Source: Halohasta salina (GTDB lineage: Archaea; Halobacteriota; Halobacteria; Halobacteriales; Haloferacaceae). From it: 64,000 bases of DNA. Below, one piece after another: positions 1 through 64,000 of the stretch. Position numbers and translations under genes: made by a program. Below the pieces are notes generated by a model. The model was not told the DNA's origin, ran no database searches, and worked only from the letters and a program-made list of their open reading frames with translations. Within the stretch, counting starts at the first letter, position 1, and every line of letters starts with the position of its first letter. The stretch is taken from positions 248,001 through 312,000 of the forward strand of contig NZ_JAMZIE010000003.1 of NCBI RefSeq assembly GCF_024178165.1, given 5' to 3'.

Positions 1-714
1 GGCGAACACCCGATCGGCTCCCCGGTCGACGAGCACCTCGACCGCGCCGCTCATCGTCCCGCCGGTGGCGATGATGTCGTCGACGACCACCACGTCCCGG
101 CCCTCGACCGGCGCGTCGCTCGGTGTGAGTTCGACCTCGCCGGTCTCGTAATCCCGCTCTTTCTCGAAGTAGTCGACTGCGCCCTCGCCGTAGGCGTCCC
201 GCGTGGTCGTCGCCAGTTCGATCGCTCCCTCGTCGGGTGCGACGAACAGCGGGTCGTCGAGATCGACGAGCGCTCCCGCCAGCCGGTCGGCAGCGTCGAC
301 GGCGTCGGTCGGTACCGTAAAGAACTCCGCCACTGCCGGCTCGTGGGGCTCGACCAGCAGCACGCGGTCGGTCCCGGTGCTGATCGCTCGGGCGGTCGCC
401 CGCACCGAGATCGGTTGGCCCTGCTTGAACGCCTTGTCCTGTCGAGCGTATCCCAGATACGGGATGACCGTCGTCACCGTTGCCGCGCCGGCCTCGCGGG
501 CGGCGTCCTGCAACTGCAGCAGTTCGATGTGGGCGTCGTTGGTCGCCGTCGACGCGACGATGATCGCCTCGTTGTCGTCGAACGCGGGGATCGCCGCCAG
601 CGTCTCCCCATCCGCAAACCGGTCGTAGGTCGGCACCGTCAGCGCCGCGTCGAGTTCGGCGGCCAACTCGGCGGCCAGCGCCTGTGAGTCCGCCCCCGGG
701 ATGATGGTCGTCAT
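1..714 (-). CDS. prs: Ribose-phosphate pyrophosphokinase, C-terminus cut by window edge
   Basis: Makes PRPP from ribose 5-phosphate and ATP in the cytosol, feeding purine, pyrimidine and histidine synthesis. The frame starts at an ATG (M-T-T-I-I-P-G-A-D-S) and is still open at base 1, so 238 residues are visible of a family usually near 280 in haloarchaea. The PRPP loop near the visible end reads VVVVDDIIATGGT, the diagnostic motif of the family, and the flexible-loop region (YARQDK) is present. Two PRPP users, pyrE and hisG, lie within 12 kb, but not in one operon. The missing C-terminus is only a window effect. Confidence 0.95.
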   Translation of the reverse strand, partial: MTTIIPGADSQALAAELAAELDAALTVPTYDRFADGETLAAIPAFDDNEAIIVASTATNDAHIELLQLQDAAREAGAATVTTVIPYLGYARQDKAFKQGQPISVRATARAISTGTDRVLLVEPHEPAVAEFFTVPTDAVDAADRLAGALVDLDDPLFVAPDEGAIELATTTRDAYGEGAVDYFEKERDYETGEVELTPSDAPVEGRDVVVVDDIIATGGTMSGAVEVLVDRGADRVFA

Positions 715-785
715 ACGCGCCCTTTTCCCGTCACCCCTAAACCACGTTTCGGTGTTCGGCCGTCGACCCCGATGACTGCCGATCG

Positions 786-1625
786 CTAGGCGGCGTCGCT
801 GCCGGCTCCGACGGCGATCTCATTGACGCCACGGACGCCCAGCAGTTGGTGTCGCCAGCCGTCGCCGGCGTCGACACAGAGCGTCCCATCGTCGGTGACT
901 GCAGCGACGATCCCTCCGCCGTAGGCGACGTCGACGGCCGGCGAGCCGCCCGGCAGCTCGGTCGGGGTCCACTCGCCGGTCTCCTCGACGCGCCGGCCGA
1001 GTCCCGTGGGGCCGACCGCGTGGGCGTGACCGTGGCCGTCGCTGGCCACCCGGTCGAACGCCCCTTCGGCGACCGACTGCCAGCCGTTGGCCAGCGCGAA
1101 CAGGCCGTCGGCGGTCGCCGCCAGCGGCCGACCGTGGCCGGCGACGTCCCGCACGTCGTCGAGGCCGACGCGGTCCACTCCGGCCTCCGTCAGCCGGTAG
1201 ACGCCGTCTTCGGCCGCGACCAGCCCGCCGTCGACCGCCCGGACGTTCCCAGTCTCGCCGAGGTCGACCCATTCGTCGTCGACGCGGCCGACGAGTCGGT
1301 CGCCGCCGGCGACCGGTCCTCCGGGCCCCCACCCGACGGCAACGACCCCTTCGATTGGGGCCTCGATCGGTTCGAACGTCCGCGCCTGGGCTCGCTCGGC
1401 CGCCCTGTCGGTCGGGTCGCTGTGGAGGACGCCCTCCGCGGTGCCGATCATCACGCCCCGGTCGCTGGCCGCAACCGTCTCGACCGGTCCCCGGTGGGCG
1501 AGGCCGAACTCGCCGATCTGGTCGGCCGACACCGAGACGCCGACGAGCCCGGTTTCGCTGGCGACGAACAGTTCTGTCGTCCCGCTTTTGTCGCCGAAAA
1601 CCCGCTTTTCGGTGAGCGTCTGCAT
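786..1625 (-). CDS. Haloarchaeal beta-propeller-like protein (HVO_0234 type)
   Basis: A 279-residue acidic protein of repeating short beta-rich units (for example GLVGVSVSADQ, GVMIGTAEGVL, GLFALANGW, GGIVAAVTDDGTL) separated by about 40 residues, which suggests a propeller. I recognise it as a conserved haloarchaeal family, but no enzymatic motif is visible. I chose the ATG giving M-Q-T-L-T-E-K over one eight codons upstream because the repeats begin directly after it. It shares the minus strand with prs, 71 bases away. Function unknown. Confidence 0.75.
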   Translation of the reverse strand: MQTLTEKRVFGDKSGTTELFVASETGLVGVSVSADQIGEFGLAHRGPVETVAASDRGVMIGTAEGVLHSDPTDRAAERAQARTFEPIEAPIEGVVAVGWGPGGPVAGGDRLVGRVDDEWVDLGETGNVRAVDGGLVAAEDGVYRLTEAGVDRVGLDDVRDVAGHGRPLAATADGLFALANGWQSVAEGAFDRVASDGHGHAHAVGPTGLGRRVEETGEWTPTELPGGSPAVDVAYGGGIVAAVTDDGTLCVDAGDGWRHQLLGVRGVNEIAVGAGSDAA

Positions 1626-1720
1626 ACCGGAGGTCCCGACCGAACCCAAATAATCCCGCCGGTCGGCTGCCGGCCGAACACCTGATGCTTAACCCGTGTC
1701 GGCCGAAAGGAACTGCTACT

Positions 1721-2905
1721 GTGACCGAGGTACTGTTGATTATTGGCGTGGTGGTAGCGATCTTCGTCGGCTACAACATCGGCGGGTCGACGACGGGACC
1801 CGCCTTCGGACCGGCGGTCGGTGCCGGAGCGCTCTCGAAGACGCTCGCGGCCGGCCTGATGACCGTCTTCTTCTTCATCGGCGGCTGGACCATCGGCCGC
1901 CGGGTCGTCGACACGCTGGGGACCGAACTGGTGACGAATCCGGAGATCTTCACACTGCCGGCCTCTATTACGGTCCTGTTTTTCATCGGCCTTGCGCTGT
2001 TCGTCGGCAACGTCTTCGGCGTCCCCGCCTCGACCTCGATGACTGCCGTCGGCGCGATCGCCGGGCTCGGTCTCGCCAGCGGCTCGCTGGACTGGGCCGT
2101 CATGGGCGAGATCGTCTCGTGGTGGCTCGTCGCGCCCGTCATCGGCTTCTGGATCTCGGCGGTCATCGGCCGCTACTTCTACGCGGCGCTCAACGAGCGG
2201 ATCGCGCTGGCCCAAACCGAGGGCTCGCTGCTGACCGTCGACCGGTCGGGGATTATCCCGAAGATCGGCCTCGGCCCGAACACGACGGCGCGGGAGCTGT
2301 TCGGCATCACCGTCGTCATCGGGATCGGCTGTATCATGGCCTTCAGCTCCGGGACGAGCAACGTCGCCAACGCGATCGCCCCGCTGGTCGGCAGTGGCGC
2401 CCTCGAAATGAACACCGGCATTATCATCGCCTGTCTGGCGGTCGGCATCGGCGCGTTCACGATCGCCCGCCGAACCCTCGATACCCTCGGCAGCGACATC
2501 ACCCAACTGCCGCTGACCGCCGCCATCGTCGTCGCCACCGTCAGCGCCGTTCTCGTCGTCGGGCTCTCGGCAATCGGGATCCCCGCGAGTTTCGTCGTCA
2601 TCGCCACCATGTCGATCATCGGCCTCGGCTGGGGGCGGGCAACCCGAACCATGCGGGTCTCTCGCTCGGACATCTCGGAGAAAGCCGGCGAGACGCGGCT
2701 CTCGGTCGACTCGCTGGCCACCGACACCGAGGGCGAGTCCCTCCCGCCGATCGGCGAGGAGGACCCCGAGGATATCCCGAGCGCCGCCGATCTGTTCAAC
2801 CCCGGGACGACCGCTCGGGTCGTCGTCATGCAGAACGTCGTCCCCGTCATCTCGACGGTCGGGGCGTATCTCGTCTTCCGGTTCCTGCCGTTCTTTGGCT
2901 TCTAA
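1721..2905 (+). CDS. pit: PiT-family inorganic phosphate transporter
   Basis: An integral membrane carrier for inorganic phosphate driven by H+ or Na+. The 394-residue protein has about ten membrane segments and two copies of the PiT signature: GYNIGGSTTGPAFG near the start and GTSNVANAIAPLVGSG near residue 220. A hydrophilic acidic loop (about residues 325-370) separates the last helix pair. The GTG at 1721 is preferred because the first helix starts right after it and nothing upstream looks coding. It converges on the radical SAM gene across a hairpin-rich spacer. No PhoU-like partner is adjacent. Confidence 0.9.
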   Translation: MTEVLLIIGVVVAIFVGYNIGGSTTGPAFGPAVGAGALSKTLAAGLMTVFFFIGGWTIGRRVVDTLGTELVTNPEIFTLPASITVLFFIGLALFVGNVFGVPASTSMTAVGAIAGLGLASGSLDWAVMGEIVSWWLVAPVIGFWISAVIGRYFYAALNERIALAQTEGSLLTVDRSGIIPKIGLGPNTTARELFGITVVIGIGCIMAFSSGTSNVANAIAPLVGSGALEMNTGIIIACLAVGIGAFTIARRTLDTLGSDITQLPLTAAIVVATVSAVLVVGLSAIGIPASFVVIATMSIIGLGWGRATRTMRVSRSDISEKAGETRLSVDSLATDTEGESLPPIGEEDPEDIPSAADLFNPGTTARVVVMQNVVPVISTVGAYLVFRFLPFFGF

Positions 2906-2906
2906 A

Positions 2907-2960
2907 CGACGTTTTTCTACTCCGTCGCTCGCGTGCGCTCGCTCCGTCGGAAAAACGTCG
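2907..2960. terminator. Hairpin between convergent genes
   Basis: A perfect 10-bp inverted repeat (CGACGTTTTT at 2907-2916, its complement at 2951-2960) encloses a loop rich in CTCGC/GCTCG repeats. It lies immediately after the phosphate transporter stop and has T-runs on both strands, so it could end transcription from either side. The role as terminator is inferred. Confidence 0.5.
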
Positions 2961-2983
2961 ATTAAAACGTTCCTCGCTCCCTC

Positions 2984-3003
2984 CGGAAGAGCAAGCTCTT
3001 CCG
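2984..3003. terminator. Short perfect palindrome, second hairpin of the convergent spacer
   Basis: Nine paired bases (CGGAAGAGC against GCTCTTCCG) with a two-base loop form an almost perfect palindrome. It sits between the ends of the phosphate transporter and radical SAM genes. It may be a terminator for the minus-strand gene or a remnant of a palindromic element. Confidence 0.4.
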
Positions 3004-3102
3004 TGCTCTCGTTCGCTCTGCTCACGAGAACTACGGTCGCTCGTCACGATTCAATAACTGATGACTACCGCACTGCTACCGCACAGCAGTATGAAAAGCG
3101 TG

Positions 3103-4098
3103 CTACGCGAGCGGCGTCCGCTCGACGACCGTCCCGTCGACGGTCGGATACTGCTCGACGATCTCACCTTCGCTGACGTCGCCCTCTTCGACCATCTCTT
3201 CGAGGAGCCACCACGCCAGTTCGACGTGATCGGGCTTGACCGTGTAGAACTCCTCGGGGACGCCGAGTTCTTCGAGTCGGGCCTCAGATTCCCACGCCTT
3301 GCCGTAGACCAGCGTGCCGTCGTCGGTGATCTCGTCGAACTCCCGACGGATAACCCGTGCCATCCGCTTGAGGCGGTTGCGGTGCTGGGCGGCGTCCTTG
3401 AAGACACTCGTACAGAAGTAGACGCGCTCGTGGTCGCCCATCTCTTCGAGGATCGCCTCTTTCGAGCCGTCGACCGCCGACATGTGGCCCTCCTGGAGTT
3501 CGTAGCCCTGCTCCTGCATCCGACGGTAGTTGCCGTCGCTCATTTCGAACTCGTTGATGTTGCAGAACTCCGCCGCGCCCTCGTCGAGGAACTCCAAGAA
3601 TTCGGGCTCGGCGCGAATGCCGGGGATCTCGAAGGCCGGTGTGAGGCCCTCCTCGCGAGCGATATAGAGGATTTCCTCCCACTCGGTGCCATGCAAGTCG
3701 CCCCACTGCTCGTATGGCGGGTGGAATCGGATCTCGTCGAGACCGGCCTCCGAGAGTCGACGCATGTTCTCCCGGCCGCCAGTGATGCCAGTATACAGGT
3801 GGGTGTGGTGGTCCTCGCCGAACTCGTCTTTGAGGAGGCTGAGGTAGCGACACGTCTTGGCCATCGCCTCCTGTGGCTCGCCGCCGGTGATCGAGGTGCC
3901 CAGCGCGTCCATCCGGTGGGCCTCCTCGATGATGTCCTCGTCGGCCTCGACTTTGCGTTCGTTGGCGTAGACGTCGGTGACGTTCTTGCGGTTTTCTCCC
4001 AGCGGGCAGTAGAAACAGTCCCGCTGGTCACAGTAGCCGTAGACGAAAAGCACCATCTTCCCGCCTTTGGCGCACTGTTCGCAGCCTTTGGAGATCAT
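3103..4098 (-). CDS. Radical SAM protein (COG2108-like) with CX4CX2C cluster motif
   Basis: A 331-residue protein related to pyruvate formate-lyase activating enzymes. The cluster motif is C23-DQRD-C28-FY-C31, four residues rather than three between the first two cysteines, and another CxxC pair lies at C6 and C9. ITGGEP at about residue 89 is the GGE motif that contacts SAM. The archaeal family is conserved, but I know of no proven substrate. The strong conservation I remember across haloarchaea argues for a housekeeping role. The neighbours (phosphate transporter, DUF373) give no pathway clue. Confidence 0.85.
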   Translation of the reverse strand: MISKGCEQCAKGGKMVLFVYGYCDQRDCFYCPLGENRKNVTDVYANERKVEADEDIIEEAHRMDALGTSITGGEPQEAMAKTCRYLSLLKDEFGEDHHTHLYTGITGGRENMRRLSEAGLDEIRFHPPYEQWGDLHGTEWEEILYIAREEGLTPAFEIPGIRAEPEFLEFLDEGAAEFCNINEFEMSDGNYRRMQEQGYELQEGHMSAVDGSKEAILEEMGDHERVYFCTSVFKDAAQHRNRLKRMARVIRREFDEITDDGTLVYGKAWESEARLEELGVPEEFYTVKPDHVELAWWLLEEMVEEGDVSEGEIVEQYPTVDGTVVERTPLA

Positions 4099-4221
4099 CA
4101 GTTAGCCTTCATACCGCCCGTGGCCACAAAAAGCGTCCGAAACAGCCACTGACCGTGAGCCTCGGTGTCGACCCACGCTCCCAGAAAAGCCTTAACCGAA
4201 CGCTCACGTAGCATCACCTGA

Positions 4222-5337
4222 ATGCTGCTTGTCCTCTGTGTCGACCTCGACGACGACGTTGGCCGGAAGACCGGCCTCTCGACGCCGGTCGTCGGGGCCG
4301 ACGCCGTCCGCGAGGCGGCGGTCGCCCTCGCCACGGTCGACCCCGAGGACTCCGACGTCAACGTCATGTTTCAGGGGCTCTCCACGTACGAGGCGCTCCG
4401 CGAGGAGGGCGACGAGGAGGTCGAGGTCGCGGTCGTCACCGGCGTCGAAGGCAACGACGTCCGGGCCAACCGGACGGTCGGCGAAGAGATCGACACCACG
4501 CTGGCGGGCCTCCAGACCGGCGAGGAGGTCCGGGCGATCATCATCACCGACGGCGCACAGGACGAGTCCGTGGTGCCGGTGATCCGCTCGCGGATGCCGA
4601 TCGACGGCGTCCGCCGCGTCGTGGTCCGGCAGGCCCAGAACCTCGAATCGATGTACTACACCATCAAGCAGGTACTGGCCGACCCCGAGACCCGCGGCAC
4701 CGTGTTGGTCCCGCTGGGGGTGCTCCTGTTGATCTACCCGCTTGTGGTCATCGCCGGCGTCTTCGATATCGCCGGCGCGGTCGTCCTCGGGTTGCTCTCG
4801 GCGCTGGTCGGCCTCTACTCGCTGTTCCGGGGGTTGGGTCTCGAAGAGACCGTCGACACGACCGTCGACAGGGTCCGCAACGGGCTGTACGCCGGCCGGG
4901 CGACGCTGATCACCTACGTCGTCGCCGTCGCACTCATCATCGTCGGCGGCGTCCAAGGTGTCTCGATGATCGAGACCGTCGAGTCGACCACCGCTACCCC
5001 CGTCGAGATCCCCACCGCCGCGGCGGCGTTCGTCCACGGCGCAGTCCAGTGGTTCGCCGCCGCCGGCATCACCAGCAGTCTCGGGCAGGTCACCGACGAG
5101 TATCTCGCCGGCCGGTTCCGCTGGCGGTACCTCAACGCCCCCTTCTACGTCGTCGCCATCGCCATCGTCCTCTACGGACTCTCCGGGTTCTTCCTCCCGA
5201 CGATCGACGGGATCGTCACCCTCTCGCTGACCGATCTGGCGGTGGCGCTGACCGTCGGGACGCTGATGGGCGTGTTGAGCACGCTTACCTTCGCTATCGC
5301 CGAATCCCGCTACCCCTCGCAGGCCGATCCTGCCTGA
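4222..5337 (+). CDS. DUF373 family membrane protein
   Basis: A 371-residue protein of the archaeal DUF373 family. The first 150 residues are a soluble alpha/beta domain that starts LLVLCVDLDDDVG and carries AIIITDGAQDES, a nucleotide-hydrolase-like DD/D pattern. The rest has about seven membrane helices. This soluble-plus-membrane layout is typical of the family, whose function is unproven. The start is the first ATG after a TATA-like CCTTAACC element about 25 bases upstream. It converges on the DJ-1/PfpI gene three bases away. Confidence 0.85.
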   Translation: MLLVLCVDLDDDVGRKTGLSTPVVGADAVREAAVALATVDPEDSDVNVMFQGLSTYEALREEGDEEVEVAVVTGVEGNDVRANRTVGEEIDTTLAGLQTGEEVRAIIITDGAQDESVVPVIRSRMPIDGVRRVVVRQAQNLESMYYTIKQVLADPETRGTVLVPLGVLLLIYPLVVIAGVFDIAGAVVLGLLSALVGLYSLFRGLGLEETVDTTVDRVRNGLYAGRATLITYVVAVALIIVGGVQGVSMIETVESTTATPVEIPTAAAAFVHGAVQWFAAAGITSSLGQVTDEYLAGRFRWRYLNAPFYVVAIAIVLYGLSGFFLPTIDGIVTLSLTDLAVALTVGTLMGVLSTLTFAIAESRYPSQADPA

Positions 5338-5340
5338 TGG

Positions 5341-5931
5341 TTAGTCGGCCGCGGCGGCAGGCTCGCCGTGGCTGATCTCGTCGCCCAGCAGATCGAGGAA
5401 CTCGGCGAGCCACTCGGGGTGGTCGGGCCACGCCTGACCGGTCACGAGGTTCCGATCCCGAACGACGCCGTCGACCCACGAACAGCCGGCGGCCTCACAC
5501 TCGGCGCGAACCGCCGGGTAGGCGGTCAGTTCGTACCCCTCCAACACGTCCGCAGCCGCCAGGATCTGGGGGCCGTGACAGATCGACGCCACCGGCTTGT
5601 CGGCCTCGAAGAAGTGTTGGACCGCCTCGATGACGGCGTCGTACCCCCGGAGGTACTCCGGGGCGCGGCCGCCGGGGACACAGAGGGCGTCGTACTCGGT
5701 GGGGTCGACGTCGGCCATCGTCGCGGTCAACTCGAAGTCGTGGCCCCGTGTCTCCATGTAGGTCTGGTCGCCACGGAAGTCGTGGATCGCGGTCTTGATC
5801 GTTTCACCGGCCTCCTTGTCGGGACAGACGGCGTCGACGCTGTGGCCGACCATCTCTAAGGCCTGATACGGTACCATGATCTCGTAGTCCTCGCCGAAGT
5901 CGCCGACGATCATCAGGATATCTTTGGACAT
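5341..5931 (-). CDS. DJ-1/PfpI family protein
   Basis: A 196-residue class I glutamine amidotransferase-like protein of the PfpI/DJ-1 superfamily, whose members act as cysteine proteases, chaperones or deglycases. The nucleophile elbow ASICHGPQIL places the cysteine at residue 118, followed by histidine. The acidic partner region is FGEDYE near residue 14. I chose the M-S-K-D-I-L start because the beta strand begins there; in-frame ATGs exist further upstream. The substrate cannot be told from sequence. Confidence 0.85.
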   Translation of the reverse strand: MSKDILMIVGDFGEDYEIMVPYQALEMVGHSVDAVCPDKEAGETIKTAIHDFRGDQTYMETRGHDFELTATMADVDPTEYDALCVPGGRAPEYLRGYDAVIEAVQHFFEADKPVASICHGPQILAAADVLEGYELTAYPAVRAECEAAGCSWVDGVVRDRNLVTGQAWPDHPEWLAEFLDLLGDEISHGEPAAAAD

Positions 5932-6028
5932 GCGTGTCTCTCCTACACCATTTGTCATTATAAAAACACCGTCGGCATCCGTGACTGTCGGGAATTCCAC
6001 GCGGTCAGCCGCGCTATTGGTCGACCCG

Positions 6029-6550
6029 CTACTGGTCGGCCAGCAGTTCGCTGGCGTTCACCAGCGCGTCGAGTTCCAGGTCGTGGTCGGCGAGGTTCTC
6101 GGTCGCGCCCTCCTCGCGGTCGACGACCACCAGCACGCGGTTGACCGTCGCGCCGGCCTCGCGGAGTGCCTCGGCGGCGTCGACCGCGGAGTTGCCGGTC
6201 GTGGCGATGTCTTCGAGGACGACGACCTCCTCGCCCGCTTCGAGTCGACCCTCGATTCGGTTGCCCGTCCCGTACTCCTTGGCCTGCTTGCGGGCGATCA
6301 CGTAGGGCCGGTCGGTCTCGGTCGCGGTGACTGCAACCAGCGGCACCGCACCGAGGGCGACGCCGGCGAGTTTCGGCTCCTCGATCTTTTCGGCGAAGGC
6401 TTCGGCGATGAGTTCCAGACAGTGGGGGTCGGTCTCGAAGAGGTACTTGTCGACGTAGTAGTCGCTGGTCCCGCCGTGGGAGAGTTCGAACTCGCCGTAC
6501 TGGACCGCATCGGCCGCCCGGAGCGCGTCGATGAGTTCCTGATTCGTCAT
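6029..6550 (-). CDS. pyrE: Orotate phosphoribosyltransferase
   Basis: Joins orotate to PRPP to give orotidine 5'-monophosphate in pyrimidine synthesis. The 173-residue length is normal for haloarchaeal PyrE. The PRPP loop [13 protein letters not shown] is clear, and the dimer-loop lysines lie in [12 protein letters not shown]. The M-T-N-Q-E-L start is set by a TTTAAG box (6575-6580) 25-30 bases upstream, so the message is probably nearly leaderless. It is monocistronic as far as visible. Confidence 0.95.
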
Positions 6551-6574
6551 TGTGCGTCGTCGGCAGGCCGTCGG

Positions 6575-6580
6575 CTTAAA
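6575..6580 (-). promoter_or_regulatory. TATA box of pyrE
   Basis: On the minus strand this reads TTTAAG inside CCGTTTAAGCC, the usual haloarchaeal TATA consensus, 25-30 bases before the pyrE start. Confidence 0.6.
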
Positions 6581-6728
6581 CGGGCGGGATCCGATCCGCA
6601 CCGCGTACTCGCCGACAGTTGTGGGTTGTTTTTACTATTCTCCATACTCGGCTGACGACTGATTCGATGTCCGAACCAGAATCAAACGCTTCGAATCGAA
6701 ATCTCTCGCTTTGGCGACCGACAGTTTT

Positions 6729-6737
6729 GTATAATAT
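6729..6737 (+). promoter_or_regulatory. TATA box for the leader frame and carrier gene
   Basis: GTATAATAT lies in an AT-rich patch 19-27 bases before the ATG at 6756. With the usual 25-base TATA-to-start spacing, transcription would begin at or near that ATG, well upstream of the carrier start at 6881. Confidence 0.55.
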
Positions 6738-6755
6738 GGGCACAACCAAACTGAT

Positions 6756-6884
6756 ATGCACACCGATCAGTCGACACCTGTCTTGCTGTCCGCGTGCCGT
6801 TCCGGCGCGCCGCCGGCCGCCGGCGCTCCGCTGCGGGTCGACGCCGGACGGATACTGTCGTCGACCGGCGGGAGGGGAGCATGA
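6756..6884 (+). CDS. 42-residue upstream frame coupled to the BASS/ACR3-like carrier
   Basis: The frame encodes M-H-T-D-Q-S-T-P-V-L-L-S and on to a TGA that overlaps the carrier's ATG (ATGA). It sits at leaderless distance from a good TATA box, is free of stops for 42 codons, and has one cysteine in LLSACRSG. It has no membrane segment or known domain. The overlap and promoter position suggest translation coupled to the carrier. It may instead be a chance open frame in a 120-base leader, since G+C is high. No homologue is recognised. Confidence 0.45.
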   Translation: MHTDQSTPVLLSACRSGAPPAAGAPLRVDAGRILSSTGGRGA

Positions 6885-7885
6885 TACGGTCGTATCTCAT
6901 CGCGCTGAAGCAGAACTTGATCTACGTCGTGATCGCCTCGCTCGTGGGTGGCCTCGCTTTCGGGCAGGTCGCCGGGCCGGGAACCAAGGGGCTGCTCAAG
7001 ACGGCGGTGGTGCCGGTGTTGTTCCTGATGATCTACCCGATGATGATCAACATCGATCTCCGGGAGATCCTCCACGTTCGGACCCACGCCAAGGTCGTCG
7101 CCCTCACCCTGTTGCTCAACTTCGGGTTCGCGCCGCTGCTGGCGGTCGGTCTCGGTCGGCTGTTTTTCGCCGGCTCGGTCGGCTACACCATCGGCCTCTA
7201 CTTCATCGCGCTGATCCCTTCCTCGGGGATGACCGCCGCCTGGACCGGGCTGGCCGGCGGCGATCTGGAGTCGGCGCTGGTCGCCATGTCGGTGAACCTG
7301 CTGGCGGCGATCGCCATCCTCCCGGCGTATCTGTCGCTTCTGATTCCCGGCAGCGTCGGCTTCGAGCCCACGGCACTCTACCGCCAGCTCGCCACGGTGA
7401 TCGTCGGCCCGATGGTCGCCGGCACGATCACCCGTTCGGTGATCCTTCGCCGGTACGACTCCGATGGGCTCAAACGGCTGAAACCAGTGTTCGGCGGCGT
7501 CAGTTCCCTGGGCGTGATGCTGATCGTCTTCATCGCGATGACGATGCGGTCGACCGCGATCCTCAGCGATCCGATCACCTCCGCGACTACGGTCGTCCCA
7601 CTGCTCGCGTTTTACGCCGTTATTCTGGCCGTGGGCGCGGGGCTCGGCCGCCTGCTGTTGTCGGACGAACTGGGTATCTCGCTGGTGTACGTCACCAGCA
7701 TGCGGAACCTCTCGATCGCGGTCGCCATCGTCGTCGCCAGCGACAGCCTCCCGACCGAGGCCGTCCTCCCGATCGCGCTGGCCTACATCATCCAGCCGCC
7801 GCTGGGGGCGGTGTACATGCACTACCGCCGGGACGTCGTCGACGAGGGGCTGTCGATCAGGCAGGCGGTCGCCAATATGGTCTAA
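6881..7885 (+). CDS. BASS/ACR3-superfamily membrane carrier lacking the ACR3 cysteine
   Basis: A 334-residue protein with ten predicted membrane helices, related to bile acid:sodium symporters and the arsenite exporter ACR3. At residues 113-128 it reads PSSGMTAAWTGLAGGD. This aligns with the ACR3 segment P-C-T-A-M-V-x-V-W, so the conserved ACR3 cysteine is replaced by serine. The substrate is therefore open (arsenite, another oxyanion or an organic acid). GGGAGG lies 5-11 bases before the ATG, an unusually clear ribosome site for this window, fitting an internal start after the leader frame. No arsR or arsenate reductase is adjacent. Confidence 0.75.
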   Translation: MIRSYLIALKQNLIYVVIASLVGGLAFGQVAGPGTKGLLKTAVVPVLFLMIYPMMINIDLREILHVRTHAKVVALTLLLNFGFAPLLAVGLGRLFFAGSVGYTIGLYFIALIPSSGMTAAWTGLAGGDLESALVAMSVNLLAAIAILPAYLSLLIPGSVGFEPTALYRQLATVIVGPMVAGTITRSVILRRYDSDGLKRLKPVFGGVSSLGVMLIVFIAMTMRSTAILSDPITSATTVVPLLAFYAVILAVGAGLGRLLLSDELGISLVYVTSMRNLSIAVAIVVASDSLPTEAVLPIALAYIIQPPLGAVYMHYRRDVVDEGLSIRQAVANMV

Positions 7886-8874
7886 CCAGACAGCACGTGG
7901 ACGTGTCGAACGAGCGTCCCGTGAACTCGCCGCTCGAACCGTCTGTCGACCGTCCACCCCGCGTCCTCGGCTTCCGCTTCCCACGACCGGTCGGCGACCA
8001 CCACAGCTCTCGGGGCGATCCGGCGGGCCTCTGCCAGCGCTCCACCCACTAAGTCGGCGAGTTCATGGCGGGCGATCTTCGACTGGCGGCCGTAGGGGGC
8101 ATCGAAGACGACGGCATCGGCGCAGTCGTCGACCATCGGCAGGGCGGTCGCATCGCCGTGGATGATCTCGCCGCCGCCGTCGAGCAGCGCATCGAGGTTC
8201 TCCCGACTGCCGCGGGTCATCTTCCACTGGGCGTCGACGCCCACCACCGCGCTGCCGACGAGTCCCGCCTCCAACAGGAGGCCGCCGGTCCCACACATCG
8301 GGTCGACGACCCGCGTGTCGGGCCCGGCTCCCGCGATATTGACGAGCGCGCGGGCGTCGAGGGGGGCCATGCTCCCCGGCTGAAAGAAGGGCCGGTCGGT
8401 GGGCCGGCGCTCGCCGAAGTCGCGTTTGCTCTCGACGGTGAGCCACCCAATGAAACAGCGGTCTCGGCGCTCGCCGTCGACCTCGCCCGCCGAAAACAGC
8501 ACCCGAAGCTCGTGGTCGGGATCGTCGAGGTCGACCGAAAAGCCCCGGTCGACGAGTACCGCCCCCAGCCGCCGCTCGGCGGTTTGGGTGGAACAGCCGG
8601 TCGTCGACCGCACGTCGCGGGCCCGGACGGCCACCGAGCCCGTCCGGTCGATCGCCGCCGCTCGGAGGGCGGCTTCGGCGGCGTCGACCTCGGCGTCGGT
8701 CGTGGCGATCAGGTCGCTGGCGGCGTGGGTGTAGGCCAGCGTCCGGACCCCGTCGGCGTCGATCCCACGTGCGGTCGCCACCCCCGGCGCGGCAACCTCG
8801 AGTGCCGAGGCCGCCGACCGGGCCTCGCAGGCGGCGAAGGCGTCGTCGTCGCCGGCCAACTCCAGACAGTACAC
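7882..8874 (-). CDS. trmG10: tRNA (guanine-10) N2-dimethyltransferase
   Basis: Methylates G10 of tRNA. The first about 150 residues fit a THUMP RNA-binding domain. The rest is a Rossmann methyltransferase with a SAM motif at VVDPMCGTGGLLLEAGLVG and a catalytic motif DAPYG, a variant of D/N-P-P-Y. At 330 residues it is normal length. I chose the GTG giving V-Y-C-L-E-L because homologues I remember begin Y-x-L-E-L; an ATG 17 codons upstream is possible. Its 3' end overlaps the carrier gene by four bases (convergent). Confidence 0.88.
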   Translation of the reverse strand: MYCLELAGDDDAFAACEARSAASALEVAAPGVATARGIDADGVRTLAYTHAASDLIATTDAEVDAAEAALRAAAIDRTGSVAVRARDVRSTTGCSTQTAERRLGAVLVDRGFSVDLDDPDHELRVLFSAGEVDGERRDRCFIGWLTVESKRDFGERRPTDRPFFQPGSMAPLDARALVNIAGAGPDTRVVDPMCGTGGLLLEAGLVGSAVVGVDAQWKMTRGSRENLDALLDGGGEIIHGDATALPMVDDCADAVVFDAPYGRQSKIARHELADLVGGALAEARRIAPRAVVVADRSWEAEAEDAGWTVDRRFERRVHGTLVRHVHVLSG

Positions 8875-8994
8875 AGTCGACACTGCGGGATGGCGGCTAT
8901 CAGCGTGTCGGTCCCGGCCGACCATCAGGAGTAATTGGCCGTTGTCGACGACTAATCGGGGGGTACTGATATGCCCCCATCTCTTGCAAGCGGT

Positions 8995-9312
8995 ATGGAC
9001 GTCTCGACGGCCGAACTTCGGTGGTGGTTGCTGGCCGTGTTGCTCTACGGCGTCGGCGACTACGTCACGACCGTAGCCGCGGTCCGGCGGCGGGAGGTCG
9101 TCGAGGCCAACCCTGCGGTGATCGCGTTGCTGTCGGACTCGCCGGGACCGGTGGGGTTCGCGCTCCTGAAAGGCGGAGCGCTGGTGGTCTGTTTTTTAGG
9201 CTTCCTCTCGATTTCGACGAGCCCGATTGCGGTCGGCGTCCCGATCGGCATCTCGGTGCTCGGGGCGGTCGTCACCGCCTCGAATACGGTGATGCTGCTC
9301 ACAAGCGAGTAG
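8995..9312 (+). CDS. Small membrane protein, DUF5658-like
   Basis: 105 residues with three or four membrane helices. The first loop carries GDYVTTVAAVRRREVVEANP, where the D-x-x-T-T and E-x-N-P elements resemble the DUF5658 family; that match is by memory only. An in-frame ATG at 8971 is an alternative start. It is followed by the TBP gene, which has its own promoter. Function unknown. Confidence 0.65.
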   Translation: MDVSTAELRWWLLAVLLYGVGDYVTTVAAVRRREVVEANPAVIALLSDSPGPVGFALLKGGALVVCFLGFLSISTSPIAVGVPIGISVLGAVVTASNTVMLLTSE

Positions 9313-9360
9313 GGGGCCCCTCGAACGCGGCGGATTCGATCCGCCCCGGATTGACTTACA

Positions 9361-9367
9361 TTTATAC
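9361..9367 (+). promoter_or_regulatory. TATA box of tbp
   Basis: TTTATAC, preceded by ACA, lies 28-34 bases before the TBP start at 9395. Because it covers the ATG-containing stretch at 9368, it argues against that earlier start. Confidence 0.6.
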
Positions 9368-9394
9368 ATGGGACGGGCGATAGCCCAGATACGA

Positions 9395-9955
9395 ATGCGC
9401 GATCCGAAAGAAACGATCTCCATCGAGAACGTGGTCGCCTCGACGGGGATCGGTCAGGAACTCGACCTCCAGAGCGTGGCGATGGACCTCGACGGGGCCG
9501 ACTACGACCCCGAGCAGTTCCCCGGCTTGGTCTACCGCACCCAGTCGCCGAAATCCGCCGCGCTGATCTTCCGGTCGGGCAAGATCGTCTGTACCGGCGC
9601 GAACTCCACGACGGCCGTCCACGAGAGCCTCGATATCGTCTTCGAGAAGCTACGGGAACTCCAGATCCCGATCGACGACGAGCCCGAGATCACCGTCCAG
9701 AACATCGTCACCAGCGCCGATCTCGGGACCGACCTCAACCTCAACGCGATCGCCATCGGGCTCGGCCTCGAAAACATCGAGTACGAACCCGAGCAGTTCC
9801 CCGGGCTGGTCTACCGGCTCGACGAGCCGGAGGTCGTCGCGCTGTTGTTCGGCTCCGGCAAGCTCGTCATCACCGGCGGCAAGGAGCCCAGCGACGCCGA
9901 GGCCGCCGTCGACGTCATCACCGACCGGCTCGACGACCTCGGGTTGTTGGCCTGA
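9395..9955 (+). CDS. tbp: TATA-box-binding protein
   Basis: General transcription factor that binds TATA boxes and recruits TFB and RNA polymerase. The 186-residue protein is two copies of the TBP saddle repeat: both halves contain EQFPGLVYR and SGK(I/L)V-T-G. The M-R-D-P-K-E-T start matches known haloarchaeal TBPs; an ATG nine codons upstream overlaps the promoter. Haloarchaea often carry several TBPs, and this one looks like the conserved chromosomal type. No tfb lies nearby. Confidence 0.97.
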   Translation: MRDPKETISIENVVASTGIGQELDLQSVAMDLDGADYDPEQFPGLVYRTQSPKSAALIFRSGKIVCTGANSTTAVHESLDIVFEKLRELQIPIDDEPEITVQNIVTSADLGTDLNLNAIAIGLGLENIEYEPEQFPGLVYRLDEPEVVALLFGSGKLVITGGKEPSDAEAAVDVITDRLDDLGLLA

Positions 9956-9995
9956 AAACCGACAGTTTCGACACCCTACAGCGGCTACCGCCGGT

Positions 9996-10385
9996 ATGGT
10001 GGCCACGCTCCTGTCGGCTCCGTTCGTCCTGCAAGCGCCTCCCAGCCCGATATCGGTGCTCGGCACCGTCGGTCTGCTGGCGCTGTTCCTCTCGCTGACC
10101 GCTCATCTAGCCGCCCGGAACGTCCTCGGCGACGTCTCGCCGGCCAAGGCCCTCGGCGTCGGCGCGGGGCCTGCGGCCGTCTCGGTCGCCACGCCGCTGT
10201 TGTCGTTGCCCGGTGTCGTCGGCATCCTCTCGGCGATCGTCGTCGACGGCGTGGCGATCAAACTGGTCTACGATCAGCCGCGCCGCGTGACCCTCTCGCT
10301 GCTGGCGGTCCACGCGATCGTCTCGGTGCTTCTCGGGACCGTCATCTTCGGCGGGCTGATCCTGCTGTCGACCGTCCCCGGCTGA
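9996..10385 (+). CDS. Small hydrophobic membrane protein, unknown
   Basis: 129 residues, almost entirely hydrophobic, with about four helices and a short positively charged loop (YDQPRRVTLS). It lies 40 bases after tbp on the same strand and could be co-transcribed. I recognise it only as a haloarchaeal membrane protein of unknown role. Confidence 0.65.
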   Translation: MVATLLSAPFVLQAPPSPISVLGTVGLLALFLSLTAHLAARNVLGDVSPAKALGVGAGPAAVSVATPLLSLPGVVGILSAIVVDGVAIKLVYDQPRRVTLSLLAVHAIVSVLLGTVIFGGLILLSTVPG

Positions 10386-10436
10386 CTCCGATTCCGCAAC
10401 CACAGCCTACAGGTAGCGGTGTGCCGATGGGCCGGT

Positions 10437-11414
10437 ATGCGCCGTCTCCAGTGGCTCCTCTGGAACCGATCGGAACGCCGACTCCGCGCGCCGTGGCGGC
10501 TCGCGGTAGGCCTCGTGTTTTTCGGGCTGGTGGCGGTCGCCAGCGTGTTGGGCCTCCAACTCCTTCGGGTGGTCCTCGGGGTCGACGGGCTCCTCAATGC
10601 CGCCGGACCTACGGTCCGGCCGCTGGTGTTGAATGCCGTCGTCGGGCTCCTCGTCGCGGCGGCGCTCGTGGTGGTCGCTCGCCTCCTCGATCGCCGGCTG
10701 ATGTCGGATTACGGCCTCGGAGTCGACCGCGAGTGGTGGGTCGACTGGGCGGTCGGCCTCGTGATCGGTGCGGGAGCGATCACGGCGGCCGTGGCGGTCG
10801 GGCTCGCCGGCGGCTGGCTCGCCGTCGACCGGGTCGGTCCTGCGGCCGGCTCGCTGCCGGCGTTTGCCGCGCTTACGGCCGTCTTCGTCGTCGTCGGTTT
10901 CTACGAGGAGTTGTTCGTCCGTGGCTATCTCCTGACCAACCTCGCCGAGGGGTTCCGGTGGGTCGATCGCTTCGGCGCGCCCGTCGCCGCCGCCCTCGCC
11001 ACCCTGTTGTCGGCGCTGCTGTTCGGCGGTCTCCACGCGACGAACCCGAGTGCGACGACCGCGAGCACGATCGTCATCGCGGCGGCAGGGGTGATGCTCG
11101 CCCTCGGCTACCTCTACACCGGGGAGTTGGCGCTGTCGATCGGCATCCACACCACGTGGAACGCGTTTCAGGGACTCGTCTACGGCCTCCCGGTCAGCGG
11201 CATCAGCCTCCCGGTGTCGATCGTCCGCACCGCCCCCCGCGGGTCGACGGTCGTCTCCGGCGGCCCGTTCGGTCCGGAGGCCGGCCTGTTGGGACTGTTC
11301 GGTGTCATCGTGGCGGCGCTCGGCGTCGTCGGCTACTGTCGGTTCCGGTACGGTACCATCGCGGTTCGTCCGACGATCAGTTCGCCGACACTCCGGGCCG
11401 TTTCCGGCGAGTAG
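10437..11414 (+). CDS. CPBP family intramembrane glutamic protease
   Basis: A 325-residue membrane protein of the CAAX-protease/bacteriocin-processing (Abi) superfamily. All three motifs are present: E157-E158-x-x-x-R162 (FYEELFVRGYLL), the HATNP motif with H200, and H238 in IHTTWNAF. The catalytic site should therefore be intact. The N-terminus (RRLQWLLWNRSERRLR) is basic and cytosolic. Substrates of haloarchaeal members are unknown. It ends seven bases before the convergent hisG. Confidence 0.88.
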   Translation: MRRLQWLLWNRSERRLRAPWRLAVGLVFFGLVAVASVLGLQLLRVVLGVDGLLNAAGPTVRPLVLNAVVGLLVAAALVVVARLLDRRLMSDYGLGVDREWWVDWAVGLVIGAGAITAAVAVGLAGGWLAVDRVGPAAGSLPAFAALTAVFVVVGFYEELFVRGYLLTNLAEGFRWVDRFGAPVAAALATLLSALLFGGLHATNPSATTASTIVIAAAGVMLALGYLYTGELALSIGIHTTWNAFQGLVYGLPVSGISLPVSIVRTAPRGSTVVSGGPFGPEAGLLGLFGVIVAALGVVGYCRFRYGTIAVRPTISSPTLRAVSGE

Positions 11415-11421
11415 GCAGTGA

Positions 11422-12267
11422 CTACTCGACGAGCCGCTCGATTTCGGTAACTAAAATATCGCTTGCACCTTCGCTTTTCAGATCGTTGATCACTTCGAAC
11501 ACCTGTCGTTCGTCGACAACCGCATGGACGGCCACGTCCTCGCTGCCGGCGACGTCCATCACCGTCGGGCCGCCGAGACCGGGAATGACGTTCTGGACGG
11601 CTGCGAGGTTCTTTTCGTCGACGTTCATCATGAGGTAGCGTTTGTCGTTGGCCGCCAGCACGGATTCCAGCGCCGTCACGAGCTGTTGGACCTTTTCGTT
11701 GCCGGCGGTTTCCTCGCGGGCGAACAGCCGGACCGAACTCGCCAACACCTCGTCGAGGACGGAGAGCCGGTTGACCCGCAGCGTGGTTCCGGTCGAGGTG
11801 ATGTCGACGATGGCGTCGGCCATCTCGACGTGCGGGGTGAGTTCGGTCGCGCCCGTTACCTCGATGATCTCGGTGTCGATCTTCCGGGCGCGGAAGTACT
11901 GCTCGGTGATCGTCGGGAACTCGGTGGCGACCTTCTTGCCGTCCAACTGCTCGGGGTCGGTGATGTCGCCGTCTTCGGGGGCCGCCAGCACGAGCCGACA
12001 GCGGCCGTAGTCGAGATCGAGGAGTTCCGAGAGGTCCGCCTCCGACTCGTGGACCTGATCAAGACCGGTGACGCCGACTTCGGCCGCGCCGTCGGCGACG
12101 TACTCGGGGATGTCGGCGGCCCGTGCGAACAGGATGCTCACCTCGGGGTCGACCGTCTCGGCGTACAGCTTGCGGTCGGCTCCGTTCTCGATGTGGAGCC
12201 CCGCCCGTTCGAGAAGCTCCACCGTCGGCTCGTGCAGTCGACCCTTGTTAGGCACGGCAATGCGCAT
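11422..12267 (-). CDS. hisG: ATP phosphoribosyltransferase, long form
   Basis: First step of histidine synthesis: ATP plus PRPP gives phosphoribosyl-ATP. The 281-residue length and the C-terminal ACT-like domain (from about residue 205) mark the long HisG_L form, which is feedback-inhibited by histidine and needs no HisZ. The start [11 protein letters not shown] is typical, and [14 protein letters not shown] is the PRPP-binding region. It stands alone with no other his gene in the window. Confidence 0.97.
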
Positions 12268-12348
12268 ATCCTCCCTCTCTGTCGAGGGGGCAACTGTCTT
12301 TCCCTCCCGGAGCGCAACCGATTTGCCTCTCGGAGAACACCGACCGGT

Positions 12349-13023
12349 ATGCCTGGGCTCCCGATGTATGCCGCCGTGCCGCTTCAGCTGTCGGTCGACC
12401 CAGTATGGTTCGTCGCGGTCGCCGTGGTCGTCTTCGGCGTCGGGGCGATCGTCGCGCCAGTGGTCGCGCTGTCGCTCCGGGAGACCCGAGCGCCGACACC
12501 CGACGAGCGCGACCGGCTCGCCCGGCTGGAGGCCACCGACACCGCTTCCGACCGGATCCGCATCGTCGACGGCGACGGGGTCGAGGTGTCGCTCCGCGGA
12601 CCGCCCGGTAGGCGGTCCCTACTGGTGTCGACGGCCGTCTTCGACCTCGACGAATCGACGGCCGCTGCACTCCTCGCCGCCGAACGCGCCCGCGGTCGGT
12701 ATCTGTATATCGAGTACCGCGCGCTGGCTGCTGCGAGCGTGATCGGCATCGCGACCGGGATGTTCGGCGGGCTGGTGACCTTTTCCGACGGCCTGTTTTT
12801 CATCGCGGTCGCCGCGCTCTGGCTGTTTTGGATGGGTCGACGGCTCCAGTTCGCGGCCGATAACGCCGCAGCCCGGCGGGTCGGCAGCGAGACGCTCGCG
12901 GCGGCCTTCGAGACCGCCGCCGCGCGCCGGGGCGTCGACCCCGAATCCGCGACCTGGCGGACCTACTTCGAGGTCCAACCGCCCTTGGGCCAGCGGATCG
13001 ACCGGCTCCGGGACCGATCCTGA
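12349..13023 (+). CDS. Degenerate M48-type membrane peptidase homologue
   Basis: A 224-residue protein with one N-terminal helix and two near residues 125-165. Its plan matches HtpX/M48 metallopeptidases, but the zinc site is gone. Where HExxH is expected it reads A111-E112-R113-A114-R115. The later [13 protein letters not shown] resembles the E-x-x-A-D helix, and [13 protein letters not shown] matches the C-terminal H-P-P-L-x-x-R-I-x-x-L signature. It is probably a catalytically dead scaffold or regulator. An ATG at 12367 is an alternative start. Confidence 0.65.
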
Positions 13024-13055
13024 TTTCTTAAGGGACCGCCGTCCGAACCCTCTGC

Positions 13056-14345
13056 ATGGACGACGTATACGCGATCGAGGGCGGCCACGTACTGACGCCC
13101 GACTTCGAGGTGCGCAACGCCGACGTGCTGGTCGACCGCGAGGCCGGTGAGGTCATCGAGGTCGGAGACGTGTCGGCCGCCGAGACACTGGACGCGACCG
13201 GCTGTTTAGTTATGCCGGGGCTAACGAACGCCCACACCCACGTCGCGATGACGCTGCTCCGCGGCCACGCCGACGACAAACCGCTCGACGCGTGGTTGCA
13301 GGAGGACATCTGGCCGGTCGAGGCCGAACTCACTCCAGAGGATATCCGCGTCGGAACGGAACTCGGGCTCGTCGAGTTCATCAAAAACGGGATCACCGGC
13401 TTCGCCGACAGCTACTTCGAGGTCTCCGAGATCGCTGCTGCCACCGAGCAGTCCGGCCTCCGGGCCAACCTCTGTCACGCCTTCATTACCATCGGGAAGG
13501 ACGACGAGGCCGCTCGGGCCGACGCTCAGGAGGGCCTCGATATCGCCCGCGAGTTCGAGGGAGCAGCCGACGGCCGGATCACGACCGCGCTGATGCCCCA
13601 CTCGTTGACGACCGTCGAAACCGAGTACCTCGAAGCGTTCGTCTCGGAGGCCCGCGAGGCCGGCATCCCGCTGCACTACCACGCCAACGAGACCGAAAAC
13701 GAGGTCGACCCTATCGTCTCCGAGCACGGCGTCCGCCCGCTGGAGTACGCCGCCGACCTGGGGATGCTGACCGACGATGACTTCTTGGCCCACTGTGTCC
13801 ACGTCGACGAGACGGAGATCGACCTGCTGGCCGAGACGGGCGCGAGCGTGATCCACTGTCCGGCCTCGAACATGAAACTCGCGAGCGGAATCGCCCCGAT
13901 TCAGGAGATGCTCGACGCGGGCGTCAACGTCGGTCTCGGCACTGATGGTGCGGCCTCGAACAACGATCTCGGCCTCTTCGACGAGATCCGCGATGCGGCG
14001 ATGATCGGGAAGCTCGCCCGCGGTGACGCCCGCGATGTGGCCGCCGAAGACGCGGTGCGGATGGCCACCGAGGGCAGTGCCGAAGCCATCGGCCTGCCGG
14101 TCGGCCGACTCGAAGCTGGGGGGACCGCCGACCTCGCAGTGGTCGACTTCGACGCCCCACACCTCACGCCGATCCACGACTACGTGAGCCATCTGGCCTA
14201 CGCGGTCCGCGGCTCGGACGTCCGCCATACGATCTGTGACGGCGAGGTGCTGATGGAAGACCGCGAGGTGCAGACGTTGGACGAAGCGGATGTGAAACAG
14301 CGGGCAAGCGAGGCCGCTGCCGCGCTGGTCGACCGCGCCGAGTAG
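13056..14345 (+). CDS. mtaD: 5-methylthioadenosine / S-adenosylhomocysteine deaminase
   Basis: An amidohydrolase that deaminates the adenine of SAH, MTA or 5'-deoxyadenosine to the inosine form. Metal and catalytic residues are visible: H60-x-H62 (NAHTHVAM), the HYHANETE motif, LAHCVHVDE and GTDGAASNN. The 429-residue length is normal. A TTCTTAAGG box 24-31 bases upstream suggests a leaderless message. An AhcY-type hydrolase follows 310 bases downstream on the same strand, separated by a 58-codon gene. This suggests an SAH recycling route that passes through S-inosylhomocysteine. Confidence 0.9.
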   Translation: MDDVYAIEGGHVLTPDFEVRNADVLVDREAGEVIEVGDVSAAETLDATGCLVMPGLTNAHTHVAMTLLRGHADDKPLDAWLQEDIWPVEAELTPEDIRVGTELGLVEFIKNGITGFADSYFEVSEIAAATEQSGLRANLCHAFITIGKDDEAARADAQEGLDIAREFEGAADGRITTALMPHSLTTVETEYLEAFVSEAREAGIPLHYHANETENEVDPIVSEHGVRPLEYAADLGMLTDDDFLAHCVHVDETEIDLLAETGASVIHCPASNMKLASGIAPIQEMLDAGVNVGLGTDGAASNNDLGLFDEIRDAAMIGKLARGDARDVAAEDAVRMATEGSAEAIGLPVGRLEAGGTADLAVVDFDAPHLTPIHDYVSHLAYAVRGSDVRHTICDGEVLMEDREVQTLDEADVKQRASEAAAALVDRAE

Positions 14346-14404
14346 GTCGATCCGCCACCGGAGGTATCGAGCCGGTAACAGGGAGTTCCTGTCAGCCACC
14401 TTGA

Positions 14405-14410
14405 TTTAAA
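14405..14410 (+). promoter_or_regulatory. TATA box for the 58-residue membrane protein
   Basis: TTTAAA, within GATTTAAAAGTATAC, lies 25-30 bases before the ATG at 14435. It gives this small gene, and perhaps ahcY behind it, a promoter separate from the deaminase gene. Confidence 0.55.
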
Positions 14411-14434
14411 AGTATACGGCATATACTCATCCGT

Positions 14435-14611
14435 ATGGAGCGGTCGACCGAGGCACTACTCACCGCGGTTATCGGGGTACTGGGGGCAGTTGGGTTTCTC
14501 GCATTGACGGTCTACCCTTTCCAGTATGGGTTCGGCGAGAGCCTCGTACTGATCGGCGCGCTCGTCGCTGCCCTCCTGTTCCAGACGGTGCTGGACGACA
14601 CCTCCTTCTGA
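14435..14611 (+). CDS. 58-residue two-helix membrane protein
   Basis: Reads M-E-R-S-T-E-A-L-L and has two hydrophobic helices joined by a YPFQYGFGES turn, ending LDDTSF. Its own TATA box at 14405 places it as a leaderless gene, which supports its being real despite its length. It is sandwiched between the SAH deaminase and the AhcY homologue and ends 43 bases before the latter. No family recognised. Confidence 0.6.
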   Translation: MERSTEALLTAVIGVLGAVGFLALTVYPFQYGFGESLVLIGALVAALLFQTVLDDTSF

Positions 14612-14654
14612 CCCGCTTCGGTACCGTTTTCACCGCCTGCGGTGAACCTCCTGT

Positions 14655-15944
14655 ATGAGCGAATCAGCGTACCCGCCGGTCTCTGCCCACCTCGACGATG
14701 TCGAGGCCGCCGAGGCCGAGGGTCGACGCAAGATGGAGTGGGCGCTACAGCACATGCCGATCCTGCAGTCGCTCCGCGAGGAGTTCGAAGCCGACCAACC
14801 CCTCGACGGCGAGACGATCGGGATGGCGATGCACGTCGAAGCCAAGACCGCCAATCTGGTCGAACTGCTTGCCCTCGGCGGCGCGGAGGTCGCCATCACC
14901 GGCTGTAATCCGCTCTCGACGCACGACGACGTGAGCGCGGCGCTTGACGCCCACGAGAACATCACCTCCTACGCCGTCCGCGGCGTCGACGACGATGACT
15001 ACTACGCCGCCATCGACGCCGTCCTTGACCACGAGCCGACGATCACGGTCGACGACGGGATGGACATGATCGCGGCGATCCACGAGGATCACCCCGAGCT
15101 CATCGAGACCATCGTCGGCGGCTGCGAGGAGACCACGACCGGCGTCCACCGACTGCGCGCGATGGACGACGACGGCGCGCTCGAATACCCGGTCTTCGCG
15201 GTCAACGACACCCCGATGAAGACGCTGTTCGACAACGTCCACGGCACCGGCGAGTCCTCGCTGGCCACCATCGCGATGACGACGAACCTCTCGTATGCGG
15301 GCAAGAACGTCGTCGTCGCGGGCTACGGCTACTGCGGAAAGGGCGTCGCCAAGAAGGCCGCCGGCCAGAACGCCAACGTCATCGTCACCGAAGTCGACCC
15401 CCGGAAGGCGCTGGAAGCCCACATGGAGGGCTACGACGTGATGCCCATGAAGAAGGCGGCCGCCGAGGCCGACCTCATCCTGACGACCACCGGCAACCGC
15501 GACGTGGTCGTCGACGAACACTTCGACCAAATGAAGGACGGCGTCCTGCTCGCCAACGCGGGCCACTTCGACATCGAGATCGATCTGGTCGCACTCGAAG
15601 AGCGCGCGGTCGACACATACGAGGCCCGCGAGGGTGTCGAAGCCTACGAGATGCCGGACGGCCGCCGGCTCAACGTCCTCGCCGAAGGGCGGCTCGTCAA
15701 CCTCGCCGCGCCGGTCGCGCTGGGCCACCCCGTCGAGGTGATGGACCAGAGCTTCGGCGTCCAGGCTGTCGCCGTCCGTGAACTCGCTCACAACGGCGCG
15801 GCCTACGAGCCCGGCGTCCACGAGGTGCCCGACGAGCTGGATCGGGAGATCGCCGAGATCAAACTCGACGCCGAGGGCGTCGACCACGACTCGCTGACCG
15901 ACGAGCAACGCGAGTACATGGGCAGCTGGGATCACGGAACCTGA
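14655..15944 (+). CDS. ahcY: S-adenosyl/S-inosyl-homocysteine hydrolase (AhcY family)
   Basis: Cleaves the thioether of S-adenosylhomocysteine, or of its inosine form, using bound NAD. The family landmarks are present: EETTTGVHRL, NDTPMKTLFDN with the catalytic lysine, the NAD loop GYGYCGKGVA and GHFDIEI. The 429-residue length is normal. The base-recognition strand reads H60-V-E62-A-K64-T-A, where eukaryotic enzymes have H-M-T-V-E-T-A. This Glu/Lys pair would suit a hypoxanthine base. With the SAH deaminase upstream, the physiological substrate may be S-inosylhomocysteine; that part is inference. Confidence 0.93.
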   Translation: MSESAYPPVSAHLDDVEAAEAEGRRKMEWALQHMPILQSLREEFEADQPLDGETIGMAMHVEAKTANLVELLALGGAEVAITGCNPLSTHDDVSAALDAHENITSYAVRGVDDDDYYAAIDAVLDHEPTITVDDGMDMIAAIHEDHPELIETIVGGCEETTTGVHRLRAMDDDGALEYPVFAVNDTPMKTLFDNVHGTGESSLATIAMTTNLSYAGKNVVVAGYGYCGKGVAKKAAGQNANVIVTEVDPRKALEAHMEGYDVMPMKKAAAEADLILTTTGNRDVVVDEHFDQMKDGVLLANAGHFDIEIDLVALEERAVDTYEAREGVEAYEMPDGRRLNVLAEGRLVNLAAPVALGHPVEVMDQSFGVQAVAVRELAHNGAAYEPGVHEVPDELDREIAEIKLDAEGVDHDSLTDEQREYMGSWDHGT

Positions 15945-15990
15945 GGGCGGACTCCCGACTGTTTAAGACGGTCGGCCGAAAGATCACTGT

Positions 15991-16182
15991 ATGAAAATCG
16001 GCTGGGCCTACATGGGAATCAGTGCGCTGCTGGTCATCGTCGGGACGTTCATGGCTATCGACGGGATCGACCCCTACGGCGATCTCCTGCTTGCGAGTTC
16101 GCTGCTGTTCATCTATTTGGGGTCGAACGCATTGGCCGACGACCGGAAGGCACGCGAGGCCGCCGAGGCGGACACCGAGTGA
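15991..16182 (+). CDS. 63-residue two-helix membrane protein
   Basis: Starts MKIGWAYMGISALLVIVG and has two hydrophobic helices, then a charged tail (DDRKAREAAEADTE). A GTTTAAGAC box 22-30 bases upstream fits a leaderless gene. It follows ahcY on the same strand and precedes hjc. Function unknown. Confidence 0.65.
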   Translation: MKIGWAYMGISALLVIVGTFMAIDGIDPYGDLLLASSLLFIYLGSNALADDRKAREAAEADTE

Positions 16183-16260
16183 TGCGACTCTCACCGCCCG
16201 TCCGCAGTAGTCTCTGCCTACTTCTCGATATGCGTACCACCGTGTCGATGGAGGGCATCG

Positions 16261-16683
16261 ATGGCGGCCAATAGGAAGGGCGACCGCCGGGAACGCGAAC
16301 TGGTCAACCGCCTCGACGAGGCCGGATTCGCAGTGATGCGAGCGCCGGCCAGCGGCAGCGCGACCGACCGGGAACTCCCCGACGTGTTGGCCGGCGACGG
16401 CGAGCGGTTCTACGCCATCGAGGCCAAATCCAGCAGCGGCGATCCGATCTACCTCTCGGGTGAGGAGGTCGAAGCCCTCATCTATTTCGCCCAGAACTTC
16501 GGCGCGAAGGCCCGCATCGGCGTCCGGTTCGACCGCGAAGACTGGTACTTCTTCCATCCCGGCGACCTCTATACGACCGACGGCGGCAACTACCGCGTTA
16601 AAAAGGAGACCGCACTCGCCGACGGCGTCGACTTCGAGGAGTTCGTCGGCATCAGCACCAAGACGACGCTCGACGACCTCTAG
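16261..16683 (+). CDS. hjc: Archaeal Holliday junction resolvase Hjc
   Basis: A structure-specific endonuclease that cuts four-way junctions during recombination and fork repair. The 140-residue protein has the archaeal Hjc nuclease core: basic start [12 protein letters not shown] with E11, then LPDV with D41 and the E54-x-K56 pair in YAIEAKSS. The insert SATDREL before the aspartate is slightly longer than in Pyrococcus. It lies 900 bases from priL, in a region rich in replication genes. Confidence 0.95.
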
Positions 16684-16762
16684 TTGCTAATCAATTCAGT
16701 CTAAATATATCTTCTTTGCTTTTTGAATAAAGGATATGAGCACGTAGCCGGAAGGGACACTA

Positions 16763-17188
16763 ATGCGTCTCTATCGGCGCCGGGCAGTGGTGGGGGTGGT
16801 TTCGATGCTCGTCGCGGCGGGCTGTCTCGGCGATTCGTCGCTCCGCGAGCCGTTCGATCTGCGGATCGAAAACCGGGACAGTCGCCCCCGAGCGCTGTCG
16901 GTCGCCGTCGACCGCGTCACCGACGAGACCGTCTACGAGCAGCGCCATCGGCTCGATGCTGGCGAACGGATCACCGAGCCGGCCGTCGTCGAGACACCCG
17001 GTCGCTACCGGATCACTGCCACCGACGTCACGGCCGATACGGAACGGGCGGCCGAACGGAACGTCGAACTCACGACCGGTCGGCCCTTCTGTGGCTGGTT
17101 TTCGGTCCGGGTCGACGCCGAGTCGGTTACCGCCGCCGTACCGCGGTGCCCCGAGGAGTCGGCCGACCGGGCCGGTCCGGATCCCTAA
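16763..17188 (+). CDS. Secreted lipoprotein, unknown
   Basis: A 141-residue protein with an arginine-rich N-terminus (LYRRRAVVGVVS) and a lipobox VAAGC, so it should be exported and lipid-anchored on cysteine 21. The RRR before the hydrophobic stretch would suit the Tat route favoured by haloarchaea. The mature part looks like a beta-sandwich (DLRIENRDSRPRALSVAV), with two more cysteines. The upstream region 16684-16762 is AT-rich with CTAAATATATC as a likely TATA box. No family recognised. Confidence 0.7.
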   Translation: MRLYRRRAVVGVVSMLVAAGCLGDSSLREPFDLRIENRDSRPRALSVAVDRVTDETVYEQRHRLDAGERITEPAVVETPGRYRITATDVTADTERAAERNVELTTGRPFCGWFSVRVDAESVTAAVPRCPEESADRAGPDP

Positions 17189-17286
17189 TGCTGTCGAGTC
17201 GAAACCAGCCGCCAGCGAGAGGCCGCTGTCGGTCGGCTCCCGTCGCTTTCGAAGCCCTTTTGAGATGGCCGGGGAAACCCAGCGGC

Positions 17287-17508
17287 ATGGACATAGACGA
17301 GGAAATGCGCCGACAGACGGTGGTCTCACTGCTCGCCGTCGGGCTGTTCCTCGCTTCCCTCATCGGTATCGGCGTCGTGTTCGACGGTACCGAAGGGTTG
17401 CCGAGTGACGGCGCGCTGGCACTGGTCGGCGCGCTCGCCGGATTCGTACTGCTTATGGCCGCCGTCGGGCTCTTTCTCATCCGATCCGACGACTCCTCGG
17501 ACTCCTGA
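17287..17508 (+). CDS. 73-residue membrane protein, unknown
   Basis: Starts MDIDEEMRRQTVVSLLAVG and has two helices separated by FDGTEGLPSDG, ending in an acidic tail. A CCCTTTTGAG element sits 24-33 bases before the ATG. I recall similar short haloarchaeal proteins with no assigned role. Confidence 0.65.
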   Translation: MDIDEEMRRQTVVSLLAVGLFLASLIGIGVVFDGTEGLPSDGALALVGALAGFVLLMAAVGLFLIRSDDSSDS

Positions 17509-17569
17509 TCGGTCGACCAGCTCTGCGGACTCCCGTTGTTACCAACTGCTTACCGTTAGTAGCCACTGA

Positions 17570-18664
17570 CTACTCGGCGTTCGTGTCCGCGCGCCAGTCG
17601 ACCAGTTCCTCCTCGCGGTCCTCCAAGCGACTCTGATAGTACGCCAGCGGGTGGCTCGCGGTCTTCCAGTGGTCGTCTTCGTTGTGACAGATCCCGTAGG
17701 CGCTCAACGTTTCGCAGGACGGCGGCGGGTACTGGGTGCCGCGGTCGTCGGTGAGATACTCCGTCTGGTAGCGGATCCCCTCGGGATCCAGCGAGGATTC
17801 CGCACAGAAGTCGACGATCTCGTCGGGCTCCATCCCGATCCCGGTCAGAAACGCCATCAGCGTGAAACTTTCAAACGCCTCGAGTTCGATCCCGTCTTCG
17901 GCTTTCTGGAGCAGGTTCTCGATGCAGGGCGGGAACAGCGCCCGATTGACGAAGTCGATCCGGCCGACGGCGGTCCGCTCGGAGAGCAGCCGGCGGAGTT
18001 CGCCGAGATCGGATTCGAGGGGTTCGACGATCCCCTCGCCCTCGGTCAACCCCTCGAAGGGGAGGCCGTCGGCGATTCGCCGCCGGATCGCCGTCCCCAA
18101 CAGCGAAAACAGCTCCTCGCGTTCGATCCGGACCTCGCCGTCGGCTACTTCGCGGTCGACCAGCCGCCAGCGGTCGCCGTCACCGGCGAGCCGCAGATAC
18201 GCACCGAGTTCCACCCGGAACCACGCGGGCTCGCGGCTCGCGTGGTCGGCCGCCGGACGGATCGTCCCCGAGAGCCCCAACTCGTCGAGGATCGTCTCGC
18301 GGTCGAGCCTCGCGGTGGTCGTGCTCCGGAGGCCGTCGTCGCCGGCCGCGAAATCCTCTTGGAGCCGCTCGACGGCCGTCTTCGCCTCCGCGGCGGCGTA
18401 CTTATCGATCGCCGCCCCCGAATCCAGCAGCGAGACGAGGATCCGGGCGATCGGATAGGAGAGCAGTTCGTCCTCGTCGCGCCACTCGTCTGGGTCTTCG
18501 GCGTCGACCCGGCCGGCCATCAGTGCGCGTTCGACCCGTTTACGCCCCCGGTCGACGGCGGGTGCGCCCTCGGCGATCAGCGTCTCGATGTCGACGCCCA
18601 GCTCGCCGACGGCCTGCCGGGCCGCTTCGAGGAACGGGTACCGCGCGTAGAGCCGGGCCGACAT
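17570..18664 (-). CDS. priL: DNA primase large subunit
   Basis: Non-catalytic partner of PriS in the archaeal/eukaryotic primase; it binds the template and primer through an Fe-S domain. The 364-residue protein starts RLYARYPFLEAAR, as expected. The four cluster cysteines are seen in FPPCIENLL, DFCAESS, PSCETLS and GICHNE. A CTTATTC element 20-26 bases upstream fits a leaderless start. PriS is not in the window. pcn lies 760 bases away on the same strand. Confidence 0.95.
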   Translation of the reverse strand: MSARLYARYPFLEAARQAVGELGVDIETLIAEGAPAVDRGRKRVERALMAGRVDAEDPDEWRDEDELLSYPIARILVSLLDSGAAIDKYAAAEAKTAVERLQEDFAAGDDGLRSTTTARLDRETILDELGLSGTIRPAADHASREPAWFRVELGAYLRLAGDGDRWRLVDREVADGEVRIEREELFSLLGTAIRRRIADGLPFEGLTEGEGIVEPLESDLGELRRLLSERTAVGRIDFVNRALFPPCIENLLQKAEDGIELEAFESFTLMAFLTGIGMEPDEIVDFCAESSLDPEGIRYQTEYLTDDRGTQYPPPSCETLSAYGICHNEDDHWKTASHPLAYYQSRLEDREEELVDWRADTNAE

Positions 18665-18762
18665 GACTACCGCCGACTTTCATGGCAGTATGAATAAGCC
18701 CGACGGTCGACCGGCCGCGGGATGACGGAATCTATAATTCGGTCGGGACCCAGCACCCGGTC

Positions 18763-19359
18763 GTGCCCCGTTTCAGCTACCCCTGTCCGGGCTGTCGAAC
18801 CACCAACAGCCTCCACGAACTCGACTGCGAGTTCGAGGGGACGCCGTGGCCCACCATTGAGAAGGCCTACACCGACTGTCTGTCGGTGCTGTCGGCCAGC
18901 CCGACGCCGGTCGCCGAGTCGACGCTCCGGGAGTCCGTCCACGGCGAGTGGGGCCCGCTGCACGCCGCCGCGCTCCGGACGCTGACGGCGGTCGACCGGG
19001 TCGAACGGGCCGACGACGGGACGCTCCGGCTGCTGACCGCCGCCGAGTACACCGAACTCGTCTCCGAGCCCACCATCGAACCCATGCGGACGATCTACGA
19101 ACACGGCTCGGTGCCGGGCTGTCACGACAACGCCGTCTTCGCCATGATCGCGTGGTACGAGATGGTCGACCTCTCGTGGGCCGAAACCAAGGAGGCGGTC
19201 GTCGAGTGGCTCCGCCAGTCGGGGGCGTGGGACCGCGGCGGCTTCGAGGAATCCTCGCCGGAGGAACTCGTCGAAAACAAACGGCACGTCTACGAGGCGG
19301 GGTACGGCTGGAAGCAAGCCGGCAGAGAGGCCAAGGCCGTCATCGACCGCCAGCGGTAG
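18763..19359 (+). CDS. Zinc-finger-like protein divergent from priL
   Basis: A 198-residue soluble protein starting at GTG: P-R-F-S-Y-P-C-P-G-C-R-T-T-N, a CxxC knuckle with a further cysteine in LDCEFEG. Residues 30-100 look like a winged-helix unit (TLRESVHGEWGPLHAAALRTL), and the C-terminal part is helical with AWYEMVDLSWAETKEAVVEWL. I believe it is a conserved haloarchaeal family of unknown role. The shared 98-base region with priL suggests co-regulation. Confidence 0.75.
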   Translation: MPRFSYPCPGCRTTNSLHELDCEFEGTPWPTIEKAYTDCLSVLSASPTPVAESTLRESVHGEWGPLHAAALRTLTAVDRVERADDGTLRLLTAAEYTELVSEPTIEPMRTIYEHGSVPGCHDNAVFAMIAWYEMVDLSWAETKEAVVEWLRQSGAWDRGGFEESSPEELVENKRHVYEAGYGWKQAGREAKAVIDRQR

Positions 19360-19427
19360 TCGACGGCTACTCGACTATTAGTCCGATAAACTGTGGTTAC
19401 TCGACCGGGCTGATCGGTATGCGGTAG

Positions 19428-20171
19428 TTATTCGCTCTGGATCCGCGGGGCGAGCATGTAGGTGACGTGGCCCAGCCCCTCGGCGAACTCGTAGTGGAGC
19501 TTGACGGGGAACTCCTCGCCGAGGTCGACGGTCACCTCGGTCGCCTTCGGGATCGCCTTGTTCATATCCTTGAGGTAGTCCAGCGAGAACAGCGAGTCTG
19601 CCGGGCCGGCGGTGAGGTCGATGAGGTCCTCGCTGGTGAGTTCAAGGTCGACGTCGTCGGTGTCGCCCTCGGCCTCGATGTAGAAGGCCTCGCTTCCCTC
19701 GTCGACGCGCAGGGAGATGTGGTCCGAGACCATGTCGGCGGCGGTGATCCCGCGGTCGAGCTGGTTGCCTTCGAGGACGATCTGGGCGGGGAGGTCCAGC
19801 TCCGGGATGTCGGGCTCTTGGCGGATCGAATCGGGGTCGATCAGCGCCAACGTATACGAGAGGCCGTCGATCCCGATGTGGAGCTTGCGGGTCTCCTCGT
19901 CGAGTTCGAACCGGATGAGATCGCCGCTGTTGGCCATCCCGGCGATATCCTGCAGCCGGCCGAGGTTGACGCCGATGACGCCGCCGTCGGCCTCGTAGGA
20001 CTCGAAAGCCGCAGCGTCTAACGAGAGGTCGACCATGCCGACGTTGGCCGGGTCGACGGCGCGGATCGAGAACTCCTCCTCATTGAGCCGGATCTTACAC
20101 TCGTCTACCAGCACGCTCACCGAATCGAGCGCGTCTGTGAGCGTGTCGGCGCTCACGATGGCCTTGAACAT
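19428..20171 (-). CDS. pcn: DNA polymerase sliding clamp (PCNA)
   Basis: A ring-forming clamp that tethers replicative polymerase, ligase and nucleases to DNA. The 247-residue protein starts [19 protein letters not shown] and carries the repeated clamp fold, with the interdomain loop around [15 protein letters not shown]. It ends [11 protein letters not shown], the usual clamp C-terminus. The first 18 codons of the longer open frame are rejected because they overlap the TATA-like CTTTTTATC element. One clamp gene is normal for haloarchaea. Confidence 0.97.
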
Positions 20172-20306
20172 ATAATCCGTTCTACGAACGGCCCCGATAA
20201 AAAGGCATCCGGTTCCGGTACCCACCGTGTCGGCCCCCGAGGGTGAGCCGGTGTAGACGAGCCTGCCGAACCGCAGTCCGGATTGCCGTCTCGTGTAGAG
20301 GTAAAC

Positions 20307-20314
20307 TATTTATT
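20307..20314 (+). promoter_or_regulatory. TATA box of the histidine kinase
   Basis: TATTTATT lies 24-31 bases before the GTG at 20338, which favours that GTG over the TTG at 20326 as the start. Confidence 0.5.
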
Positions 20315-20337
20315 CGGGTCCACAGTTGCTGTACGCA

Positions 20338-22074
20338 GTGACAGTCGCGTCCTCCATCCAGTTGGCAGTCGTAGCCGGATGCGTGAGCATCGGGTACGTC
20401 TTCTTCGGCGGCTACCTGTTGCGACGCGACGATGGGATCGGCGTCGACAGCCTCGGAGCCTTCGCCGTCCTCTGGGGGGCCAGTTTCGTTCTTCAGTCAG
20501 TGCTCATCTACGTGTTTGGCTCGTACGGTATCACCGACGGGGCCCAACTCATCGAACTCCAGTCGTCAATGCCCACGTCGGTCCAGTCGGCACTGACCGG
20601 GATGGACCTCCTTGCCGAGCTCTTGACCGTCGGTGGCATCTTCATGTGGCTGTGGTTCGTGCTCAGGTACACCCAGCGGATCGGCCGTCGCGAAAAGCTC
20701 GCTTTGAGCGTTCTCGGTGGGGTCACCTTCCTGGTAGTAATGTTGAACGGGCTCATCGGGGCCGTCGACACCTTCGGCGTCATCGAAATCGAGCCGGCCT
20801 TCCGGTCGAGCGTCCACCAGTTCGGCTCCGTCGTCGAGGTGCTGGGAACCGGCGTTGCCGTCGGAATCGGGATCGCACTTCTGTATGCGACCGCCACCAA
20901 CCACCGCCCGTTCCGTGAGATGACGGTTGTCGGGCTCTCGGCGCCCATCATCTTCCCCTGGTTGTTGCGGTATCTCTACCAGTTCGGTCTCGTTACCGGT
21001 TTTCAGGCGATCAGTGGGCTGCGAACTGCCGGTCTCTCGGTCGGTCTCGCCGGCCTCTGGCTGGCAGTAACGAAGTACGATCTGTTCGACCAGTTGCCGG
21101 CCTCACGGTCGGTCGGTCGACAGACTGCCTTCGACTCCTCCGATACCGCGTTGGTCGTCGTCAACAACGACAACAACGTCTCGGACCTCAACCCCGCGGC
21201 CCGGAAACTGTTCTCCGTGTCAGCACTCGACAGTATCGGCGCGCCGCTGGACGACCTGTTGCCCGACCGAGTCGATAGCGACGACCTCCGGCAGTCCGAG
21301 CCAATCATCTTCCGAATGCCCAACAGCGACACGATCATCGAGGCAGTGATGACCACCGCGACCGATGACGACGACACCCAGATCGGGCGGACGGTCGTCT
21401 TCACCGACATCACTGCCGAGCGCCGCCGCCAGCAGCGCATTCAGGTGCTCAACCGCATCCTCCGGCACAACCTCCGCAACGACCTCAACGCGGCCAAAGG
21501 CTACGTCGGCGTCATGGCCGACGGCGGCCCGGAGGCCGAGATCTACCAGCAGAAAGTCGAGGGGATCCTCGACGATCTAGTGACGATCGGCAAGAAGGCC
21601 CAGAGCACCGAGAACGTCCTCGACGCCGAGCCGCTGGCGGACTCGCCGACCCAACTGGGCGTGCTGATCAAAGACGCCATCGACGCGGTCAAATCCGAGT
21701 ACGACTCGGTATCGGTGTCGGGGTCAGTGCCGGCGTCGGTGGCGGTTCAGATCAACCCGGTCGTCATCGGCTCGATCATCGAGGAGGTCATCGAGAACGC
21801 CGTCCGTCACACCGACTCGGCGATCACGATCAGCTACGACGCCGAAGCGGCGATCCTGACCATCGCCGACGACGGGCCGGGGATCCCCGACCACGAGATC
21901 GCCGTCTTGGACAACGCCCAAGAGACCGACCTCAAACACGGCAGCGGCCTCGGGCTGTGGCTCGTCAAGTGGGGTACTGACAGCTTCGGCGGCACCGTCC
22001 GCTTCGATACCGACGAGACCGGAACCCGTGTTCGGCTCTCCCTCCCCGACGATCTGGTCGAAGAGATAGAGTGA
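20338..22074 (+). CDS. Membrane histidine kinase (7TM-PAS-HisKA-HATPase)
   Basis: A sensor kinase of 578 residues. Seven helices fill about residues 5-235, like the haloarchaeal 7TM kinase input domain. A PAS-like domain follows (ALVVVNNDNNVSDLNPAARKLF). The phosphoacceptor is in RILRHNLRNDLN, and the ATPase boxes are N-A-V-R-H-T, DDGPGIP and GSGLGLWLV. No response regulator is adjacent, so its partner is unknown. The GTG start is favoured by a TATA box. Confidence 0.9.
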   Translation: MTVASSIQLAVVAGCVSIGYVFFGGYLLRRDDGIGVDSLGAFAVLWGASFVLQSVLIYVFGSYGITDGAQLIELQSSMPTSVQSALTGMDLLAELLTVGGIFMWLWFVLRYTQRIGRREKLALSVLGGVTFLVVMLNGLIGAVDTFGVIEIEPAFRSSVHQFGSVVEVLGTGVAVGIGIALLYATATNHRPFREMTVVGLSAPIIFPWLLRYLYQFGLVTGFQAISGLRTAGLSVGLAGLWLAVTKYDLFDQLPASRSVGRQTAFDSSDTALVVVNNDNNVSDLNPAARKLFSVSALDSIGAPLDDLLPDRVDSDDLRQSEPIIFRMPNSDTIIEAVMTTATDDDDTQIGRTVVFTDITAERRRQQRIQVLNRILRHNLRNDLNAAKGYVGVMADGGPEAEIYQQKVEGILDDLVTIGKKAQSTENVLDAEPLADSPTQLGVLIKDAIDAVKSEYDSVSVSGSVPASVAVQINPVVIGSIIEEVIENAVRHTDSAITISYDAEAAILTIADDGPGIPDHEIAVLDNAQETDLKHGSGLGLWLVKWGTDSFGGTVRFDTDETGTRVRLSLPDDLVEEIE

Positions 22075-22123
22075 CGCTCCGTGACTCCGATCGAAAAAGC
22101 GAGTCGCCGTGTCCTCCCAGCGT

Positions 22124-23497
22124 CTAGACCAACGGTTCGACCAGGTCGACGCCCTCCTCAAGCAGGGTTTCGAGTCGATCCTCGCTTCCGGCTTCACCGT
22201 ACACGCGGAGTTTGGGCTCGGTGCCGCTGGGTCGGATCAGGAGCCACGAGCCGTCTTCTAAGAGGAGTTTGAAGCCGTCGAGGGTGACGGTGTTGGCGAC
22301 CGCCGAGCCGGCGACAGACTCGGGGATGTGGTCTTCGAGATCCGACAGGACGCGCTCTTTCTGGTCGTCGGGACAGGCCACGCTGCGTTTGCTGGCGTGG
22401 ATCTCGCCGTGCTCGTCGAGGAGTTTGTCGACGCGGTCGTCGAGCGGTTCGGCCGCCGTGACCGCACCAGCCAGCAGCGCCATCAGGACGCCGTCTTTCT
22501 CGCGAATGTGGCCGCGGATCGAGAAGCCGCCGGACTCCTCGCCACCAATCAAGGCATCGGAGTCGCCCATCGCCTTACCGACCCACTTGAAGCCGACCGG
22601 CACCTCGACGACTTCTTCGCCGTTTGCCTCGGCGATGCGGTCGATCAGGAACGTGGTCGACACCGAGCGCACTGCGGGGCCGGAGTCGGTTTCGAGGAGG
22701 TAGTCGTACACTGCTGCAAAGAAGAGGTTCTCGTCGAGATAGCCGCGCTCTGGCGTACAGATGGCGATCCGGTCGGCGTCGCCGTCGTTGGCGATGCCGA
22801 GATCGGCGTCGTGTTCTTCGACCGCATCGGCCAGCGGCTGGAGGTTGCTCGGGGACGGTTCGGGCTCGCCGCCGCCGAAGGTCGGGTCCTTCTCGCAGCG
22901 TCGACGGATCACTTCCGCGCCTGCCGATTCAAGCAGCGCGTCGGTGACACCTTGGCCGCTGCCGTAGAGGGCGTCGTAGACGACCGTGAGATCCGAGAGG
23001 TCGGCGTCGACCAGCTCGTGGGCGTGGTCGGCGTGGTTCGGGATCGGATCGACCTCCCGGATTTCGCCCCACTCCTCTTCGGGCAGGAGGTCGGGCTCGG
23101 CGAGGTTGTCGACGATTTTCTCGGTGCGTTCGGGCAGCGCGGGCGCGCCGTCCTCGGGAATGAATTTGACGCCGTTGTATTCGGGCGGGTTGTGCGAGGC
23201 GGTGACCATCAGTGCACACGACAGCCCGCGGTCGACGATCGCATACGCGATCACCGGGGTCGGGCAGTCCCGCTCGGGCAGCAGGACGTCGAACCCGTGG
23301 CCGGCGAGGATCTCCGCGAGGCTCTCGGCGAAGCCGGGCGAGGTCTCCCGTGCGTCGTAGCCGACGATGACCGGGTCGGTGTACCCTTCCTCCTCGAGAT
23401 AGCGGGCGACGGCTTCGCCGACGATGCGTACTCGTTCGTCAGTGAACGTATCGAGGGTGGCGCGCCACCCATCGGTGCCGAAGGCAATCTTGTCCAT
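22124..23497 (-). CDS. Phosphohexomutase (phosphoglucomutase/phosphomannomutase family)
   Basis: Moves phosphate between C1 and C6 of a hexose. Motifs in order: GTDGWRA, the phosphoserine loop TASHNPPEYNG, the metal loop NDGDADR, sugar-recognition GGEESGG and phosphate-binding RPSGTEPK. Full length at 457 residues. Family members act on glucose, mannose or glucosamine phosphates, and GGEES fits either glucose or mannose, so the sugar is left open. It could feed the glucan and cell-surface genes found later in the window, though no linkage is visible. Confidence 0.92.
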   Translation of the reverse strand: MDKIAFGTDGWRATLDTFTDERVRIVGEAVARYLEEEGYTDPVIVGYDARETSPGFAESLAEILAGHGFDVLLPERDCPTPVIAYAIVDRGLSCALMVTASHNPPEYNGVKFIPEDGAPALPERTEKIVDNLAEPDLLPEEEWGEIREVDPIPNHADHAHELVDADLSDLTVVYDALYGSGQGVTDALLESAGAEVIRRRCEKDPTFGGGEPEPSPSNLQPLADAVEEHDADLGIANDGDADRIAICTPERGYLDENLFFAAVYDYLLETDSGPAVRSVSTTFLIDRIAEANGEEVVEVPVGFKWVGKAMGDSDALIGGEESGGFSIRGHIREKDGVLMALLAGAVTAAEPLDDRVDKLLDEHGEIHASKRSVACPDDQKERVLSDLEDHIPESVAGSAVANTVTLDGFKLLLEDGSWLLIRPSGTEPKLRVYGEAGSEDRLETLLEEGVDLVEPLV

Positions 23498-23548
23498 ACG
23501 CTATCTGCTGTCGCATCTGATAAAAATGTGTGAGGTACAACACCTGCG

Positions 23549-23818
23549 CTAGCTGTCAGGTTCTTCGGCCGTGCCGGTTTCGATCAGCCGGACTTTCCGG
23601 CTACGGCGGAGTTGTTTGATCTCGTACTCGCGGCTCATCGCCGCCGACTGGCTGTCGTAGGATTCGACGTGAACGAGGTCGACCGGTGTCCGGCCGCGTG
23701 TGTATTTGGCCCCCTCGCCCGCGTTGTGCTCACGGAGGCGGCGCTCGGGGTCGGTTGTGTAGCCCGTATAGAGGGTGTCGTCAGCACACCGCAGAATGTA
23801 GACGTAGTGGTCGCTCAC
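23549..23818 (-). CDS. GIY-YIG single-domain protein (YhbQ/UPF0213 type)
   Basis: 89 residues from a GTG: V-S-D-H-Y-V-Y-I-L-R, then L-Y-T-G-Y-T-T-D-P-E-R-R-L-R-E-H-N. This is the whole GIY-YIG nuclease fold with its catalytic tyrosines, arginine and histidine-asparagine. The closing motif AMSREYEIKQLRR is typical of the stand-alone family. Roles in DNA repair have been proposed for bacterial members but are not settled. The upstream in-frame extension overlaps the next gene region and is not used. Confidence 0.85.
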   Translation of the reverse strand: MSDHYVYILRCADDTLYTGYTTDPERRLREHNAGEGAKYTRGRTPVDLVHVESYDSQSAAMSREYEIKQLRRSRKVRLIETGTAEEPDS

Positions 23819-23939
23819 GGCTATCGGTGGCTCGCGGCGAGCAAAAATGTCGGCGTCCCGGAAACGCCGGCCACTGACCGACTCGTGTCGGCTCCCCTGG
23901 TGGCCGGTCGCGTTCGACGAACGGTACTCGATCCCCCGA

Positions 23940-24086
23940 TTAACTGCGGGTCCGGTCCCGGGCGGCTTCGGCGATACCGGCGTTGGCCGAACAGGACGGA
24001 CAGGCGAATACCTGTCCGAACTCGTCGGCAAACACCCGCGCGAAGCGATCCGAGATGTGGGAACCACAATGGTCGCAACGTGACAT
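23940..24086 (-). CDS. 48-residue zinc-finger microprotein
   Basis: Reads M-S-R-C-D-H-C-G-S-H, then FADEFGQVFACPSCS, ending RTRS. Two CxxC knuckles (C4/C7 and C29/C32) should hold one zinc. This matches the haloarchaeal one-domain zinc-finger microproteins; I believe DUF7563. It is too short for usual gene callers. A GC-poor stretch at 24115-24180 upstream probably holds its promoter. It may bind nucleic acid or protein. Confidence 0.7.
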   Translation of the reverse strand: MSRCDHCGSHISDRFARVFADEFGQVFACPSCSANAGIAEAARDRTRS

Positions 24087-24186
24087 GTGTGCCCGGCTCC
24101 CCTTCAAGCCGGCAGTCTCACTACGCGTAGCGCCGACAAATACTCTTCTTTTAATTGTATACCAATTTATATTATTTCATTACCAG

Positions 24187-24942
24187 TTACGGATCGGCGT
24201 CGATCCCTCGGGCGATCAGCGCCGCCTGTGCGCCCGCGGTGAAGCCGGCGTCGACGTTGACGACCGACAGCGCCGTACAGGACTGCAACAGCCCCGCGAG
24301 TGCGGCCTCGCCGTCGCCGCCGTGGCCGTAGCCCGTCGAGACCGGCACGCCGATGACGGGGCAGTCGACCTGTCCGGCGACGACGGTGGGCAGGGCCGCC
24401 TCGCGGCCGGCGACCGCAATGACGACGTCGGCGGCCCGGATCTCCTCGAGTTGGTCGAACAGCCGGTCGATGTTGGCGACGCCGACGTCCTCGATCAGTC
24501 GGCAGTCGGCCCCCACCGCCTCGACGACGGCGGCGGCCTCGCCGGCCACCGGGTAGTCCGACGTGCCACCGGTGACGATCCGGACCGCGGCCGCCAGCGA
24601 GGGCTGGTCGAAGGCCTCGCCCGTCACCGAGACCGTTTCGGCGCGCTCGTCGACGCTCACGGTCGCTCCGGTCGACCGAAACGCCGCCTCGACCGCCTCG
24701 CGGACGTCGGCGTCGGCTCTAGTCACCAGCGCGTGGCCGGTCGTCTCGACAGCCGCCTCCGCGAGGTCGACTACTTCCGCGGAGGTCTTGCCTTCAGCCA
24801 GGATCCCCTCGGGGATCCCCCGACGGTGTTCGCGGGCGGCATCAAACCGGCCCGACGGGGTGGTCGCATACCCCGACAGCCGCGCCTCGGCGGCCGCTAC
24901 CGACAGCTCGCCGTCCGCAACCGCCTCGAGCGTCTCTCTCAT
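24187..24942 (-). CDS. larB: LarB, nickel-pincer nucleotide biosynthesis
   Basis: Carboxylates and hydrolyses nicotinic acid adenine dinucleotide, the first step to the nickel-pincer cofactor. The 251-residue protein has an N-terminal helical part and a C-terminal AIR-carboxylase (PurE-like) domain with GGTSDYPVAGEAA and VPVSTGYGHGGDGEAA. The active cysteine typical of LarB is plausible in LLQSCTALSVVNVD. LarC, LarE and a LarA racemase are not in the window. An ATTATATAC box 45-55 bases upstream is the likely promoter. Confidence 0.88.
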   Translation of the reverse strand: MRETLEAVADGELSVAAAEARLSGYATTPSGRFDAAREHRRGIPEGILAEGKTSAEVVDLAEAAVETTGHALVTRADADVREAVEAAFRSTGATVSVDERAETVSVTGEAFDQPSLAAAVRIVTGGTSDYPVAGEAAAVVEAVGADCRLIEDVGVANIDRLFDQLEEIRAADVVIAVAGREAALPTVVAGQVDCPVIGVPVSTGYGHGGDGEAALAGLLQSCTALSVVNVDAGFTAGAQAALIARGIDADP

Positions 24943-25094
24943 ACCTCAGCGGATGGGTTCGACCGAGTCGTAGCTGTCGCTCTTCGAACGTATATAATAG
25001 TGGCGAAACCGGTGGGGATCGACATTCATAATTTGGCTCATACAGGGGTCGAAACCCCCGTCCAGCCGGTTTGCCCACGAATTACATAACAACC

Positions 25095-25103
25095 CTTATT
25101 AAG
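25095..25103 (+). promoter_or_regulatory. TATA box of the histone-fold gene
   Basis: CTTATTAAG in an AT-rich patch lies 24-32 bases before the ATG at 25127, a classical leaderless arrangement. Confidence 0.55.
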
Positions 25104-25126
25104 CAGGACTCGGTACGACAGGGTGC

Positions 25127-25294
25127 ATGGCAGATCTCATCGTCAAAGCAGCCGTTAAGGAAGCGCTGAACGACAAAAACGTTGCTTCGGATTTCTACGA
25201 CGCACTCGATGCGGAGGTCGAGGAGCTCCTCGAAGACGCCGCCCGACGTGCCGAGGATAACGACCGGAAGACGGTCCAGCCGCGCGACCTGTAA
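25127..25294 (+). CDS. DUF1931 histone-fold protein, single fold, 55 residues
   Basis: Reads M-A-D-L-I-V-K-A-A-V-K-E-A-L, then N-V-A-S-D-F-Y-D-A-L and ends K-T-V-Q-P-R-D-L. This is one histone fold, with the final R-D-L like the R-D/D-L ending of histone helix 3. DUF1931 proteins elsewhere carry two such folds in tandem; this one has only one and should dimerise. It is distinct from the two-fold classical haloarchaeal histone. A T6 run (25311-25316) behind the stop may end transcription. Confidence 0.75.
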   Translation: MADLIVKAAVKEALNDKNVASDFYDALDAEVEELLEDAARRAEDNDRKTVQPRDL

Positions 25295-25365
25295 GGCCGA
25301 TCCGATCCCCGTTTTTTCGACCGCTAGCCCGCCAGCCCGTGGCTTCTCGGTCGACCGCGGTCAGC

Positions 25366-26064
25366 TTACCGCTCGTATTCGGTCACCGAGACGCCCTCGT
25401 CGCTGCCGACATAGACCGTCGACGCACGGCCGACGAACAGCCCGTGTTCGACGACGCCCGGAATCGCCGAGAGCGACGCGGCCAGCGCTTCTGGATCGTC
25501 GATCACGCCGAACTCACAGTCGACGACGAGGTTCCCGTTGTCGGTGACGACCGGTCCATCCTTATTGGCCGCCCGCCGCAGGCTGGGCTCGCCGCCCAAC
25601 GCCTCGACGGCCCGCTCGACGCCGGTGCGGCCCGCCGGGAGTATCTCGACGGCGACGGTGTGATCGAGCCGGTCGGCGAGTTTGGTCGGGTCGACGACGA
25701 GATGCAGTTCGTCGGCGGCGGCCGCAACGAGTTTCTCGCGGGCGTGGGCCGCGCCGCCGCCCTTGATGCAGTCGCCTGTTTCGAGGACGATCTGGTCGGC
25801 TCCGTCGATAGCGAGGTCGATTCTGTCGACCTCGTCGAGATCGGCCAGTGGAATACCCTGCTCGATGGCCAACTCCCGGCTGGCGAAGGAGGTCGGGACG
25901 CCGACGATGTCGAGGCCGTCGTCGACCGCCGCACCGAGTGCCCGGATCGCGTGGGCTGCGGTGCTGCCGGTGCCGAGACCGACGACCATCCCCTCGCTGA
26001 CGCGGTCGGCCGCGGCCTCGCCTGCACGGCGCTTGGCGCTGCTGCTTCCGCCTGTCGTTTTCAT
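25366..26064 (-). CDS. rpiA: Ribose-5-phosphate isomerase A
   Basis: Interconverts ribose 5-phosphate and ribulose 5-phosphate, which in haloarchaea supplies ribose for prs. The 232-residue protein shows GLGTGSTAAH (phosphate loop), DGADQ (catalytic region), IKGGGAAHAREK with the catalytic glutamate region, and LVVDPTKL. I used the M-K-T-T-G-G start; eight extra upstream codons are less likely. It lies 43 bases from orc on the same strand. Confidence 0.95.
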   Translation of the reverse strand: MKTTGGSSSAKRRAGEAAADRVSEGMVVGLGTGSTAAHAIRALGAAVDDGLDIVGVPTSFASRELAIEQGIPLADLDEVDRIDLAIDGADQIVLETGDCIKGGGAAHAREKLVAAAADELHLVVDPTKLADRLDHTVAVEILPAGRTGVERAVEALGGEPSLRRAANKDGPVVTDNGNLVVDCEFGVIDDPEALAASLSAIPGVVEHGLFVGRASTVYVGSDEGVSVTEYER

Positions 26065-26107
26065 ACCGGCCCTGCGGCGGCCCGCCACAAACAGCTACCG
26101 GATGCGG

Positions 26108-27232
26108 TCAGTCGAGCCGGTCGACGATCGCCTGTGAGTCGTAGGCCAACGCGAGTTCGCGGGACCGCCCCCGACCCTCCACGTCGGCGTACCGGGCCTC
26201 GATGATCCCGAGTTGATCGAGTTTGTTGACCAGTTCGGTGTAGCGGGTATACCCCAGCCCGGTGGCCGCGGCGAAGGCGTCGTAGATCTCGCCGGCCAGC
26301 TCGCCGTCGTGGTCGACCAACACCTCCAGCAGCGCCCGCTCGGAATCGGAGAGCCCTCGGAGACTTCGGGAGAGATGGACGTGTTTGGACTTCTCGTAGG
26401 CGGCCTCGATATCCTCGGTGGCGATCGTTCGGGCCGCCCGCATCTCGGCGTGGAGCCCCGCCCGCCGCAGCAGGTCGATCCCGACCCGGAGGTCGCCGCT
26501 GTCGGCAGTGAGTTCGGCGACCCGGTCGAGTTCCGGCTCGTCGAGGACGCCCTCGTGGAAGCCGCGGTCGGCCCGCGCCCGGAGGATCGACCGGATCTCG
26601 TCGACGGCGTAGCGCGGGAAGTAGATCTCTTCGGGCCGGAAGACGCTCTGGACGCGGGTGTCGATCTCGTCGATCGGCTCAAGCGAGAGGTCCGACGAGA
26701 CGATGACGACGCCGATCTTGACACCCGGGTTCGTCTCGTGGGCCCGCAGCAGCGAGCCGAGGGTGTCGCTGGCCTCGTTTTCGTAAAACAGGTAGTTCAC
26801 GTCGTCGAGCGCCACCACGAGCACGTCCTCGTCGTCGATCAATCGCTCGGTGAGTTGGCCGAAGAGCTTCTTGAAGGAGATCCCCGAGGCCGGCGGCTCG
26901 TAGTCGAACACTCCCTCGAAGAGCCGCGAGAAGACTGCATACCGCGTCGAGTCGACCTGACAGTTGACCCGGACGGTCCGAACGTCGGCCTCGCCACCGA
27001 GTTCGCCGAAGAGCTTCTGGACGGCCGTCGTCTTCCCCGTCCCCGGCGGCCCCTGAATCATCGTGTTGAGCGGCCGCGAGCCCCGGACGGCGGGTCGGAG
27101 GGCGTATTTGAGGCTGTCGAGCTGGCTGGTGCGGTGGTCGAAGGCGTCAGGCACGTAGTCGATCTCGAAGACGTGTTCGTCCCGGAACACCGTCTCGTCC
27201 CACGACAACAGCTCCTCGGGCTCGTCGGACAT
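26108..27232 (-). CDS. orc: Orc1/Cdc6-type replication initiator
   Basis: A 374-residue AAA+ origin-binding ATPase with a C-terminal winged helix. Walker A is G61-PPGTGKTT, Walker B is VVALDDVNYLF with D-D rather than D-E, and sensor 1 is VVIVSSD. The winged helix covers about residues 285-374 (ALLEVLVDHDGELAGEIYDAF). No ORB-like repeats are visible in the 54 bases upstream or in neighbouring gaps, so this may be an initiator paralogue away from an active origin. Confidence 0.9.
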   Translation of the reverse strand: MSDEPEELLSWDETVFRDEHVFEIDYVPDAFDHRTSQLDSLKYALRPAVRGSRPLNTMIQGPPGTGKTTAVQKLFGELGGEADVRTVRVNCQVDSTRYAVFSRLFEGVFDYEPPASGISFKKLFGQLTERLIDDEDVLVVALDDVNYLFYENEASDTLGSLLRAHETNPGVKIGVVIVSSDLSLEPIDEIDTRVQSVFRPEEIYFPRYAVDEIRSILRARADRGFHEGVLDEPELDRVAELTADSGDLRVGIDLLRRAGLHAEMRAARTIATEDIEAAYEKSKHVHLSRSLRGLSDSERALLEVLVDHDGELAGEIYDAFAAATGLGYTRYTELVNKLDQLGIIEARYADVEGRGRSRELALAYDSQAIVDRLD

Positions 27233-27286
27233 CTGGGTGTGTGAACCCAGCCCGTCTACTTAATTGATTCCCCGTTTTGCGGCGGC

Positions 27287-27847
27287 TCACAGGTCGACCG
27301 TCTCGACCGTCTCATAAACCGGCCCCGCGTCGTCCAGCCGGCTTTCGGTCAGCCGGACGCTCTCGACTCGAAACGTCCCGACTGTCGGCTCGGTCTCCCG
27401 AACGACTTCTTGGACCAGCGCCTTGCCCCGGGCGTCGTCCATCCGTGCGAGGGTTACGTGCGGTGTGAACGCGTGGGATTCGGCGTCGAACCCCAGCGCC
27501 GTGAGTTCGGTTTCGAGTGCAGCGTGCAGGCGGCTCAACGCCGTGGCCCCCTTGCCCTCGCGGACGCCGGCCCAGACGACGCTGATATACTCGGGCGAGG
27601 GGAAGACGCCCAGTCCCTCGATCGTACAGTCGAAAGGGTCGACGCCCGCTTCGTCGACCGCCCGCTGGATGGCTGCCTCGATTTCGTCGAGGCGCGCGGG
27701 GTCGGTATCCCCGAGGAACTTCAGCGTGACATGCGCCTGTGCGGGATCGGTAACGCGGAGGCCATCGGCCTCGCGTAGATCGGTTTGGATGGCTGCGAGT
27801 GGGTCGGCAAGCGCGTCGGGGAGGTCGACGCTGACGAACAGTCGCAT
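27287..27847 (-). CDS. thpR: RNA 2',3'-cyclic phosphodiesterase (2H family)
   Basis: Opens 2',3'-cyclic phosphates on RNA ends; the family was once called 2'-5' RNA ligase. The 186-residue protein has both catalytic H-x-T-x motifs, H39-V-T-L and H130-V-T-L, about 90 residues apart as expected, and starts MRLFVSVDLP. The long open frame upstream of this ATG reads through the tRNA and is not coding. The adjacent tRNA-Gly fits an RNA-processing theme, but this may be coincidence. Confidence 0.93.
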   Translation of the reverse strand: MRLFVSVDLPDALADPLAAIQTDLREADGLRVTDPAQAHVTLKFLGDTDPARLDEIEAAIQRAVDEAGVDPFDCTIEGLGVFPSPEYISVVWAGVREGKGATALSRLHAALETELTALGFDAESHAFTPHVTLARMDDARGKALVQEVVRETEPTVGTFRVESVRLTESRLDDAGPVYETVETVDL

Positions 27848-27891
27848 GTCGACGCTATCGGAGTGGATCGTGAAGATCTGTCGGCTGCAGC

Positions 27892-28068
27892 CTACTCGTC
27901 GTCTTTGATCTCGCCGAGCTGGTCGATGAGTTCGTCGGTCGAGGCATCCGAGTCGACGGACATCTCGCCGTCGTACTCGTTTTCGTGGACGTTGACGGTC
28001 TCGCCGTCGTCTTCCTCGTCGTCGCTTGGCTGTTCCTGCTCGGACTCGTCGTAGCTTCCAAAGCCCAT
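27892..28068 (-). CDS. DUF5786 family acidic microprotein
   Basis: 58 residues starting MGFGSYDESEQEQ, strongly acidic, with a conserved tail DELIDQLGEIKDDE. I recognise the opening as the haloarchaeal DUF5786 family. It has no cysteine or hydrophobic helix, so it may be an adaptor or partly disordered peptide. A GAAATTATCC element about 30 bases upstream fits a promoter. It is convergent with nothing; thpR follows it after 44 bases. Confidence 0.8.
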   Translation of the reverse strand: MGFGSYDESEQEQPSDDEEDDGETVNVHENEYDGEMSVDSDASTDELIDQLGEIKDDE

Positions 28069-28181
28069 CAGTGTCGGTTCCGGCCAGCGCCGGGATAATT
28101 TCACTGATTCGTATATCTGTATAATTTCGAACTGGATCGACACTGTTCGGGGTCGTCTCGTCCGGCGGTCGAATGATGAGA

Positions 28182-28187
28182 TTTATT
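28182..28187 (+). promoter_or_regulatory. TATA box of tRNA-Gly
   Basis: TTTATT in GATTTATTCG lies 27-32 bases before the first base of the tRNA, normal for archaeal tRNA promoters. Confidence 0.5.
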
Positions 28188-28213
28188 CGTGCCGACACCC
28201 TCAGTTCGGGTGC

Positions 28214-28284
28214 GCGCCGTTGGTCCAGTGGTAGGACAGAGCCTTCCCAAGGCTCTAGCCCGGGTTCAATTCCCGGACGGCGCA
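28214..28284 (+). tRNA. tRNA-Gly (anticodon CCC)
   Basis: A complete 71-base cloverleaf: acceptor GCGCCGT pairs with ACGGCGC, the D stem is GTCC/GGAC, and the anticodon stem GAGCC/GGCTC encloses the loop TTCCCAA, giving anticodon CCC. The T arm is CCGGG-TTCAATT-CCCGG and the discriminator base is A. The CCA end is not encoded. No intron. A near-copy of its last 23 bases occurs 105 bases downstream. Confidence 0.95.
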
Positions 28285-28367
28285 TTTCTGCCGAACGAAG
28301 TGAGGCGAAATCGCCACGGAATTGAACCCTATCAGTCACGCGCAGCGTAGCGAGCACATCTGATTCC

Positions 28368-28390
28368 GGTTCAATCCCCGGACGGCGCAT
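28368..28390 (+). repeat. Second copy of the tRNA-Gly 3' end (attachment-site-like scar)
   Basis: Matches 22 of 23 bases of the tRNA T arm and acceptor end plus one flanking base (28263-28285). The 82 bases between hold a facing inverted copy of the T-loop sequence (GAATTGAACC near 28318) and GCGAGC-type short palindromes. Direct repeats of a tRNA 3' end are what tRNA-targeted integrases leave. No integrase remains, so this looks like a deletion scar. Confidence 0.6.
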
Positions 28391-28445
28391 TCTTCTGTCG
28401 ACCACGAACCGCCGCGTTCAACCCGTTTGCTCCGATGAAGAAGAT

Positions 28446-28757
28446 ATGGCACTCACCGATCTCCTCCCGGATCGTCCACTCCAGCAGTCCGAAGTCGACG
28501 CCCTCGACGACACCGACCGCATCATCGGCAACTTCCCGGTTTACCTCGAAGCACTCTCGGGGTTCGCCATCGGGATCGTGCTGGTGATCGACGCCACGGC
28601 CCACGCGCTGAGCTACGACGTCGACGGCGCAGGCTGGGAACTGGTCGAGAGCCGCGAGCTGGCCCATCCGGTCGAGGGCGGCGTCCACGCCGCGGATATG
28701 GAGTTGATCGAAGAGCTACAGTCGACGGCCGCCCAGTACGCAGGCGCGTCTGCGTAA
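28446..28757 (+). CDS. Hypothetical 103-residue soluble protein
   Basis: Starts MALTDLLPDRPLQQSEVDAL and contains a GFAIGIVLVIDATAHALSYDV strand-rich core. There are no cysteines and no clear membrane anchor. It lies next to the tRNA-Gly scar, so it may belong to the former element or simply flank it. An AAGAAGATATGG start context is unremarkable. No family recognised. Confidence 0.55.
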   Translation: MALTDLLPDRPLQQSEVDALDDTDRIIGNFPVYLEALSGFAIGIVLVIDATAHALSYDVDGAGWELVESRELAHPVEGGVHAADMELIEELQSTAAQYAGASA

Positions 28758-28866
28758 CCGGTCTGATAGCCGATGATTGCCGGCCGGTCCTTCCCTAAGC
28801 CTTGGTCGGGGCATCGGCGTGCGGTGTGTTGTCCGATGGCGGTTCCCCAGTGGGGTCCGTGGACGA

Positions 28867-29655
28867 TCAGGTCGGATGCAGCGCCGTCTGGCTCCGGAGC
28901 CACGGTACGACGACCCCGTTCAGCCGACTATGGGCCGTCTCGTAGCTCGTTCCCGATGGCTCGTCGTGGCCCCTGTACGTCCCGAACTGTGTGTGATTGA
29001 CGCCCGCAAGCTCCGCGACCCGCGTCGACGGTGGCAGATTGCCACGATTCCGGTCGTCGGCCTCTCGATCCAACACTCCGTCAGCATCGCCCGTCACGCT
29101 GACCGCTGCAATATCACGGTCCGAGAGGTCGATGTCACAGTACGACGCATACAGCAGCACCCCCTCGACCTCCGCCCCAGTCGCCACGTACCGGCAGGCC
29201 ATCGCGCCGCCGAGGGAGTGGCCCCCGACGTACCACTCACTGATCTCCGGCCGGTCGGCCATCGCCCTGTCGGCCGCGTGGTCGGCGACCCCGGCTTCGG
29301 CGAGGCCGTAGTCGACCACGGCGAGATTCAGTGGCATCCGTGGAATCACGACCGTCACGTTCGCCTCGCGGGCCAGCGGTGCCAGCGACCCGACGTAGGC
29401 GTCGGGATGGACGCGCCCACCGGGGTAGAAGACGACGGCCGCTTCGGGCTGTCTATCGGCTGGCTGGAGGACGTAGCCGCCGCTGGACCGGTCGACCGAC
29501 ACGCGGGGGTCGTCCTCCGCGGCTGCGATGCTCTCGGGCGTGCCGTGGTACGGCGTCCCGGCGTAGATCACCGCCAGTGCCACGACGACGAGGAGCGCGA
29601 CGACTATCCAGACGACCAGTCGTTTGGCGTGTCGACCGACGGTCGACCGATCCAT
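28867..29655 (-). CDS. Membrane-anchored alpha/beta hydrolase
   Basis: A 262-residue protein with one N-terminal helix (about residues 12-32), probably an uncleaved anchor that places the enzyme outside. The nucleophile elbow is YVGGHSLGGAMA, the oxyanion region is VVFYPGGRVHPDAY, and the catalytic histidine is probably in AGVNHTQFG. It resembles the general Abhydrolase_5/6 group, so ester or amide substrates are possible. It follows the preQ0-type transporter by six bases and is likely in its operon. Confidence 0.8.
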   Translation of the reverse strand: MDRSTVGRHAKRLVVWIVVALLVVVALAVIYAGTPYHGTPESIAAAEDDPRVSVDRSSGGYVLQPADRQPEAAVVFYPGGRVHPDAYVGSLAPLAREANVTVVIPRMPLNLAVVDYGLAEAGVADHAADRAMADRPEISEWYVGGHSLGGAMACRYVATGAEVEGVLLYASYCDIDLSDRDIAAVSVTGDADGVLDREADDRNRGNLPPSTRVAELAGVNHTQFGTYRGHDEPSGTSYETAHSRLNGVVVPWLRSQTALHPT

Positions 29656-29661
29656 TGCTCG

Positions 29662-30402
29662 TTAGTCGTCGGCGACGTAGCCGCTGTGAGCGTCGACCCC
29701 GCCGGGCCGCAGGAGGCGGACGACCAGATAGACGACCGGTGTGTCGACGACCGCGATCAGGAGCTTGAGCAGGTACTGGCCGAGGATCAGGCTGACGACC
29801 ACGGCGGTCGACTCCGGCTGGCCGGTTCCGAGCACCACGGGAGCGGCGACGAAGGCGACCGTCACGAAGATCACCGTGTCGAGGGCCTGACTGCTGGCGG
29901 TTGAGGCCAGATTGCGGAGCCAGAGGTACTGTCCCGCCGTGTAGTCCCGGATCCAGTGGAAGACGAACACGTCCCAGTTCTGGCTGACGATGTACGCCAG
30001 CAGACTGCCGAGAACGATGTTGGTACTCGGGGCGAGCGCCGCGGCGAACGTCCCGGCGAACTCGGGGTCGAGGGCGGGCGCACGGAGCGTCGACCACACC
30101 AACCCGAGCACGACGAAGTTCAGCGCGAAGGCGACGTTGACCATGATCTGGGCGGCCCGCCGACCGTAGAGTTCGGCATAGCAGTCCGAGGCGAAGAACG
30201 TCAGCGCGTAGGCCAGCGCCGCCCCCGGCAGCACGATCTCCGCGCCGACCCGTGGCAACTCGACCGGCAGCGGGAGCGCCAGCAGTTTGGCGGCGGTGAG
30301 TTGGGCGGTCACCAGCGCGGTGACGAACAGCCCGACCAGCGCGATCTGGCCGATCGCCAACCGGTCGGCCGACCGGCCGGGGGCGAGTCGGTTACTCCTC
30401 AT
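29662..30402 (-). CDS. YhhQ/QueT-type queuosine (archaeosine) precursor transporter
   Basis: A 246-residue protein with about six helices. It shows the family core AAKLLALPLPVELPRVGAEIVLPGAAL and FFASDCYAELYGRRAAQIMV. Bacterial members import preQ0/preQ1. In archaea preQ0 is the base inserted for archaeosine at tRNA position 15, so salvage of preQ0 is the likely role. Its start overlaps the end of the RHH gene by 11 bases, so the two are probably co-translated. Confidence 0.85.
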   Translation of the reverse strand: MRSNRLAPGRSADRLAIGQIALVGLFVTALVTAQLTAAKLLALPLPVELPRVGAEIVLPGAALAYALTFFASDCYAELYGRRAAQIMVNVAFALNFVVLGLVWSTLRAPALDPEFAGTFAAALAPSTNIVLGSLLAYIVSQNWDVFVFHWIRDYTAGQYLWLRNLASTASSQALDTVIFVTVAFVAAPVVLGTGQPESTAVVVSLILGQYLLKLLIAVVDTPVVYLVVRLLRPGGVDAHSGYVADD

Positions 30403-30565
30403 CGAGTCGACCCCGCCGCGTGTCGATATCGTCCAACTGATCCAGCGTTTTCCTGATCGAGGCCCGCACCGCCTCGCTGCGATTGACGAACTTCTTGTCC
30501 TCGCCGACGTGGCTGTCGAGGTCTTCGAGCAGCTCGTCGGGTACTTCGACGCTTATCTTGGCCAT
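30392..30565 (-). CDS. Ribbon-helix-helix DNA-binding protein
   Basis: 57 residues: MAKISVEVPDELLEDLDSHV, then N-R-S-E-A-V-R-A-S-I-R, a complete CopG/RHH fold with the beta strand followed by two helices. Such dimers bind short palindromes. It lies between ubaA and the transporter on one strand, overlapping the latter by 11 bases. It could be the local repressor or part of a toxin-less RHH family common in haloarchaea. No toxin partner is adjacent. Confidence 0.88.
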   Translation of the reverse strand: MAKISVEVPDELLEDLDSHVGEDKKFVNRSEAVRASIRKTLDQLDDIDTRRGRLDEE

Positions 30566-30611
30566 ATCAGGATACGACTGGGGGAATACTTCAAAACACG
30601 TGTTCGCCTGT

Positions 30612-31448
30612 TCACTGCGAGGCGGCCCGATCCGAGCCGACGTCCTCGACCTGACAGCCGCCGCTGTACTCGATGCCTGCGATGGAGTCGATCGGATCCG
30701 TGCCACAGATGGGACAGTCGTCGCGCGCTCGGTAGGGCACCCGCTCGACGGAGAGGTCCATCGCGTCGTAACACAGCATCGTCCCGACGAGTGGCTCACC
30801 CGTATCCAACAGCAGTTTGACCGCTTCTGTCGCCTGCAGACAGCCCACCGTGCCCGGCAGCACGCCGAGGACGCCCGTGGTCGCACAGTCGGGGACCGTG
30901 CCGGGCTCGGGCGGTTCGGGGAACAGACACCGGTAACACGGCCCCTCGGGGACCAGCGTCGTCACCTGTCCCTCGAACCGGTAGATCGCGCCGTGACTGA
31001 CCGGGATCTCGGCCAGCCGACAGACGTCGTTGACGAGATACCGCGTCGGGAAGTTATCCGAGGCGTCGACGACCAGATCGTACTCTGGGATAATATCGGC
31101 AGCGTTGGCCTTCGAGAGCCGCGTTTCGTAGGTCTCGACCGTGATGTCGGGGTTGAGGTCGGCGACGAAGGCGGCGGCGCTCTCTACTTTCGGTATCCCC
31201 ACGTCGCTGTCGGCGTGGATCACCTGTCGCTGGAGGTTCGAGCGCTCGACGGTGTCGTCGTCGACGACGCCGATGGTCCCGACGCCCGCCGCGGCGAGAT
31301 ACTGGATCACCGGCGCGCCGAGGCCCCCCGCGCCGACGACCAGCACCCGCCCGTCGAGCAGCGCCGCCTGCCCCTCGGGACCGATCTCGTCCATGATGAT
31401 GTGCCGCGAGTAGCGGTCCAGTTGGGTCGCGTCCAGCGAGAGACTCAT
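30612..31448 (-). CDS. ubaA: E1-like SAMP-activating enzyme
   Basis: Adenylates the C-terminus of ubiquitin-like SAMP proteins for protein conjugation and for sulfur transfer to tRNA and molybdopterin. The 278-residue protein has the nucleotide loop VVGAGGLGAP, zinc cysteines C171/C174 (CYRC) and C245/C248 (CPIC), and the active-site C188 in DCATTGVLG, the same number as in Haloferax UbaA. It starts MSLSLDATQLDRYSRH, standard for the family. It precedes the RHH gene by 46 bases. Confidence 0.95.
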   Translation of the reverse strand: MSLSLDATQLDRYSRHIIMDEIGPEGQAALLDGRVLVVGAGGLGAPVIQYLAAAGVGTIGVVDDDTVERSNLQRQVIHADSDVGIPKVESAAAFVADLNPDITVETYETRLSKANAADIIPEYDLVVDASDNFPTRYLVNDVCRLAEIPVSHGAIYRFEGQVTTLVPEGPCYRCLFPEPPEPGTVPDCATTGVLGVLPGTVGCLQATEAVKLLLDTGEPLVGTMLCYDAMDLSVERVPYRARDDCPICGTDPIDSIAGIEYSGGCQVEDVGSDRAASQ

Positions 31449-31488
31449 GGGTCGGCTTCGACGCCCGCGAGAATAAGCGTGTGGTCGG

Positions 31489-33291
31489 CTACTCGATGGG
31501 GATCGGCACGGCTTCGTCGGCGGTCTCCTCGGGGTCGTCCGACCAGTCGAACTCGTCGGCTCCATCGGCGTCGGTCGACGTGGTCGGCGTCGTCGAGCCG
31601 CGTTCGTCGCTCCGCCCCGCCGAGCCGCGGTCGACGTCCCGGTCGGTCACACCGTGGTCGCCGGTGGTCGTGCCGTCGGTCTCCAGTTCGAACTGTTCGA
31701 GGAGGGCTTCGAGTTCGCCCGCCTCGTCGGCCAGCGTCGAGACCGTGTTGGCGACCGTCGACAGCGAGGTGGTCTGTTCCTCGGCTGCGGCGGCGGCGTC
31801 GGCGGCGTCGGCGGCGGTCGAATCGCTGATCTCGGCGACCTCGTCGACGACCGCGGCGACGTCCTCGGCGGAGGCCGCCTGCTGGTCGGTCGCGTTGCTG
31901 ATCTCGTGGACGCTGTCGGTGACCTCGGTGACGACCTCGGCGATCTCGTCGAACCGTCCCAGCGAGCGCTCGACGGAATCGGTGCTCTCGCTGACCCGCT
32001 GGCTGGCGGACTCGACGTCCTCGATCGTGCGATCGGACTGGGCCTGAATGTCTTCGAGCCGGTCGGCGATCTCCTCGGCGGCCGCCCGTGTCTCGTCGGC
32101 CAGCGATTTGACCTCCTCGGCGACGACGGCGAACCCCTCGCCGCCGTCGCTGACGCGGGCGGCCTCGATGGAGGCGTTGAGCGCCAAGAGGTTGGTCTGC
32201 TCGGCGATCTCACTGATCACGGTGACGATCTCGTCGACCTCGTCGATCCGGTCGACGAGTTCCTCGACGGAGTCGGCGGCCTCGGTGATCTCGGTCTCGA
32301 TCGTTTCGAGTTCGGCGGCGGTTGCGGTGGCCTCTTCCCGGCCCTCGGTGGCGGCCTCGCTGGCGGTTTCGGCCGTCCGGCTGACCTCCTCGGCAGAGGC
32401 GGCGATCTCCTCGACGGTCGCCGACAGCGTGTTGACCTCCGAGACGGCAGTCTGGAGCTGGTCGCGCTGGTCGTCGGCTCCGGCGGCGATCTCGTCGGTC
32501 GCCGCGGCGATCTCCGAGCCGGCCTGATCGAGTTCGGCCGTCGACTCCTCGACGGCCTCCGTCGAGGCCCGAACCTCGGCGGCGAAGGCGGCGGTATCGC
32601 CCAGCGACTCCTGGAGCGTCCGGAGCAGTTCGTTGTAGCGCTCGATGACGACCTGATAGGTGTCGTCGCCGACCACTGTCGGATCGATCGTCGCCGTCAG
32701 GTCGCCGTCGATGGCGGCGGTCGTCGAGTCCTCGAAGGCGTCGACCAGCCGCTGGAGCTGTTCGGAGCGGGCCTCGATCTCGTTGGTGTGGGTTTCGAGG
32801 TTGTCGGCCATTCGTTCGAGCGACCGACCGAAGGGCCCCGGCACCGGCTCGTCGAGCGCCGGATCGTCGAACTCCTGATCGGCCAAGGCGTCGGCTTGGG
32901 CCGAGACTGTCGAGAGATACGCCTGCAGATCGGCAAACGAGTCCGCCAGATCGCCGACCTCGTCGCCCTGCTCGACCACGACCGGCTCGGTGTCGACGTG
33001 GCCGTCGGCCATCTCGCGAGCCGCCGCTTCGATCTCGCGCAGCGGCGTCAACAGGTCGCGCCGGACGATCAACAGCGTGTTGGCGAACGCCGTGGCCGCC
33101 CCGAGGAAGATCGCTGCTTGCACGACGCGGAGTAAAGCCCCGGAGAAGCCGAACGGCAACACGAACAGCCCTATGGCGGCAGTAAACTGGAGGGCGACCG
33201 CCGCCAGTACCTTCCGTCGCAGAGAGCCGGTGATGCCGAGCCGGTCCATCATCCCCCAGAGCACCGCCTCGTAGCTGTCTAGTAGTGTCAT
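31489..33291 (-). CDS. Methyl-accepting chemotaxis-type transducer
   Basis: A 600-residue signal transducer: two membrane helices at about residues 28-75, a HAMP domain after them, and a second HAMP-like segment near residues 150-215. The long coiled coil contains the signalling tip [41 protein letters not shown]. There is no large extracellular domain, so it probably senses through the membrane or by a partner protein. The tail is acidic and ends PIPIE. No che genes are nearby. Confidence 0.93.
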
Positions 33292-33360
33292 ACTGGATGG
33301 ATAGACTGATCTCCCATTAATTAACTATCGCAATGATTATCAGCCGCTGGGAATCGGACG

Positions 33361-33370
33361 GGAAAAAAGC
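33361..33370 (-). terminator. T-run behind rpl15e
   Basis: On the minus strand GCTTTTTTCC follows the rpl15e stop by about 35 bases after a GC-rich patch (CGACCGG). It is a plausible U-rich archaeal terminator. Confidence 0.4.
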
Positions 33371-33404
33371 CGGTCGAAGCGGGTCGACGGCGGTCGCGGC
33401 CGTG

Positions 33405-33995
33405 TTACTTGCTGCGGTTGCGGTCGCTGTTGACGCTCGGGCGGGCGTGTTCGGTGCCCTTGCCGCGTTTCTGCATGCCGCGGCCCGAGTCGCCGGCGTT
33501 GGTCAGTCCGCGGAACGCCCGACCCTTGTGCTGGGACTCACAGATCCAGTTGAGGTCGTCGTCGTTCTGGATGGCCGGATGTTCGGGGTCGACGAGGATC
33601 ACTTCGTGCCACTTCTGGGAGCCGTCTTCCCCGACCCAGTAGGAGTTCAGCACGCGAAGGTTGGGGTATTTACGGGAGGCTCGTTCCTCGGAGATGCGCT
33701 GGATCGACTTCCGGCGGCCGATCCGGTTGACGCCCTGCCGTTTCGAGCGGCGGCCGGCCTTGTGGCGCTGCTTGCGCGCCCCGCCCTTGCGGACGGCGAC
33801 GCGGGCGACGACGATGCCCTGTTTGGCCTTGTAGCCCTGCGAGCGGGCCTTGTCGAGGCGAGTGGGGCGGTCGACGCGCTCGATCGCGCCCTGGTTCCGC
33901 CACTCCTGTTTCCGCTGCCACTGCAGTTCGGCGAGTTTGCCCTCGCCGGGGTTCTTCCATGCGTCTCGGATGTGCGAGTATGCGCTTTTTGCCAT
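33405..33995 (-). CDS. rpl15e: 50S ribosomal protein L15e
   Basis: Basic 196-residue ribosomal protein starting MAKSAYSHIRDAWKNPGEGK, with GYKAKQGIVVARVAVRKGGARKQRHKAGRR and the C-terminal GLTNAGDSGRGMQKRGKG typical of L15e. It contacts 23S rRNA. An in-frame extension of 24 codons upstream is not used. The nearest good TATA (TTAAAC near 34116 on this strand) is about 120 bases away. This implies a leader, which carries a stable hairpin. Confidence 0.97.
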   Translation of the reverse strand: MAKSAYSHIRDAWKNPGEGKLAELQWQRKQEWRNQGAIERVDRPTRLDKARSQGYKAKQGIVVARVAVRKGGARKQRHKAGRRSKRQGVNRIGRRKSIQRISEERASRKYPNLRVLNSYWVGEDGSQKWHEVILVDPEHPAIQNDDDLNWICESQHKGRAFRGLTNAGDSGRGMQKRGKGTEHARPSVNSDRNRSK

Positions 33996-34046
33996 AGTTG
34001 TCCTCGGGCGCTTGCGATTCAGTCGAACAGGTCGACCACATTTCGT

Positions 34047-34060
34047 CCCGGCGAACCGGG
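34047..34060 (-). promoter_or_regulatory. UUCG-loop hairpin in the rpl15e leader
   Basis: On the transcribed strand CCCGG-TTCG-CCGGG is a perfect five-pair stem with a tetraloop, about 52 bases before the L15e start. Whether it controls L15e synthesis is unknown. Confidence 0.35.
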
Positions 34061-34237
34061 TGCCCACTGGTGGCCCGTTGCCAGCGAGTTAGGCGTTCTA
34101 CTGTCGAGACCCGTTTAATGGCTTCGGGTTGGTGGTTCTGTGTGGTGGTGTCGCATGGAGTAGGTCGACGTTCCCTGTGGACAGAAAGATTCACCGCCGT
34201 ACGAGTCTTCTTACAGCCGGACCGACACCCTTCGCGT

Positions 34238-34963
34238 ATGCGACTTGCTCGCGCTCGAACGTCGGACGGGGTCGTCAGTGGCAGATACGAGGACGGAACG
34301 CTCGAAACGGGGACCGACGTGTACGACATCGATGGGAACCTCCTCGCACCCGTCCGTCCCACGACGATGTACTGTGTCGGGCGGAACTACACGGCGACGC
34401 TCGACCAGATGGAGTACGAGCGCCCGTCGGAGCCCGATTTCTTCATCAAACCGTCCGTGGCAACCCATCCGCCGGAGACGCCGATTCCGTATCCGGCCTT
34501 CTCCGATGAGGTCACATATGCCGGTGAACTCGCGGCCGTCGTCGACGAGCGGTGTGAGAACGTCGCAGAAGACGACGTCGAGGACGTCCTTCGCGGGTAT
34601 ACGATTCTCAACGACGTGGATGCGCTCGACCAGCCCGGACGGACTGCGCGGAAGGCCTTCAACGGATCGGGCCCGCTTGGTCCGTGGATCGAGACGGATC
34701 TCGACCCGGTCGGGCTCGGTATGCAAACAGTGATCAACGGCGAAGAACGACAAAACTCGAACACCGAACTGATGCTGTTCAAACCCCGGGAGGTCGTCTC
34801 CTTTCTCTCCAAGCGATTCACACTCCAACCGGACGATGTTATCGCCTTTGGAAGCCCGGCGAACCCGGGTCTGATCGAGCCTGGTGACGAGATCGAGATC
34901 TCGTATGAAGGGATCGGCACGCTCAGGAACACGGTCGGCGAGCCGACAGTACGCGACGAATAA
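34238..34963 (+). CDS. Fumarylacetoacetate hydrolase (FAH) superfamily enzyme
   Basis: A 241-residue enzyme of the FAH/HpcE group, which hydrolyse, decarboxylate or isomerise oxo-acids using a divalent metal. TMYCVGRNYTATLDQM is the usual opening, FFIKPSVA follows, the metal region is VTYAGELAAVV, and GYTILNDVDALD resembles the G-Y-T-x-x-N-D-V motif. Its G+C is visibly lower (about 55-60%) than that of its neighbours, and codons such as AAA, ACA and TCG are mixed more freely, so recent transfer is possible. No degradation partner lies nearby. Confidence 0.85.
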   Translation: MRLARARTSDGVVSGRYEDGTLETGTDVYDIDGNLLAPVRPTTMYCVGRNYTATLDQMEYERPSEPDFFIKPSVATHPPETPIPYPAFSDEVTYAGELAAVVDERCENVAEDDVEDVLRGYTILNDVDALDQPGRTARKAFNGSGPLGPWIETDLDPVGLGMQTVINGEERQNSNTELMLFKPREVVSFLSKRFTLQPDDVIAFGSPANPGLIEPGDEIEISYEGIGTLRNTVGEPTVRDE

Positions 34964-35097
34964 GCGGGTTTGTGTGACCGGCTCTCCGGATTGCGTACCG
35001 ATCAACAGTGAGAGTGTTCTGCCTGAGGAGTCGACCGGTTCTTGACGCCGCCGATAGCGGATATCGGATACGAACGACCGTCGACCGCTGATCGTTC

Positions 35098-37146
35098 TCA
35101 GTCGGCAGCGATCCGGTGGGCCGCATACAGCACGCCGCGTTCGTCCATCAGCGCGACCGTCGCCAGTCGGAGCGCATGCGGCCACCCCAGCGGCGTCGCG
35201 CTGTCGGGTTCGCCGGTATCGAAGAACTGCTCGGGCAGGTAGCTGGTGTCCTCACAGAGCACCCCACCGGGCAACACGAGTTCGAGCAGTTCACGCGCTC
35301 GTGCGGCGGCCTCCACGGCCCGCTCGTCGTCGTGATCCGCCAGGAGTGCGCCCAACTGCGCGGCGGCGTTGGCACCCCAGCCGGTCGAGACCGTCCAGAT
35401 CTTCTCGTGGCCCTGATGGGCCTGCCGCCAGCCGTCGCCCTCGTAGCGGAACAAGCCGGCGATATCGCTGGCCTCGGGGTCGTGCCACAGCGCTTTGATG
35501 ATCGTATGGGTGTGGGAGTCGAGCTGGTCGAGTCGGTAGTCGTCGACCTCGGCGATCTCGCTGTAGGCCCGGTGGGCGCCGATCAGCGCCAGCGTCGCCG
35601 AGTCGGCCCGCCGGTCGAGCCCCCCGCCGCCGTGTTCCCGTAGCGCGAAGATCCCCCGATCGTCGAGCCAGAGGTGGTCGATCGCCTCGTAGACCCGGCG
35701 GGCCTGCTCGTAGGCGTGGTCGGCGATATCGAGATCCGTCGCCGCCAGCGCGCTGTAGGCCTCCAAGAACGTCGCGGTCGTGTGGGTAAACCGCCCGACG
35801 GAATCCTCCCACGCGTTCTGGCAGACCATCGGCCGACCGTCGGCTTCGAGGGTCCCATCGAGACTTTCGAGGGCGGCCTCGAGGGTGTCGACGACCTCGG
35901 CTTCGAGCTCGTCGTCCTCGATCCCCTCGGCGTAGTAGGTCGCCAGGAAGGCGATGACGCTGCCGGTCTGGTCGGCCTGATAGTCGTCGTCGTTGCCGGC
36001 TTCGAGTTTGGCGTTGGCCCATCCCGGTGCGAGTTCCCCGTTGTGGGGCCACACGCGGTGGGGCCAACTACCGTCGGCGCGCTGGGTCTCACAGTAGGCG
36101 TGGGCGCTTTCGGCGTGCCACTCGTCGAGGCCGAGATTGAAGTGGTCGTCGGCTTCGAGGACGAACCGCGAGATCTCGGCGTCGTCGCGGAACCACGTGT
36201 AGCCGTAGCCGCCCGAGTACCGGTAGTAGGGATCGAAGTTCGGCCCGGCGATCCGGAGCCCGGTTTCGCCACGCAGCAGCGACAGCACCCGGATGTCGGC
36301 GCTGACCGACTCCCGCAGGAGCTCCGACCCACCCCGACGCTTACCGACCAGATCGGCCGCCGACGCCGCCGCTTCGAAGCCCGCACGGTCGACGAACTCC
36401 GCGCGAAGCTCGGCGAGCCGGTCGAGAACCGTCTCGCGGTCGGTTTCGGTCCAGTCGGTCAGCAGCGTGATGAGCGTGGTCGACCCCGCCTCAAGCGGGA
36501 GCGAACAGATCAGGTCGCCGCTGAGCCGGTCCTCCGAGTAGCGGTGGTCGCTGGCCGGGCGAGGGTATTCGGTCGGCTCCTCGTCGAGTAAGTCCTCGAA
36601 GGCGACCGGGATCTGCCCGCGGACACCCGAAAACCCCGTCGAGCTGCTGACGAAGTCGTGTTCCCGCTGGTGGTAGACCTCGATGACGTCCTCGTGGTGG
36701 AGTTGGCCGACCTGACTGTCCTGTCCCTCCGGTGCGAGCGACACGTAGGCGATCAGTTCGGCGTGGCTTCCGCCGATGTCGGCGTCGCTGGCGTCGAACC
36801 GGGTGGCGTGGGCGTCCCCCACCGTGAGATCCAGCTGTGTCACCGGCCCGAACGGCGTCTCGTGAGTCGTCTCGACCAGCGTCGTCGACTCGTGGTACGT
36901 CTGGACAGTGTCCATCTCGTCGAACCAGAAGGGCGTCCCGTCGACCCGGAGCCCGAACCGCGAGCGCTCGATGCCCGTCAACCCCGACAGCGGGTACCCG
37001 AAGTCCCGGAGATCCCCCTCATCGACGTGAACCAGCCGCCGACCGTCCCCGGAAAAGCGGCCGGAGATGGTCCGCCGCTCGCCCGGAAACTGCGTTGTAT
37101 CCCCCGATGACTCCTTGAAATCATCGAGTGCGTCACGTAATTGCAC
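35098..37146 (-). CDS. Glycoside hydrolase family 15 (glucoamylase-type)
   Basis: Releases glucose from the non-reducing ends of alpha-glucans. The 682-residue protein has an N-terminal beta-sandwich (to about residue 270) and an (alpha/alpha)6 catalytic domain with YYRYSGGYGYTWFRDDAE, SWPHRVWPHNGELAPGW and ENAWEDSVG-like segments. The late LPEQFFDTGEPDSATPLGWPHAL holds the catalytic base region. There is no signal peptide, so it should act in the cytosol, on glycogen-like or imported oligosaccharides. It is divergent from the GH13 gene and shares its 103-base promoter region. Confidence 0.93.
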   Translation of the reverse strand: MQLRDALDDFKESSGDTTQFPGERRTISGRFSGDGRRLVHVDEGDLRDFGYPLSGLTGIERSRFGLRVDGTPFWFDEMDTVQTYHESTTLVETTHETPFGPVTQLDLTVGDAHATRFDASDADIGGSHAELIAYVSLAPEGQDSQVGQLHHEDVIEVYHQREHDFVSSSTGFSGVRGQIPVAFEDLLDEEPTEYPRPASDHRYSEDRLSGDLICSLPLEAGSTTLITLLTDWTETDRETVLDRLAELRAEFVDRAGFEAAASAADLVGKRRGGSELLRESVSADIRVLSLLRGETGLRIAGPNFDPYYRYSGGYGYTWFRDDAEISRFVLEADDHFNLGLDEWHAESAHAYCETQRADGSWPHRVWPHNGELAPGWANAKLEAGNDDDYQADQTGSVIAFLATYYAEGIEDDELEAEVVDTLEAALESLDGTLEADGRPMVCQNAWEDSVGRFTHTTATFLEAYSALAATDLDIADHAYEQARRVYEAIDHLWLDDRGIFALREHGGGGLDRRADSATLALIGAHRAYSEIAEVDDYRLDQLDSHTHTIIKALWHDPEASDIAGLFRYEGDGWRQAHQGHEKIWTVSTGWGANAAAQLGALLADHDDERAVEAAARARELLELVLPGGVLCEDTSYLPEQFFDTGEPDSATPLGWPHALRLATVALMDERGVLYAAHRIAAD

Positions 37147-37249
37147 ACCTATCTCCCTGTTCTCCGGAGTCTTAATTCTTGGTGTATTTCTATTTCAAAC
37201 GTTTATTCCAACGACAACAGTCAAGACGGTTGGTCACCGGGTGGGAGAC
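37147..37249. promoter_or_regulatory. Divergent promoter of the GH15 and GH13 genes
   Basis: A 103-base AT-richer spacer with TATA-like elements on both strands (TCTTAATTCTTGG and TTTCAAACG/GTTTATTCC). It is the natural site for control by the TrmB regulator downstream. I looked for the TACT-N8-AGTA type of TrmB site and did not see it. Confidence 0.5.
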
Positions 37250-39445
37250 ATGGACCCACCAGGGCCGCCGCGGTTCGTCGCCGTCGGCGAGCGCGTCGAC
37301 CTCGCCCCGCGCGCTCCCGACCCCGAGGCAGCGTACACGTGGTCGCTCCGCGAATCGCCCGCCGACAGCACCGTCAGCGTCGACGACGGGCCGGTCATCG
37401 AGTTCGCCCCCGACGTCCCGGGCCACTACCGGCTGGAACTCGAGGCCCCCGATGCCACTCACACCCAGACGGTGCGGGCCTACCCCGACGAACGCCACAC
37501 GACACGGGTCGAACTTCCCGTCGCCGACCTCCCGGTCCCCCCCGCCGACGTCGACTCGATGTCGGTCGTCGGCCCGTTCAACGAACAGGTCGCCGGTCGC
37601 ACCCGGCCCACCCGACAGGACGACCGATTCGTCGCCGACCTCGACCTCCCGCCGGGAACCCACCCCTACGGCTTCTGTGTGAACGATGATTTCGCACAAC
37701 AGGTCCACGGCGCGGTGACGGTTCCGGGACCCGGCCGTCCGCGGTGTCGACTCGACGGTGAGATCCGCGAGGGGACGCTGGTCGTTACGGCGACCGCCAC
37801 CGCCGCTCCCGACACCGACCTCGCCGACGCCGACCTCGCGGTCGACTTCGTGGTCGACGACCGCGACCCGCTGCCCGACGCCGCCGTCGAAATTTCCGAC
37901 CGCGAACTCCGCGTCCCGGTCGAATCCGTCCCCGAGACCCTCCGGATCCACGCCGTCGCCGTCGGCGAACGCCGCTCGGTATCGGATACGCTGACGATCC
38001 ATCACGACGACGGGCTCACCGTCGACCGACCGAACGATCCACCCGAATGGGCCGAGTCGCCAACCGTCTACGAGATCTTCGTTCGTTCCTTCACCGGCGA
38101 GACGCTGCCGACCACCTTCGCCGAACTCGAACGCCGCGTCGAATATCTCCAATCCCTGGCCGTCGACGTGCTGTGGCTCACGCCCGTGCTGGCCAGCCCG
38201 ACCGACCACGGCTACCACATCACCAACTACTTTGAGACCGCCGACGACCTCGGGAGCCGAGCGGCCTTCGAATCCCTCGTCGAGACCTGCCACGAGGCCG
38301 GGATCCGGGTCGTATTCGATCTCGTTATCAACCACACCTCCCGCGATCACTCGGTGTACCAGCTCCACGCCGGCGGCGTCGACCGTTACAGCGACTACTA
38401 CAAGCGCGTCCCCAAATCGTGGGACGGCACCGGCGTCGACTGGGCCGGCGACACTGCCCCCGAGTTCTACTTCAACTGGCAACGGATTCCGAACCTCAAC
38501 TACGGCTCGCTGGCCGTCCGGCGGTGGATGCTCGACGTTGTCGCAGAGTGGGCCGACGTGGTCGACGGCTTCCGCTGTGACGTGGCGTGGGGCGTCCCCC
38601 ACGGCTTCTGGAAGGAAGTACGCGAGTGTGTGCCCGACGATTTCCTCCTGCTCGACGAGACGATTCCCCGCGATCCCCACTATCACGAAGCGGAGTTCCA
38701 GATGCACTACGACACCGCCCTCTACGGGGCGCTGCGGGACATCGGCCACGGCAACGCGCCTGCGGAGAAAATATTCGAAGCACTGGACGACGCCGTCTGG
38801 CAGGGGTTCCCCGAGTCGGCGGTCCACCTCAGGTATATCGAAAACCACGACGAGACCCGCTATCTGGAGGAGTGCAGCGAGGGCGCGCTTCGGGCAGCCG
38901 CCGCGGCGACGTTCACCCTCCCCGGTGCGCCGATGATCTACTACGGCCAGGAACGCGGGATGACCGCCCAACGCGGCCCGATGAAGTGGTACGACGGCGA
39001 CGCCGACCTCACGGCGTTCCACCGCTCGCTGTCGACGCTCCGCCGCGAGGAGTCGGTTCTACAAACCGGGTCGGTCGAGCGGCTGCCGGTCGACGTCGCC
39101 GAGCGCCACGAGTCCGCTGATTCGGCGGCCGACGTCGACGCGGCGCCGACCGCAGGCGACACTCCCGCCGATATCGATGCCACGGTCGTCCTCAGGGCCA
39201 ACGGCGACGGCGAGCCCGTTGGGGCCGACCGCGTGGTCGCCTACGCCCGCGAGGACGGCGACGACCGACTGTTCGTCGTACTCAACTTCGGCGACGAACC
39301 GCAGGCGGTTCGCCTCCCCGAAGCCGTGGGGTCGACCGACCTCGTGACCGGGAGCCCGCTCCGCAAGCGGTACCCCGACGACGCCGCCGGTGAAGCCGAC
39401 ACCTACCTGCTCGTCGACGATGTCGTGGTCTGCCGGCCCGCGTAG
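37250..39445 (+). CDS. GH13 alpha-amylase-family enzyme with N-terminal carbohydrate-binding-like domains
   Basis: A 731-residue cytosolic alpha-glucan hydrolase or transferase. The first about 260 residues are beta-sandwich modules. The barrel then starts PTVYEIFVRSFTGE, with the nucleophile in GFRCDVAWG, the acid/base in FLLLDETIP and the third acid in YIENHDETR. An acidic insert (ERHESADSAADVDAAPTAG) splits the C-terminal beta domain. No signal peptide. Neopullulanase/cyclomaltodextrinase-like activity would fit, but substrate preference cannot be read. The TrmB gene follows after 44 bases. Confidence 0.92.
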   Translation: MDPPGPPRFVAVGERVDLAPRAPDPEAAYTWSLRESPADSTVSVDDGPVIEFAPDVPGHYRLELEAPDATHTQTVRAYPDERHTTRVELPVADLPVPPADVDSMSVVGPFNEQVAGRTRPTRQDDRFVADLDLPPGTHPYGFCVNDDFAQQVHGAVTVPGPGRPRCRLDGEIREGTLVVTATATAAPDTDLADADLAVDFVVDDRDPLPDAAVEISDRELRVPVESVPETLRIHAVAVGERRSVSDTLTIHHDDGLTVDRPNDPPEWAESPTVYEIFVRSFTGETLPTTFAELERRVEYLQSLAVDVLWLTPVLASPTDHGYHITNYFETADDLGSRAAFESLVETCHEAGIRVVFDLVINHTSRDHSVYQLHAGGVDRYSDYYKRVPKSWDGTGVDWAGDTAPEFYFNWQRIPNLNYGSLAVRRWMLDVVAEWADVVDGFRCDVAWGVPHGFWKEVRECVPDDFLLLDETIPRDPHYHEAEFQMHYDTALYGALRDIGHGNAPAEKIFEALDDAVWQGFPESAVHLRYIENHDETRYLEECSEGALRAAAAATFTLPGAPMIYYGQERGMTAQRGPMKWYDGDADLTAFHRSLSTLRREESVLQTGSVERLPVDVAERHESADSAADVDAAPTAGDTPADIDATVVLRANGDGEPVGADRVVAYAREDGDDRLFVVLNFGDEPQAVRLPEAVGSTDLVTGSPLRKRYPDDAAGEADTYLLVDDVVVCRPA

Positions 39446-39489
39446 CCCGGACACCCATTGTTAAGTGTTAGCATCTTTCAGTACAGATA

Positions 39490-40536
39490 ATGGACGACGC
39501 CACGCTTCGCGCCCACCTGCGGCGGTTCGGCCTCTCGGAGAAAGAGGTCGACACCTACCTCACGCTGCTGGAACACGGCGAGGCGACCGCCAGCACCATC
39601 GCCGACGTCGCTGGCGTCTCCAAACGCTACGTCTACAGCGTCAGCGAGACGCTCGCGGACCGCGGCTTCGTCGAGGTCGCCGACCACGCCGTCCCGACGA
39701 CGATCCGGGCGCTGCCGCCCGAGCAGGTGGTCGACGAACTCGTCCGGGATGCCGAGGCGATGGCCCCGGCGCTGGCCGATCGCTACACCCGTACCGAACC
39801 CTCGACCGACAGCTTCGACGTCGTCAAAAGCCGTGTCACGGTGTTCAAACGGGTTCGGTCGTTCATCGACGACGCCGACGAGGAACTCACGCTGTCGGTC
39901 CCGCTGGACGTCCTCGACGAGGTCGACGATGCCCTGCGCGCGGCCCGCGATCGGGGCGTGTTGGTCGTCTTGCTCGTCTCCGGAACTGCCGAACTCCCCG
40001 CCGACTCGGCCGACCTCGCCAGCGTCGTCCGCGTCTGGCGGGAGACGATGCCCCTGATGTTGACCGTCGACCGTCGGGTCGGCGCGATCGCACCCGTCGA
40101 AATGCTGGCGAGCACTCACACCGACACCCAGGCGATCGTCTTCGCCCAACAACACCTCGGGCCGGTGGTCGTCGCCTCCTTCTTCGGCAACTACTGGCCG
40201 GTCGCCCGCGAGGCCGCGGTCGCCGATCCGGTCGAACTCCCGGCCACCTACGGGAACTTCTGGCACAGCATCTTTCAGGCGACGCTGTGGTCGCGGGCCG
40301 ACGCCGACCTCCGGGCGACTATCGAGGGTCGGACAACCGCCGACAACGAGTACGTCGACCTCGACTGCCGGGTGGTCGGCGTCACCCAGGGCCTCATCGA
40401 GCCGACGAACAACGCCTTTCCAGTCGAACACAGCCTGACGGTCGAATCCGAGGGCCGAACCTACACCGTCGGCGGTTACGGCGCGTTCCTCGAAACGATC
40501 GAGGCCGACCGCATTAGGCTCGCCCTCGACGAGTGA
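39490..40536 (+). CDS. trmB: TrmB-family sugar-sensing regulator
   Basis: A 348-residue transcription factor: N-terminal winged helix (LSEKEVDTYLTLLEHGEATASTIADVAGVSKRYVYSV), then a coiled region and a sugar-binding domain from about residue 110. The C-terminal beta domain is NNAFPVEHSLTVESEGRTYTVGGYGAFLETIEADRI. Archaeal TrmB proteins repress or activate sugar genes until a sugar binds. Placement directly behind the GH13 gene suggests control of the GH15/GH13 pair, though in Halobacterium TrmB is a broader regulator. Confidence 0.93.
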   Translation: MDDATLRAHLRRFGLSEKEVDTYLTLLEHGEATASTIADVAGVSKRYVYSVSETLADRGFVEVADHAVPTTIRALPPEQVVDELVRDAEAMAPALADRYTRTEPSTDSFDVVKSRVTVFKRVRSFIDDADEELTLSVPLDVLDEVDDALRAARDRGVLVVLLVSGTAELPADSADLASVVRVWRETMPLMLTVDRRVGAIAPVEMLASTHTDTQAIVFAQQHLGPVVVASFFGNYWPVAREAAVADPVELPATYGNFWHSIFQATLWSRADADLRATIEGRTTADNEYVDLDCRVVGVTQGLIEPTNNAFPVEHSLTVESEGRTYTVGGYGAFLETIEADRIRLALDE

Positions 40537-40607
40537 TCCGGCGGGACGTGGCGTCGACTACCGATGTTCGGTGAGGGCTTCGACGGAAAACGAAACAGAC
40601 GGCGGCC

Positions 40608-40775
40608 TCAGTACTCGCGGCCGGTTCGGGCTTCGACACGCTGTTCGACGTACAGCCGCGACCACTCCTCGAAATGCCGTCTGAGACGGCCGAGGAGGCT
40701 GCCGTCGACCTCCGTCTCGGGAGTCCGGTGTCCGGGCTGTGCCTCGCTGTCGAGACGTCCCTTGTCGACGCTCAT
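40608..40775 (-). CDS. 55-residue charged microprotein
   Basis: Starts MSVDKGRLDSEAQPGHRTPE and ends in a helix LLGRLRRHFEEWSRLYVEQRVEA. A strong TATA (TTTATTATA, 40800-40809 on this strand) lies 25-34 bases upstream of the ATG, which supports a real gene. The amphipathic helix rich in Arg and Glu suggests protein binding. No family recognised. Confidence 0.5.
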   Translation of the reverse strand: MSVDKGRLDSEAQPGHRTPETEVDGSLLGRLRRHFEEWSRLYVEQRVEARTGREY

Positions 40776-40799
40776 CGTGATAGTGTCTACCACTCCGTA

Positions 40800-40809
40800 T
40801 ATAATAAAT
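40800..40809 (-). promoter_or_regulatory. TATA box of the 55-residue gene
   Basis: Minus-strand ATTTATTATA in a run of A and T is one of the clearest TATA boxes in the window. It faces the start at 40775. Confidence 0.5.
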
Positions 40810-40921
40810 ATTAGGATTATATATGCTCCGAGGTCGCTTCGACAGCCCGTCGGCTCCCGGCGGTTTCGTCGCTGACTCGATTTTATAATAATTCTTACCT
40901 ACTTTTTCCATGAACGAGAAA

Positions 40922-40928
40922 TTTTATT
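40922..40928 (+). promoter_or_regulatory. TATA box of the TauE-type gene
   Basis: TTTTATT inside GAAATTTTATTGTCG lies 32-38 bases before the ATG at 40960 and so excludes the earlier in-frame start at 40927. Confidence 0.5.
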
Positions 40929-40959
40929 GTCGAACTCGAAAAAGCGGATTCACGATTCA

Positions 40960-42093
40960 ATGAGTTCGGCTTCGTCGTCCGGCGGGCTCCAGCGGACGTT
41001 TCTCGAATACCAGTACGTGTTCGTCTTTCTCGCACCACTCCTGTTCGTTGTCGGTGTCCTCCTCGCAGCACCGCTTCCGGCGGCGGCGGGCGAGGGCTAC
41101 TGGCTGGAGTTCTGGTGGCTGTTCCCGGTGTTCCTGCTGGGGGCGACCATCGTCAACACGGTCGGGATCAGTGGCTCGGCGCTGTTCGTGCCGTTTCTGA
41201 TCTTCCTGTATCCGATCATGGCGGTTCGGCTCGCCCCGGAGTCGCTGTTGGAGCCGCCGCTGTCGCCCGAAACCATCGTCAAGATCGGGCTCATCAGCGA
41301 GTCCTTCGGGCTGTCGAGTTCGGCGCTGGCGTTCATCCAACACGGGCTGGTCGACCGGCGACTCGCGCTCACGCTCGTCGGCGGCTCGATCCCGTTCGTC
41401 GTCGGCGGCGCGCTGCTCTCGTTTGTTATCCCTGAGCCGGTGTTCCAGTTCCTCTTGGCGCTCGCGCTGCTGGCGGCGTCGGTGCTCCTCTTCAAGGCCG
41501 ATCTGGGCCACGACGATCCCGCCGACGATGTCGACGATACCGATGCAAGCGAGGGCGTCGCTGTCGAGGCCGACGGCGGTCCCGACCTCCCCGACGACAG
41601 CGGCAAACCCGGCTCGGCTGGCGTCAGGACCGACGACGACGGCGTCGTCACGCGCGTCGACCGCGACGGTAGCAGTTACAGCTACACCCGCGGCGGCTAT
41701 CTCGAACGGTTCGGCAACTACAGCATCGGCGGCGTCTTCCAGGGGCTGGCCGGCTTCGGCATCGGCGAACTGGGCATTATTTCGATGCTGCGGACTTCCG
41801 TCCCGGTCCGGATCGCTATCGGCACTAACCACATTGTCGTCGCCATGACCGCGGTGCTGGCGTCGCTGGTCCACGTCTTCGGTGGCGGGCTGGTCGGCGG
41901 CCACACGATGGATCTGGCGTCGACGCCGTGGAACGTGGTCGTCTGGACCGTCCCGGCGACCGTCACCGGCGGCCAGATCGCCCCCTACATCTCCTCGACG
42001 CTCGACACCGAGATCCTCAAACACGGTGTCGGCGTGCTGTTCGCGATCATCGCCACCGCGCTGTTCGTGATGTCCGCCAGCGGCGTTATCTGA
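40960..42093 (+). CDS. TauE/SafE-family sulfite or organosulfur exporter
   Basis: A 377-residue protein with eight or nine helices in two repeats. The first repeat holds GATIVNTVGISGSALFVPF and the second holds FQGLAGFGIGELGIISML and ATVTGGQIAPYISS, the paired glycine-rich loops of the family. A 60-residue acidic cytosolic loop (DDPADDVDDTDASEG) joins the halves. Homologues export sulfite, sulfoacetate or related anions, but the substrate here is unknown. Confidence 0.85.
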   Translation: MSSASSSGGLQRTFLEYQYVFVFLAPLLFVVGVLLAAPLPAAAGEGYWLEFWWLFPVFLLGATIVNTVGISGSALFVPFLIFLYPIMAVRLAPESLLEPPLSPETIVKIGLISESFGLSSSALAFIQHGLVDRRLALTLVGGSIPFVVGGALLSFVIPEPVFQFLLALALLAASVLLFKADLGHDDPADDVDDTDASEGVAVEADGGPDLPDDSGKPGSAGVRTDDDGVVTRVDRDGSSYSYTRGGYLERFGNYSIGGVFQGLAGFGIGELGIISMLRTSVPVRIAIGTNHIVVAMTAVLASLVHVFGGGLVGGHTMDLASTPWNVVVWTVPATVTGGQIAPYISSTLDTEILKHGVGVLFAIIATALFVMSASGVI

Positions 42094-42185
42094 TTGGTCC
42101 GCGGAATCCGCTCACGTGAACACTAAACAGCCGTCCCAACGCTGATCCCTATGGATTAACCGACTCCGACGGGAAAGACCGCCGA

Positions 42186-43457
42186 ATGGCTCTCGCCGTC
42201 GACCGTCTCTCTGAGTCGACGTCTCGCCCCGAACTGATCGCCGTTCTCGTCGGCAACGGACTCCCTCTGATCGGCGTCGTCGCCCTCGGTTGGGACGCCG
42301 CCGCTCTCCTCTTCCTCTACTGGCTCGAACTCGGGATTCTCAGCCTCCTCGCCGTCGTCCGAGCACTGTTCGCCGGTCGACCTGCGGAGTTCGACGGCGA
42401 TCCGCTGCTCCTCGGTGCGCTGGCTCACCGAACGGCGTCGGTCGGGATCCCACGAACCGACGTGGCCGTCCGGCTGTCGACCCTGCCGGTCCTCCTCGTC
42501 GCAGTGCCGCTGCTGGCGGTTCTCTGGTTCTTCGTCGGCGCGTTCACTGTCGGCGTCGGCGATGCGACCCTCAGTGAGGCTACGCTGGGGACTGTGATGT
42601 TGGCCGCCGTCGGCATCCTCCTCAGCGAGAGCATCGAGACGGCCGTCGACTACTTCCACCGGGGCGGCTACCGCGACCACAGCGCCCAGACCGCACTCCA
42701 GCATGTGCTCGTCCGCGGGATGACGCTGTTCGTGGCCGGGCTGTGCACGGTCGTGGCCGTCGCGCTCGCCAGCGATTCGATCGCGAGCGACACACCGCTC
42801 TCCGAACTCGATCCGGCGGTGGTCGGCACGCCGCTGCTCGTCGCCGTCGTCGGCGTCAAGTTCGGTCTCGATCTGGCGGGCGTCTACGGCGACCGCCTCG
42901 CGGCGTTCGACGAGTCGACCGAGATCCCGTGGGGGTGGGCCTACGAACCGCCGACCGTCGAGCCCGTCGAGACGACGCTCGCGGGCGAGGTCGACCGCCT
43001 CCGACCCGAGCGCTGGGGACGGTTGGTCGGCGGGGTGGCAACCCTCCGGCGTCGACCCGGTGCGTCCGGCGTCGGTGTCCTCCTGTTGGCCATCGCGGGG
43101 CTGTTCGCCACTGGGCAGGCGTGGGATGTCGTCGCCCTGCTGGTCGCCCTCGCGGTCGTCGTTCCGACCGGTCTGTTATCGGTCGACTACTGGCTCCGCT
43201 ACGGGGCCGTCGAGTACCGGACCGACGGGAGCGCGATCGTTGCCGTCGACCGACTGTTCGGCCAGCCGCTGTGGCGCGTCGAGCCGTGGGACGAGACCGG
43301 CCTCCGGGTCGAACGCGACCGCCTCGACAGGTTCCTCGGTACGCACACGGTCGTGGTCGACCTCGCCGACGGCGAGACGCGCCGGCTGCCGCGGTTGGCC
43401 GATCCCGAGCCGATACTGGCGACCTTCGACCGGCGTGCCGACTGGGAGAGCGCCTGA
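42186..43457 (+). CDS. DUF6498-type multi-helix membrane protein with PH-like C-terminus
   Basis: 423 residues. The opening VGNGLPLIGVVALGWDAAALLFLYWLELGI matches the DUF6498 family as I recall it. About eight helices follow, interrupted by a cytosolic stretch (residues 245-290). The last 90 residues (GAVEYRTDGSAIVAVDRLFGQPLWRVEP) look like a bacterial PH-type domain. Function unknown. It ends 87 bases before the convergent rio2. Confidence 0.8.
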   Translation: MALAVDRLSESTSRPELIAVLVGNGLPLIGVVALGWDAAALLFLYWLELGILSLLAVVRALFAGRPAEFDGDPLLLGALAHRTASVGIPRTDVAVRLSTLPVLLVAVPLLAVLWFFVGAFTVGVGDATLSEATLGTVMLAAVGILLSESIETAVDYFHRGGYRDHSAQTALQHVLVRGMTLFVAGLCTVVAVALASDSIASDTPLSELDPAVVGTPLLVAVVGVKFGLDLAGVYGDRLAAFDESTEIPWGWAYEPPTVEPVETTLAGEVDRLRPERWGRLVGGVATLRRRPGASGVGVLLLAIAGLFATGQAWDVVALLVALAVVVPTGLLSVDYWLRYGAVEYRTDGSAIVAVDRLFGQPLWRVEPWDETGLRVERDRLDRFLGTHTVVVDLADGETRRLPRLADPEPILATFDRRADWESA

Positions 43458-43544
43458 GTACGTTCAATTGGATCGAAAGCCGTCTGTGTCCCTCCGGCTC
43501 GGCGATCGCAGGGACAACTCGAATTTCATATCGCAGAATGTGGT

Positions 43545-44459
43545 TTATGGCTCTACGTACGCGCGGACTGCTTCGAGTTCGTCTGCGGTCACATCGGCGG
43601 CGAGCGCCGCGATGTCGACTGACTCGGGGGTTTCGGTCGGATACTTCCGCTCGAAGTAGCCGTAGACGTTTTTGAGATCCCGCCGGAGGAGTTCGTCGCT
43701 GTTTTGATGGTCGGTCGGGACGGCCTGCGGCCAGTCGAAGATCGTGATCCCGCTTTCGTCGACGAAGACGTTGTACTCGCTCATGTCGCTGTGCACGTAG
43801 CCCGCTTGGTAGGCAGCGGTCATTTCTTCGAGGACGAGATCAAGCACGCCGACGACCTGTTCGGATTCGAGGCGCGCACGCGACAGTTCCGCGCCGTCGA
43901 GTTTCTCCATGACGATCGCATGTCGGTTCTGGTCGACCGGTCGTGGGACCGAAACGGCCGGGTATAGCTCTTCGAGCGCCTCGTACTCCCGTTCGGCGGC
44001 CTTCCGGGCGGTGTAGAGCCACGAAACGTGGTTGCGATCGGCGGTGTACTGCCGTTCGCGGTCGACCTTCCGGAAGTTCGTATACCCCTCGCGGTGATAT
44101 TTGAGGGCCAGCGGTTGAAACGACATCGCCTCGTAGACGTCGCTTTCCTTGCCGACACCCAGCGGCGCGCCGACGCCGTCGATGGTGTCCCGTTCCGAAA
44201 AGCTCCGCAACGCGAGGGCGTCGTACCCCTCGAAGGTGAGCTGGTAGCCCTCGTACTGGATCGTCTTCCGCTCGATCAGCTCGTGTTCCATACACCGATC
44301 GAGCCGGTAGGTTATCTCTTCGGGAGTGAGGCTCGAATACTCCGGCAGCTTCTCGCGTTGAACCCACTCCGAAAAGCGCATCCCCTGTTCGACGCCCGAC
44401 AGGAGATAGAAGTCCTCGGGTTCGAGGTCGCGAAAGAACGCCGCCACGTTCTGAACCAT
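43545..44459 (-). CDS. rio2: RIO2 family atypical protein kinase/ATPase
   Basis: Small-subunit ribosome maturation factor. The 304-residue protein begins with the Rio2 winged helix (residues 1-90). The kinase core has the nucleotide loop GVGKESDVYEA, K120, the catalytic HSD with D225 and N230 (YVHSDMSEYNVF) and the metal-binding D242 in FDWPQAV. Normal length and motif order. A TATA-like CTTTTAGG about 25 bases upstream supports this start; the longer upstream open frame is antisense noise. Confidence 0.95.
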   Translation of the reverse strand: MVQNVAAFFRDLEPEDFYLLSGVEQGMRFSEWVQREKLPEYSSLTPEEITYRLDRCMEHELIERKTIQYEGYQLTFEGYDALALRSFSERDTIDGVGAPLGVGKESDVYEAMSFQPLALKYHREGYTNFRKVDRERQYTADRNHVSWLYTARKAAEREYEALEELYPAVSVPRPVDQNRHAIVMEKLDGAELSRARLESEQVVGVLDLVLEEMTAAYQAGYVHSDMSEYNVFVDESGITIFDWPQAVPTDHQNSDELLRRDLKNVYGYFERKYPTETPESVDIAALAADVTADELEAVRAYVEP

Positions 44460-44575
44460 ACCCAACGGAGGCCACCGCGGCCTAAAAGCCCGACGAGTCG
44501 GTCGACTAGTTGTCGATAAATCAAATATGACGATATCGAACGCTGTGTCGAGCGGATTCGGCTGCCGCCGGCGCG

Positions 44576-46081
44576 TTATCGTCCTCGGTGAACGATCGCC
44601 AGATCGCAGTCGACGTCGTGAATGCGCCTGAACGTAGGCGTCGAGAAGAACCGCGAGGCGGCGCTCCGATCCGTACTCGCTCCGAGGACCGTGAGGTCGT
44701 AGTTCCTCGCGTTGGTTCGGAGGAACGACTCGACGCTGCTGTGGCTGATCCGGGTCTCGATCGGATCGGGAAACGACTCCACGAGGTTGTCGAGCATGAC
44801 CTCCGTCTTCCGTCGGTCTTCCGCTTCCGAGATACAGGTACAGGCGCTGGCCGACCCCCGGCGCTCGACGAGACGGTGGGCGAAGTCCAGCATCATGTTG
44901 GCGGTCTCGCCCGCACCCCGGACCATCACCAGAATGTGGCGCCATTCGGTCCGCTCCGTCGAGGGCCGGAAGACGACGGCGTCGGTCGGCCCCTTGAGGA
45001 TCGTCCAGATGAACCGGCTCGGCCGGCCGTCGGTCGACTCGTAGGGGCTGACGATCAGATCACAGCGCTCCCGCTCGGCGGTTTCGAGGATCGTCTCGCC
45101 GGGCGAGCCGTCCTCGGCGACGACCGCGAACTCACAGGGGATGCCGACCGCGTCGTCGACGAGGGCCTGCAGGGATTCGAGGCGTTGTCGGTGGTGGTCG
45201 GTGAGTTCGGCCTCGGCCGTTTCGGTCGCCTCTTCGTCGGTCGAGACCTCGTCGCTCTCGTCGGCGACCTCGGAGGCCGTCTCCGCGATGGCGTCGGTGC
45301 TCACCGTCTGCATGAGCACGAGCCGTCCGGCGTCGTGGGCCGCCGCCAGTCGGGCGGCGAACAACACCAACGACTCGGGGTCGTCGCTCCGCACGGGGAC
45401 GAGGATCTGGTCGTCGGCCTGCATCGAGTGGAAGAGGTAGCGGGCCCGTTCCTCGTAGAGATGGGTTCGCCAGAGGACGAACACGCCCGCGATCAGCAGA
45501 CTCGAGACGAGGACGCCGCCGACGAACGCCACCTGGTCGACGCCGGTGACGAGCACCAGCAGTGCCGACGAAAAGGCCGAGGGCTCTTCGAGCGACAGCG
45601 CCCACGCCAACACCCCGGTGACGAGAATGGCGACGGCCGCCGCGCCCGCGGGGACTTCGAACGGTTCGAGCGGCGCGGCCGTCCAGTAGCGGACGCTGAG
45701 TTCGAGGACAAGCCACCCACTGAGCGCCCCCAGCGAGAGCCCGCCGACGAACGTCCACGGTGAGGAGTACCGCCCCTCAGGGTTCGAAAACAGGGTGAAA
45801 GTACCGGAGGCCAGCGGCGGGTAGACCAGAAACGAGACCACCGGCGAGACGTTGGCGAGCCACGTCACACCCCCGACCAGCAGCGGCACGAACACGAGCA
45901 CCGAAAGGTGGAGGAGGTTGTCGGGGTGTTCGAGCCACCGGCGGACGATCTGTAGCTTCCGATGTTCGAACCGACGGAGCCGACGCCGGGCCGTATTGAC
46001 CCCACTCGGCGAAACTATCCAGCATCGATCGGATGTAGTCGACACACGAGCATGGCTTTTTCCTCGGGTGCGAGACCACAC
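44576..46081 (-). CDS. HPP membrane domain fused to tandem universal-stress domains
   Basis: About 500 residues: four helices in the first 200 (VFVPLLVGGVTWLANVSPVVSFLVYPPLASGTFTLFSNP marks the HPP family), then two USP-type alpha/beta domains, near residues 225-370 and 385-501. HPP proteins are linked to anion (nitrite-like) transport in chloroplasts, and USP domains often bind ATP. The acidic loop DEVSTDEEATETAEAE sits inside the first USP. The start is uncertain: the ATG at 46081 is used here, and a GTG at 46045 is possible. Conserved sequence begins near RRRLRRFEHRKLQ. Confidence 0.75.
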   Translation of the reverse strand: MWSRTRGKSHARVSTTSDRCWIVSPSGVNTARRRLRRFEHRKLQIVRRWLEHPDNLLHLSVLVFVPLLVGGVTWLANVSPVVSFLVYPPLASGTFTLFSNPEGRYSSPWTFVGGLSLGALSGWLVLELSVRYWTAAPLEPFEVPAGAAAVAILVTGVLAWALSLEEPSAFSSALLVLVTGVDQVAFVGGVLVSSLLIAGVFVLWRTHLYEERARYLFHSMQADDQILVPVRSDDPESLVLFAARLAAAHDAGRLVLMQTVSTDAIAETASEVADESDEVSTDEEATETAEAELTDHHRQRLESLQALVDDAVGIPCEFAVVAEDGSPGETILETAERERCDLIVSPYESTDGRPSRFIWTILKGPTDAVVFRPSTERTEWRHILVMVRGAGETANMMLDFAHRLVERRGSASACTCISEAEDRRKTEVMLDNLVESFPDPIETRISHSSVESFLRTNARNYDLTVLGASTDRSAASRFFSTPTFRRIHDVDCDLAIVHRGR

Positions 46082-46231
46082 CCCCGACTCGGAGCGGTCG
46101 TTAGTACCGCCTCGGGCATGGCACCAGCACCGCGGTCGCCGAGGGTCAAAACGCCAGCGGCCGTCCGTCGATCCGGAAGGAGCGGAGTGGGAGATGTCGG
46201 ATCGCCGTGTTCGACGCGAAACGGGGGTCGA

Positions 46232-46702
46232 CTACTCGTCGTGTCCGGGGAGCTGTTCCGACTGGCTTCGGTCGTCGACCGACAGCGGTTCGGTACACCA
46301 CGTACAGAAGTCGAGTTCGGGGTCGGTCGACCGACCACAGTGGGGACAGGACAGCCCCTCGTCGGCTGCGTCGGCGGTCGGGTCGACGCCGGGGGCCATC
46401 CCGGCCTCCTGGTGGTCCAAAAAGGCGACCAGCAGCGCGTCGACGATGCTGAAGCCGATAATGACCACCATCGGGACGTAGACCTCCGTCGGAATCGTCG
46501 AGACGTCGAAGGGGTCGATCGTTTCGGGGTTGGTGACGTACACCGACATGAGTGCGACCCCCGCCCCGATGGTCAGCAGGAACCACAGCATCGACCGCCG
46601 CCACCGCCGGAGGTAGGCGTGGCCGGTGCCCGCGATGCCGAAGAAGGCACCGACGAGCGCGAACCCCGCCGTCAACAGCAGTTTGCGTCGTGGGTTGCTC
46701 AT
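46232..46702 (-). CDS. Membrane protein with C-terminal zinc ribbon
   Basis: 156 residues with three hydrophobic helices, the first rich in Gly (ALVGAFFGIAGTGHAYLRRW), then a cytosolic tail with a zinc ribbon LSCPHCGRSTDPELDFCTWC. The GTGHAYLRRWRRS turn is the pattern seen in small TM2-like haloarchaeal membrane proteins. The downstream gap 46082-46231 holds no recognisable signal. Role unknown; the zinc ribbon suggests protein or nucleic-acid contact at the membrane. Confidence 0.75.
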   Translation of the reverse strand: MSNPRRKLLLTAGFALVGAFFGIAGTGHAYLRRWRRSMLWFLLTIGAGVALMSVYVTNPETIDPFDVSTIPTEVYVPMVVIIGFSIVDALLVAFLDHQEAGMAPGVDPTADAADEGLSCPHCGRSTDPELDFCTWCTEPLSVDDRSQSEQLPGHDE

Positions 46703-46801
46703 ACCTCTACTACTAGTGAGACCGTGTTAAACGCCAGTATTTGTTTCGGAACTGTCGAGGCGAGTGACAATCACTAAGCGCCCGGCTGTCGAGGGTGAGG
46801 T

Positions 46802-48559
46802 ATGCGACTCGAGGCCTACTGGGGAGTCGGACCGAAAACCGCCGGGCTGCTCCGGGAGTCGATCGGCGAGTCGGCGGCCATCGACGCCATCGAAACGGCG
46901 GATGTCCGGACGCTCGCCGAGGCCGGTCTCCCGCGCGGGCGGGCGGTCAGGATCCTGCGGCGAGCCGCCGGGACCGCCGGCGTCGACGTCCTGGGGACGA
47001 GCGACACCCGGAGCGTCTACGACGACCTGTTGGGGTTGGCCAGCGAGTACGCCGTCACCGACCACGCCGCCGATCGCATCCGGGTCATGACGCCGCTGAC
47101 CGACCGCACAGATATCGAGGCGCGACTCGACGACGTACTGGCAGCCAAAGCGGCCTGGACCACCCTCGCCGACGCCGACCGCGAGCGCGTTCTGGCTGCC
47201 TTCGCGGAGTACGACGACGCCGGCGGCACCGACCGCGCGGCCGTCGAGGCGGCGCTCGAACTCCGGGCGGTCGGCCTCGCGGGGTCGACCTTCGCGGCGC
47301 TCGGCGACGTCGACGAAGCAGCGCTCGAAGCGGCCGCCGGCGCACTCGGCTACATCCGCGAGGGCTCCGATGGGTCGACCGTCATCGAGGGTGCGGACGA
47401 GGAACTCGACCGGCTTCGTGACCAACTGGATGCGGCCCGCGACCTCGACAACGCCGCTTTCGACATCATCGACACCGTCCGCGACGGCGGCGTGCGGGAC
47501 ATGCAGGCCTTCCAGAGCGGCGTCGTCGACCACGTCGCCGACCAAACTGGCATCCCTCACAACACGATCCGGTCGGCGGCTCCCGACGAGGCGGTCGACG
47601 CCGCCGACTTCGTGAGCGCGACGCTCCGGGAGTTGGTCGACGACCTCGAATCGCGGGTCGACGACCGCGAGTCAGTGGTGATCGAGGACCTTCGAAGTCG
47701 GATCGAGACCGCCGAGGGCGACGTCGAGGCGGCCGTCGACGCCGTCGGCGAGATCGCGCTGTCGCTGTCGCTGGGTCGGTTTGCGGCTGCCTACGACCTC
47801 CAGCGACCGACGCTGGTCGAGGACGGGCTGGCGGCGACCGACGCCCGGAACCTCTTCGTCGACGGCGAGGTCCAGCCGATCTCCTATGGGGTCGGCACCC
47901 ACGATCTAGTCGAGACGCCGCGGGCGATCGCCCCGCCCGCAGGCGATCGGGTGACCGTTCTCACCGGCGCTAATTCGGGCGGGAAAACCACGCTGTTGGA
48001 GACGCTCTGTCAGATCGCCCTGCTGACGGCGATGGGGCTGCCGGTGCCCGCAGCAGAAGCCGAGGTAGGGCTGTTCGACACCATCGTCTTCCACCGCCGC
48101 CACGCCTCGTTCAACGCCGGCGTGCTCGAATCGACACTCAAATCGATCGTCCCGCCGCTTACGGGGGACGGCCGGACGCTCATGCTCGTCGACGAGTTCG
48201 AGGCCATTACGGAGCCGGGACGGGCCGCCGACCTGCTGAATGGGCTCGTCTCGCTGACGGTCGACCAGTCGGCCCTCGGCGTCTACGTCACCCATCTCGC
48301 CGACGACCTGAGTCCGCTGCCCGAGACGGCCCGGATCGACGGCATCTTCGCCGAGGGACTGACACCCGATCTGGAACTGCAGGTCGACTACCAGCCGCGG
48401 TTCGGTACGGTGGGGAAGTCGACGCCGGAGTTCATCGTCTCGCGGCTCGTCGCCAACGCCTCGGACCGCGCCGAGCGGGCGGGCTTCGAGTCGCTGGCCG
48501 CTGCTGTGGGTGAGGAAGCCGTCCAGCGAACGCTGTCGGATGCGGAGTGGGAAAACTAG
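46802..48559 (+). CDS. MutS-family ATPase with N-terminal helix-hairpin-helix
   Basis: 585 residues. The N-terminus AYWGVGPKTAGLLRESIG is a helix-hairpin-helix DNA-binding unit. A helical clamp/lever region follows (about 70-330), and then the MutS ATPase with G389-ANSGGKTT (Walker A), LMLVDEFEAITEPG (Walker B) and the TH motif in VYVTHLADDLS. The mismatch-reading domain I of MutS and the Smr nuclease of MutS2 are both absent. It may bind branched DNA or recombination intermediates. It is convergent with ileS, ten bases apart. Confidence 0.85.
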   Translation: MRLEAYWGVGPKTAGLLRESIGESAAIDAIETADVRTLAEAGLPRGRAVRILRRAAGTAGVDVLGTSDTRSVYDDLLGLASEYAVTDHAADRIRVMTPLTDRTDIEARLDDVLAAKAAWTTLADADRERVLAAFAEYDDAGGTDRAAVEAALELRAVGLAGSTFAALGDVDEAALEAAAGALGYIREGSDGSTVIEGADEELDRLRDQLDAARDLDNAAFDIIDTVRDGGVRDMQAFQSGVVDHVADQTGIPHNTIRSAAPDEAVDAADFVSATLRELVDDLESRVDDRESVVIEDLRSRIETAEGDVEAAVDAVGEIALSLSLGRFAAAYDLQRPTLVEDGLAATDARNLFVDGEVQPISYGVGTHDLVETPRAIAPPAGDRVTVLTGANSGGKTTLLETLCQIALLTAMGLPVPAAEAEVGLFDTIVFHRRHASFNAGVLESTLKSIVPPLTGDGRTLMLVDEFEAITEPGRAADLLNGLVSLTVDQSALGVYVTHLADDLSPLPETARIDGIFAEGLTPDLELQVDYQPRFGTVGKSTPEFIVSRLVANASDRAERAGFESLAAAVGEEAVQRTLSDAEWEN

Positions 48560-48569
48560 CGACCGGAAT

Positions 48570-51500
48570 TTACGCCGTCTGCTCGGCGACAACTGCAACG
48601 CCGATGGTCACGTCGACGTCTTCGATCTCCCAGTCTTCGACCAGATCGCCCGCCGCATCGGGCTCGTCGACGAACTCGGCGGCCCGCACCTCTTCGGCGA
48701 TGAGGTCGCGGTGTTCGTCGACGAACGCCTCGATACGGTCGTCGGCAATCGAGAGGCCGACTCGGATCTCGCTTTCGACATCGAGATCCAGCTCCTTGCG
48801 CATCTCCTGAATCCGGCGGATCACGTCGCGGGCGTACCCCTCGGATTCGAGTTCTTCGGTCAGGGTGGTGTCGACGTATACCGTGCCGCCGTCGAACTCG
48901 GTGCCGGTGACGTGTTCCGGCGGCTCGCTGCGGTATTCGACCATGCTCTCTTCGAGTTCGACCGTCTCGCCGTCGACCTCGATGCCGGCCTCGACCTCGT
49001 TTCGGGGGGCATCCTCGACCGCCGCCATCACTTTCTGGGCGTCGGCTCCGAACGCGGGGCCGATTGCGCCCATCTGTGGCTCGGCGAACGCTTGGAGTTC
49101 GGCGAACTCCTCGGTGATCTCGATCTCGCGGGTGTTGACCCGCTCACCCAGCAGCTCCGAGAGGTTGCCGACCGCGTTGGCGACGTCCTCCTCGTCGGTT
49201 TCGACGACGATCCGCGAGACCGGCCACCGGAGTTTACGACCGCCGCGCTGGCGAGCGTTGGCGGCGGCCTCCTCGACGTCCCGGAGGACGGCCATATCGG
49301 CCTCCAGATCGGGATCGTGGAGCTCGTCGTCGACCGTGGGCCAATCGAGTGCGTGGACCGTCGTTGCGCTGCCGTCGAGGATCTGGTACATCCGCTCGGT
49401 CATGTACGGCGTGAACGGCGCGAGCAGACGGATGACCTCGTCGAGCACGGTCGCGAGGGTGGCGTACGCGCCGAGTTTCGACGGCGAGTCGCTGTCGTCC
49501 CACATCCGCTCGCGGGTGGCCTTGACGTAGAAGCGGGAGACGTCCTCGGTCACGAAGTCGAGGACGGCGTTCAGGGCATCGTCGACCCGGTAGTCGTCCC
49601 ACGCCTCGGTGGCCTCCTGTTTGACGCCCTGCAGCCGCGAGAGTACCCACTCGTCGACGACGGTGAGTTCGCCCTCACTGAGGTCGGGATCGGCGGGGTC
49701 GTAGCCGTCGAGATCCATGTACGTGAGCGGGAAGCGGAACACGTTCCACAGGATGTTGAGGCGGCCGACCATGCTGCCGAGGCCGTCCCAGTCGAACGAG
49801 AGGTCGACGCCCTGCTGGTCGTGGCTCAGCAAGTAGGCCCGCAGTGGGTCGCGACCAGCGCGCTCGATCGCTTCTTCGGGCGTCACGATGTTGCCGACCG
49901 ACTTGGACATCTTCCGGCCGTGTTTGTCGTTGGCGAACCCGTGCATCAGGACTTCTTTATACGGACTTTCGCCGAAGGCAGCCGTGCCCATCCCGAGCTG
50001 GGACCAGAACCAGCCGCGGGTCTGATCGTGGGCCTCGATGATGAGGTCGGCGGGCCACAGTTCTTCAAATTCATCCGTTTCGCCGGGGTAGCCGATCGTC
50101 CCCCACGTCGCCACCGATGAGTCGAGCCAGACGTCGAAGACGTCCTCGATCCGGCGGTAGGTGGTGCCGTCTTCGGTGATCGTGATGTCGTCGACGGTCG
50201 GCCGGTGGAGGTCGATTGCGTCGGGGTCGATCCCCTGGTCGGCCCGCTCGGCGAGTTCCTCGCGGGTGCCGACGACGATCATCTCTTCGTCGAGTGTGCC
50301 CTCGCGGCTCTCGGCATCCTCGGGGACCCAGATCGGGATCGGGATGCCCCAGTAGCGCTGCCGAGAGACGTTCCAGTCGGGGGCGTTCTCGATGAAGTCC
50401 CGGAAGCGATTATCGCGGGCCCACTGCGGGTGCCACTCGGCGTCCTCGATGTTGTCCAGCAGTTCGTCTTTGATGTCGGTAATCGAGATGAACCACTGGT
50501 CGGTCGTCAGCTGGATGATATCGGTGTCACACCGCCAGCAGTGGCCGTAGGAGTGTTCGTACGTCTCGCTGGCCAGCAGTGCGCCGTTTTCGTCGAGATT
50601 GGCTTTGATCTCGTCGTTGGCGTCCCGAACGAACTGGCCTTCGTACTTGCCACCGGCTGCGGTAAAGGTGCCGTCGCCAGCAACCGGACAGAAGATATCG
50701 AGGCCCAACTCCTGGCCGCGGTTGAAGTCCTCCTCACCGTGGCCGGGTGCCGAGTGGACTAATCCGGTGCGGTCGGCCTCGACGAACTCGGCCGTGTACA
50801 CTTCGCCCGCACCCTCGAAGCTCGGATAGTTGGGGACTTCGTCGCTGAGGGGGTGGTCGTACTCCCAGCCGACCAGTTCGTCGCCCGAGAGTTCGGCTTC
50901 GACCTCGTAGTCGTCGTACCGCCCACGACCCAGCACGTCGTCGACACACTCTTCGGCGATATACAGCACGTCCTCGTCGCCGCCCTTGGTGGCCCGGACC
51001 TTGTTGTAGGTGAGGTCCTCGCCGACGCCCACGAAGGTGTTTGCGGGAATCGTCCACGGGGTCGTCGTCCAGATGACGAGGCTCCCCTCGCGGTCGACCA
51101 GCGGGAACTTCACGTAGATCGAAGGGTCTTCGACCTGATCGTACTCGACTTCGTTGTTGGCGATCCCGGTCTCACAGCGCGGACACTGCGAGATCGAGCG
51201 TTTGCCCTGCTCGACGAGGCCGCGCTCGGCGACCTGCTTGAACCCGTGCCACGCGGCCTCCATGTATTCGGGCGAGACCGTCTCGTAGGGGTCGTCCCAG
51301 TCGAACCACGCGCCGATGGACTGGAAATCCTCATCCATCGCCTTGCGGTTGGTCTGGGCGAACTCCATGCACTCCTCGATGAACGCCTCCATGCCGTACT
51401 CCTCGATGTCCTGCTTGCTCTCGAAGCCGAGTTCCTCCTCGACTTTGACCTCGATGGGGAGCCCGTGCATGTCGTACCCCGGTCGGTCGGTGACCTGATG

Positions 51501-51725
51501 GCCGGTCATCCGCTTCTGGCGGATCACGGCGTCTTTCAGTGTCTTGTTCCACGCGGTGCCGAGATGCATCTGCCCGGAGGTATAGGGCGGGCCGTCGACG
51601 AAAAAGAAGGTCGGGTCGTCGGCATGGGCCGCCTTGGTCGCCTCGTAGGCGTCGTGGTCGTCCCAGTAGTCCTCGACCGCCGCCTCGACGTCAGCGGGCG
51701 AGTACTGGTCGGTGACGTCATCCAT
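48570..51725 (-). CDS. ileS: Isoleucyl-tRNA synthetase
   Basis: Charges tRNA-Ile in the cytosol. Full length at 1051 residues: the HIGH-type motif GQMHLGTAWNKTL, an editing (CP1) insert with the TTPWTIPANT motif, and the KMSKS loop GRKMSKSVGN, then the anticodon-binding helices and a C-terminal tail. It starts MDDVTDQYSPADVEAAVEDYW, and a TTTTGATATAG element about 25 bases upstream fits a leaderless message. The archaeal/eukaryotic-type CP1 is present. No anomaly seen. Confidence 0.97.
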   Translation of the reverse strand: MDDVTDQYSPADVEAAVEDYWDDHDAYEATKAAHADDPTFFFVDGPPYTSGQMHLGTAWNKTLKDAVIRQKRMTGHQVTDRPGYDMHGLPIEVKVEEELGFESKQDIEEYGMEAFIEECMEFAQTNRKAMDEDFQSIGAWFDWDDPYETVSPEYMEAAWHGFKQVAERGLVEQGKRSISQCPRCETGIANNEVEYDQVEDPSIYVKFPLVDREGSLVIWTTTPWTIPANTFVGVGEDLTYNKVRATKGGDEDVLYIAEECVDDVLGRGRYDDYEVEAELSGDELVGWEYDHPLSDEVPNYPSFEGAGEVYTAEFVEADRTGLVHSAPGHGEEDFNRGQELGLDIFCPVAGDGTFTAAGGKYEGQFVRDANDEIKANLDENGALLASETYEHSYGHCWRCDTDIIQLTTDQWFISITDIKDELLDNIEDAEWHPQWARDNRFRDFIENAPDWNVSRQRYWGIPIPIWVPEDAESREGTLDEEMIVVGTREELAERADQGIDPDAIDLHRPTVDDITITEDGTTYRRIEDVFDVWLDSSVATWGTIGYPGETDEFEELWPADLIIEAHDQTRGWFWSQLGMGTAAFGESPYKEVLMHGFANDKHGRKMSKSVGNIVTPEEAIERAGRDPLRAYLLSHDQQGVDLSFDWDGLGSMVGRLNILWNVFRFPLTYMDLDGYDPADPDLSEGELTVVDEWVLSRLQGVKQEATEAWDDYRVDDALNAVLDFVTEDVSRFYVKATRERMWDDSDSPSKLGAYATLATVLDEVIRLLAPFTPYMTERMYQILDGSATTVHALDWPTVDDELHDPDLEADMAVLRDVEEAAANARQRGGRKLRWPVSRIVVETDEEDVANAVGNLSELLGERVNTREIEITEEFAELQAFAEPQMGAIGPAFGADAQKVMAAVEDAPRNEVEAGIEVDGETVELEESMVEYRSEPPEHVTGTEFDGGTVYVDTTLTEELESEGYARDVIRRIQEMRKELDLDVESEIRVGLSIADDRIEAFVDEHRDLIAEEVRAAEFVDEPDAAGDLVEDWEIEDVDVTIGVAVVAEQTA

Positions 51726-51795
51726 ACCCGAAGGGAATAGAGCGGTCTATATCAAAACGGTGGTCCTGTCCCGTCCGGAAAAGGGTGTGGCGGCC

Positions 51796-52566
51796 TCAGG
51801 CGGTCGCGTTCGCGGTCTCGTTCATGTCGGCAGCGTCCTCGGACTCCTCGGCGGTCTGCTCGTCGAGCCACTGGTCGTACTCGGCCTGGTCGACGACCTC
51901 GATCGAGAAGTACATCTGGGAGTGGGCCAGTCCACAGTACTCCGAACAGTAGCCCTGATAGGTCCCCGTCTCCTCGGGAGTGGTCTGGAGGTACTGGACC
52001 TGACTCGGCATCGCGTCCATCTTCAGCCCCAACTCGGGGACGTGGAAGCCGTGGATCACGTCTTCGGAGGTGACACCGATGTAGAGGTCTTGGCCCTCGG
52101 GCACCGTAATCACCGGTCCGTTGTCACCCTGCGGGGCCGTGATGTCCTCCTCGGGGTAGGTCATCGTCCAGCCCCACTGGTAGGCTTCGGCTTGGACGTA
52201 CACGTCGCCCTCGTTGGGCGCGATCTCGTCTTCGCCGCCGGTGAACGTGACCGCCGGGTCGGCCATCACGCCGTAGGAGGCGACGCCGACGAACAGCAGA
52301 ATGATTGCCGTCGCCACCGTCCAGGTGATCTCGAGGCGGCGGTTCTCTCTGGTCGGTTTCGGCTCGTCGTTGTCCTTGAACCGGAGGACGGCGTAGATCA
52401 GGATGATCTCGACCAGCAGCGTGATCGGCAGGGCGATATACAGCAGTTTGATGTTCAGCTCGCCGATCAGGTCTGCCGAGGTCGACTGGGCGGCCACCGG
52501 GTCGGCGAAAAGGGCCATCACAGCCGCCGACAGCAACGAAGCGAGTGCGAAACGCTTGGCGTTCAT
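51796..52566 (-). CDS. coxB: Cytochrome c oxidase subunit II (CuA)
   Basis: Accepts electrons at the CuA centre of a haem-copper oxidase outside the membrane. The 256-residue precursor has a Sec signal ending ADPVAAQ, two membrane helices (about 35-60 and 85-105) and a cupredoxin domain. The CuA ligands are visible: H in IHGFHVPELG, then CSEYCGLAHSQM. The C-terminal tail is acidic. Subunits I and III are not in the window. It is divergent from the haem o synthase fusion across 144 bases. Confidence 0.95.
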   Translation of the reverse strand: MNAKRFALASLLSAAVMALFADPVAAQSTSADLIGELNIKLLYIALPITLLVEIILIYAVLRFKDNDEPKPTRENRRLEITWTVATAIILLFVGVASYGVMADPAVTFTGGEDEIAPNEGDVYVQAEAYQWGWTMTYPEEDITAPQGDNGPVITVPEGQDLYIGVTSEDVIHGFHVPELGLKMDAMPSQVQYLQTTPEETGTYQGYCSEYCGLAHSQMYFSIEVVDQAEYDQWLDEQTAEESEDAADMNETANATA

Positions 52567-52682
52567 GCTGGTACGAAACTAGCACGGGCGGCGTAAATAC
52601 CTACTGAATCGCCACCTTCGGCGTCGACTCGCCGCCGGGACTCGGCGGGCGATGCGTGGTTGGATCCTCGAAACGGGGCTCC

Positions 52683-52688
52683 TATATA
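52683..52688 (+). promoter_or_regulatory. TATA box of the haem synthase fusion gene
   Basis: TATATA lies 23-28 bases before the GTG at 52711, which makes this a leaderless GTG start. Confidence 0.55.
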
Positions 52689-52710
52689 TGTCGACACCCA
52701 ATAACTGGTA

Positions 52711-54120
52711 GTGACTTCGAGTACCCGATCACCGGATCGGTTTCCGGGGCTGTTGGCGGCGACGACGATGGGGGTCTACCTCCTGCTCGTCGTCGGCGTG
52801 GCGACCGCGCTCACCGACGCCGCCGCGGCCTGTACGGCGTGGCCAGTCTGCGGCACCGGCTGGTCGCTGCCCGCGAGCGCCGCCGGCTGGATCGCCTTCG
52901 GCCACCGGATCGCCGCGGTCGTCGTCGGCCTCGGCGTCGTGGCGACGACGATCATGGCGTGGCGACGGTCGACGAGCCGACGCATCCGGGCGGCGCTGAC
53001 GCTGGCGCTGCTGGTGTATCCGGCCCAGGCCGGCCTCGGCGCGCTCGTGGCGACGACCGGCGGAACCGAGACGCTGTCGGTGGTTCACCTCGCCGCGGGC
53101 GTGACGATCTTCGGCGGCCTGTTGGCGGCGCTGGCGTGGTGGCTGGAGGCCGAAACCGGCGACCCCGACGACGCCCCCGAGACGCCGCCCGAACCCTCGG
53201 AACCGCTGGATCCGACCGAGCGCCCGGCGGTGCCGAGCGACCCGGTCGACCGTGCGAAGGCGACCGTCGTCGCCTACTTCCGACTCATGAAGCCGCGGCT
53301 GATGTGGCTGCTGTGTCTGGTCGCCGCCGCGGCGATGGCGCTGGCCAGCGGCAGCGGGTTCGAACTGACGCCGTATACGGCCGCGGCGACACTCGTCGCC
53401 GGCTCGCTGTCGATCGGCGCGTCGGGGACGTTCAACCACGTCCTCGAACGCGACGTCGACCGGCGGATGGCCCGGACCAACGACCGGCCGCTGGCGACCG
53501 ACCTCGTTCCCGTGCCGAACGCCGTGGCCTTCGGCCTCGTGTTGACTGCCGTCTCGGTCGGCCTCTTTTGGACGATCAACTGGCTGGCGGCCGTCCTCGG
53601 CCTCACGGCCATCGTCTTCTACAGCGTCGTCTATACGCTGATTCTCAAACCCAACACGGTCCAAAACACCGTTCTCGGCGGTGCAGCGGGCGCGCTGCCC
53701 GCGCTGATCGGCTGGGCGGCAGTCACCGGCTCGATCGGTGCCGGCGGGCTGCTGTTGGCGACACTGATCTTCCTGTGGACGCCCGCCCACTTCTACAACC
53801 TCGCACTCGCCTACAAGGACGACTACGAACGCGGCGGCTTCCCGATGATGCCGGTCGTCCGCGGCGAGACGGCGACCCGTCGACACATCGTCTGGTATCT
53901 CGGGGCAACGTTGGTCGCCGGGGCGGCACTCGCCGCCAGCGGAACGCTGGGCTGGCTTTACGTGGCGACGGGGGTTGTCTTCGGCGGGATCTTCCTCTGG
54001 ATGGTCGTCCGGCTCCACTACGAGCAGACCAAAGCCGCCGCCCTCCGGTCGTTCCACGCCTCGAACGCCTACCTCGGCTTCGTCCTGCTGGCGATCGTCG
54101 TCGAAGGCCTCGCGCTATGA
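52711..54120 (+). CDS. ctaB: Haem o synthase with N-terminal half-CtaA domain
   Basis: Adds the farnesyl chain to haem b, giving haem o for the oxidase. Of 469 residues, the first about 150 form four helices resembling half of haem A synthase, with two candidate haem-ligand histidines (AFGHRIAAVV and SVVHLAAGV). Residues 190-469 are CtaB, with NHVLERDVDRRMARTNDRPL (allylic-diphosphate site) and FLWTPAHFYNLALAYKDDYERGGFPMMPV. An acidic proline-rich linker (PETPPEPSEPLDPTE) joins them. It overlaps the next gene by ATGA and is divergent from coxB. Confidence 0.9.
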   Translation: MTSSTRSPDRFPGLLAATTMGVYLLLVVGVATALTDAAAACTAWPVCGTGWSLPASAAGWIAFGHRIAAVVVGLGVVATTIMAWRRSTSRRIRAALTLALLVYPAQAGLGALVATTGGTETLSVVHLAAGVTIFGGLLAALAWWLEAETGDPDDAPETPPEPSEPLDPTERPAVPSDPVDRAKATVVAYFRLMKPRLMWLLCLVAAAAMALASGSGFELTPYTAAATLVAGSLSIGASGTFNHVLERDVDRRMARTNDRPLATDLVPVPNAVAFGLVLTAVSVGLFWTINWLAAVLGLTAIVFYSVVYTLILKPNTVQNTVLGGAAGALPALIGWAAVTGSIGAGGLLLATLIFLWTPAHFYNLALAYKDDYERGGFPMMPVVRGETATRRHIVWYLGATLVAGAALAASGTLGWLYVATGVVFGGIFLWMVVRLHYEQTKAAALRSFHASNAYLGFVLLAIVVEGLAL

Positions 54121-54794
54121 GCGAACAGGGAACCGGCCTTTCGATCCCGCTGCCGACCGGCCGGCGGCTCTACTGGGGGTTGTTCCTCAACAGCCTGCTG
54201 TTGACCCTTGGTCTCTACGTGCTGGTGACGCCGGCCGATCTCGGCTCGCCCCGACTGGTCGGCTACGGGCTGCTCTGGCTCACCGTCTCTGTGTGGGTCG
54301 TTACCAATACCCACCTCGAGCCCGCCTCGCCGTCGACTCGCCGGTGGGCTCGCGTGGTAGCCGGCGGCTACTTCGGGCTGCTACTGTTCGCCGGCGGGGT
54401 CATCGGCGCGGGGATCGGCGACGCCGCGACCGGGTTTCGGATCGCGTGGCTCCCGTTCGGCTTCGGTCCGGCGGCGCTCTACAGCGGCGCGCTGGTGACG
54501 ATCAACCTGATCCCGATCTATCTGGTCGGCTACACGGCGCTGGCGTATCTCGTCTACGACACCGTCATCGAGGCGTCGGGCTCGGCCGCCGCCGGCGTGC
54601 TGGGGCTGTTTTCCTGTGTCTCCTGTTCGTGGCCGATCGTCGTCTCGCTGGCCTCGGCGGTGACTGGTGGGAGTTCGATCCTCGTCGCCTCGGCCCTGCA
54701 GGTGTCCTACGGACTGTCGACTGCCGTCTTCGTCCTCACCGCCGCGCTGCTGTACTGGCGACCGACCGACTGGCTCGCGGGGCTCCGGCAGTAG
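54117..54794 (+). CDS. Membrane protein with intramembrane cysteine pair, coupled to haem synthase
   Basis: 225 residues and about six helices. One helix start carries FSCVSCSWP, a CxxC in a hydrophobic setting that could hold copper or do thiol exchange. The start overlaps the haem synthase stop (ATGA), so the two are co-translated. I believe similar proteins follow ctaB in other haloarchaea. It may serve oxidase assembly by copper delivery or disulfide handling; that is inference from context. Confidence 0.8.
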   Translation: MSEQGTGLSIPLPTGRRLYWGLFLNSLLLTLGLYVLVTPADLGSPRLVGYGLLWLTVSVWVVTNTHLEPASPSTRRWARVVAGGYFGLLLFAGGVIGAGIGDAATGFRIAWLPFGFGPAALYSGALVTINLIPIYLVGYTALAYLVYDTVIEASGSAAAGVLGLFSCVSCSWPIVVSLASAVTGGSSILVASALQVSYGLSTAVFVLTAALLYWRPTDWLAGLRQ

Positions 54795-54829
54795 GCACTC
54801 TTTTCGGCCGCCGGACCCGTTGGTAGCCT

Positions 54830-55066
54830 GTGACTACCGTCGAAATCGAGTACTGCGTTCCGTGTGGGATGTTGGATCGCGCGCTGGATGTCGAGGAGGC
54901 GATCCTCCGACAGTTCGGCGAGGAGGTAGAACGGGTGGCGCTGGTGACCGGCGATCACGGGATCTTCGTCGTCCGCGTCGACGGCGAACAGATCTTCGAC
55001 AAGGAAACCGATCGGTTCGACATCGACGAGATCGTTCGGCGACTTCGCCCGCATGTCGGTCGGTAG
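54830..55066 (+). CDS. Rdx/SelW-like thioredoxin-fold protein
   Basis: 78 residues from a GTG: T-T-V-E-I-E-Y-C-V-P-C-G-M. The CxxC (C9/C12) follows the first strand exactly as in the SelT/SelW/SelH (Rdx) family, with cysteine in place of selenocysteine. The end FDIDEIVRRLRPHVG is the usual last helix. It lies 35 bases after the cysteine-bearing membrane protein and may share its operon, which would fit redox help for oxidase assembly. Confidence 0.85.
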   Translation: MTTVEIEYCVPCGMLDRALDVEEAILRQFGEEVERVALVTGDHGIFVVRVDGEQIFDKETDRFDIDEIVRRLRPHVGR

Positions 55067-55070
55067 CCGA

Positions 55071-56087
55071 TCAGTGACCCCAGCGTCGACCGTCCTCGTC
55101 GAACCGCGCGTCGGTGATCCGGTCGTGTTGGTCGTCGGTGAGCGAGACCTCGGCGGCCCGGAGGTTCTCTTCGAGTTGGTCTGTGGTTCGCGCGCCGACG
55201 ATCGGCACGCAGGTGAAGGCGTCCTGATCCATGAGCCACCGCAGCGAGACCTGTGCCGGTGTGGCGTCGACCTCGTCGGCGACCGCCCGGATCTCGTTGA
55301 GGACCTTCCAGCCGCGCTCCGAGAGGTAGAACCGTTCGAACCGTTCGTCGAAACTGCCGCGCGAGCCGTCGGGTGCCCGGACCGATTTGGGGTCGGCGGG
55401 GTCGGCGCGTTCGTACTTTCCGGTGAGGAAGCCACCGGCTAACGGCGAGTAGGGACAGACTGCGAGGTCCTGATCCGCACAGACGTCGAGGTAATCCTCG
55501 ACGTCCTTGTAGTAGCCCGCGTGGAACAGCGGCTGGGTCACGTCGAACCGCTGGTAGTCCTCGACATCGGATTTCCACAGCGCCTTTGTCAGTTGCCAAG
55601 CGGCCATCGTTGAGGCCCCGAGGTAGTTGACTTTGCCCTCCTCGACCAAACGATCCAACGTCGACAGCGTTTCCTCGATCGGGGTGTTTTCGTCCCAGCG
55701 GTGGATGTAGTAGAGATCGAGGTAGTCGGTGCCTAACTCCTCGAGCGTCTTGTCGATCTGGTTGCGGATGTGGGTCCGCGAGAGCCCCGACCCGTTGGGA
55801 TTGTCCTCGTCGTAGTCGAAGTAGACCTTGGAGGTGAGGACGAACTTTTCTCGATCGCGGTCTTCGAGCCACGACCCGATGTAGGACTCACTGGTGCCGT
55901 TGGGATCGCCGTAGACGTTGGCCGAATCGATGAAGTTGCCGCCGTGATCCGCGAACGTATCAAGCAACTCGTGTGCCTCTGCTTCGTCCGTTTCGAGGAC
56001 ACCGCCCGTCTTGCGCCCGAAGCGCCACGTGCCGAAACAGAGTTCTGAAACGCGCGTGCCCGTTGACCCGAGTTGTCGGTACTCCAT
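55071..56087 (-). CDS. Aldo/keto reductase
   Basis: A 338-residue NAD(P)H-dependent oxidoreductase of the AKR superfamily. The catalytic residues are the aspartate and tyrosine of FIDSANVYGDPNGTSES, the lysine in FVLTSKVYFD and the histidine in DLYYIHRWDE. The C-terminal cofactor loop is VPIVGARTTDQLEENL. It resembles the YajO/Gre3-like aldose reductase group. No substrate can be assigned. Convergent with the Rdx gene. Confidence 0.92.
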   Translation of the reverse strand: MEYRQLGSTGTRVSELCFGTWRFGRKTGGVLETDEAEAHELLDTFADHGGNFIDSANVYGDPNGTSESYIGSWLEDRDREKFVLTSKVYFDYDEDNPNGSGLSRTHIRNQIDKTLEELGTDYLDLYYIHRWDENTPIEETLSTLDRLVEEGKVNYLGASTMAAWQLTKALWKSDVEDYQRFDVTQPLFHAGYYKDVEDYLDVCADQDLAVCPYSPLAGGFLTGKYERADPADPKSVRAPDGSRGSFDERFERFYLSERGWKVLNEIRAVADEVDATPAQVSLRWLMDQDAFTCVPIVGARTTDQLEENLRAAEVSLTDDQHDRITDARFDEDGRRWGH

Positions 56088-56246
56088 ACTCCGTTGTTAG
56101 TCGACCTCGTGAAAAACGTGTCCATCAATAATCCTGATGGATCCTGCGACGTTCCGTGGAGCCGGTTCCGTCCCGACTGTACGCCGTAGGCTCTCTTGGC
56201 GAGTTCCGCCCGTCCCTTTAGTCGGCGCCTACTGTCACCTGTCGAA

Positions 56247-56304
56247 TTCAGTTCGAATGTTTAGTTGGATACTACTGTTATGTACAGCGGTTCTTCGAAC
56301 TGAA
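56247..56304. promoter_or_regulatory. Inverted repeat in the promoter of the DUF7344-type gene
   Basis: Perfect 11-bp arms TTCAGTTCGAA (56247-56257) and TTCGAACTGAA (56294-56304) flank a 36-base AT-richer centre containing the likely promoter (TTTAGTTGG, TTATGTAC). The right arm ends 12 bases before the gene's ATG, a good place for an autoregulatory operator. Confidence 0.55.
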
Positions 56305-56316
56305 TGTGTGTCTGTG

Positions 56317-56973
56317 ATGCAAAAACAAGCGGACAGTTCGACTCGCGATTCCGTCGATCTCTCCGAGGAGTCTCGCGGCTCACCGCCGTCGTTCCGTGGC
56401 TTCTCGGCTGATCGTCCGACCCGTCCGACAGCTGATACTGACGAGGTGGCTGTCGCACGGGTCGACGAGTCGACGACAGCGTTCGAGCAGCGTTCGGCCA
56501 ATAACCTGTTCGACGTGTTATCGAACCGTCGGCGTCGGTACGTGGTGTACGTCCTAAAACACGCGCGTGGGCCGGTCGAGTTGGGGCCGCTCGCAACGCA
56601 GATCGCGGCATGGGAAAACGACGAGCCGCGCGCGGATGTCTCCGGCGTCGAGCGAAAACGCGTCTATACGTCGCTCCAACAGGTCCACCTCCCGAAGATG
56701 GACGATATGGGTGTGCTCGTGTTCGACAAGCGTTCGGGGACCATCGAGCCTACCGCGTCGTTGGCGGAGGTGACGCTCGATACCGACGACTCCGACGAGT
56801 CGGCTTCGTGGGCGGTCTCCTACCTCACGCTGTCGGCGCTGAGTCTGGGGCTCGTCGCCGCGATCCGGCTCGATCTCCGGCCAGTCGCGTTGTTTCCGGA
56901 CCTCGCATGGATGACGTCGTTGATCCTGACGTTTCTGTTGGTATCGATCGTACAGTGGTATACGACGTCGTAG
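56317..56973 (+). CDS. DUF7344-type winged-helix regulator with C-terminal membrane helices
   Basis: 218 residues. A disordered, Ser/Asp-rich start of about 65 residues is followed by LFDVLSNRRRRYVVYVLKH and VERKRVYTSLQQVHLPKMDDMGVLVFD, the winged helix of the haloarchaeal DUF7344 group. Two membrane helices close the protein, so it may be a membrane-tethered transcription factor. It ends seven bases before the convergent GH5 stop. I used the M-Q-K-Q-A-D start just after the inverted repeat. Confidence 0.8.
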   Translation: MQKQADSSTRDSVDLSEESRGSPPSFRGFSADRPTRPTADTDEVAVARVDESTTAFEQRSANNLFDVLSNRRRRYVVYVLKHARGPVELGPLATQIAAWENDEPRADVSGVERKRVYTSLQQVHLPKMDDMGVLVFDKRSGTIEPTASLAEVTLDTDDSDESASWAVSYLTLSALSLGLVAAIRLDLRPVALFPDLAWMTSLILTFLLVSIVQWYTTS

Positions 56974-56980
56974 TCACCTG

Positions 56981-58069
56981 TTACCGGTCGCGCAACGTCT
57001 CTCGAACCCATTGTCCGGTCGGCGTGAGGTTGGCTTCGGTCCACGAGCCGTCGGTCGTCCCCTCGGTCCAGACGCCCGACGTTCGCCAGTCGTCGGAGTA
57101 GTTCCAGAACGCCCAGCTGATGGTGTTGTCGGCCAACACGTCCATGAACTCCCGGGTGCTCTCGAAGTCGTTTGTCCCGTCCCCGTCGGCTTCCATACTC
57201 CCACACTCGGTGACGAAGATCGGCAGTTCGTCGGCCGCCGCAGCGAGCCGGTCGCGCTCCCACTGGCCGTGGGTCGACGCGTAGAAATGGTAGGCATACA
57301 GGAGGTTCTCGCCGTCGACCGGATTCTCGATAATCTCCCGTGGCCCTTCGGAACCGACCTCGGCGAACCCGAGTGACGACCAGCCGCGCGTCCCGACGAC
57401 GATCGGGCCCTTGGGATCGTAGCGTCGGATCACCGGGATCACCGCCTCGGCGTACGCCTTGATCCGGTCCCACGCGACGCCGTTGGGTTCGTTGCAGATT
57501 TCGTAAATGACGCCCTCGCTGTCGGCGTATTCGGCGGCGACCGTCTCGAAAAACGTCGTGGCATGATCGAGGTTCGCCAGCGGGTCCCCCGGATCGTGGA
57601 TGTGGAAGTCGACGATCGCGTACAGTCCACGATCGAGGACCGCGTCGACGATCCGCCGCACCTCGTCGGTGAACCCCTCGGGATCGGTTTCGTACCCACC
57701 CTCCTGGACGTACATCGCGATCCGGCAGCAGTCCGCCTGCCAGTCGTCGGCCAGCGCGTCGAGGGCCGCGTCAGTCAGAAACTCTTCCCATCCGAACCAC
57801 TGGATCCCGTGGGTGCTCATCCCGCGCAGCTGCACCGGGTCGCCGGAGTCGTCGCACAACGTCGTCCCGACCACCTGTAGCTGTCCGTGCCGTTCGACCG
57901 GTGTCTCGCTCACACCGTCCGGTTCGTCCGCATCCGCCTTGGATTTCCCTCCGAGTCGACCGCGCCGACTCGGATACATGCTCCCGAGCGATCCCGGTCG
58001 ACGGCGTTCCGAACGGGTGGCCCGCTGTCCGGATCGGTTTCCCTCGTCTCCCGCGGTAGGATCCGTCAT
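56981..58069 (-). CDS. GH5-type glycoside hydrolase (cellulase family)
   Basis: A retaining beta-glycosidase. Of 362 residues, the first 60 are a polar Arg/Ser/Asp-rich tail. The barrel then has the strand-4 motif E190-ICN193-E194-P (acid/base E194), H261-x-Y263, and the nucleophile E288 in FVTECGS. Aromatic subsite residues WAFWNYSDDW lie near the end. I see no Sec, Tat or lipoprotein signal, so export is not evident. It is divergent from the glycosyltransferase operon across an AT-rich spacer and may trim or edit its product. Confidence 0.88.
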   Translation of the reverse strand: MTDPTAGDEGNRSGQRATRSERRRPGSLGSMYPSRRGRLGGKSKADADEPDGVSETPVERHGQLQVVGTTLCDDSGDPVQLRGMSTHGIQWFGWEEFLTDAALDALADDWQADCCRIAMYVQEGGYETDPEGFTDEVRRIVDAVLDRGLYAIVDFHIHDPGDPLANLDHATTFFETVAAEYADSEGVIYEICNEPNGVAWDRIKAYAEAVIPVIRRYDPKGPIVVGTRGWSSLGFAEVGSEGPREIIENPVDGENLLYAYHFYASTHGQWERDRLAAAADELPIFVTECGSMEADGDGTNDFESTREFMDVLADNTISWAFWNYSDDWRTSGVWTEGTTDGSWTEANLTPTGQWVRETLRDR

Positions 58070-58084
58070 ACGGGCGGTTTCTTC

Positions 58085-58255
58085 TGACTGGCTATGACTT
58101 CGAACTATAATTTGAAATAATAGCCTTATCTAACCAATTCAAAAAACAAACATCGCGATATTTTCTAAATTAGTTATTGTATAATGATTTTAGGCTGTTT
58201 TTAATTTGTTTCTGCCAAACTAATACTACATCTATCCGGACCTTGGCGTTCGCCG
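58085..58255. promoter_or_regulatory. AT-rich divergent control region of the glycan unit
   Basis: About 150 bases with far lower G+C than anywhere else in the window. There are several TATA-like runs on both strands (TATAATTTG, TATTTTCTAAATTAG, TATTGTATAATG, TTTTTAATTTG) and an octamer TTCGAACT at 58099-58106 also found in the upstream inverted repeat. It serves the GH5 gene leftwards and the glycosyltransferase operon rightwards. No open frame fits in it. Confidence 0.55.
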
Positions 58256-58259
58256 ACGA

Positions 58260-58457
58260 ATGTCAGATAAACAGTATTCAGAAGGGACGATTGTGATAGA
58301 TCGGCTCCCGCCGACGACCGGTCGGCGTCGACACGCGAGTTCGACGCCCACGGTGGATCGATTCGAACCGACCCCACCCGAGGGGCTACCCGACCACGCC
58401 CGCCGGATTCGGATACGTCCAGCGGCGTGTCGCTGGCGGAGGGCGGTCCGATGCTGA
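58260..58457 (+). CDS. 65-residue frame overlapping the start of the glycosyltransferase fusion
   Basis: Starts MSDKQYSEGTIVIDRLPP and continues Arg/Pro-rich to a TGA lying inside the next gene's ATGCTGA, a seven-base overlap typical of coupled genes. A TAATACTACATCTAT patch upstream could be its promoter. The C-terminal part (ARRIRIRPAACRWRRAVRC) looks less natural. Two alternatives are open: it is a real small protein, or a single-base frameshift separates it from an N-terminal tail of the fusion, since the fusion's own frame extends upstream in natural-looking sequence (DSDTSSGVSLAEGG). Confidence 0.4.
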   Translation: MSDKQYSEGTIVIDRLPPTTGRRRHASSTPTVDRFEPTPPEGLPDHARRIRIRPAACRWRRAVRC

Positions 58458-61354
58458 GCCCGATTACGCCTCTGACCGTCCTGACCGTCCTCGCGGTGTG
58501 TTTCGGTATCATGTGGACGGTGATGAACGTCTACAACTACTACCCCGTCGCACGGGCCGGCCTCGAGCGCGTCGTCACCGGCGAGTCGACTACCGACGTC
58601 TCGTTCGTCGGGACCGACGCCGTCGACCTCTCGGAGTCGGTGTATCCGGCAATCGACGTGTTCGTCCCGGCCTACAGGGAGGCCGACGTCATCCACCAGT
58701 CGATCAAGTCGATCCGGTCGACCGACTACCCGCAAGAACAGCTCTCGTTGACGGTGCTGCTTGAACCCGACGACCACGAGACGATCGCTCGGGTGCAGGA
58801 ACTCGCCGAATCCATCGACCTCGATCTGCTGGTCGTGCCCGAAGACTATCCCGGGAGCCCGAACAAGCCGCGGGCGCTCAACTATGGGTTCGAACACACC
58901 GACGGCGATATCGTTGGCATCGTCGACGCCGAAAACGTCGTCAGTGAGGATCTATTCGACCGCGTGGCGACGGCCATCGTCGCCGAACAGCACGACTACG
59001 TCCAGGGGATGGTCGACATGGTCAACGAGGAGGACGGCTGGAAGAACCTGCTGTTCCGCGCGGAGTACGGCTACTGGTACCGGTTCATCCTCCCGGCGTT
59101 CAAGCGGCTCGGCTTCCCGATCCCGCTCAGTGGCACCACCTGCTTTTTCCGCCGGGACCTGCTGGCGTCGATCTCCGACCAGCGGGCTGCTCGCAAGGGC
59201 GACCCGTGGGATCCCGACGACGCCTCGTGGTTCGCCGACCACGACCTCTCGGGGATCACGCCGTGGGACCCGACCAACGTCACCGAGGATTTCGAACTCG
59301 GCTTGCAGTTGTGGTGTACGGACTACAGCTTCGGGATCATCGAGTCGGTCACCAAAGAGGAGTCGCCGCGAACGCTCGAAAACTGGCTGAAACAGCGCAC
59401 CCGGTGGCAGAAGGGGAAGGTCTTCACGTTCCTCGATTTCTTCAAACACCGAGCCGGCGAGTCGACCCGTCAGCGCGGCCACCTGTTGTGGCAGTCGTTC
59501 CTCCCGCATGCGGGTCCGCTGAACGTCACCGGCCTGCTGTTGCTCATTGGTGTCGGGAGTGCGCTGGGATTCGTCCCGCCGAACGCCATCGTCAGCGGGA
59601 TCCTCTCGTTCGGGCTCGTGTTCCTCTTTGTCGGGGTGGCCTCCTTCGCAGTCGGCTACTGGCTCACCTCGAAGAAGCCGCCGATGCATCGACTGTCACG
59701 GGCGGTGTTCGTCGCCGTCACGACACCGGCCTACTGGGTGTTACAGTGGACCGCCGACATCCGGGCGTTCAAACAGCTGGCCGTCGGCGATCTCGGCTGG
59801 GAGAAGACGGTCCACGAGAAAAGCGGTCGACTGGAGGCGCTCAAACAGGATCCCGAGGAGACTGACTCCTTCGCTGGCGCGGTTCGTGCGAAGGCGACAC
59901 AACACTTGTGGCTGTGGCCACTCCTCCTGTTGGCACTCCTGCTCCGTATCCCACGGCTCAACCGGAGCCTGTGGATCGACGAAGTCTATTCCGTCGCCGA
60001 GCGGGGGTCGATGGGATTCCTCGAAATCATTACAACGATCGCCGATCCTCATCCGCCACTGTACTACCTCGCGCTACATACCTGGATGCTCGTTTTCGGG
60101 GAGTCACCGATTGCTGTTCGGTCGCTTTCGCTTCTATTCGGGGTCGCGTCGATAGCTGCCGTCTATCTGCTCGGATACGAACTGTACGACCGGCGAACCG
60201 GGCTGATCGCTGCGTTACTTGTGAGTCTCTCGACGTTCCACATCCAGTACTCCCAGACCGCGCGGATGTACACGATGCTGTTTTTCTTCGGTGTGCTGTC
60301 GATCCTGTTTTACACGCGTTGTCTGCGGGACCACAGCCTCGACAATCGGTTCGGCTACGCAATCACGACACTTTGTATGCTACTGACTCATCCGTACGGC
60401 TCGTTCGTGCTGTTGGGTCAAATTCTCCACCTCGGCGTGTGGTTAATCAAGACTAAAGACCGACAGCGTGTCAAGCGCTGGCTCGGAACCGAGACGTTGG
60501 CAGTCGGTCCGTTTGTCCCCTGGCTCGGGCTCGTGGCGTTCCAACGCTATCTCGTCGGCGGTAGAGCCGAGACGCGCTGGTTGTCGACGGCTAGCTTCGC
60601 CGATTTACGAAACGTCGCGTTCGCCTACGTCGGCGTCCCGGTGAACTACCCGACAGTTAACATCACGTCGTTTACCGCGTTCGCCGCATGGTTCATGATC
60701 GCCGCCGGAGCCGGCGTCATCCTGTGGCAGGTATACTCCGAGTGGCAGTCGGAGCAAGCTGTCAGCCCTACGACAGTTTTCGGGGTGGTGCTTCTCGCGC
60801 TCGTCGGGATTCCCTTCATGATCTCGGCGACCGTGTTTCCGTTTTTTGCCACCCGGTATACCTTCCTCGGGCTCGTGCCACTGATAATCCTTGTCGCCAA
60901 AGCAATCAGTGATATCGACGTTTCGAGCCTTCGATACGGCGTTCTCGCCGTGGTTCTACTCCTGACGCTATCGATGCTGCCAGTATATTACGGGGCTGAT
61001 CACGCCGAGAATTGGAACGATGCGACTTCGACTATCGAAGCCGACAGTGATGATTCGCTCATCGTGACGGTGCCTGGGTTTACAAAAAACACCACAGACT
61101 ACCACCTCTCGGAGAACACTTCGGTCGACACGATTCGGTATGGGCCTCCGAACGCGATCGATGAACAGGTCGCAGCCCACGATCCGGACTCGCTGTGGGT
61201 CGTCGTACGGACACGTGGTCCCGGCCGAGACGAACTCCAGTGGTCGATGCCGGAGGGGTACGAACCCATCGGCAACGAGTCGGTCGGCCGGCTCGAACTG
61301 ATCGAGTACGAGCCCCCCCCGACCGCCGGCAACGCCACGGAGGTGGCCGGATGA
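58451..61354 (+). CDS. GT2-GT39 bifunctional membrane glycosyltransferase
   Basis: 967 residues joining two enzymes. Residues 1-440 are a cellulose-synthase-like GT2: DVFVPAYREADVI, D159-A-E, TED (278-280) and QRTRW (315-319), with helices at 5-25 and 355-435. From about residue 484 begins an ArnT/PMT-like GT39 with LWID510-E511VYS and DPHPPLYY (532-539) and about ten helices, which would use a polyprenyl-phosphate sugar outside. G+C falls in the GT39 half (59990-61250). GTG at 58427 is an alternative start. It is overlapped by the next gene (ATGA). Confidence 0.85.
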   Translation: MLSPITPLTVLTVLAVCFGIMWTVMNVYNYYPVARAGLERVVTGESTTDVSFVGTDAVDLSESVYPAIDVFVPAYREADVIHQSIKSIRSTDYPQEQLSLTVLLEPDDHETIARVQELAESIDLDLLVVPEDYPGSPNKPRALNYGFEHTDGDIVGIVDAENVVSEDLFDRVATAIVAEQHDYVQGMVDMVNEEDGWKNLLFRAEYGYWYRFILPAFKRLGFPIPLSGTTCFFRRDLLASISDQRAARKGDPWDPDDASWFADHDLSGITPWDPTNVTEDFELGLQLWCTDYSFGIIESVTKEESPRTLENWLKQRTRWQKGKVFTFLDFFKHRAGESTRQRGHLLWQSFLPHAGPLNVTGLLLLIGVGSALGFVPPNAIVSGILSFGLVFLFVGVASFAVGYWLTSKKPPMHRLSRAVFVAVTTPAYWVLQWTADIRAFKQLAVGDLGWEKTVHEKSGRLEALKQDPEETDSFAGAVRAKATQHLWLWPLLLLALLLRIPRLNRSLWIDEVYSVAERGSMGFLEIITTIADPHPPLYYLALHTWMLVFGESPIAVRSLSLLFGVASIAAVYLLGYELYDRRTGLIAALLVSLSTFHIQYSQTARMYTMLFFFGVLSILFYTRCLRDHSLDNRFGYAITTLCMLLTHPYGSFVLLGQILHLGVWLIKTKDRQRVKRWLGTETLAVGPFVPWLGLVAFQRYLVGGRAETRWLSTASFADLRNVAFAYVGVPVNYPTVNITSFTAFAAWFMIAAGAGVILWQVYSEWQSEQAVSPTTVFGVVLLALVGIPFMISATVFPFFATRYTFLGLVPLIILVAKAISDIDVSSLRYGVLAVVLLLTLSMLPVYYGADHAENWNDATSTIEADSDDSLIVTVPGFTKNTTDYHLSENTSVDTIRYGPPNAIDEQVAAHDPDSLWVVVRTRGPGRDELQWSMPEGYEPIGNESVGRLELIEYEPPPTAGNATEVAG

Positions 61355-62127
61355 CCGACCGCTCGCTCGGGGTCGTCATTCCGGCCTACGAACCGGATAT
61401 CGACCGTCTTGCCGGCTACGTCGATCGAATCGTCGACCGGCTCGATCCGGCGACGGTCATCGTCGAACTCGATGCGCCGGACCCCGAGACGCTCGCGGAC
61501 CTGCGGTCGCTCCCGGTTACCGTCGACGCCGTCCAGCGACGCCGGGGGAAGGGGGCGGCGATCACCGCCGGCTTCGAGTCCCTGGAGACGGATCTCCTGC
61601 TGTTTGCCGACGCCGACGGCTCGACGTCGGTCGACTCGCTGGCGGCGATCGTCGAGCCCGTTCGCCGCGGACAGGCCGCGCTTGCGGTCGGCTCGCGCCG
61701 CCATCCCGACGCCGAGATCGCCGACGAGCAGTCGGGGTTCCGCCGGCTCCTCGGCGACGGCTTCAGCCGGCTGGCCGGCACGCTGCTGTCTGTGTCGCTC
61801 GACGACTATCAGTGTGGTGCGAAAGCCATCGACGCCGAGGCGTGGGAGCGGGTCCACGACCACCTCTACGAACCGGGGTTCGCATGGGATGTCGAGTTGA
61901 TCGCCATGGCCGGGGCCGTCGGGCTGTCGGTCAGGGAGATCCCGATCGAGTGGGAAGATCGCCCCGGCTCGACGGTCGACCCGGTCGCCGACGCGGCGCG
62001 GATGTTCCGGGCGCTGGTGACCGCCCGGCATCGCGCCAAACAGCTGACCGACGATCGGCTCCATTCGGTGATCGCCGCCCGGCGGACCGAGCCGACGCCG
62101 CTGATCGAACGGGGAGCGGAGCTATGA
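61351..62127 (+). CDS. DPM1/GtrB-like polyprenyl-phosphate glycosyltransferase (GT2)
   Basis: 258 residues with a GT-A fold: VVIPAYEPD at the start, the metal site D87-A-D89-G, and YQCGAKAI as in DPM1-like enzymes (Y-x-C-G-x-K). There are no membrane helices, as in DPM1-type members. It should transfer a sugar from a nucleotide donor to dolichyl or another polyprenyl phosphate on the cytosolic face. It overlaps both neighbours by ATGA, so the three genes are one translation unit. Confidence 0.88.
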   Translation: MTDRSLGVVIPAYEPDIDRLAGYVDRIVDRLDPATVIVELDAPDPETLADLRSLPVTVDAVQRRRGKGAAITAGFESLETDLLLFADADGSTSVDSLAAIVEPVRRGQAALAVGSRRHPDAEIADEQSGFRRLLGDGFSRLAGTLLSVSLDDYQCGAKAIDAEAWERVHDHLYEPGFAWDVELIAMAGAVGLSVREIPIEWEDRPGSTVDPVADAARMFRALVTARHRAKQLTDDRLHSVIAARRTEPTPLIERGAEL

Positions 62128-62630
62128 CCGCCCGCGACCGCTTCTCACGGTGGGTTCCCGACCGGCTGGCACCGTTGGTCTCGGGCGCGCAGTTCGGCCA
62201 GTTCCTCTCGGTCGGCGCGGTCGGCGCGGTCGCCGACACGGCGGTGTTGACCGCGTCGACGCTGCTGATCGGGGTCCCCGAGCTATGGGGAAAGGCCGCC
62301 GGGATCGAGGTCGCTGTCGTCCTCATGTTTCTGCTCAATGAGCGGTGGACGTTCACCGACCACGGGGCCGGCGGTTGGCGGCCGCTGCTCGCACGACTCG
62401 GGAAATCCCACCTCGTCCGCTCGGGTGGTGTTGCCGTCCAGCTTGCCGTTTTCTGGGCACTGACCGGCCCCTTCTCCCTCCAGTTCCGGCTCGGTGGCAC
62501 CGATCTCTGGTTCCTCGTTGCCAGCCTCGTCTCAATCGGCGTCGCCACTCTAATTAACTACGTCTTCGAGGGGCTGTTCACATGGGAACTCGACGACGCC
62601 ACCACGAACGAGGGGGTCTCGGCCGACTGA
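62124..62630 (+). CDS. GtrA-family membrane protein
   Basis: 168 residues with four helices and the GtrA opening FGQFLSVGAVGAVADTAVLT, then LLNERWTFTDHG and a late NYVFEGLFTW, all family landmarks. GtrA proteins are thought to flip polyprenyl-linked sugars or otherwise assist GtrB. It overlaps the DPM1-like gene by ATGA. It is the last gene of the operon; the 175 bases after it hold nothing I can recognise. Confidence 0.9.
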   Translation: MTARDRFSRWVPDRLAPLVSGAQFGQFLSVGAVGAVADTAVLTASTLLIGVPELWGKAAGIEVAVVLMFLLNERWTFTDHGAGGWRPLLARLGKSHLVRSGGVAVQLAVFWALTGPFSLQFRLGGTDLWFLVASLVSIGVATLINYVFEGLFTWELDDATTNEGVSAD

Positions 62631-62805
62631 TCCAGCTCCGAGACGGCATCACCGATTGGTCGGCGTCGACCGCTGGAGGTCAGTATGGTGGCCGCTGCCA
62701 CGCTGTCTGGGTTTCCGGCGGCACGACTGCTCGGGGATCGACGTCGGTTGACCGCCGCGATCACCGCGGTCGACCACACGTCCCTTGGGCGGTTGTGCCA
62801 CGGGC

Positions 62806-63225
62806 TCAGATCTCCCCGGCGAGGTAGGCCTCCCGCGTGCGGGCGTCCGAATACAGATCTGCCACGAGGTGTGTGTACACCGTCACCGCCATCGCGATGG
62901 CCCAGTACCGGTCGACTGCCCACAGTGTGCCGACGAGCGCCCCGCCGATCAACACGTGGCTCAGCAGCCGCTGGTCGCGCCAGAGATCGCCCGAATCGAA
63001 GATGTTCGCCTGGCCGCCCACGACCAGCGAGGGCTCAGCCAGACACCGCCGGACGTTGAGCCAGTCGCCGCGGTTGAGCCGCGCGACGACGAAGTGGTCG
63101 ACGTCGATCCCGACACCGACGGCGACCATCGCCATCCAGATCCACGGCCCCTCGCCGGGTGGGGCAGCCGCCGCAACCGGTAGTCCGACGAGCGCCGACA
63201 GCAGTGCGTGGTGTTTCGAGTACAT
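62806..63225 (-). CDS. YdjM-like membrane protein (metal-dependent hydrolase family)
   Basis: 139 residues with about four helices. The pattern MYSKHHALLSALVG, then GVGIDVDHFVVARLNRGDW and LLSHVLIGG, has the conserved His and D-x-D-H residues of the YdjM (DUF457) family, sometimes annotated as metal-dependent hydrolases. No activity is proven for most members. It is convergent with the GtrA gene and lies on the same strand as the partial gene to its right. Confidence 0.75.
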   Translation of the reverse strand: MYSKHHALLSALVGLPVAAAAPPGEGPWIWMAMVAVGVGIDVDHFVVARLNRGDWLNVRRCLAEPSLVVGGQANIFDSGDLWRDQRLLSHVLIGGALVGTLWAVDRYWAIAMAVTVYTHLVADLYSDARTREAYLAGEI

Positions 63226-63327
63226 CGGTTAGGCCCCGGCTCCTCGTTTCGTCCGACTGAACCCCCGGCGAACTGGCCGCCATCCCCCGATCGGGGAGCG
63301 ACCGCACGCTGCGTGATCCGGCGGCGC

Positions 63328-64000
63328 TCATCGGAACTGCACGTCGACGTGCGATTCCGGCAGGCTGGCCCGGTCGGCCGCGAGGTCGACGACGACCCGG
63401 GTATCGGTACGCAGCGTCTCGTTGACATTGAACCCGTCGGCGGCGAGCTGCCGCGCCCAGCCGTCGGCTCGCGGCGATTCGATCTGCAGCCGGAGATCAT
63501 CGCCCGCAACTGTACTGTTGAACACCGACTTCTTGATCCCGCGGGGGTCCCGTTCGCCGACGACGAGGACGGTCCGGTCGCCGCCGACGGCGGTCGTCTC
63601 GCCGCCCGGGTGGGTGGCGACCACCGGTACCACCGCTCGATCGTCGCTCGCAACGAACGGCGTCGACGAACGGGCGATGCTCCGACCGTCGTCGCTCCGG
63701 AAGACGACGCCGGCCTCGTAGACGACCCGGCTGCGGTCGCTCCGGTAGACCAGCGGCTCGAAGGAGACGTTGGTCTGGCGGTCGTTTACGAAGCCGCCGC
63801 CGTCCCACTGGCCGAGCGTGATCCGGACCGAATCGCCGGTGCCGAGGGTGCCGCTGGCCAGCCGGACTTCGGTCGCCCGGCTGGGGTCCTCGTAGCGCCG
63901 GAGGTCCGCGAAGTTGTCCCGGAGGACATCGAGGGCCCGCTCGACGTTGGTGACCTCCTCGGCGGCCTGTCGGTCCTCCAGCCCGGTGAAGCCGACGACG
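63328..64000 (-). CDS. DUF7289-type archaeal pilin-related protein, N-terminus cut by window edge
   Basis: 224 residues are visible, starting mid-protein at VVGFTGLEDRQAAEEVTNVERALDVL, which matches the segment just after the hydrophobic N-terminus of haloarchaeal DUF7289 proteins. Those carry a class III-like N-terminal helix and sit in archaellum or pilus-like clusters. The rest is beta-rich (WDGGGFVNDRQTNVSFEPLVYRSD). The start and any signal lie beyond base 64000. It ends HVDVQFR. Confidence 0.75.
   Translation of the reverse strand, partial: VVGFTGLEDRQAAEEVTNVERALDVLRDNFADLRRYEDPSRATEVRLASGTLGTGDSVRITLGQWDGGGFVNDRQTNVSFEPLVYRSDRSRVVYEAGVVFRSDDGRSIARSSTPFVASDDRAVVPVVATHPGGETTAVGGDRTVLVVGERDPRGIKKSVFNSTVAGDDLRLQIESPRADGWARQLAADGFNVNETLRTDTRVVVDLAADRASLPESHVDVQFR

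Follow-up and report, generated by a model that had tools for sequence, protein, structure and literature searches.

The 42-codon reading frame that precedes an SBF-family carrier gene is probably a leaderless, content-free coupling ORF, which would pass ribosomes on to the carrier by termination-reinitiation, a reading drawn from comparison of the locus with its orthologues. It lies in the 64,000-nucleotide stretch of DNA analysed here (the window; GC ~65%). The features of the locus are as follows.

6723..6745, + strand: promoter/operator-like motif AGTTTTGTATAATATGGGCACAA, a TTGT...ACAA dyad overlapping a TATA-like box (matrix score 16.1)
6756..6884, + strand: leader ORF and candidate coupling frame, 42 codons, ATG start 29 nt past TTGT, predicted to be leaderless
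6870..6875, + strand: GGGAGG, an SD-like element inside the 3' end of the leader ORF
6881..6884, + strand: ATGA stop/start overlap, 4 nt shared by the leader ORF and the carrier
6881..7885, + strand: SBF-family carrier (bile acid:sodium symporter / ACR3-like), 334 aa

The original prediction described a 42-codon frame joined to the carrier by an ATGA overlap, and this is borne out: the frame stops at TGA 6882-6884 and the carrier begins at ATG 6881, giving the 4-nt overlap expected of haloarchaeal termination-reinitiation. GGGAGG provides the SD-like motif in the upstream frame that is helpful, though not essential, for that process. As the window holds 34 copies on both strands against 58 expected, the earlier description of this element just 5' of the carrier as rare stands. 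The idea that the GC-rich central part of the frame carries a repeat element was rejected, since in the organism's own genome an 18-base core occurs at 3 places against 7 for the reversed control.

Bases 6729-6737 read GTATAATAT and occupy -27 to -19 relative to the leader ATG, while the conserved TTGT element begins at 6727, which is -29. A motif matrix was trained only on 10 leaderless carriers of relatives and then applied to all 53 haloarchaeal loci of the sample described below; its top match 5' of the window's carrier is the motif at 6723-6745. The motif common to the orthologues is TTGT-N9-ACAA with a TATA-like core, the window and the two relatives closest to it having N11 in place of N9. 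At the leader ORF, whose 5' end is predicted, the motif-to-ATG distance is 29 nt, compared with 22-37 nt in leaderless carriers. Comparative genomics, in the form of this motif-ATG layout and its occurrence in orthologues, thus supports the leaderless start originally proposed. The dyad lying over the TATA core resembles a regulator site that has been retained from genus to genus, through which the carrier may be regulated. A search of the organism's own genome for the dyad, allowing 2 mismatches, returned 55 matches against 101 for the reversed control, and hence no regulon signal.

The carrier had been called BASS/ACR3-like, of which the first part holds. It matches Pfam SBF (PF01758) at 6.2e-26 (91.7 bits against a gathering threshold of 24.3), which places it in the SBF / BASS superfamily, whereas its score of 84.6 bits against the ACR3 model TIGR00832 is far under the curated cut-off of 282.8. 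ACR3 arsenite efflux transporters have a conserved cysteine within a transmembrane helix; the 334-residue carrier contains no cysteine at all. Bacterial bile acid symporter structures match it at E 0.026-0.058 only. All alignments with full-length relatives begin within residues 1-6 of a carrier started at 6881. This position is hence the likely carrier start, and an alternative in-frame GTG at 6794 was rejected. Carrier neighbours at four loci (L160, L161, L162 and L033) include DUF302, TusA, TauE/SafE, DoxX and FAD oxidoreductases, which hints at sulfur chemistry over arsenic; one of these records labels the carrier ‘arsenic resistance protein’. No neighbour common to the loci was found among crudely called genes around 13 loci (20 proteins scanned).

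The window's relatives are haloarchaea, of the family holding Halorubrum, Haloquadratum and Halonotius. Orthologues were collected by a family-level search (170 genomes, 36 with a carrier match at 1e-40) and an order-level search (392 genomes, 29 with a carrier match at 1e-60), and a scan of contigs of named genomes gave 71 carrier loci. After duplicate, partial and distant rows were dropped, 55 carriers were kept, of which 53 are haloarchaeal. Left out were L001 (which repeats the locus of the window), 28 duplicates, L016 among them (identity judged over the carrier's first 300 nt), L119 (internal stops), L121, G007 and G008 (partial matches), L159, and, as distant relatives, L067-L071 and L073-L102. 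L063 and L064 (Altiarchaeales) were excluded from the frame test and included in the carrier tree. Later searches (the families around G466 and G209, the class, and a fetched stretch) yielded only three plasmid records as new loci, L160, L161 and L162.

By position of the motif, the 53 loci divide into 13 leaderless carriers, 29 with the motif more than 45 nt away (promoter-distal) and 11 below the cut-off; the motif-to-carrier distance is 22-37 nt (about 27) in the leaderless class and 55-184 nt in the distal class. The frame and overlap sought upstream of orthologues are present at 18 of the 29 promoter-distal loci, in the form of an ATG 22-33 nt past TTGT and a frame open into the ATGA or GTGA of the carrier (18/30 with the later-added counterexample L161). 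The two other phases gave such a frame at 0/29 loci, and dinucleotide-shuffled spacers gave the layout at a mean of 0.86 loci, with a maximum of 4 in 2000 shuffles. The 22-33 nt distance window was chosen once the loci had been read, which leaves it in part dependent on them. With most carriers starting ATG-AT, a frame in that phase is bound to terminate at this point; what the test does tell lies in the placed ATG and the openness of the frame, for which the shuffles and the other two phases are the control.

Kinship among loci inflates the raw 18/29, and spacers were for this reason clustered by similarity. A strict leader ORF occurs in 11 of the resulting 17 clusters, two of the 11 being mixed. 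In a carrier phylogeny built by maximum likelihood, 28 rows bear the leader-ORF label (the 18 strict loci, L118, L107, L019, L017 and six Halorubrum loci); this label requires 8 changes, at least 4 of them forced by well supported branches, and the leaderless label (15 rows) requires 4, at least 3 of them forced. Nor is the frame broken in close relatives, a finding that would have counted against the prediction: the nearest two orthologues (carrier identity 90% and 81%) keep the start, the open frame and the overlap, although their peptides are quite different and the frames of the window and these two relatives measure 42, 13 and 43 codons. Coupling through the ATGA overlap, as first proposed, is likewise favoured by these comparisons.

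The strict test failed at 11/29 comparable loci, and deviations from the layout take several forms. L015 and L106 have no ATG or GTG leader ORF beyond the motif; at L120 the upstream reading is in frame with the carrier; L111 is a truly leaderless carrier whose motif was misplaced by the scan. The overlapping ORF begins ~101 nt past the motif at L009, L020 and L022, falls outside the distance window at L017, L019 (with GTG) and L107, and has only a GTG start at L026. The Haloarcula clade (L049, L161, L162) also deviates: the short frame of L049 terminates ahead of the carrier, and at L161 the motif is present with a spacer of 119 nt that contains no ATG frame. At L033 and L160 the carrier stands behind a DUF302 gene and the motif is absent, a situation that L005 and L006 resemble by upstream sequence.

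Some further observations concern individual lineages. Between L015 and L016, whose carrier starts are the same, the spacer differs by a single G of a run just before the carrier, and this shifts any upstream frame. Among Haloarcula copies, L119 is the carrier with internal stops and L162 (Haloarcula halophila) has no annotated gene at the match; both are probable pseudogenes. At L007, L008, L009 and L020, a 4-codon mini frame (ATG or GTG ... AGA TGA) lies 5' of a 28-codon leader ORF and overlaps it by ATGA, as if coupling frames were chained; L014 and L022 have no such mini frame.

What the frame encodes appears to matter little. The 28 leader peptides (12-50 aa) have no obvious resemblance from one genus to another. 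The suggested comparison of synonymous and nonsynonymous change gave no purifying selection on the peptide: pooled over 7 independent close pairs, all from other loci (the window's own frame being too diverged for codon-by-codon alignment), the leader ORF has a pN/pS of 1.14 and the carrier, over its first 100 codons, one of 0.18 (Fisher p 4e-15). GC content by codon position is flat in leader ORFs (0.65/0.63/0.67) and strongly periodic in carriers (0.66/0.43/0.83), and net charge is positive in 25 of the 28 peptides, negative in 1 and neutral in 2. At the same time, no new stop has arisen in the leader ORFs of the close pairs, for which the neutral P is a modest 0.01, or 6.5e-5 with the start codon counted among mutable sites. 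Neutral pN/pS combined with the lack of stops implies that the peptide evolves freely while the frame is retained; as far as sequences can tell, it is the frame that is selected for, and not the peptide sequence.

These data bear directly on the two roles first suggested for the peptide. A regulatory leader, which would stall or attenuate carrier translation when a ligand or amino acid is sensed through its codons or the nascent peptide, would be compatible with the position and the coupling, and the TTGT/ACAA dyad does suggest a regulated gene. Such peptide sensing is nevertheless unsupported, as no residue is conserved between genera, and it sits poorly with peptides of such unequal length and a pooled pN/pS above 1. 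In addition, the RNA fold is no better than shuffles (z -0.9), and positions 6500-7200 gave no Rfam match up to E 1, observations on which an RNA structure or riboswitch was also rejected; we regard the regulatory leader as unlikely. A small functional protein, for instance a carrier subunit, would be in keeping with the finding, in passages of PMC10666635, that ATGA-overlapping pairs are often subunits of one complex. It is very unlikely here, given the lack of any common sequence, of any Pfam or NCBIfam match and of purifying selection where this is measurable (pN/pS ~1), and given the variable lengths, the flat codon-position GC and a basic charge that departs from the low isoelectric points described as typical of haloarchaeal proteins in the part of PMC4983044 that deals with them.

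The remaining alternatives deny the frame a role altogether. It might be incidental, with translation of the carrier starting internally, led by an SD or otherwise, behind an ordinary 5' UTR; GGGAGG is indeed at a usable distance, and the lineage of L015 and L016 apparently does without a leader ORF. A look-alike also occurs in the same window: among 55 crudely called genes, with 32 candidate starts followed by A, the combination of TATA-like box, ATG frame and overlap is found at two, the carrier and a TauE/SafE gene (40960), where a TATA-like box precedes a 17-codon ATG frame with an ATGA overlap (40911-40963). TauE matches were present in 87/170 genomes, and the sequence 5' of the gene was read at 20 loci, that of the window among them; since the same-genus orthologue L135 is without the ATG, the TauE/SafE layout is probably chance. 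The carrier pattern by itself could be chance too, and it is the comparative evidence, 18/29 loci against 0.86 expected and none in the other phases, that raises it above that level. Furthermore, SD motifs are described in PMC6728339, within the sections cited, as inert for de novo initiation in haloarchaeal 5' UTRs, and there is little probability left for an incidental frame. Finally, the transcript could start near 6881 and the carrier be leaderless like its cousins, the motif directly preceding the carrier in 13/53 orthologues. However, no AT-rich box lies ~27 nt 5' of 6881 and the sole strong motif is that at 6727, which makes this the least probable of the alternatives and hardly credible.

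The coupling ORF also finds a match in the distribution of reinitiation signals. An SD-like match of at least 5 nt within 25 nt 5' of the carrier is present at 14/22 leader-ORF loci, compared with 1/13 leaderless carriers and 17% of shuffles; no such element was found in the six Halorubrum loci (L007, L008, L009, L014, L020, L022). The suggestion that GGGAGG suits re-initiation thus gains comparative support.

We therefore propose that the leader ORF acts as an adapter. Transcription is predicted from the motif to begin at the leader ATG or within a few bases of it, the ribosome would load on the bare 5' end of the mRNA and translate the short frame, and on terminating at the TGA, with GGGAGG close by, it would restart on the overlapping ATG of the carrier. 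Selection would then retain two things, a start codon at the 5' end of the mRNA and a frame that stays open and terminates on the carrier's own start codon. What the sequences show is the layout, its recurrence, neutral evolution of the peptide in relatives and the enrichment of SD-like matches; the transcription start at the ATG, the translation of the frame, strict coupling and regulation through the dyad are all inferred. Published results on Haloferax, in the passages cited here, fit a leaderless adapter for promoter-distal genes: 72% of transcripts are leaderless (PMC4983044), SD motifs in 5' UTRs are non-functional for de novo initiation, coupling was strict in 9/9 tested gene pairs with the SD helpful and not essential (PMC6728339), and coupling requires overlaps or very short distances (PMC10666635). 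If initiation works at a bare 5' end and not from an SD inside a 5' UTR, it follows that a haloarchaeal gene with its promoter 60-180 nt away needs an adapter frame.

The carrier leader ORF is placed as a variant of translational coupling. It shares with termination-reinitiation (TeRe) in Haloferax volcanii, as portrayed in the cited sections of PMC6728339 and PMC10666635, the haloarchaeal setting, the ATGA overlap and the SD-like motif within the upstream frame; there, however, the upstream frame is a real gene, and here it is a short frame with an unselected peptide. Short frames of 15-31 codons 5' of normal genes, in 16/97 very long 5' UTRs, are the likeness offered by the Haloferax volcanii uORFs in PMC4983044. 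All of their peptides had a low isoelectric point and were regarded as probable proteins, whereas ours are mostly basic, and the uORF passage of that report gives no conservation, overlap or coupling role, whereas the present layout is conserved across genera. A synthetic ‘nonsense’ upstream ORF in E. coli, in the portion of PMC13255528 that describes it, likewise combines a frame for a non-functional peptide with an internal ribosome site beside the stop and raises translation of the next gene. That ORF is engineered, bacterial and SD-led, while this one is natural, archaeal and predicted to be leaderless. In the literature searched, on leaderless and archaeal uORFs, leader peptides, termination-reinitiation and mycobacterial leaderless short ORFs, we found no account of archaeal coupling ORFs that are leaderless, content-free and recurrent; this does not prove that none exists. 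Cysteine-responsive attenuators of mycobacteria, themselves leaderless short ORFs, depend on conserved codons, whereas neither codons nor residues of the carrier leader ORFs are conserved between genera. More generally, a leaderless short frame 5' of a gene is what the carrier case has in common with the mycobacterial short ORFs in the passage of PMC4633059.

The carrier family amounts to a natural experiment on ribosome access, in haloarchaea, to genes that lack both a leaderless start and an SD-driven one: some members have the promoter at the gene itself, others at a short adapter frame that keeps only its start, its openness and the position of its stop. More tentatively, and with rather less confidence than we have in the locus itself, leaderless leader ORFs of no particular sequence may have evolved time and again in haloarchaea, as a module for initiation wherever a promoter stands off its gene. 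If so, a throw-away frame running from the 5' end to the start codon of the gene would replace leaderless and SD-led initiation, and the carrier family would be a visible example of a general device, overlooked by annotation for want of homologues of the peptides. The prediction would then be that, in archaeal 5' UTRs, many short frames that lack conservation and are discarded by conservation-based searches for small proteins function through their frame alone.

Follow-up and report, generated by a model that had tools for sequence, protein, structure and literature searches.

The window, a stretch of 64,000 nucleotides from Halohasta salina, carries three plus-strand genes that overlap one another. 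The first (58451-61354), supported by its open reading frame, its Pfam domains and its homologues, encodes a 967-aa fusion of a GT2 and a GT39 glycosyltransferase. The second (61351-62127), assigned from PF00535 and its motifs, encodes a 258-aa lipid-phosphate-sugar synthase, i.e., an AglJ/ALG5-like GT2, and the third (62124-62630) a 168-aa membrane protein of the GtrA family, a putative flippase (PF04138, 6.6e-21). Both junctions are ATGA overlaps, at 61351-61354 and 62124-62127, and all Pfam matches on the three proteins exceed the curated cut-offs. An earlier sequence-only reading of this DNA had described a 967-residue protein with GT2 motifs followed by GT39 motifs, and two downstream genes each coupled by ATGA, the last of them encoding GtrA, and on all of these points the gene calls and domain matches agree with it.

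What that reading overlooked is the most informative neighbour of the cluster: A homologue of GH5 endo-beta-1,4-glucanases (56981-58069, minus strand; PF00150, 9.1e-51) is transcribed divergently from the fusion gene. The region between the two (58070-58450) is AT-rich (50% GC vs. 66% for the window) and presumably holds the promoters of both; a sigma-70 promoter scan was discounted, such scans not being meaningful for archaea. On the far side of the GH5 gene, a DUF7344 gene (56137-56973) separates it from an aldo/keto reductase gene. The same arrangement is kept in Halonotius, and the DUF7344 product may for this reason be a regulator of the cluster.

A chance open reading frame or an erroneous joining of two genes can be excluded as the source of the fusion, because a full-length homologue with 82% identity is present in Halonotius roseus, which belongs to the same family as the source organism, and because further fusions (34-54% identity to that of the window) exist, with homologues of full length and frames that are open. 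The ATG assigned as the start of the fusion is backed by the aligned start of the Halonotius homologue.

Domains and predicted folds of the fusion protein

The GT2 catalytic domain (residues 66-322; 58646-59416, plus strand; PF13641, 3.8e-30) contains the motifs E105-P-x-D108, KPRALN, D159-A-E161, T278-E-D280 and Q315-R-T-R-W319, of which EPxD, DAE, TED and QRTRW are invariant in all 13 aligned fusions. An AlphaFold model of the full-length protein (pLDDT 78.7) has a pTM of 0.52, making the relative placement of its halves unreliable. In Foldseek searches with this model, the best PDB matches were BcsA (4p00, 1.2e-11) and hyaluronan synthases (7sp7 and 8smn, about 1e-11), with PcManGT ranking lower; TM-scores to BcsA and HAS are low, the query being the whole fusion. 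In its motifs and predicted fold, then, the GT2 half is like processive cellulose and hyaluronan synthases, and the synthesis of a long polymer is its predicted activity. It is not BcsA itself: Its score against the BcsA/CelA model TIGR03030 is 34.6 bits, where the cut-off is 699.1, the Pfam scan of the fusion detected no PilZ domain, and neither BcsB nor any other known synthase accessory gene is among the neighbours scanned (55071-63999). Within NCBIfam, PgaC/IcaA (45 bits) ranks above CelA (35 bits), all scores being far below their cut-offs.

A linker of low confidence (residues 457-479; 59819-59887, plus strand; pLDDT < 50), whose length differs among the homologous fusions, leads into the GT39 half (59870-61354, plus strand). 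The latter matches PMT_2 (PF13231) over residues 534-691 (1.3e-10; 42.1 bits vs. a cut-off of 26.1) and carries the motifs D510-E511, H534-P-P536 and R605-M-Y607, which are kept in 12 of the 13 fusions; E511 is present in all 13. The D510-E511 pair corresponds to the acidic motif expected in the first external loop of GT-C enzymes. Modelled alone, this half attains a pTM of 0.83, and its significant fold matches all have the GT-C fold (AglB, ALG12, Pmt4 and ArnT), the top ones being enzymes that use lipid-linked donors. By domain and predicted fold it is thus a GT-C-like glycosyltransferase, whose donor, judging from the fold and the linked genes, would be a dolichyl-phosphate sugar. Structure prediction, which had been proposed as a check on the fusion, has yielded one half resembling BcsA/HAS and another resembling GT-C enzymes.

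Conservation of the fusion and its partner genes

The lipid-sugar synthase (PF00535, 1.6e-11) contains the motifs DADGS...DYQCGxK, which are kept in five orthologues and which we take to be ALG5-like, and it matches the DPMS structure 5mlz at 1.2e-6. Its top NCBIfam match is AglJ (TIGR04182), but at 54.7 bits vs. a cut-off of 325 it cannot be called AglJ, only an enzyme of similar type. The label 'DPM1-like' given to it earlier is imprecise: An AglJ/ALG5-like dolichyl-phosphate-sugar synthase is the safer description, given the best NCBIfam match and the motifs, and the name DPM1 better suits an unrelated, GtrA-fused synthase in two other genomes (G268 and G040).

The synthase and the GtrA protein are kept together across the clade to which the window belongs, and both functions are linked to the fusion at seven loci. 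Orthologues occur in the same order beside the fusion in Halonotius (G231), G300 and one contig of G365 (C121), and in G424 they are divergent from it; in G268 and G040, a non-orthologous protein that joins a DPM1-like GT2 to a GtrA domain stands in for them and is followed by an epimerase. Because this linkage recurs at seven loci, twice by means of a non-orthologous enzyme, it points to a functional unit, a replacement with an apparently equal role being stronger evidence of function than is a single inherited operon. The window cluster links the three components of a gtr system, i.e., a lipid-sugar synthase, GtrA and a GT-C enzyme. Such trios of GtrB, GtrA and a GT-C enzyme put side sugars on outside the membrane, and GtrA is proposed to act as the flippase (PMC11127046).

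We searched for the fusion in more than 420 haloarchaeal genomes, comprising 391 sampled Halobacteria and whole-family searches. It is complete in 13 genomes, i.e., that of the window and 12 other haloarchaea from several genera: Eleven of these are among the 391 sampled, and the whole-family searches gave two more. No further fusions were found in a third family or in the wider phylum, congeners of the window's genome are without it, and a plasmid search returned no record spanning 80% of its length. Apart from one named relative, a scan of genome contigs gave a single Methanophagales locus in which a GT39-like gene is split over two open reading frames and is not fused. This patchy distribution fits either transfer or loss.

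The association with partner genes is itself uneven. Half of the fusions form a second clade (clade II: G298, G081, G078, G261, G404 and G365-C60) with no linked DPM, GtrA or GH5 gene, such that the linkage to synthase and GtrA genes, a check proposed earlier, holds at the seven loci and fails in clade II. G365 contains two paralogous fusions (L041 7945-10941 and L050 7597-8865), one with linked DPM, GtrA and GH5 genes and the other without; one copy ends at the end of its contig. The sequence-only reading had named separate genes for the two halves and the loss of glycosyltransferase motifs as evidence against a coupled system, and outside the window's clade both occur in part: GT2 halves stand alone in G244 and G005, the GT39 half has stand-alone relatives, and the fusion of G187 (L045 7511-10612) has lost the DE and RMY motifs of its GT39 half and retains all of its GT2 motifs. 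Given that linkage is missing in half of the fusions and that GT39 motifs were lost once, the coupled model may be limited to the window's clade. The stand-alone relatives of the GT39 half (L051-L054) lie in conserved haloarchaeal clusters with shared neighbours (c7-c9 and c27-c38).

At six loci (window, Halonotius, G300, G268, G365 and G424), a GH5 gene lies no further than about 1 kb from the cluster, and the NEP motif and that of the second glutamate align across all six. The five of them for which a GT2 sequence is available group together as a single clade (support 99/98) nested in a haloarchaeal clade (99/96). The GH5 of the window retains the catalytic glutamates of its NEP and TEC motifs, and its nearest solved relative by sequence is the T. 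fusca endoglucanase E-5 (2cks, 1.1e-110). With specificity assigned by homology only, the six enzymes are of three types, three being T. fusca Cel5A-like (window, Halonotius and G300), two 4hty-like, i.e., endoglucanase-like (G268 and G365), and one of endo-mannanase type (G424, 5e-60), and they take three positions relative to the cluster. Any GH5 at all is present in only 54 of the 391 haloarchaeal genomes, and four of the six (window, G231, G300 and G365) have no GH5 above the cut-off besides the linked copy; G424 also has one GH5, of a divergent type. The enrichment is significant (p = 4e-5), and a rough estimate that counts only three independent recruitments places the probability of such linkage by chance at about 6e-9. 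For the stand-alone GH5 genes of G114, G215, G066, G020 and G057, no GT2 homologue was found nearby.

Most of the linked GH5 proteins may be exported, with N-termini that, read by eye, are of Tat type in G300, G365, G268 and G424 and of KKRR type in Halonotius, and the orthologues in Halonotius (L038) and G300 (L042) bear CBM5/12 modules. The GH5 of the window has neither a recognisable signal peptide nor the two CBMs of its orthologues. The first 55 residues of the window protein show no evident relationship to theirs, suggesting that its 5' end was lost or replaced, and no frameshifted Tat or CBM start was seen in the three frames upstream. Because signal and CBMs are lost, secretion of this protein is doubtful, and any trimming step may here be broken or intracellular. 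At a further locus, in G167 (L072 4821-6235), a truncated GtrA gene lies tail-to-tail with a GH5 gene, and both the fusion and the lipid-sugar synthase are gone, i.e., the locus has decayed.

A proposed decorated polysaccharide and its alternatives

From the gene structure, the motifs, the predicted folds, the conserved linkage and the occurrence of three GH5 types at equivalent loci, we infer a set of activities together with a polymer, a side sugar, the use of that polymer as the GT39 acceptor and its decoration. The GT2 half would polymerise a cytosolic nucleotide sugar and extrude the chain, as BcsA and HAS do; the lipid-sugar synthase would load a single sugar onto dolichyl (polyprenyl) phosphate; GtrA would shift the lipid-sugar to the outer leaflet; the fused GT39 half would add the sugar as a side group to the chain as it emerges; and the GH5 encoded beside the cluster, which most relatives probably secrete, would trim or release the polymer. 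On this reading, to which we assign a probability of roughly 0.55, the locus makes a synthase-dependent beta-1,4-glucan or mannan, either a surface or an exo-polysaccharide, that is decorated by GT39 on the outside and trimmed by GH5. Because the GH5 types differ (glucanase, mannanase), the backbone may consist of beta-1,4-linked glucose or mannose depending on the lineage. The general form of the proposal is more tentative: A single archaeal polypeptide might extrude a chain resembling cellulose or mannan and, in a coupled step at the outer face, glycosylate that chain with a lipid-phosphate sugar delivered by GtrA, giving rise to a branched matrix polysaccharide, with the type of linked hydrolase tracking the backbone of each lineage.

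The acceptor of the GT39 half need not be the polymer. Since PMT/GT39 enzymes classically act on proteins, and since the Pfam match is to PMT_2 and the Foldseek matches include Pmt4, Pmt1-Pmt2 and AglB, this half might instead glycosylate an S-layer or pilin protein that then anchors the polymer, with no role in decorating it. However, ArnT and ALG9/ALG12, which modify lipids or glycans, match equally well or better by TM-score, and a GT39 half that is fused to a processive synthase and linked to a polysaccharide hydrolase is more likely to act on a glycan, leaving a protein acceptor unlikely, at about one chance in five.

The backbone could also be of another kind, e.g., a hyaluronan-like polymer or poly-N-acetylhexosamine, with the GH5 being a co-transferred foraging cellulase. 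The sugar is not fixed by the GT2 sequence, for which PgaC/IcaA outranks CelA at scores below the cut-offs, and many haloarchaea possess several GH5s, presumably for foraging. Yet foraging sets do not typically consist of a lone GH5, and the recruitment of three GH5 types to rearranged positions at six loci, usually as the only GH5 of the genome, makes an unrelated polymer still less probable. That the halves were joined solely for co-expression or co-localisation and serve separate glycans without coupled chemistry, as the stand-alone GT2 and GT39 relatives and the single fusion with intact GT2 but missing GT39 motifs might indicate, is the least credible alternative, given a fusion present in 13 genomes of several genera, GT39 motifs that are near-invariant in 12 of them and supply genes conserved in the window's clade.

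The decorated-polysaccharide model brings together two known themes, synthase operons and three-component gtr glycosylation. The sequence-only reading knew of no described archaeal system with such a fusion, and our search of the open-licence PubMed Central literature likewise turned up neither an archaeal GT2-GT39 fusion system nor an archaeal cellulose-type synthase locus. Little is known of how archaea synthesise matrix polysaccharides. If the model is true, two textbook pathways, i.e., synthase-dependent extrusion and three-component side-chain glycosylation, are united in one protein, and the linked glycanase offers a direct handle on the identity of the polymer, which is normally the hardest feature to guess. 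A close homologue is available in a named species, Halonotius roseus.

The E. coli bcs operon resembles the window in having a processive GT2 with TED and QxxRW motifs (BcsA) and an adjoining endoglucanase (BcsZ); the window differs in lacking PilZ, BcsB and BcsC and in having a GH5 in place of a GH8. In C. difficile, the GH5 cellulase CcsZ lies beside a cellulose synthase (PMC7710045). Like the window, the ccsZABHI cluster has a GT2 synthase, a GH5 partner that is no homologue of BcsZ, and genes for extracytoplasmic modification; unlike it, the modification is by MBOAT/DHHW acetylation genes, and GT39, GtrA, a lipid-sugar synthase and a synthase-transferase fusion are absent. Three-component gtr systems share with the window a polyprenyl-phosphate-sugar synthase, a GtrA-type protein and a GT-C enzyme in one unit (PMC11127046), but the classic ones decorate O-antigen or teichoic acids made from other loci, whereas the GT-C enzyme of the window is joined to a processive polymer synthase.

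E. coli NfrB, an inner-membrane GT2 with DxD, TED and QxxRW motifs that makes an exopolysaccharide (PMC8669469), shares TED and QxxRW with the window GT2, to which it is weakly similar (18.6 bits by the GT2 profile built in this analysis), and differs in its MshEN domain and its outer-membrane partner NfrA. MshEN-type synthases are also among the nearest bacterial GT2s that we found, one of them, from Geobacillus, having 28% identity over 426 residues. On the Geobacillus stearothermophilus plasmid pEF60063-1 (CP128455.1; L078 3895-10632), genes for a nucleotidyltransferase, BcsB, an MshEN-type GT2 and a GT39-annotated protein lie in a row, forming an exopolysaccharide-type cluster. As in the window, a GT39-annotated gene adjoins a GT2 gene; unlike in the window, the genes are separate, BcsB is a partner and the synthase has an extra N-terminal domain (MshEN-like by eye). 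The plasmid GT39 falls just below the Pfam cut-off and has no significant BLAST similarity to that of the window, and its position hints that the pairing of a synthase with a GT39 enzyme may occur elsewhere as separate genes.
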